From contig SLGR01000201.1 of the NCBI GenBank assembly GCA_007136585.1, positions 1 through 14,187 of the forward strand: a stretch of DNA of 14,187 nt. Reading direction: 5' to 3'. The position numbers and the translations under genes were made by a program. Shown here one piece after another: positions 1-14,187 of the stretch. The notes under the pieces were generated by a model. That model made no database searches and was not told where the DNA came from. It saw only the letters and a program-made list of their open reading frames with translations. The stretch's first letter is position 1. The number at the start of each line of letters is the position of its first letter. The stretch comes from Candidatus Sumerlaeota bacterium (GTDB taxonomy: Bacteria; CG03; SLGR01).

Positions 1-126
1 AACAGCTTTATCGGGAAGCCCTACGGTCGTATAGGAGGGAACCCCCTTACGTGTATCAACTTCCACTGTAACCGGGAAAGCGTCCACCCCGGATATGGCA
101 AGACTTAAAACCTTACTTACGGGCAT
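1..126 (-). CDS. yifB: YifB/ComM-type Mg-chelatase-like AAA+ ATPase, N-terminal fragment (partial)
   Basis: Only the first 42 codons are present; the gene runs off the left edge. The translation begins MPVSKVLSLAISGVDAF and continues with VTVEVDTRKGVPSY and TVGLPDKAV. This matches the family's usual start, where an A-x-x-G-(I/V)-DA-(F/Y) segment is followed by VEVDxxxGLPxFxIVGLPDxAV. That N-terminal fold precedes the AAA+ and Mg-chelatase-like domains, which lie outside the window. ComM, a member of this family, is a helicase acting in branch migration during natural transformation; other members are poorly understood. The ATG at 126 is the only plausible start, because an in-frame TAA lies 18 bases upstream. 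No strong Shine-Dalgarno is visible. The gene follows proS by 109 bases on the same strand. Family recognition is good; the precise role is not known from this fragment. Confidence 0.85.
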   Translation of the reverse strand, partial: MPVSKVLSLAISGVDAFPVTVEVDTRKGVPSYTTVGLPDKAV

Positions 127-172
127 AAAAGCGGGTATCCATTACTCTCATATTCAGTCTCTTTTACGGGTT

Positions 173-214
173 CTTTCCGGGCTTTTCTTTAACCCGGAAG
201 GATACCCCCGGAAG
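173..214 (-). other. Hairpin-forming leader between proS and yifB
   Basis: On the minus strand two copies of CTTCCGGG (plus positions 207-214 and 193-200) are followed by one complementary arm, CCCGGAA (175-181). Either copy could pair with it, the nearer one giving a 7-bp stem with an 11-base loop. No T-tract follows on either strand, so it is a poor intrinsic terminator. It may be a weak transcript-end or processing structure, or incidental in a CCGG-rich genome. Confidence 0.3.
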
Positions 215-235
215 CAGCCTCCCTGATACTGCAGG

Positions 236-1930
236 TTATATACTGATTTTTTCCTCAATACCTTCAGGTGACAGATACTCTTTTTTCCCGCTTCTCCTGC
301 AGACAACCTCAAGTTTTCCGTCCTTCATGTAACTTTTGCCTACAATGATCTGCACCGGAAGCCCCAGAAGCTGCGCATCCTTGAACTTCACCCCCGGAGA
401 CTCATCCCGGTCATCCCAGAGCACCTCGTATTTTTCGGAAAGTTTTTCGTAGAGACTGCGGCATATATCCTCCGTATCACCGGAGAGCTGGATAAGGGAT
501 ATCTCAAAAGGCGCGATGGCAGCCGGCCATATTATCCCGTCAGAATCGTGGTTCTGCTCTATGGTCGCCGCAGCCACCCGGGTAACACCTATCCCGTAAC
601 ACCCCATTATCATATCTTTCTCCCGGCCGTCTTTATCCACGAACCTGGCCCCCATAGCTGAAGAATACTTCGTTCCAAGGAGAAACGTATGCCCAACCTC
701 TATCCCCCTCATAATCTTGAGCTCCCCGCCGCATTTCAGGCAGAGGTCGCCCTGCTGCAGCTTCCTAAGCCTTCCTTTCCAGGAGACAGTATAATCCCGG
801 GGAAAGTTTATATTGATAAGATGATAATCTTTCTTTCCGGCTCCGCTTACGGCATTCTGAACCGCTAGAACCTCCTCGTCGGCAAAAACCGGAATCTTCG
901 CCCCGCAGGGTCCGGAAAACCCCGGAGGGCCTCCTGTAACGGCTTTTACCGTTTCGGGCTCCGCAAGGTTGAGCCACTTAGCCCCGCTGGCGGAAAGAAG
1001 CTTATCCTGGCAGAGTTCATGGTCCCCCCTTACCAGGGCCGCCACCGGGCCCTTATCAGAGTCAAATATGAGTGTTTTTATGAATTTCCGGGGTTTCTCC
1101 GAGAGAAACCCGCTTACTTCCTGCACCGTGGTTACCCCGGGCGTATGAACCTCTTGAAGCGGTTTCTCCTCCTCTTCAGGAAACCCGGGTTCACCTTCAG
1201 GGCCTTTAAAACCGGCCATTGAGGATGAGGCCCCGTACCCGCAGGAGCAGACGGCCACTTCCTCCTCGCCCGTTGAGGCAAGAACCATAAACTCGTGTGA
1301 AAACTCTCCGCCTATATTCCCGGTATCGGCTTCTACTACAGCAAACTCCAGCCCGCACCGTTCAAAAATCCTCTTATAGGCCTTAAAATGAAGATCATAT
1401 GAGCTCCGGCATCCTTCCAGGTCGGCGTCAAAACTGTAGGAGTCCTTCATATAGAACTCACGGGCCCTCATAACTCCGAACCTGGGGCGTATCTCGTCGC
1501 GGAACTTCATCTGAAACTGGTATAAGGTTACAGGAAGCTGCTTGTAGGACCTTACGTTCTCGGAAACGATCTTCGTAACTACCTCCTCGTGTGTAGGGCC
1601 CAGGCAGAACTCCCTTCCGCCCCGGTCCTTGAGACGCATAAGCTCCGGACCGTAGAGATCCCACCTTCCGCTCTCCTCCCAGAGACTCCTGGGCTGCATG
1701 GCGCTCATTACGATCTCCTGGGCCCCCGCCGCGTCAAGCTCTTCTCTAATTATCTCTTCTATTTTTCTTACGGTACGCCACCCCAGCGGGAGAAACTCGT
1801 ATACACCTGAGGCGAGTTTCCTTATCATCCCGGAGCGTATCATCAGCTTATGGGAAGGGATCTCGGCCTCCCGCGGATCCTCCTTGAGCGTAGGCAGAAA
1901 ATACTCTGACATTTTCTTTGAATATTTCAT
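236..1930 (-). CDS. proS: Prolyl-tRNA synthetase, bacterial type with editing insertion
   Basis: The 564-residue product charges tRNA-Pro with proline in the cytoplasm. It has the bacterial ProRS layout: class II motif 1 around residues 26-50, the TxE-type loop GPTHEEVVT at 111-119, motif 2 with FRDEIRPRFGVMRAREFYMKD at 143-163, and motif 3 GCYGIGVTR at 443-451. An editing (INS/YbaK-like) insertion lies between motifs 2 and 3, roughly residues 225-385. It has a lysine in KTLIF (about K285) and a GFSGPCG loop. Cysteine pairs at 228/230 and 397/400 flank the insertion, as in other bacterial ProRS. The anticodon-binding domain follows (WDDRDESPGVKFKDA at 505-519). Length is normal for the family (about 570). 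The gene begins 4 bases after the ispG stop, so it is probably translated by coupling. Identity is secure. Confidence 0.97.
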   Translation of the reverse strand: MKYSKKMSEYFLPTLKEDPREAEIPSHKLMIRSGMIRKLASGVYEFLPLGWRTVRKIEEIIREELDAAGAQEIVMSAMQPRSLWEESGRWDLYGPELMRLKDRGGREFCLGPTHEEVVTKIVSENVRSYKQLPVTLYQFQMKFRDEIRPRFGVMRAREFYMKDSYSFDADLEGCRSSYDLHFKAYKRIFERCGLEFAVVEADTGNIGGEFSHEFMVLASTGEEEVAVCSCGYGASSSMAGFKGPEGEPGFPEEEEKPLQEVHTPGVTTVQEVSGFLSEKPRKFIKTLIFDSDKGPVAALVRGDHELCQDKLLSASGAKWLNLAEPETVKAVTGGPPGFSGPCGAKIPVFADEEVLAVQNAVSGAGKKDYHLININFPRDYTVSWKGRLRKLQQGDLCLKCGGELKIMRGIEVGHTFLLGTKYSSAMGARFVDKDGREKDMIMGCYGIGVTRVAAATIEQNHDSDGIIWPAAIAPFEISLIQLSGDTEDICRSLYEKLSEKYEVLWDDRDESPGVKFKDAQLLGLPVQIIVGKSYMKDGKLEVVCRRSGKKEYLSPEGIEEKISI

Positions 1931-1934
1931 AACT

Positions 1935-2957
1935 TCACAACTTTCTGAACTCCCGGATAAGCATCCGGATCATCTCTTTCTCCCCTGATTCCGCGGTTTT
2001 AAGGGCTTTTCCCTTCCTGATAATAAGCGCCCCGTTCCTTGTCCCGCATATACCTATATCGCAGTGAGAAGCCTCACCGGGCCCGTTTACCTCGCAGCCC
2101 ATCACCGCTATACTAAGAGGCTTTTCCCTGTCCTCCGGGGCAAGTTCCGATATCAGGGTATCCAGCCAGGAGGAGACGTCTATCCTGCTCCTTGAACACC
2201 CGGGGCAGGAAATTACCTCCAGCGCATCGCCGTACCCGAAAACCGCGTTCCTTAAAATAACAGCAGTTCTCACCTCTTCCACGGATTCATCCGTAAGCGA
2301 GACCCTTATGGTATCGCCTACCCCGTCTACCAGAAGCGCGCCCAGGGCGGCCGATGTCTTTATGATTCCCTCCCGGGGCGGCCCCGTTGCCGTCACTCCT
2401 ATGTGAAGGGGGGTATCGGAACGCATTGAAAAAAACCTGTTTGCATCCACTGTGGCTGTTACCGACGGGGATTTCATTGAGACAAGAAAATTCTCAAACC
2501 CTCTTTTCCTGAGTTTATCATCCCACTCAAGAGCAAGTGAGGCAAGCTCTTCGGAACCGTGAGCCCCGCAGGAACCGCTGTTAAACCCCAGCCGGAGCGC
2601 CGCTGAGCGGCGGGCTGCCGCTTCCGCTGTCTCAAGAACCCCTTTCTCGGGGGTATTTCCGGGGTTTACCCTTACCTTGTCAAACCCCGCCTTCAGGGCC
2701 GAGGCCGCTATCCCGGGGCTGAAATGACAATCCGCCACAAGCGGGACCCCCAGTTCACTGAGCGCTCCGTATACCGCGGCTGAATCCTCGCCGGGAACAG
2801 CCGCCCTTATTATCTCCGCCCCGGCCTCCACCAGCCTGCGCCCTTCTTCAAGTATCTTCTCAGGTTCGTCAAGAGGGGATTTAAGCATACCCTGTATTCT
2901 AAGCGGGCTACCTTCCCCTACAGGGAGTCCGCCTATCATTACCTGACGGCTCCTCAC
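1935..2957 (-). CDS. ispG: 4-hydroxy-3-methylbut-2-enyl diphosphate synthase (IspG/GcpE)
   Basis: IspG makes HMBPP from MEcPP in the penultimate step of the MEP isoprenoid pathway, using a [4Fe-4S] cluster. The 340-residue product has a TIM-barrel half with VRVNPGNTPEKG (95-106) and VGDTIRVSLT (213-222). The cluster half has cysteines C251 and C254 (SCPGCS) and C288 in VMGCEVNGPGEA, with the cluster-ligand glutamate at 295. This is the short bacterial form. The GTG start at 2957 overlaps the rseP stop (GTGA), and a GAGG lies 8 bases upstream. This start keeps the usual R-x-R-x-V beginning; an ATG six codons later would trim it. Two conserved spots differ from the usual sequence: QSMT reads QGML (22-25) and GVTEAG reads GVTATG (187-192). 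Dxr, two genes upstream, supplies the same pathway. Confidence 0.95.
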   Translation of the reverse strand: MRSRQVMIGGLPVGEGSPLRIQGMLKSPLDEPEKILEEGRRLVEAGAEIIRAAVPGEDSAAVYGALSELGVPLVADCHFSPGIAASALKAGFDKVRVNPGNTPEKGVLETAEAAARRSAALRLGFNSGSCGAHGSEELASLALEWDDKLRKRGFENFLVSMKSPSVTATVDANRFFSMRSDTPLHIGVTATGPPREGIIKTSAALGALLVDGVGDTIRVSLTDESVEEVRTAVILRNAVFGYGDALEVISCPGCSRSRIDVSSWLDTLISELAPEDREKPLSIAVMGCEVNGPGEASHCDIGICGTRNGALIIRKGKALKTAESGEKEMIRMLIREFRKL

Positions 2958-3985
2958 TGAAACACCCTCAGTATATCCTGCCAGGTGGCAAAAAGTATAA
3001 GCGCTATAAGAAGGGAGACTCCTATCATATTCGCCACCGCGATTTTCTTCGGGTCAAGGGCCGAACCCTTGACTTTTTCCGCGAAAGCCAGAACTATATG
3101 CCCCCCGTCAAGGATGGGTACGGGAAGGAGATTTATCAGCCCCAGCTGGACGCTTATGAGCGCTATGAGCTGAAAAAGAGAGATTAACCCGTGCCTGGCA
3201 GCATCCGAAACGGCGTGGGCTATTCCGATGGGTCCGGAGACATCGGCCTCCATCCGCCCGGTTATCATAAGCCACAGAAACTCAAGCAGGGTAAGGCTTA
3301 TAAAAAAAACGTATCTTATGCTCTCTACTATGGATTCAAAGAAACCAAGCTTCACCTCTTCAACCGGAGCGGTTATTCCCAGAAACCCCCGGCCGCTCGC
3401 CTCTTCATACTCAGGAGCGGCCTCTATATTAATCACCTCTCCTTCCCTATCCACTTTAAAGTTTATAACCTCTCCCCCCCGCTCGGAGACCATACTCACA
3501 AGCTCCTGCCAGGTTGAAACTCCGGCACCGTCCACGGTCAGAATTCTATCACCCTCCTCAAACCCCGCCTCAACCGCAGGGTACCCTTCAACCAGACCCC
3601 CTATGACCGGCTCATCTACAACCTGTGTCATACCGGCAAGGTAGATTATAAGGAAAAGGATGAGAGCGCCGGTGATGTAATTCATCGCGGCCCCGGAGAT
3701 AAGGACCGGGATCCTCCTTAAGGGGTCAAGACTCAGAAAGGAGCCCGGCTCCCCCGCGGACTCGTCCTCCATTGTATCGCCTTTCATTCTGACATACCCC
3801 CCGAGCGGGACCGCGGAGATGCGGTACCGGACCCCTTTTCTTGTAAACCCGAAAATCTCCCTGCCAAACCCCAGGGAGAAGACCTCCACGTCTACCCCGC
3901 TCTTTAAGGCCACTATAAAATGACCCAGCTCGTGAACAAATATCACAACCGAAAAAGTAAATATTATCGCAATTAAAGATATCAT
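2954..3985 (-). CDS. rseP: Site-2 zinc metalloprotease RseP, single-PDZ form
   Basis: This is an intramembrane protease that cleaves membrane-bound regulators and remnant signal peptides. The first transmembrane helix carries the zinc-binding HELGH (residues 18-22), and the second motif NLLPVPILDGGH (285-296) supplies the aspartate ligand D293. YRISAVPLGGYVRMKGD is the typical loop after the first helix. One PDZ domain occupies about residues 126-195 (GYPAVEAGFEEGDRILTVDG). Further hydrophobic segments lie near 100-118, 224-243 and 318-336. At 343 residues it matches the short, one-PDZ bacterial form rather than the roughly 450-residue two-PDZ E. coli enzyme. The ATG overlaps the dxr stop (ATGA) and follows a GGAGGG Shine-Dalgarno located in the end of dxr. 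Position between dxr and ispG is a common bacterial arrangement. The substrate cannot be told from the window. Confidence 0.96.
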   Translation of the reverse strand: MISLIAIIFTFSVVIFVHELGHFIVALKSGVDVEVFSLGFGREIFGFTRKGVRYRISAVPLGGYVRMKGDTMEDESAGEPGSFLSLDPLRRIPVLISGAAMNYITGALILFLIIYLAGMTQVVDEPVIGGLVEGYPAVEAGFEEGDRILTVDGAGVSTWQELVSMVSERGGEVINFKVDREGEVINIEAAPEYEEASGRGFLGITAPVEEVKLGFFESIVESIRYVFFISLTLLEFLWLMITGRMEADVSGPIGIAHAVSDAARHGLISLFQLIALISVQLGLINLLPVPILDGGHIVLAFAEKVKGSALDPKKIAVANMIGVSLLIALILFATWQDILRVFQ

Positions 3986-5133
3986 TTTCCCTCCGCAAAG
4001 CCGACAGCGGCGCTGAACGCCCTTTCATAAAGTTCAATAATTCCCCCGGAAGATTCTAATGATCCGGAGAGCCCTTTTTCAAGTGTCCTTGAGATTATAC
4101 CGGGGATATCGGTAAAACCTATACTCCCGTTAAGGAAAGCCCTGACCGCCGCCTCGTCGGCGGCGCAGAGGACCACCGGGGCCTCCCCGCCCCTGCGCCC
4201 GGCATCCACCGCCAGGTCAAGACAGGGAAACCTCTTCCTGTCCGGGGTATAGAACTCAAGTCTGGCAAGATCCGCGGCATCAAGGGAAAAACCCGGAAGT
4301 TCAGCCCTTGCGGGGTGTGATATGGCGTAACTTATGGGTATCCTCATATCCGCCGGAGCGATATGAGCAAAAAGGCTTCCGTCCGTAAACTCAACCATAG
4401 CGTGCACAAGAGACTGGGGGTGAATCAGAACATCAAGCATATCAAACCCGAGATCAAAAAGGTGAGAGGCCTCTATTATCTCCAGCCCTTTATTCATAAG
4501 GGTGGCTGAATCAACCGTGATTTTTTCTCCCATATCCCAGGTGGGATGCGACAGGCAGTCATCCGGGGTGACACCCCGGAGCTCATCCGCGCTCTTTCCG
4601 TATACCGCCCCCCCGGAAGCTGTCAGTATAACCTTCCTTACCTCCCCGGTCTTTACCCCTTCAATAAGCTGAAAAACCGCGGAATGTTCGCTGTCCACGG
4701 GGATGAGTTCTCCTCCGGCTGAGAGTCTCTCTTTTATGAGAGGCCACCCCATCACTATTGATTCCTTGTTCGCGGTTGCGACCTTCTTTCCCGCCTCCAG
4801 GGCCCGTAGGGTCGGTTCAAGACCGGCTATACCGCTTATTGCGTTTACTATCACCCCGGAGGAGGGGGACTCTGTCATCTCCCGGAGACCGGTTTCCCCG
4901 CAGAGAACCCTTGCGGTTCCGAATCTGTCGTTACCGGTATCGTTTATAAATTCCCTGTACGAACCGGAATCTGTTATTACAGCCACAGAAGGCTTGTAAG
5001 CCTCTATATGGCTCCGCAGTTTATCTGTATCCCTGTTAACCGAGACACCATATATCCCGATCCCCAGGGAAGAGGCGGCTTTAAGGGCGTTTCCGCCTAC
5101 CGACCCGCTTGAACCAAGCACGGATACTTTCAT
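3982..5133 (-). CDS. dxr: 1-deoxy-D-xylulose 5-phosphate reductoisomerase
   Basis: Dxr converts DXP to MEP with NADPH, the first committed step of the MEP pathway. The 383-residue product starts [13 protein letters not shown], the NADPH-binding Rossmann motif (family GSTGSIG). It contains ATANKESIV, the substrate and metal residues in [11 protein letters not shown], the flexible loop ILTASGG, and [27 protein letters not shown], written here in segments: [19 protein letters not shown] then [25 protein letters not shown] follows. Near the C-terminus the usual NAANE reads CAADE. The start chosen is the ATG at 5133, which overlaps the cdsA stop as ATGA and puts the Rossmann motif at the N-terminus. 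A GTG at 5145 would add only four residues. Length is normal (about 385-400). Confidence 0.96.
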
Positions 5134-5948
5134 CTTAGTACCCACAGGGCGTAATGGTACATAAAAGGAAGGGTGAAGAGAAGACTGTCCGTCCGGTCAA
5201 GAAACCCCCCGTGACCCGGAAGAAAAACCCCTGAATCCTTCCTGCTCAAACCTCTTTTTATCATTGATTCGGCAAGATCTCCCGCTACGGCAAGGATCCC
5301 TAAAAAGGCCCCCGCGCCGAGAGCGGAGCGCGCCGATATGAAATAAAGACCCAGAGCGCGGGAGAGAAGAAACATCGCTGCGGAGGCAAAAATAACGGCC
5401 CCCGCCGCTCCCGCCCTCGTTTTTCCGGGGCTTGCGGAATGAAGCCGGGCCCTGCCGAACTTAAGTCCGGTAAAATACGCCCCGGTATCAGCAGCCCAGG
5501 TAGCAAGCACCCCGGCGAGCATAAGCTCCCTTCCGAAAGGCCTTATCCCCCTGAGTAGAACTCCGTAACTCATAAGCCATCCTATGTAAAGAACTCCCGT
5601 AAGGGTAGCGGTATACCCCGGGAAAAAACCTTCAATGTTCTTTCTGAAAATATAAATTATGAAAGTTGATGATACAGCAAAAAAAAGAAGGAACCTGAAG
5701 GTATCCGCAGTCTCCCTGTACATACGCGGCGAAACTGCCGTGAAAGCTCCAAGGAGGAAGAGAACTGATAATATAATCCCCCACTTTCTAAGCACAGGAA
5801 CTCCGTTGTCGATACACATAGCGAAATACTCAAGGAGGCATCCTGCGGTTATAAGAAGGACCAGTATAAAAAATGGAACTCCGCCCCAGTATATGAGAGA
5901 ATAGGCTATAAGTACGCCGGCAACTCCGGAAAGAACCCTGTTCCTCAT
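5130..5948 (-). CDS. cdsA: Phosphatidate cytidylyltransferase (CDP-diglyceride synthase)
   Basis: CdsA makes CDP-diacylglycerol from phosphatidate and CTP at the inner membrane, the precursor of bacterial phospholipids. The 272-residue product is strongly hydrophobic throughout, with several membrane helices. The C-terminal family signature is complete: S228-x-I-K-R, then KDSG, then [13 protein letters not shown] (about 228-255). [17 protein letters not shown] (149-165) and SPGKTRAG (173-180) match the metal/CTP-binding segments of the family. The start ATG at 5948 has a GGGGAG Shine-Dalgarno about nine bases upstream. It is separated from uppS by 109 bases, the largest gap between neighbours inside the operon, and overlaps dxr by 4 bases. 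Confidence 0.96.
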
Positions 5949-5989
5949 CTCAAAAAACTCCCCTTGTCCTTACAGGGCGCGGCGGGCCG

Positions 5990-6033
5990 GGGCTCCTCCC
6001 TCCGAAGGACGCCTCCCCCGGAGCCCTTTTTTT
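5990..6033 (+). terminator. Terminator-shaped hairpin facing against the operon
   Basis: On the plus strand GGGCTCC (5990-5996) pairs with GGAGCCC (6020-6026), and seven Ts follow directly (6027-6033). The 23-base loop holds a second small hairpin, TCC-GAA-GGA (6001-6009). This is a textbook intrinsic terminator, but it would act on plus-strand transcripts, whereas uppS and cdsA on either side are on the minus strand. Read on the minus strand the same element is a GC-rich hairpin preceded by seven As and followed by no T-tract, so it should not stop operon transcription. An alternative stem pairs CCGGGG (5987-5992) with CCCCGG (6016-6021), mutually exclusive with the first. Confidence 0.6.
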
Positions 6034-6057
6034 GTGAGTTTGAAACCATAACGCGCT

Positions 6058-6735
6058 TCATCTCCTGGCGCCGAACCTTCTGTTACGGCGGTGAAAAGAC
6101 TTAACCGCCTTTTCAAGCTCTGTCTCATCAAAATCGGGCCATAGCGTATCCGTAAAATAAAGCTCCGCGTAGGAGATCTGCCAAAGCATAAAATTTGAAA
6201 TACGCATCTCCCCGCTGGTTCTTATAAGGAGATCCACATCCGGAGCTTCGGGAACATTGAGGTTCCGGCTGAACGCCTCCAGGTCTCCTCCGTCGTAGGA
6301 AGCGGCGGCATCCAGTATTTCCCGTCGCCCGCTGTAATCAAGACAGAGGATAGCGCTCAGAGAGTCTCCGGAAGAGGTCTCCCGGATACTCTTGTCAAGC
6401 AGGGAGTTTATCCTATCCCTGAACCTGTCTCTTCTTCCGGAAACAAGAAGCCTAACCCCGTTCTCCTTCATTTCCAGAACCTTCTTCTGCAGAAAATCAG
6501 CCAGAATTTCCATCAGAGCATTGACCTCGCTCTCAGGTCTTTTCCAGTTCTCGGATGAGAACGCGTATAGGGAAAGGTACTTTGCCCCGCCGCGGGCGCA
6601 GGTCTTTGTTATCTCACTTACACGTTCGGCCCCGGCGCGGTGCCCCCAGACCGTATCCATTCCCCGGACCCTGGCCCAGCGGCTGTTTCCGTCCATAATT
6701 ATAGCGATGTGGTCAGGGAACCGGTCGGATATCAT
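6058..6735 (-). CDS. uppS: Isoprenyl transferase, undecaprenyl diphosphate synthase type
   Basis: This cis-prenyltransferase condenses IPP onto farnesyl diphosphate to make the undecaprenyl carrier used for peptidoglycan and other envelope polymers. The 225-residue product has the family's five regions. They include HIAIIMDGNSRWA (residues 9-21, catalytic D15), GHRAGAERV, YAFSSENWKRP (57-67), the tyrosine-glycine region CLDYSGRREI (131-140), and LLIRTSGEMRISNFMLWQ (169-186) with YAELYF. The commonly seen DGNGRWA reads DGNSRWA; other members also vary at that position. The ATG at 6735 follows the frr stop by 10 bases. There is no strong Shine-Dalgarno, so translation probably relies on coupling to frr. 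It would consume the isoprenoid units made through Dxr and IspG. Confidence 0.96.
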   Translation of the reverse strand: MISDRFPDHIAIIMDGNSRWARVRGMDTVWGHRAGAERVSEITKTCARGGAKYLSLYAFSSENWKRPESEVNALMEILADFLQKKVLEMKENGVRLLVSGRRDRFRDRINSLLDKSIRETSSGDSLSAILCLDYSGRREILDAAASYDGGDLEAFSRNLNVPEAPDVDLLIRTSGEMRISNFMLWQISYAELYFTDTLWPDFDETELEKAVKSFHRRNRRFGARR

Positions 6736-6745
6736 CTAACTCGGG

Positions 6746-7303
6746 TTATTCTTCCCTGATTTCTTTCTCTTTCTTGGCAAGTATCTCGTTTATTTTCTCA
6801 ATATTTTTGTCGGTAAGTTTCTGAATCCTGTCCAGGGCTCTGAAGGCTTCATCCTCTGATATATCGCCTTCCTTCTTGAGTGTCTTGATCTCTTCATTGG
6901 CGTCCCTGCGTATATTTCTCACCTCCACCCTGAAATCCTCCGCAATGTTGTGCAGGCTCTTTATGATCTCCTCCCGCCTCTCTGCGGTAAGACTGGGAAC
7001 GTTGAGGCGGATGGTCTTTCCTTCCGTATTGGGAGTAAGTCCTATGTTAGATGAGATTATGGCTTTCTCCACAGCAGGCACGGCATTCTCATCCCATACC
7101 TTTATTTCAAGCATACGGGGCTGGGGAACGGTTATATTTGAAACCTGATTCAGCGGAAGAACAGATCCGTAATATTCAACTTTCACGCTCTCAAGCATAG
7201 CCGCCGAAGCGCGCCCCGTCCTAACCCCTCTTATCTCGTTCCCGAGTGTCTCAACTACCTTATCCATCCTTTTCCCGGTGCTGTCTTCAACTGAAGCGCT
7301 CAT
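6746..7303 (-). CDS. frr: Ribosome recycling factor
   Basis: RRF, with EF-G, splits the post-termination ribosome. The 185-residue product matches the family in length and sequence: MDKVVETLGNEIRGVRTGRA near the N-terminus, then VEYYGSVLPLNQVSNI, SNIGLTPNTEGKTIRLNVP, LTAERREEIIK, VRNIRRDANEEIK and ISEDEAF, with a C-terminal LTDKNIEKIN helix. The reading frame is open upstream into pyrH, but the ATG at 7303 (MSASVEDSTG) is the right start. It gives the family length and has a GGAGG five bases upstream, overlapping the end of pyrH. The gene begins 13 bases after the pyrH stop, the usual pyrH-frr pairing. Confidence 0.97.
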   Translation of the reverse strand: MSASVEDSTGKRMDKVVETLGNEIRGVRTGRASAAMLESVKVEYYGSVLPLNQVSNITVPQPRMLEIKVWDENAVPAVEKAIISSNIGLTPNTEGKTIRLNVPSLTAERREEIIKSLHNIAEDFRVEVRNIRRDANEEIKTLKKEGDISEDEAFRALDRIQKLTDKNIEKINEILAKKEKEIREE

Positions 7304-7316
7304 ATTTTCCTCCGTA

Positions 7317-8015
7317 TCAGAATATTTTTGTCCCCACATCCTCTCCCGAAAGAACCCGTGCCAAGCTTCCTTTCCTGAGAAAGTTAAAAACCACGGCCGG
7401 AAGGGAGCTCCCCTCCAGAAGCGCAAATGCGGTACGGTCCATTACCCCGAGCCCCATTTCGGAGGCCTCCTTGAAGGTCAGCTCCTTCTCAAAAAGCCTG
7501 GCATTGGGGTTCTTCTCCGGATCGCTGTCGTAAACCCCGTCAACCCTCGTAGCCTTGAGCAGGGCATCGGCACCGATTTCCAGGGCCCTTAAGGCGGCAG
7601 CCGTATCCGTGGTGAAAAACGGAGACCCGGTACCCCCGGCAAAAATAACCAGACTGCCGGCTTCAAGATGTCTGACGGCGCGGGCAGGAGAAATCTCTTC
7701 GGTAACCCCGGAGAGGTTAAGGGCGCTCATAACAACCGACGGGACCCCGGCCTGCTCAAGCAGGCTCTTAAACCCCAGCGCGTTTACCACTGTGGCTGTC
7801 ATTCCCATATAATCCGCGCTTAACCGGTCAATCCCGGCAAAATCACGGGCCCGCACAATATTTCCCCCGCCCAGCAGAACCGCTACCTGGGCTCCTTTTC
7901 CGGAAGCTTCCTTAAACTCCGCGGCTGCGGCTGAGGCAGACTCCTTATCAAACCCGGAGCCGCGGGGGCCCAGCATCTCACCGCTGAGTTTTACAAGCAC
8001 GCGCCGGTAAATCAT
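7317..8015 (-). CDS. pyrH: UMP kinase (bacterial PyrH)
   Basis: PyrH phosphorylates UMP to UDP with ATP, the step that feeds UTP, CTP and UDP-sugars. The 232-residue product belongs to the amino-acid-kinase fold. It begins YRRVLVKLSGEML, with the phosphate-binding LLGGGNIVR near residues 47-55. ADYMGMTATVVNALGFKSLL follows, then FAGGTGSPFFTTDTAAALRA (nucleotide binding) and KATRVDGVYDSDP. The C-terminal part reads LGVMDRTAFALL and ends VGTKIF. All family landmarks are present and length is normal (about 240). The ATG at 8015 lies 29 bases after tsf. The tsf-pyrH-frr order is the standard one. Confidence 0.97.
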   Translation of the reverse strand: MIYRRVLVKLSGEMLGPRGSGFDKESASAAAAEFKEASGKGAQVAVLLGGGNIVRARDFAGIDRLSADYMGMTATVVNALGFKSLLEQAGVPSVVMSALNLSGVTEEISPARAVRHLEAGSLVIFAGGTGSPFFTTDTAAALRALEIGADALLKATRVDGVYDSDPEKNPNARLFEKELTFKEASEMGLGVMDRTAFALLEGSSLPAVVFNFLRKGSLARVLSGEDVGTKIF

Positions 8016-8044
8016 ACTGCGATTCCCGCTAAAGAACCCCTCAC

Positions 8045-8635
8045 CTATTTTCCGACCTCAAACCTGCAAAACCTGGAAACCTGTATATTCTCCCCGAGTT
8101 TAGCAACAACCTCCTGCACCATATCTCCCACGGTTTTCTTCTCTTCCCTTATGTAGGGCTGGTGGAGCAGACAGTTTTCGGAGTAAAATTTCCGCATCTT
8201 ACCGTCAATAATCTTATCAATGATGTTTTCCGGTTTACCCTCTTTGGAAAGTTGCTTTTTTATTATGGCCTTTTCCTGATCGAGGTCTTCCTCTTCCACA
8301 TCTTCCTTCTTTATCCACCGGGGATCGGTAGCTGCTATCTGCATTGCTATCTCGCTCACAAGATCGCAGAACTCGCCTGTCTTGGCCACAAAATCCGTCT
8401 CGCAGTTGACCTCCACAAGGACCCCGAGCTTATCTCCGGGATGTATGTAAGAGTAAACAAGCCCTTCCTTTGCCTCCCTCCCCGCTTTTTTGGCGGCGCG
8501 GGCCTTGCCCTTCTCCCTGAGTTTTATTACAGCTTTATCAATATCGTACTCAGTCTCCTGCAGGGCCCTTTTGCAGTCCATTATCCCCGCCCCCGTCATT
8601 TCCCTGAGTTTCTGTATCTGGTCCATCTGACTCAT
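8045..8635 (-). CDS. tsf: Elongation factor Ts, short form
   Basis: EF-Ts exchanges GDP for GTP on EF-Tu. The product is 196 residues, like the compact Thermus-type forms rather than the roughly 280-residue E. coli protein. It has the N-terminal UBA-like helix segment [19 protein letters not shown] (7-25), the EF-Tu-contacting [10 protein letters not shown] (76-85), and a single C-terminal half with [19 protein letters not shown] and RFCRFEVG. The frame is open upstream, but the ATG at 8635 (MSQMDQ) gives the family N-terminus and has a GGAGG about nine bases upstream. The first 86 bases, and this ribosome-binding site, lie inside the 3' end of rpsB in another frame, so tsf translation is probably coupled to rpsB. 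Confidence 0.96.
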
Positions 8636-9593
8636 CTTTTTTATCCTCCGCAACAATATCTGTCTTTTCCTTTTCAACCGGTTCTTTATCCTTCTTTACG
8701 GCCGCTTTCTTGACCTTTGCCCCGGATTGCTCATCCACCGGCTTTTTCTCTTTCACTGTATTTTCCGGAGCTTTTTCCTCTTTAACCGGCTCTTCATCCT
8801 TCTTCACAGCCGCTTTCTTAACCTTCGCCCCGGATTGCTCATCCTCATTTTGTTCCTCTTTCTTAGCATCTTCAGGAGATTTCTCCTTCTCAGGTGTACC
8901 CCCCTGGGCCCTGAGATTTTTACCTTCAAGGACAGCATCGCTCATTGCCGAGGCTATAAGCTTTATGGAACGCACGGCATCATCGTTTCCCGGTATAACG
9001 TAGTCAATACCGTCCGGATCGCAGTTGGTATCTACAAGGGCCACTATTGGGATCCCCAGCTTTCTGGCTTCGGAAACGGCGATCTCCTCCAGATCTATAT
9101 CAACCATAAAGACCACACCCGGAATCCCGTCCATATCCTTGATACCCCTCAGTCCCCGGTCAAGCCGGTACTTCTCCTTCATAAGCCGTGACTGCTCCTT
9201 CTTGGAAAGCTTCTCCATCTCTCCGCTCTCCTGGAGCATTTCCAGATCCTTGAGGCGGTCTATGCTCCGGGATATTGTCTCAAAGTTGGTAAGCATCCCC
9301 CCCCACCATCTGTAATTAACGTAATACATACCGCACCGACGGGCCTCTTCGGCCACTATATCGTTTCCCTGCCGTTTGGTGCATACAAACAGGACGTCCT
9401 CGCCCTCGGCTACCCGGTCCCGGATGAAATTATACGCTTCCCTTACTTTCTCCACTGTTTTCTCAAGGTTTATTATGTGTATCCTGTTCCTTGACGTGAA
9501 AATATAAGGATCCATCTTCGGGTTCCAGTCGCTGGTCTGGTGACCGAAGTGAACCCCGGTCTCAAGCAGCTGTTTCATTGTTACTATTGTCAT
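8550..9593 (-). CDS. rpsB: 30S ribosomal protein S2 with a long repeated charged C-terminal tail
   Basis: S2 sits on the back of the small subunit. Residues 1-230 are a typical S2 core: [56 protein letters not shown], the coiled-coil segment near 110-145, and [25 protein letters not shown]. Residues 231-347 form an extra tail of about 117 residues, rich in Lys, Glu and Asp, containing two near-identical 24-residue repeats (251-274 and 287-310). The last 28 codons overlap tsf in another frame. The acidic character continues through the overlap, which argues against a simple frameshift. The ATG at 9593 is preceded by GGAG at a 10-base spacing; an ATG seven bases upstream is followed at once by TGA and is not used. 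A strong promoter lies just upstream. Confidence 0.93.
8664..8735 (-). repeat. In-gene direct repeat, copy 2 (rpsB tail)
   Basis: This encodes S2 residues 287-310, beginning [20 protein letters not shown]. It is the second copy of a 72-base unit found 108 bases (36 codons) away at 8772-8843. The proteins differ at only three of 24 positions (E/K swaps), while many DNA differences fall at third codon positions. That pattern suggests selection for the protein repeat. Confidence 0.85.
8772..8843 (-). repeat. In-gene direct repeat, copy 1 (rpsB tail)
   Basis: This encodes S2 residues 251-274, beginning [20 protein letters not shown]. It is the first copy of the 72-base unit repeated at 8664-8735. 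A 12-codon Lys/Glu/Pro spacer separates the two copies. Confidence 0.85.
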
Positions 9594-9631
9594 ATATACA
9601 TAGCTCCTTTCTCCTTTTTATCGGAAGGTGA

Positions 9632-9660
9632 ATTGTAGTAAATTTTATTTTTATATGCAA
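9632..9660 (-). promoter_or_regulatory. Sigma70-type promoter for the rpsB operon
   Basis: On the minus strand a -35 box TTGCAT (9660-9655) is followed after 17 bases by a -10 box TACAAT (9637-9632). The spacer is AT-rich. Transcription should start near 9625, giving a leader of about 30 bases before the rpsB ATG with AAAGGAG inside it. The box sits directly after the terminator of the preceding gene, marking a new transcription unit. Confidence 0.8.
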
Positions 9661-9695
9661 GAAAAGAGAGCCCGCCCCTTCCGCAAGCGGAGGCG
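9661..9695 (-). terminator. Intrinsic terminator after the lipoprotein gene
   Basis: On the minus strand an outer CGCC/GGCG stem (9695-9692 with 9676-9673) encloses an inner TCCG/CGGA stem capped by a CTTG tetraloop (9691-9680), with a three-base bulge between. It is followed by GGCTCTCTTTTC, a short T-rich run. It lies about 57 bases after the lipoprotein stop codon and just before the rpsB promoter. The T-run is interrupted, so efficiency is uncertain. Confidence 0.55.
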
Positions 9696-9751
9696 CATAC
9701 CGCACCGGAGGCGCGAAAAGAAGTCAGTTTCAGAGGTTTTAGCAGCTTCTG

Positions 9752-10525
9752 TCAGTAGGATTCAAGCAGGGTTTCGGCATCCCGGCCGTAATCGGTCAGG
9801 GAAGCGGTAAAGACTTCCTTCTCCGGTGAGGTGTACCTGTACCTGATCACTCCCCCTGGGACTGTCTCGCTCAGCCAGAGCTCGATCTCTCCCCTTTCGG
9901 GTATCCCGTACCTTATGTGCCTGGCGGTAAAACTGCCGGCGGGCACGTTTATATCAACCTCACCCACAGAAGCGGCCTCCAGGGATTCCGGCGTTATCCG
10001 GAGAGGCGCCGCATAACCGTAAGTACCTTCAGTAACCGGAACCTCAAAAGGCTCTTCGGGACCCATTTTGGCCCGGAGACGCCTTACTGAAAAATCAGGC
10101 TCGGCTATAAGGGCCTCATAAATAATCGCATCATCATCCGGCGGGTCCAGGGAGAGACGCCACCAGGAGATCTCCTCCTCCGCCTCTTTGAGAAACGCCA
10201 GTTCCGTCTCTAGATCAGGTATCTCGGAGGCATCGCAAAACTCCCATTTTGTCCACTGGCCGGGTTCAAACTCCCGCTGCCAGGGCCATACCCCACCCAC
10301 CGAGAATTTATAACTGAACAGAGCCTGCGACATCTGAAGAGCCACGCTCCGCCGGGCCCTATCTGCATGAGAGAGGTCCTCCCTCTCAGGCTCTTCCGCA
10401 TCCCGGGGTTCTTCCATAAAAGAGGCAATATCAATATCACCTAAACCTGGTGACGGAATACGGGTCCCGCATCCGGAAACAAGCATTACTGAGACAATCA
10501 ATATTGACGGTAAAAAATTTCTCAT
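9752..10525 (-). CDS. Putative lipoprotein of unknown function
   Basis: The 257-residue product starts with a short basic N-terminus, a hydrophobic stretch and a lipobox LVSGC, with the lipidated cysteine at residue 19. It is therefore probably anchored in a membrane by signal peptidase II processing. The mature protein is acidic near its start (EEPRDAEEPEREDL). Its C-terminal half reads VPAGSFTARHIRY (roughly 196-208), then IELWLSETVPGGVIRYRY and TASLTDYG. That VPAG-F-(A/K)-x-(R/K) ... W-x-S-x-x-VPGG ... L-x-x-YG pattern recurs in uncharacterised exported beta-rich bacterial proteins; I cannot name a function. The ATG has an AAGGAG six bases upstream. It begins 65 bases after the upstream exported-protein gene and is probably cotranscribed with it. 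Confidence 0.85.
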   Translation of the reverse strand: MRNFLPSILIVSVMLVSGCGTRIPSPGLGDIDIASFMEEPRDAEEPEREDLSHADRARRSVALQMSQALFSYKFSVGGVWPWQREFEPGQWTKWEFCDASEIPDLETELAFLKEAEEEISWWRLSLDPPDDDAIIYEALIAEPDFSVRRLRAKMGPEEPFEVPVTEGTYGYAAPLRITPESLEAASVGEVDINVPAGSFTARHIRYGIPERGEIELWLSETVPGGVIRYRYTSPEKEVFTASLTDYGRDAETLLESY

Positions 10526-10590
10526 TTTAAACTCCTTCCTAATTTATTTCAAAGAAACAGAACTCGCAGATTCAACCCCTCAGGCAGCCT

Positions 10591-11544
10591 TTATTTTACA
10601 GTTTGAACCGGAAATACAGCCGAAATTCTTATGCTCTCAGGGCCGGGTACTATTTTAATCCCTGAGAGTATTTTGTCAAACTCTTCGTTCCCCTCAGCGG
10701 ATATCATAAAAAAAGCCTTCAGACCGTTTAGCAGGGAACCCAGTTCCCTGTTTGCCTTCTCATCCGGACGGTACCCTGTAAGAATAACCCTGATATCTTC
10801 ATCCTCATAATATTCCGCGAAAACGCTGATAAGTTCAATACCTTCCACTCCTTTAAGTACGGGATGACCCCTGAAAAGCCCTTCTGCGCCGAACTTCTCC
10901 GATAGGACAGCCCCCCGGAGAAACATATTCTCGCCTGGAGTATCAATTATTTTAATTATCCGGCTATCCGGACTCAAAGGTTCCGCGATTTTCTTTGAAA
11001 CCCTTAGAACGGACTCAACTCCGTTTCTGTTTCCTATAACAACATTATTTTTATCGGGAAAAGAAACCCAGACAGGCTCGTCACCTTCTCTGGGTATTAT
11101 CCTGTAAGCGGGGGTCCCTTCAATTTCTTCAGGAAAAACCTCCGCTCCTTCGCCCGACGCGGCCTCTTCAAGGAAACCGGAGAACTTCTCCCTTGTATAT
11201 TTAAGGTTTACAACCGCACCGCCCATACCCTCTTCATCTTCGGGTACACCTCCAAAAAAAACAGCGTAGTTTACCCCCCCGGGGATATTCAGGCCGACTT
11301 TTTCAGCATATTCATAAAACCTGCTGAAATCAGTCTCTTCTCCGGGGAAGAGATCTGTTTCAGGAAAGGCGGGGCCGGGGACCCTGTTTTCCAGAAGAAA
11401 TACCGCTGCGGCTTCCCGGGGAATGAACCTGAACATCCCCTTGCCGGATAAACGGGTCCCCTCATCCGGACTGGAAAAAATTTCTCCGGGGAACATCATC
11501 AGGAAAAGCGTGAAAATGATAAGTTTTCTTTTTCTCATGTTCAT
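10591..11544 (-). CDS. Exported protein of unknown function
   Basis: The 317-residue product has a Sec-type signal: MNMRKRK, a hydrophobic core IIFTLFLMMF, and likely cleavage near residues 23-26 (EIFSS). The mature part has the run IPREAAAVFLLENR, FYEYAEKVGLNI, YAVFFGGVP, then YTREKFSGFLEE, GTPAYRI, VSFPDKNNVVIGNRNGVESVL and a later VRVIL-like beta segment (DIRVILTGYRPDEKANRELG). This order (a self-describing beta strand, a helix, a tyrosine-rich YRI segment, then 'd-x-x-x-v-x-G-x-x-x-x-v-x-x-v-L') is reminiscent of secreted hypothetical proteins of Acidobacteria and Planctomycetes. I know no function for them. There are no cysteines after the signal. A near-consensus promoter lies only about 11 bases before the ATG. 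Confidence 0.85.
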   Translation of the reverse strand: MNMRKRKLIIFTLFLMMFPGEIFSSPDEGTRLSGKGMFRFIPREAAAVFLLENRVPGPAFPETDLFPGEETDFSRFYEYAEKVGLNIPGGVNYAVFFGGVPEDEEGMGGAVVNLKYTREKFSGFLEEAASGEGAEVFPEEIEGTPAYRIIPREGDEPVWVSFPDKNNVVIGNRNGVESVLRVSKKIAEPLSPDSRIIKIIDTPGENMFLRGAVLSEKFGAEGLFRGHPVLKGVEGIELISVFAEYYEDEDIRVILTGYRPDEKANRELGSLLNGLKAFFMISAEGNEEFDKILSGIKIVPGPESIRISAVFPVQTVK

Positions 11545-11561
11545 AAATTTACCTAAGATAA

Positions 11562-11590
11562 ATTATATTCCCGGGTGAGTTAAAAGTCAA
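11562..11590 (-). promoter_or_regulatory. Near-consensus promoter for the exported-protein/lipoprotein unit
   Basis: On the minus strand TTGACT (11590-11585) and TATAAT (11567-11562) are separated by exactly 17 bases. The predicted start of transcription, near 11555, leaves a leader of only about 11 bases before the ATG at 11544. The weak AGG ribosome site therefore lies at the very 5' end of the transcript. Confidence 0.8.
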
Positions 11591-11595
11591 AGGCA

Positions 11596-11627
11596 CGGGC
11601 GGTCGCCAGCGCGGGAGATACCGCCTG
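11596..11627. promoter_or_regulatory. Inverted repeat between divergent promoters, possible operator
   Basis: CGGGCGGT (11596-11603) and ACCGCCTG (11620-11627) form an inverted repeat with seven of eight positions matching and a 16-base centre. It lies in the 41-base space between the -35 boxes of two divergent promoters, a suitable place for a shared regulator. No regulator gene is in the window, so this is inference from position and symmetry. Confidence 0.4.
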
Positions 11628-11631
11628 AAAC

Positions 11632-11659
11632 TTGACAGTTTATTTAAGATATTTAGAAT
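11632..11659 (+). promoter_or_regulatory. Promoter for the SPS-PfkB fusion gene
   Basis: A perfect -35 TTGACA (11632-11637) is followed after 16 bases by TAGAAT (11654-11659). Transcription should start near 11666, giving a leader of about 37 bases that contains AGGAG (11688-11692), 10 bases before the ATG at 11703. Confidence 0.7.
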
Positions 11660-11702
11660 TGAGCATAAATTTATCTGTTTGGTAATCAGGAGAAATAAAT
11701 AT

Positions 11703-14135
11703 ATGCTTATATCATTTTTAAACCCCCAGGGGAATTTCGACAGGCACGACAGCAGATGGGTGACCCATCCGGATTTCGGAGGACAGCTTGTTTATGTAAA
11801 AGAACTGGCCATAGCCATGGCCCGTATGGGGTACCGCGTGGATATAGTTACCCGGCGTATAAGTGATCCCGAATGGCCGGAGTTCTCCTCAGAGTTCGAT
11901 ACCTACGAAGGCGTGGAGAATATGCGTATAGTCCGACTGGACTTCGGACCCGAAAAGTTCCTTGACAAGGAAGAACTCTGGGCGCACCTTATTCCGGGTT
12001 ACGTAGAGCAACTTATAGAGTTCTACAAGAAGGAAGGACAGATGCCCGATGCTCTCACAGCCCACTATGGAGACGGGGGCCTTGCAGCCGCTTACCTCAA
12101 GGAAAAAACAGGGATCCCCTATACATTTACCGCCCATTCCCTCGGAGCACAGAAAATGGATAAGCTCGGGGTAACCAGCAGTAACGCCTCCCAGCTTGAT
12201 AAGAGATACAACTTCTCCCTTAGGCTTCTTGCCGAAAGGGTCAGCGTAAATAAAGCCGACAGGATCATAACAAGCACCAGGCAGGAGAGGTTCAGCCAGT
12301 ACACGCATACAGCCTACCAGGAAGCTGTTTTCGCGGATAACGACGAAAAATTTTCGGTTATACCTCCGGGCGTATCCTTAAGGGTTTTTGACAAAAACAT
12401 AAAACCGGATCCGGAGCTCGCAAAGGAGTTCAGCAGGCTCCTGAAAAGAGATCTGTCTCCCAACAGGGTTAATCTTCCCTCGGTAATCTCCTCCAGCCGC
12501 CTTGACCCCAAGAAAAACATACAGGGGATAGTAAAGGCGTTCGGGGAGAGTCATACCCTGCAGGATGAGGCCAACCTTGTAATAGTAACCAGAGGGTTTC
12601 AGAACCCCCTTAAACAGCGGAAGAAGTTACCAAAAACCAGGGAAGGGGCTGTCCTCCAGGAACTGATTTCTCTTATTGATACTTACGGTCTCAGGGGCAA
12701 GGTATCCATGATCTCTATAGAAAAACAGGAACGGCTGGCCCAATTTTACCGTTTTCTTTCTGATAAAAGGTCCGTCTTCTGCCTGGCTGCTCTGTACGAG
12801 CCGTTCGGGCTGGCCCCTCTTGAAGCAATGGCCTGCGGGCTTCCTGCGGTGGTAACCAAGTTCGGGGGACCGGCGGAGAGCCTGCGGGAAGGAGACAGGG
12901 AGTTCGGTATCCTGGTAGACCCCAATAACCCCGGCGAGCTGGCGGGGGCCCTTCATTCTCTGGCAAGTTCTCCGAGCACCTGGGAGTCCTACTCCATCAG
13001 GGGGTACCAGAGGGTGCTTGAAAGATTTACCTGGGAAAAAACTGCTCTTTCATATATGAATGTAATAAACGAGATTACCTCCGGGAAAAAAGAAGAGAGT
13101 CTTTTTGATATAAAAATTCATCCTTATTTCCTTGACCCCGAAAAAACCGATCCGCCCGGTCCTGAAGCTCTTAAAGAACTATACCTGCGGCTGAATATAC
13201 TATGCGCCGGGGAAACCGTAATTGACTTCATTTCCAAAAAGAAGACAAACTCCCTTATAGACGCTGAAGACTTCTCCAGGTACCTGGGGGGAAATCCGGC
13301 TAACGTAGCGGTATATGCTTCAAAACTCAGTAAAAAAGTCGCGCTCCTTACAAAACTTGGCAAAGGTCATTTTGCCTCTTTCATTGAGGCAGAGCTCAAT
13401 AAGTACGGGGTAAATACAGAGTATATAAGATACACGGATAAAGATGATACATCCGTGGCTTTCCTATCTCATACTCCTACGGAACCGGATTTTCAGAGTA
13501 TGCACTCCGCCGACAGAAAAATAAGCATAAAGGATGTGACAACTGAGATGGTTGAACGGGCTGATATGGTATATACTTCTCTTTCCTCCCTGGTGGAAGA
13601 ACCGTCCCGGTCCGCGGTAAGAAAAGTGCTGAGAATCGCAAAAAGGACAGGAAAGATAACCGCCCTGGATCCCAACTTCCACCCCAAGATATGGACTGAC
13701 CGCGAGGAGGGCCTGGAAATCCTCGCCCAAATTTGCGACGGTGTAACCATAGTTAACCCCTCTCTCGGAGACGCCCGCCATATCTTTGACTATAATATGC
13801 CGGAAGAGGAACTTACGGAACTCTGCATAAATACTTTCCATAACTGGGGAGCAGGAACCGTTGTTATGACAGCCGGGGGAAGGTATGTTCTTGTCGCCGA
13901 ATACGGAAAGGAGGTCATAAAAGTTGAAGACCTTCCTCCTGTGGATATAGTTGACTCCACCGGAGGTGGGCGGGCCTTTATGTCAGGTTTTCTTGTAGGA
14001 TACCACGACTCCCTCCCCTACAGTAAATGCGTTCTGCTCGGACACCACGTGGCATCCCTGGCGCTTCAGTCTATCGGGCCTTTCCCGAGACATATATCCA
14101 GAAAAGAGATATACGAAAAAATACTTGAAATGTAA
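11703..14135 (+). CDS. sps: Sucrose-phosphate synthase fused to a degenerate PfkB sugar-kinase domain
   Basis: The 810-residue product has two parts. Residues 1-460 are a GT4 glycosyltransferase of the SPS type, which joins UDP-glucose and fructose 6-phosphate into sucrose 6-phosphate. Landmarks are FLNPQGNFD, HPDFGGQLVYVKELA (22-36), TAHYGDGGLA, FTAHSLGAQKM, SSRLDPKKN (R266, K270) and the E-x7-E motif EPFGLAPLE (366-374). The wording resembles, from memory, the Halothermothrix orenii enzyme. After a linker, residues 495-810 form a PfkB domain: CAGETVIDFI, GGNPANVAVYA (529-539), ALDPNFHPKIW. However, the GAGD catalytic motif reads GGGR (DSTGGGRAF, 751-759) and NxxE reads SLGD (687-690), so kinase activity is doubtful. 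The ATG at 11703 has AGGAG upstream; a TTG at 11679 would place that site inside the gene. No phosphatase domain is fused. Confidence 0.9.
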   Translation: MLISFLNPQGNFDRHDSRWVTHPDFGGQLVYVKELAIAMARMGYRVDIVTRRISDPEWPEFSSEFDTYEGVENMRIVRLDFGPEKFLDKEELWAHLIPGYVEQLIEFYKKEGQMPDALTAHYGDGGLAAAYLKEKTGIPYTFTAHSLGAQKMDKLGVTSSNASQLDKRYNFSLRLLAERVSVNKADRIITSTRQERFSQYTHTAYQEAVFADNDEKFSVIPPGVSLRVFDKNIKPDPELAKEFSRLLKRDLSPNRVNLPSVISSSRLDPKKNIQGIVKAFGESHTLQDEANLVIVTRGFQNPLKQRKKLPKTREGAVLQELISLIDTYGLRGKVSMISIEKQERLAQFYRFLSDKRSVFCLAALYEPFGLAPLEAMACGLPAVVTKFGGPAESLREGDREFGILVDPNNPGELAGALHSLASSPSTWESYSIRGYQRVLERFTWEKTALSYMNVINEITSGKKEESLFDIKIHPYFLDPEKTDPPGPEALKELYLRLNILCAGETVIDFISKKKTNSLIDAEDFSRYLGGNPANVAVYASKLSKKVALLTKLGKGHFASFIEAELNKYGVNTEYIRYTDKDDTSVAFLSHTPTEPDFQSMHSADRKISIKDVTTEMVERADMVYTSLSSLVEEPSRSAVRKVLRIAKRTGKITALDPNFHPKIWTDREEGLEILAQICDGVTIVNPSLGDARHIFDYNMPEEELTELCINTFHNWGAGTVVMTAGGRYVLVAEYGKEVIKVEDLPPVDIVDSTGGGRAFMSGFLVGYHDSLPYSKCVLLGHHVASLALQSIGPFPRHISRKEIYEKILEM

Positions 14136-14144
14136 TTATCCGTT

Positions 14145-14187
14145 ATGAACAGAAAAACTGAAAAACCTGTCCCGAAAACGCTTAAAA
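14145..14187 (+). CDS. Possible start of a downstream gene (partial)
   Basis: An ATG 9 bases after the SPS-PfkB stop opens a frame of 14 codons (MNRKTEKPVPKTLK) that runs off the right edge. The close spacing suggests a second gene in the same operon, but no clear Shine-Dalgarno is visible and the fragment is too short to identify. A sucrose-phosphate phosphatase or other sugar enzyme would fit the context; nothing in these residues shows it. Confidence 0.4.
   Translation, partial: MNRKTEKPVPKTLK

Follow-up and report, generated by a model that had tools for sequence, protein, structure and literature searches.

An H. orenii-type sucrose-phosphate synthase fused to a predicted PfkB pseudokinase in an uncultured bacterial order

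Sucrose has been suggested to act as an osmoprotectant in H. orenii (PMC2626281), whose sucrose-phosphate synthase (SPS; 2r60/2r66/2r68) stands alone, without a kinase domain. In plants and cyanobacteria, SPS carries a C-terminal SPP-like (HAD) domain, which is thought to mediate interaction (PMC4493782). Within the PfkB family, the plant FRUCTOKINASE-LIKE proteins FLN1 and FLN2 are pseudokinases that lack fructokinase activity and have a non-catalytic role (PMC5864856, PMC3409070); they are found in the plastid RNA polymerase, are not fused to a glycosyltransferase, and keep the motif Asp (GSGD), with other sugar residues lost. A fructose site has been modelled on the H. orenii fructokinase homologue 3hj6 (H. 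orenii/plant FRK model), and it includes the GGxPAN Asn, the DPNxR Arg and the motif Asp (PMC5864856). A literature search, with most subscription papers outside its scope, found no description of a fusion between SPS and a PfkB or fructokinase domain.

We identified such a fusion as the last gene of the window, the whole 14,187-nucleotide stretch of DNA that was analysed. The gene (11703..14135, + strand) encodes 810 amino acids from an ATG start and is open without a stop. Upstream of it, we read an AGGAG ribosome-binding-like site directly from the sequence (11688..11692, +) and a promoter-like TTGACA-N16-TAGAAT by consensus match only (11632..11659, +). The protein consists of a GT4/GT-B SPS domain (residues 1-461; 13085 being the last position of the stretch 11703..13085, +), an SPS C-terminal tail or linker, IHPYFLDP...LKELYLR (residues 462-496; 13086..13190, +), and a PfkB domain of the ribokinase fold (residues 497-810; 13191..14132, +). 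As in plants and cyanobacteria, SPS is thus followed by a domain that resembles a pathway enzyme, except that their tail is a phosphatase homologue and this one a fructokinase homologue; as in FLN1 and FLN2, a PfkB domain is retained after the loss of kinase function, a loss that is predicted here. On the opposite strand, the interval from rpsB to the fusion gene encodes two proteins whose N-termini resemble secretion signals (window 9752-10525 and 10591-11544, -), neither of which has a Pfam match.

The one-frame fusion of a sequence-intact SPS with a full PfkB domain, as the first-pass annotation had described it, is borne out by the 810-aa reading frame, by Pfam and by the motifs of 2r60. 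Pfam placed GT-B sucrose synthase/GT4 domains at residues 8-435 and PfkB (PF00294) at residues 498-792, the latter with 153 bits (1.1e-44) against a gathering score of 25.8. A full-chain AlphaFold2 model, built from 29 window and locus sequences, was confident throughout (mean pLDDT 92.1, pTM 0.86). Residues 1-461 of the model matched 2r60 with a Z value of 45, and the structural check that had been proposed for the second half likewise came out in its favour, with residues ~495-810 matching many sugar kinases and PfkB members (Z 34-40). By Pfam score and by the fold of the model, residues 497-810 are a member of the PfkB/ribokinase superfamily.

The SPS half aligned to 2r60 over residues 3-479 (533 bits, ~52% identity), and the two proteins are alike in the whole GT-B fold, in the catalytic motifs and in an IPxYF..P C-terminal tail. 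The retained motifs include the catalytic His of HSLGAQKM, the donor-site Arg/Lys motif SSRLDPKKN and the E-x7-E motif EPFGLAPLE. On these grounds the SPS half is an H. orenii-type SPS, intact in sequence and predicted to form sucrose-6-phosphate from UDP-glucose and fructose 6-phosphate. It scored 302.8 bits against the NCBIfam model TIGR02472, below the curated cut-off of 576, which may not fit SPS of the H. orenii type. The linker of the fusion (IHPYF..P....LKELY) is the same tail that ends the free, second SPS-like proteins of the order, and the kinase starts directly behind it, so the join is one of SPS tail to kinase head. These second, unfused SPS-like genes (~40% identical) occur in every genome of the order that was checked except G005 (L068-L071, L009, L010; G000:C188, L067:3-809). 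The six copies placed in the tree form a clade of their own (100/99 support), and the genes often lie near topA, dprA and xerC-like genes.

The most conspicuous change in the PfkB half concerns the motif that carries the catalytic Asp. Where D(T/S)TGAGDAF is expected, the window reads DSTGGGRAF (residues 751-759; 13953..13979, +): the codon at 13971-13973 is CGG, encoding Arg757, and the motif, VDSTGGGRAFMSGF, has GGGR in place of GAGD. The first-pass annotation had argued that no single sequencing error explains this Asp-to-Arg change, and the other genomes agree, since the Asp is absent from them as well. We found the same domain pair in six genomes of one uncultured order, spanning four families (the window genome and five others), with identities to the window fusion of 70% in G001, 77% in G004 (cut by a contig end), 61% in G003, and 59% in G002 and G005. 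The contig of G004 ends before the catalytic position, which could therefore be judged in five of the six fused copies. It is R in the window and in G001, A in G003 (DVSGADAAF) and S in both G002 (GYAGANSAF) and G005 (DYSGGGSA), so that none of the five readable copies has Asp. Fusion homologues that mostly carry GAGD would, according to the first-pass annotation, have reduced the window gene to one decayed case, and this test did not refute its reading. Standalone fructokinase-type relatives, including 3hj6, keep the Asp in 49 of 49 cases. Chance or an error in a single assembly was rejected as an explanation, given that five other genomes carry the fusion, without the Asp wherever the contig reaches.

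The ATP site has changed along with it. The TLGxxG motif of standalone kinases is degenerate in the window (TAGGRYVLV, residues 723-731; 13869..13895, +), where TAGGRY stands in its place, and among the five readable fused copies G725 is kept in two and G728 in none. Six ATP-site positions (K685, G725, G728, T753, G756 and D757) are invariant in 34 standalone kinases yet altered in the fused set, and the same is true of D555 and N534. The GKG that had been noted after the first signature is read as such, and this GxD-to-GxG change is fixed in the fused clade and absent from all 34 aligned standalone kinases. Two features of an active fructokinase, the GAGD Asp and a TxGxxG ATP motif, are hence absent from the window domain. 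With both lost across the clade and the fold still constrained, the PfkB half is very probably a pseudokinase. A further supposed sign of inactivity did not hold up: the SLGD at the NxxE position (13761..13772, +) was read correctly, but it cannot count as a lost catalytic feature. S..D is what the subfamily as a whole normally carries; standalone relatives with the catalytic Asp mostly have PSLDD or similar there, 3hj6 (PSLDDARHLF) among them, and we rejected it as a mark of inactivity.

Might the domain still be an enzyme, an unusual kinase or one with another activity that relies on other residues? The intact fold and the existence of a conserved set of new residues would be compatible with this, but the catalytic position is itself not conserved (R/A/S) and the TLGxxG motif is gone, and of all the readings considered here we give this one the least credence.

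We next asked how the domain has evolved since. Synonymous sites are saturated (pS ~0.7-0.9), which makes dN/dS unusable as a figure, and we judged constraint instead by regional conservation, by relative identity and by pN, which is 0.10-0.31 in the PfkB half. At equal SPS identity (60-65%), identity between fused PfkB halves is 53-61%, against a mean of 49.5% between standalone kinases. Relative to active-type kinases, conservation falls to 0.82 in residues 719-748 and 0.71 in residues 749-762, the stretches of the ATP motif and GAGD, while all other stretches of the fused domain show 1.4-2.1 times the conservation of those kinases; residues 719-762 rank third-lowest of 283 compared windows in the difference between fused and active-type conservation. 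The fused clade is monophyletic in the trees of both halves (PfkB 100/100, SPS 100/96). Its stem measures 1.5 changes per column in the PfkB half and 0.2 in the SPS half, and the branches that follow are short. Such a stem, long only in the PfkB half and leading to short branches, is what one expects when one domain changes function and then comes under new constraint. The drift of the catalytic and ATP positions (R, A, S) and an in-frame stop between the halves in G002 could be taken as signs of a relic in progress, an accidental fusion that decays and is tolerated because SPS still works. We regard this as highly improbable, since purifying selection on the remainder of the domain, in four or more families, is at least as strong as on active-type kinases. 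Judged by these comparisons, the fused PfkB domain is an old, selected pseudokinase under strong purifying selection outside the ATP/catalytic stretch, and no lone decayed copy.

The stop in G002 is a single TAA in the linker (L007 junction, FLKPSK*PKISLK), and like the stops of the G005 copy near its contig end it does not affect the motif reading. A nonsense change, readthrough or a fault of assembly might each account for it; right behind it we saw neither a clear start codon nor a ribosome site. With this TAA between the halves, the covalent link may be dispensable in some members.

A separate set of changes affects the sugar side of the domain. The first-pass annotation had held that the sugar-binding signatures remain, and for GExxxDF this stands: its Glu (E504) is kept in five of six fused copies and its Asp (D508) in all six. 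The GGxPAN signature fared worse. In the window, the sugar/hinge motif GGNPANVAVY (residues 529-538; 13287..13316, +) keeps its Asn534, but the other five of the six fused copies have Tyr, and none of the five readable copies keeps the DPNxR Arg (660), which is replaced by His or Gln (His in the window). The sugar site of an active fructokinase, with both the GGxPAN Asn and the DPNxR Arg, is therefore incomplete in the window domain, where Asn534 is present and Arg660 has become His; fructose-site residues were transferred from the published model (PMC5864856) by alignment. N531, Y534, Y538, H601, S628 and H660 show full or near-full conservation in the fused clade and seldom occur in standalone kinases, and residues 531-560, after the GG hinge, form the most conserved stretch of the PfkB domain in the clade.

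These observations bear on the role that had first been proposed, in which the domain binds fructose or fructose 6-phosphate (F6P) and regulates or channels substrate for SPS. The retention of E504 and D508 and the strong conservation of residues 531-560 would agree with it. The change of Asn to Tyr in five of six copies and the loss of the DPNxR Arg in five of five make plain fructose/F6P binding doubtful, however, and with the catalytic Asp the domain has lost another fructose ligand of the H. orenii/plant FRK model (PMC5864856). We thus consider this version unlikely, the sugar-site Asn and Arg being mostly lost, and keep as our foremost hypothesis its broader part, in which the domain has some regulatory or structural role. 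The substitutions are better matched by a sugar-side cleft that has been remodelled and conserved, or by a scaffold or dimer role, than by simple fructose/F6P binding with channelling.

We propose that the non-catalytic PfkB domain, descended from a former pathway partner, has been kept as a scaffold or regulator of an intact SPS, a reading to which we assign a probability of roughly 0.7. An ancestral SPS would have worked with a fructokinase partner, such as is encoded by neighbouring genes in Halanaerobiales-type genomes; the two would have been fused end to start, and the kinase half would have ceased catalysis before the order diversified. The SPS half would be active today and the fused PfkB domain would phosphorylate nothing, being retained since it physically supports or controls SPS, either as a lid-mediated dimer or scaffold module or through allostery, with the remodelled cleft on its sugar side sensing a pathway sugar or sugar phosphate. 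The retained role could also be one of solubility or stability only.

A purely structural form of this proposal, with a lid-type PfkB domain that lets SPS dimerise or stabilises it in brine and binds no ligand, draws on the conservation of the lid strands (506-530, 575-603) and of the linker in the fused clade, on the dimerisation of many PfkB kinases through their lid (PMC5864856), and on the confidence of the full-chain model. A passive scaffold would have no need of the clade-specific conserved changes in the former sugar-cleft motifs (N531, Y534, Y538, S628, H660), and we hold this form to be possible but less than probable. A dedicated allosteric sensor, in which the rebuilt cleft (N531, Y534, Y538, H601, S628, H660) would bind a pathway metabolite and switch SPS, is a somewhat more tentative suggestion still; if true, it would represent a mode of SPS control that we did not find described and that is independent of the plant SPP-like tail. 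If the scaffold or regulator proposal is correct in general, it would provide a second route, independent of the plant and cyanobacterial SPP-like tail, by which SPS has gained a pathway-enzyme homologue at its C terminus, and would be a clear example, in bacteria, of selection preserving a PfkB pseudokinase.

The fusion was found only within the order. Even there, two genomes with completeness of 82% and 66% showed no fusion. Outside the order, none was detected in a sample of 386 genomes from across the domain, in 103 genomes of the Halanaerobiales-type phylum or in 40 of the phylum of G229. What the Halanaerobiales-type genomes do encode, the phylum (that of G338) being so named from gene resemblance to H. 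orenii, is a separate, Asp-bearing pfkB upstream of sps on the same strand. We examined 37 such loci, partly picked by their pfkB match so that the count is not a frequency, and the two genes lie at most 60 nt apart at 31 of them. These pairs occur in many Halanaerobiales-type families, some with a gap of ~0.5-1.1 kb (L122-L152, L168-L173). As in the fusion, the PfkB protein is here a pathway neighbour of SPS, although the gene order, pfkB-sps, is the reverse of that in the fusion. By sequence, 3hj6 is the closest solved PfkB protein to the fused half and shares its S..D variant of NxxE; 3hj6 and the neighbouring pfkB products are separate proteins with GAGD, TLGxxG and the sugar-site Asn and Arg intact, features that the fused domain lacks as a set. 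Since an unfused SPS and an Asp-bearing partner of the fructokinase type are still encoded side by side there, the states before and after fusion are directly comparable, and the comparison bears on whether SPS binds or responds to its kinase neighbour and on whether fusion swapped catalysis for control. The other PfkB genes of the window genome are not of this fructokinase type; one is distant, with GAGD intact, and another resembles what we take to be the RfaE/HldE heptose-kinase type.

The order derives at least in part from soda-lake sediments: two fusion carriers are 'Elusimicrobia' MAGs whose isolate names match such samples, the sampling of which has been described (PMC6146748). By analogy with H. 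orenii, it is plausible that the output of the fusion is sucrose used as an osmoprotectant in saline water or brine, and the system accordingly bears on osmoprotectant synthesis in uncultured soda-lake bacteria. Sucrose-phosphate phosphatase (PF05116) was not found, with only marginal, short matches in G000 and G001, and the one in G000 is a mannosyl-3-phosphoglycerate phosphatase adjoining its synthase. That synthase scored over its curated cut-off and lies beside the MPG-phosphatase-family gene (both within L061:298-2280, G000:C190), and the G000 organism may make mannosylglycerate as an osmolyte too.

The gene tree pairs G002, of the window genome's family, with G005, of another family, and the two share a GH65/beta-PGM neighbourhood, a grouping for which transfer of the locus within the order is a possible explanation. 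In both genomes, a GH65 glycoside phosphorylase-type gene immediately precedes the SPS/pseudokinase genes, and a divergent gene of the beta-phosphoglucomutase family lies beside it (the pair at L063:2755-5439 and 5605-6243; L066:1-444 and 595-3297). The GH65-type protein ends in two CBS domains, and this pairing of GH65 with CBS looks unusual.
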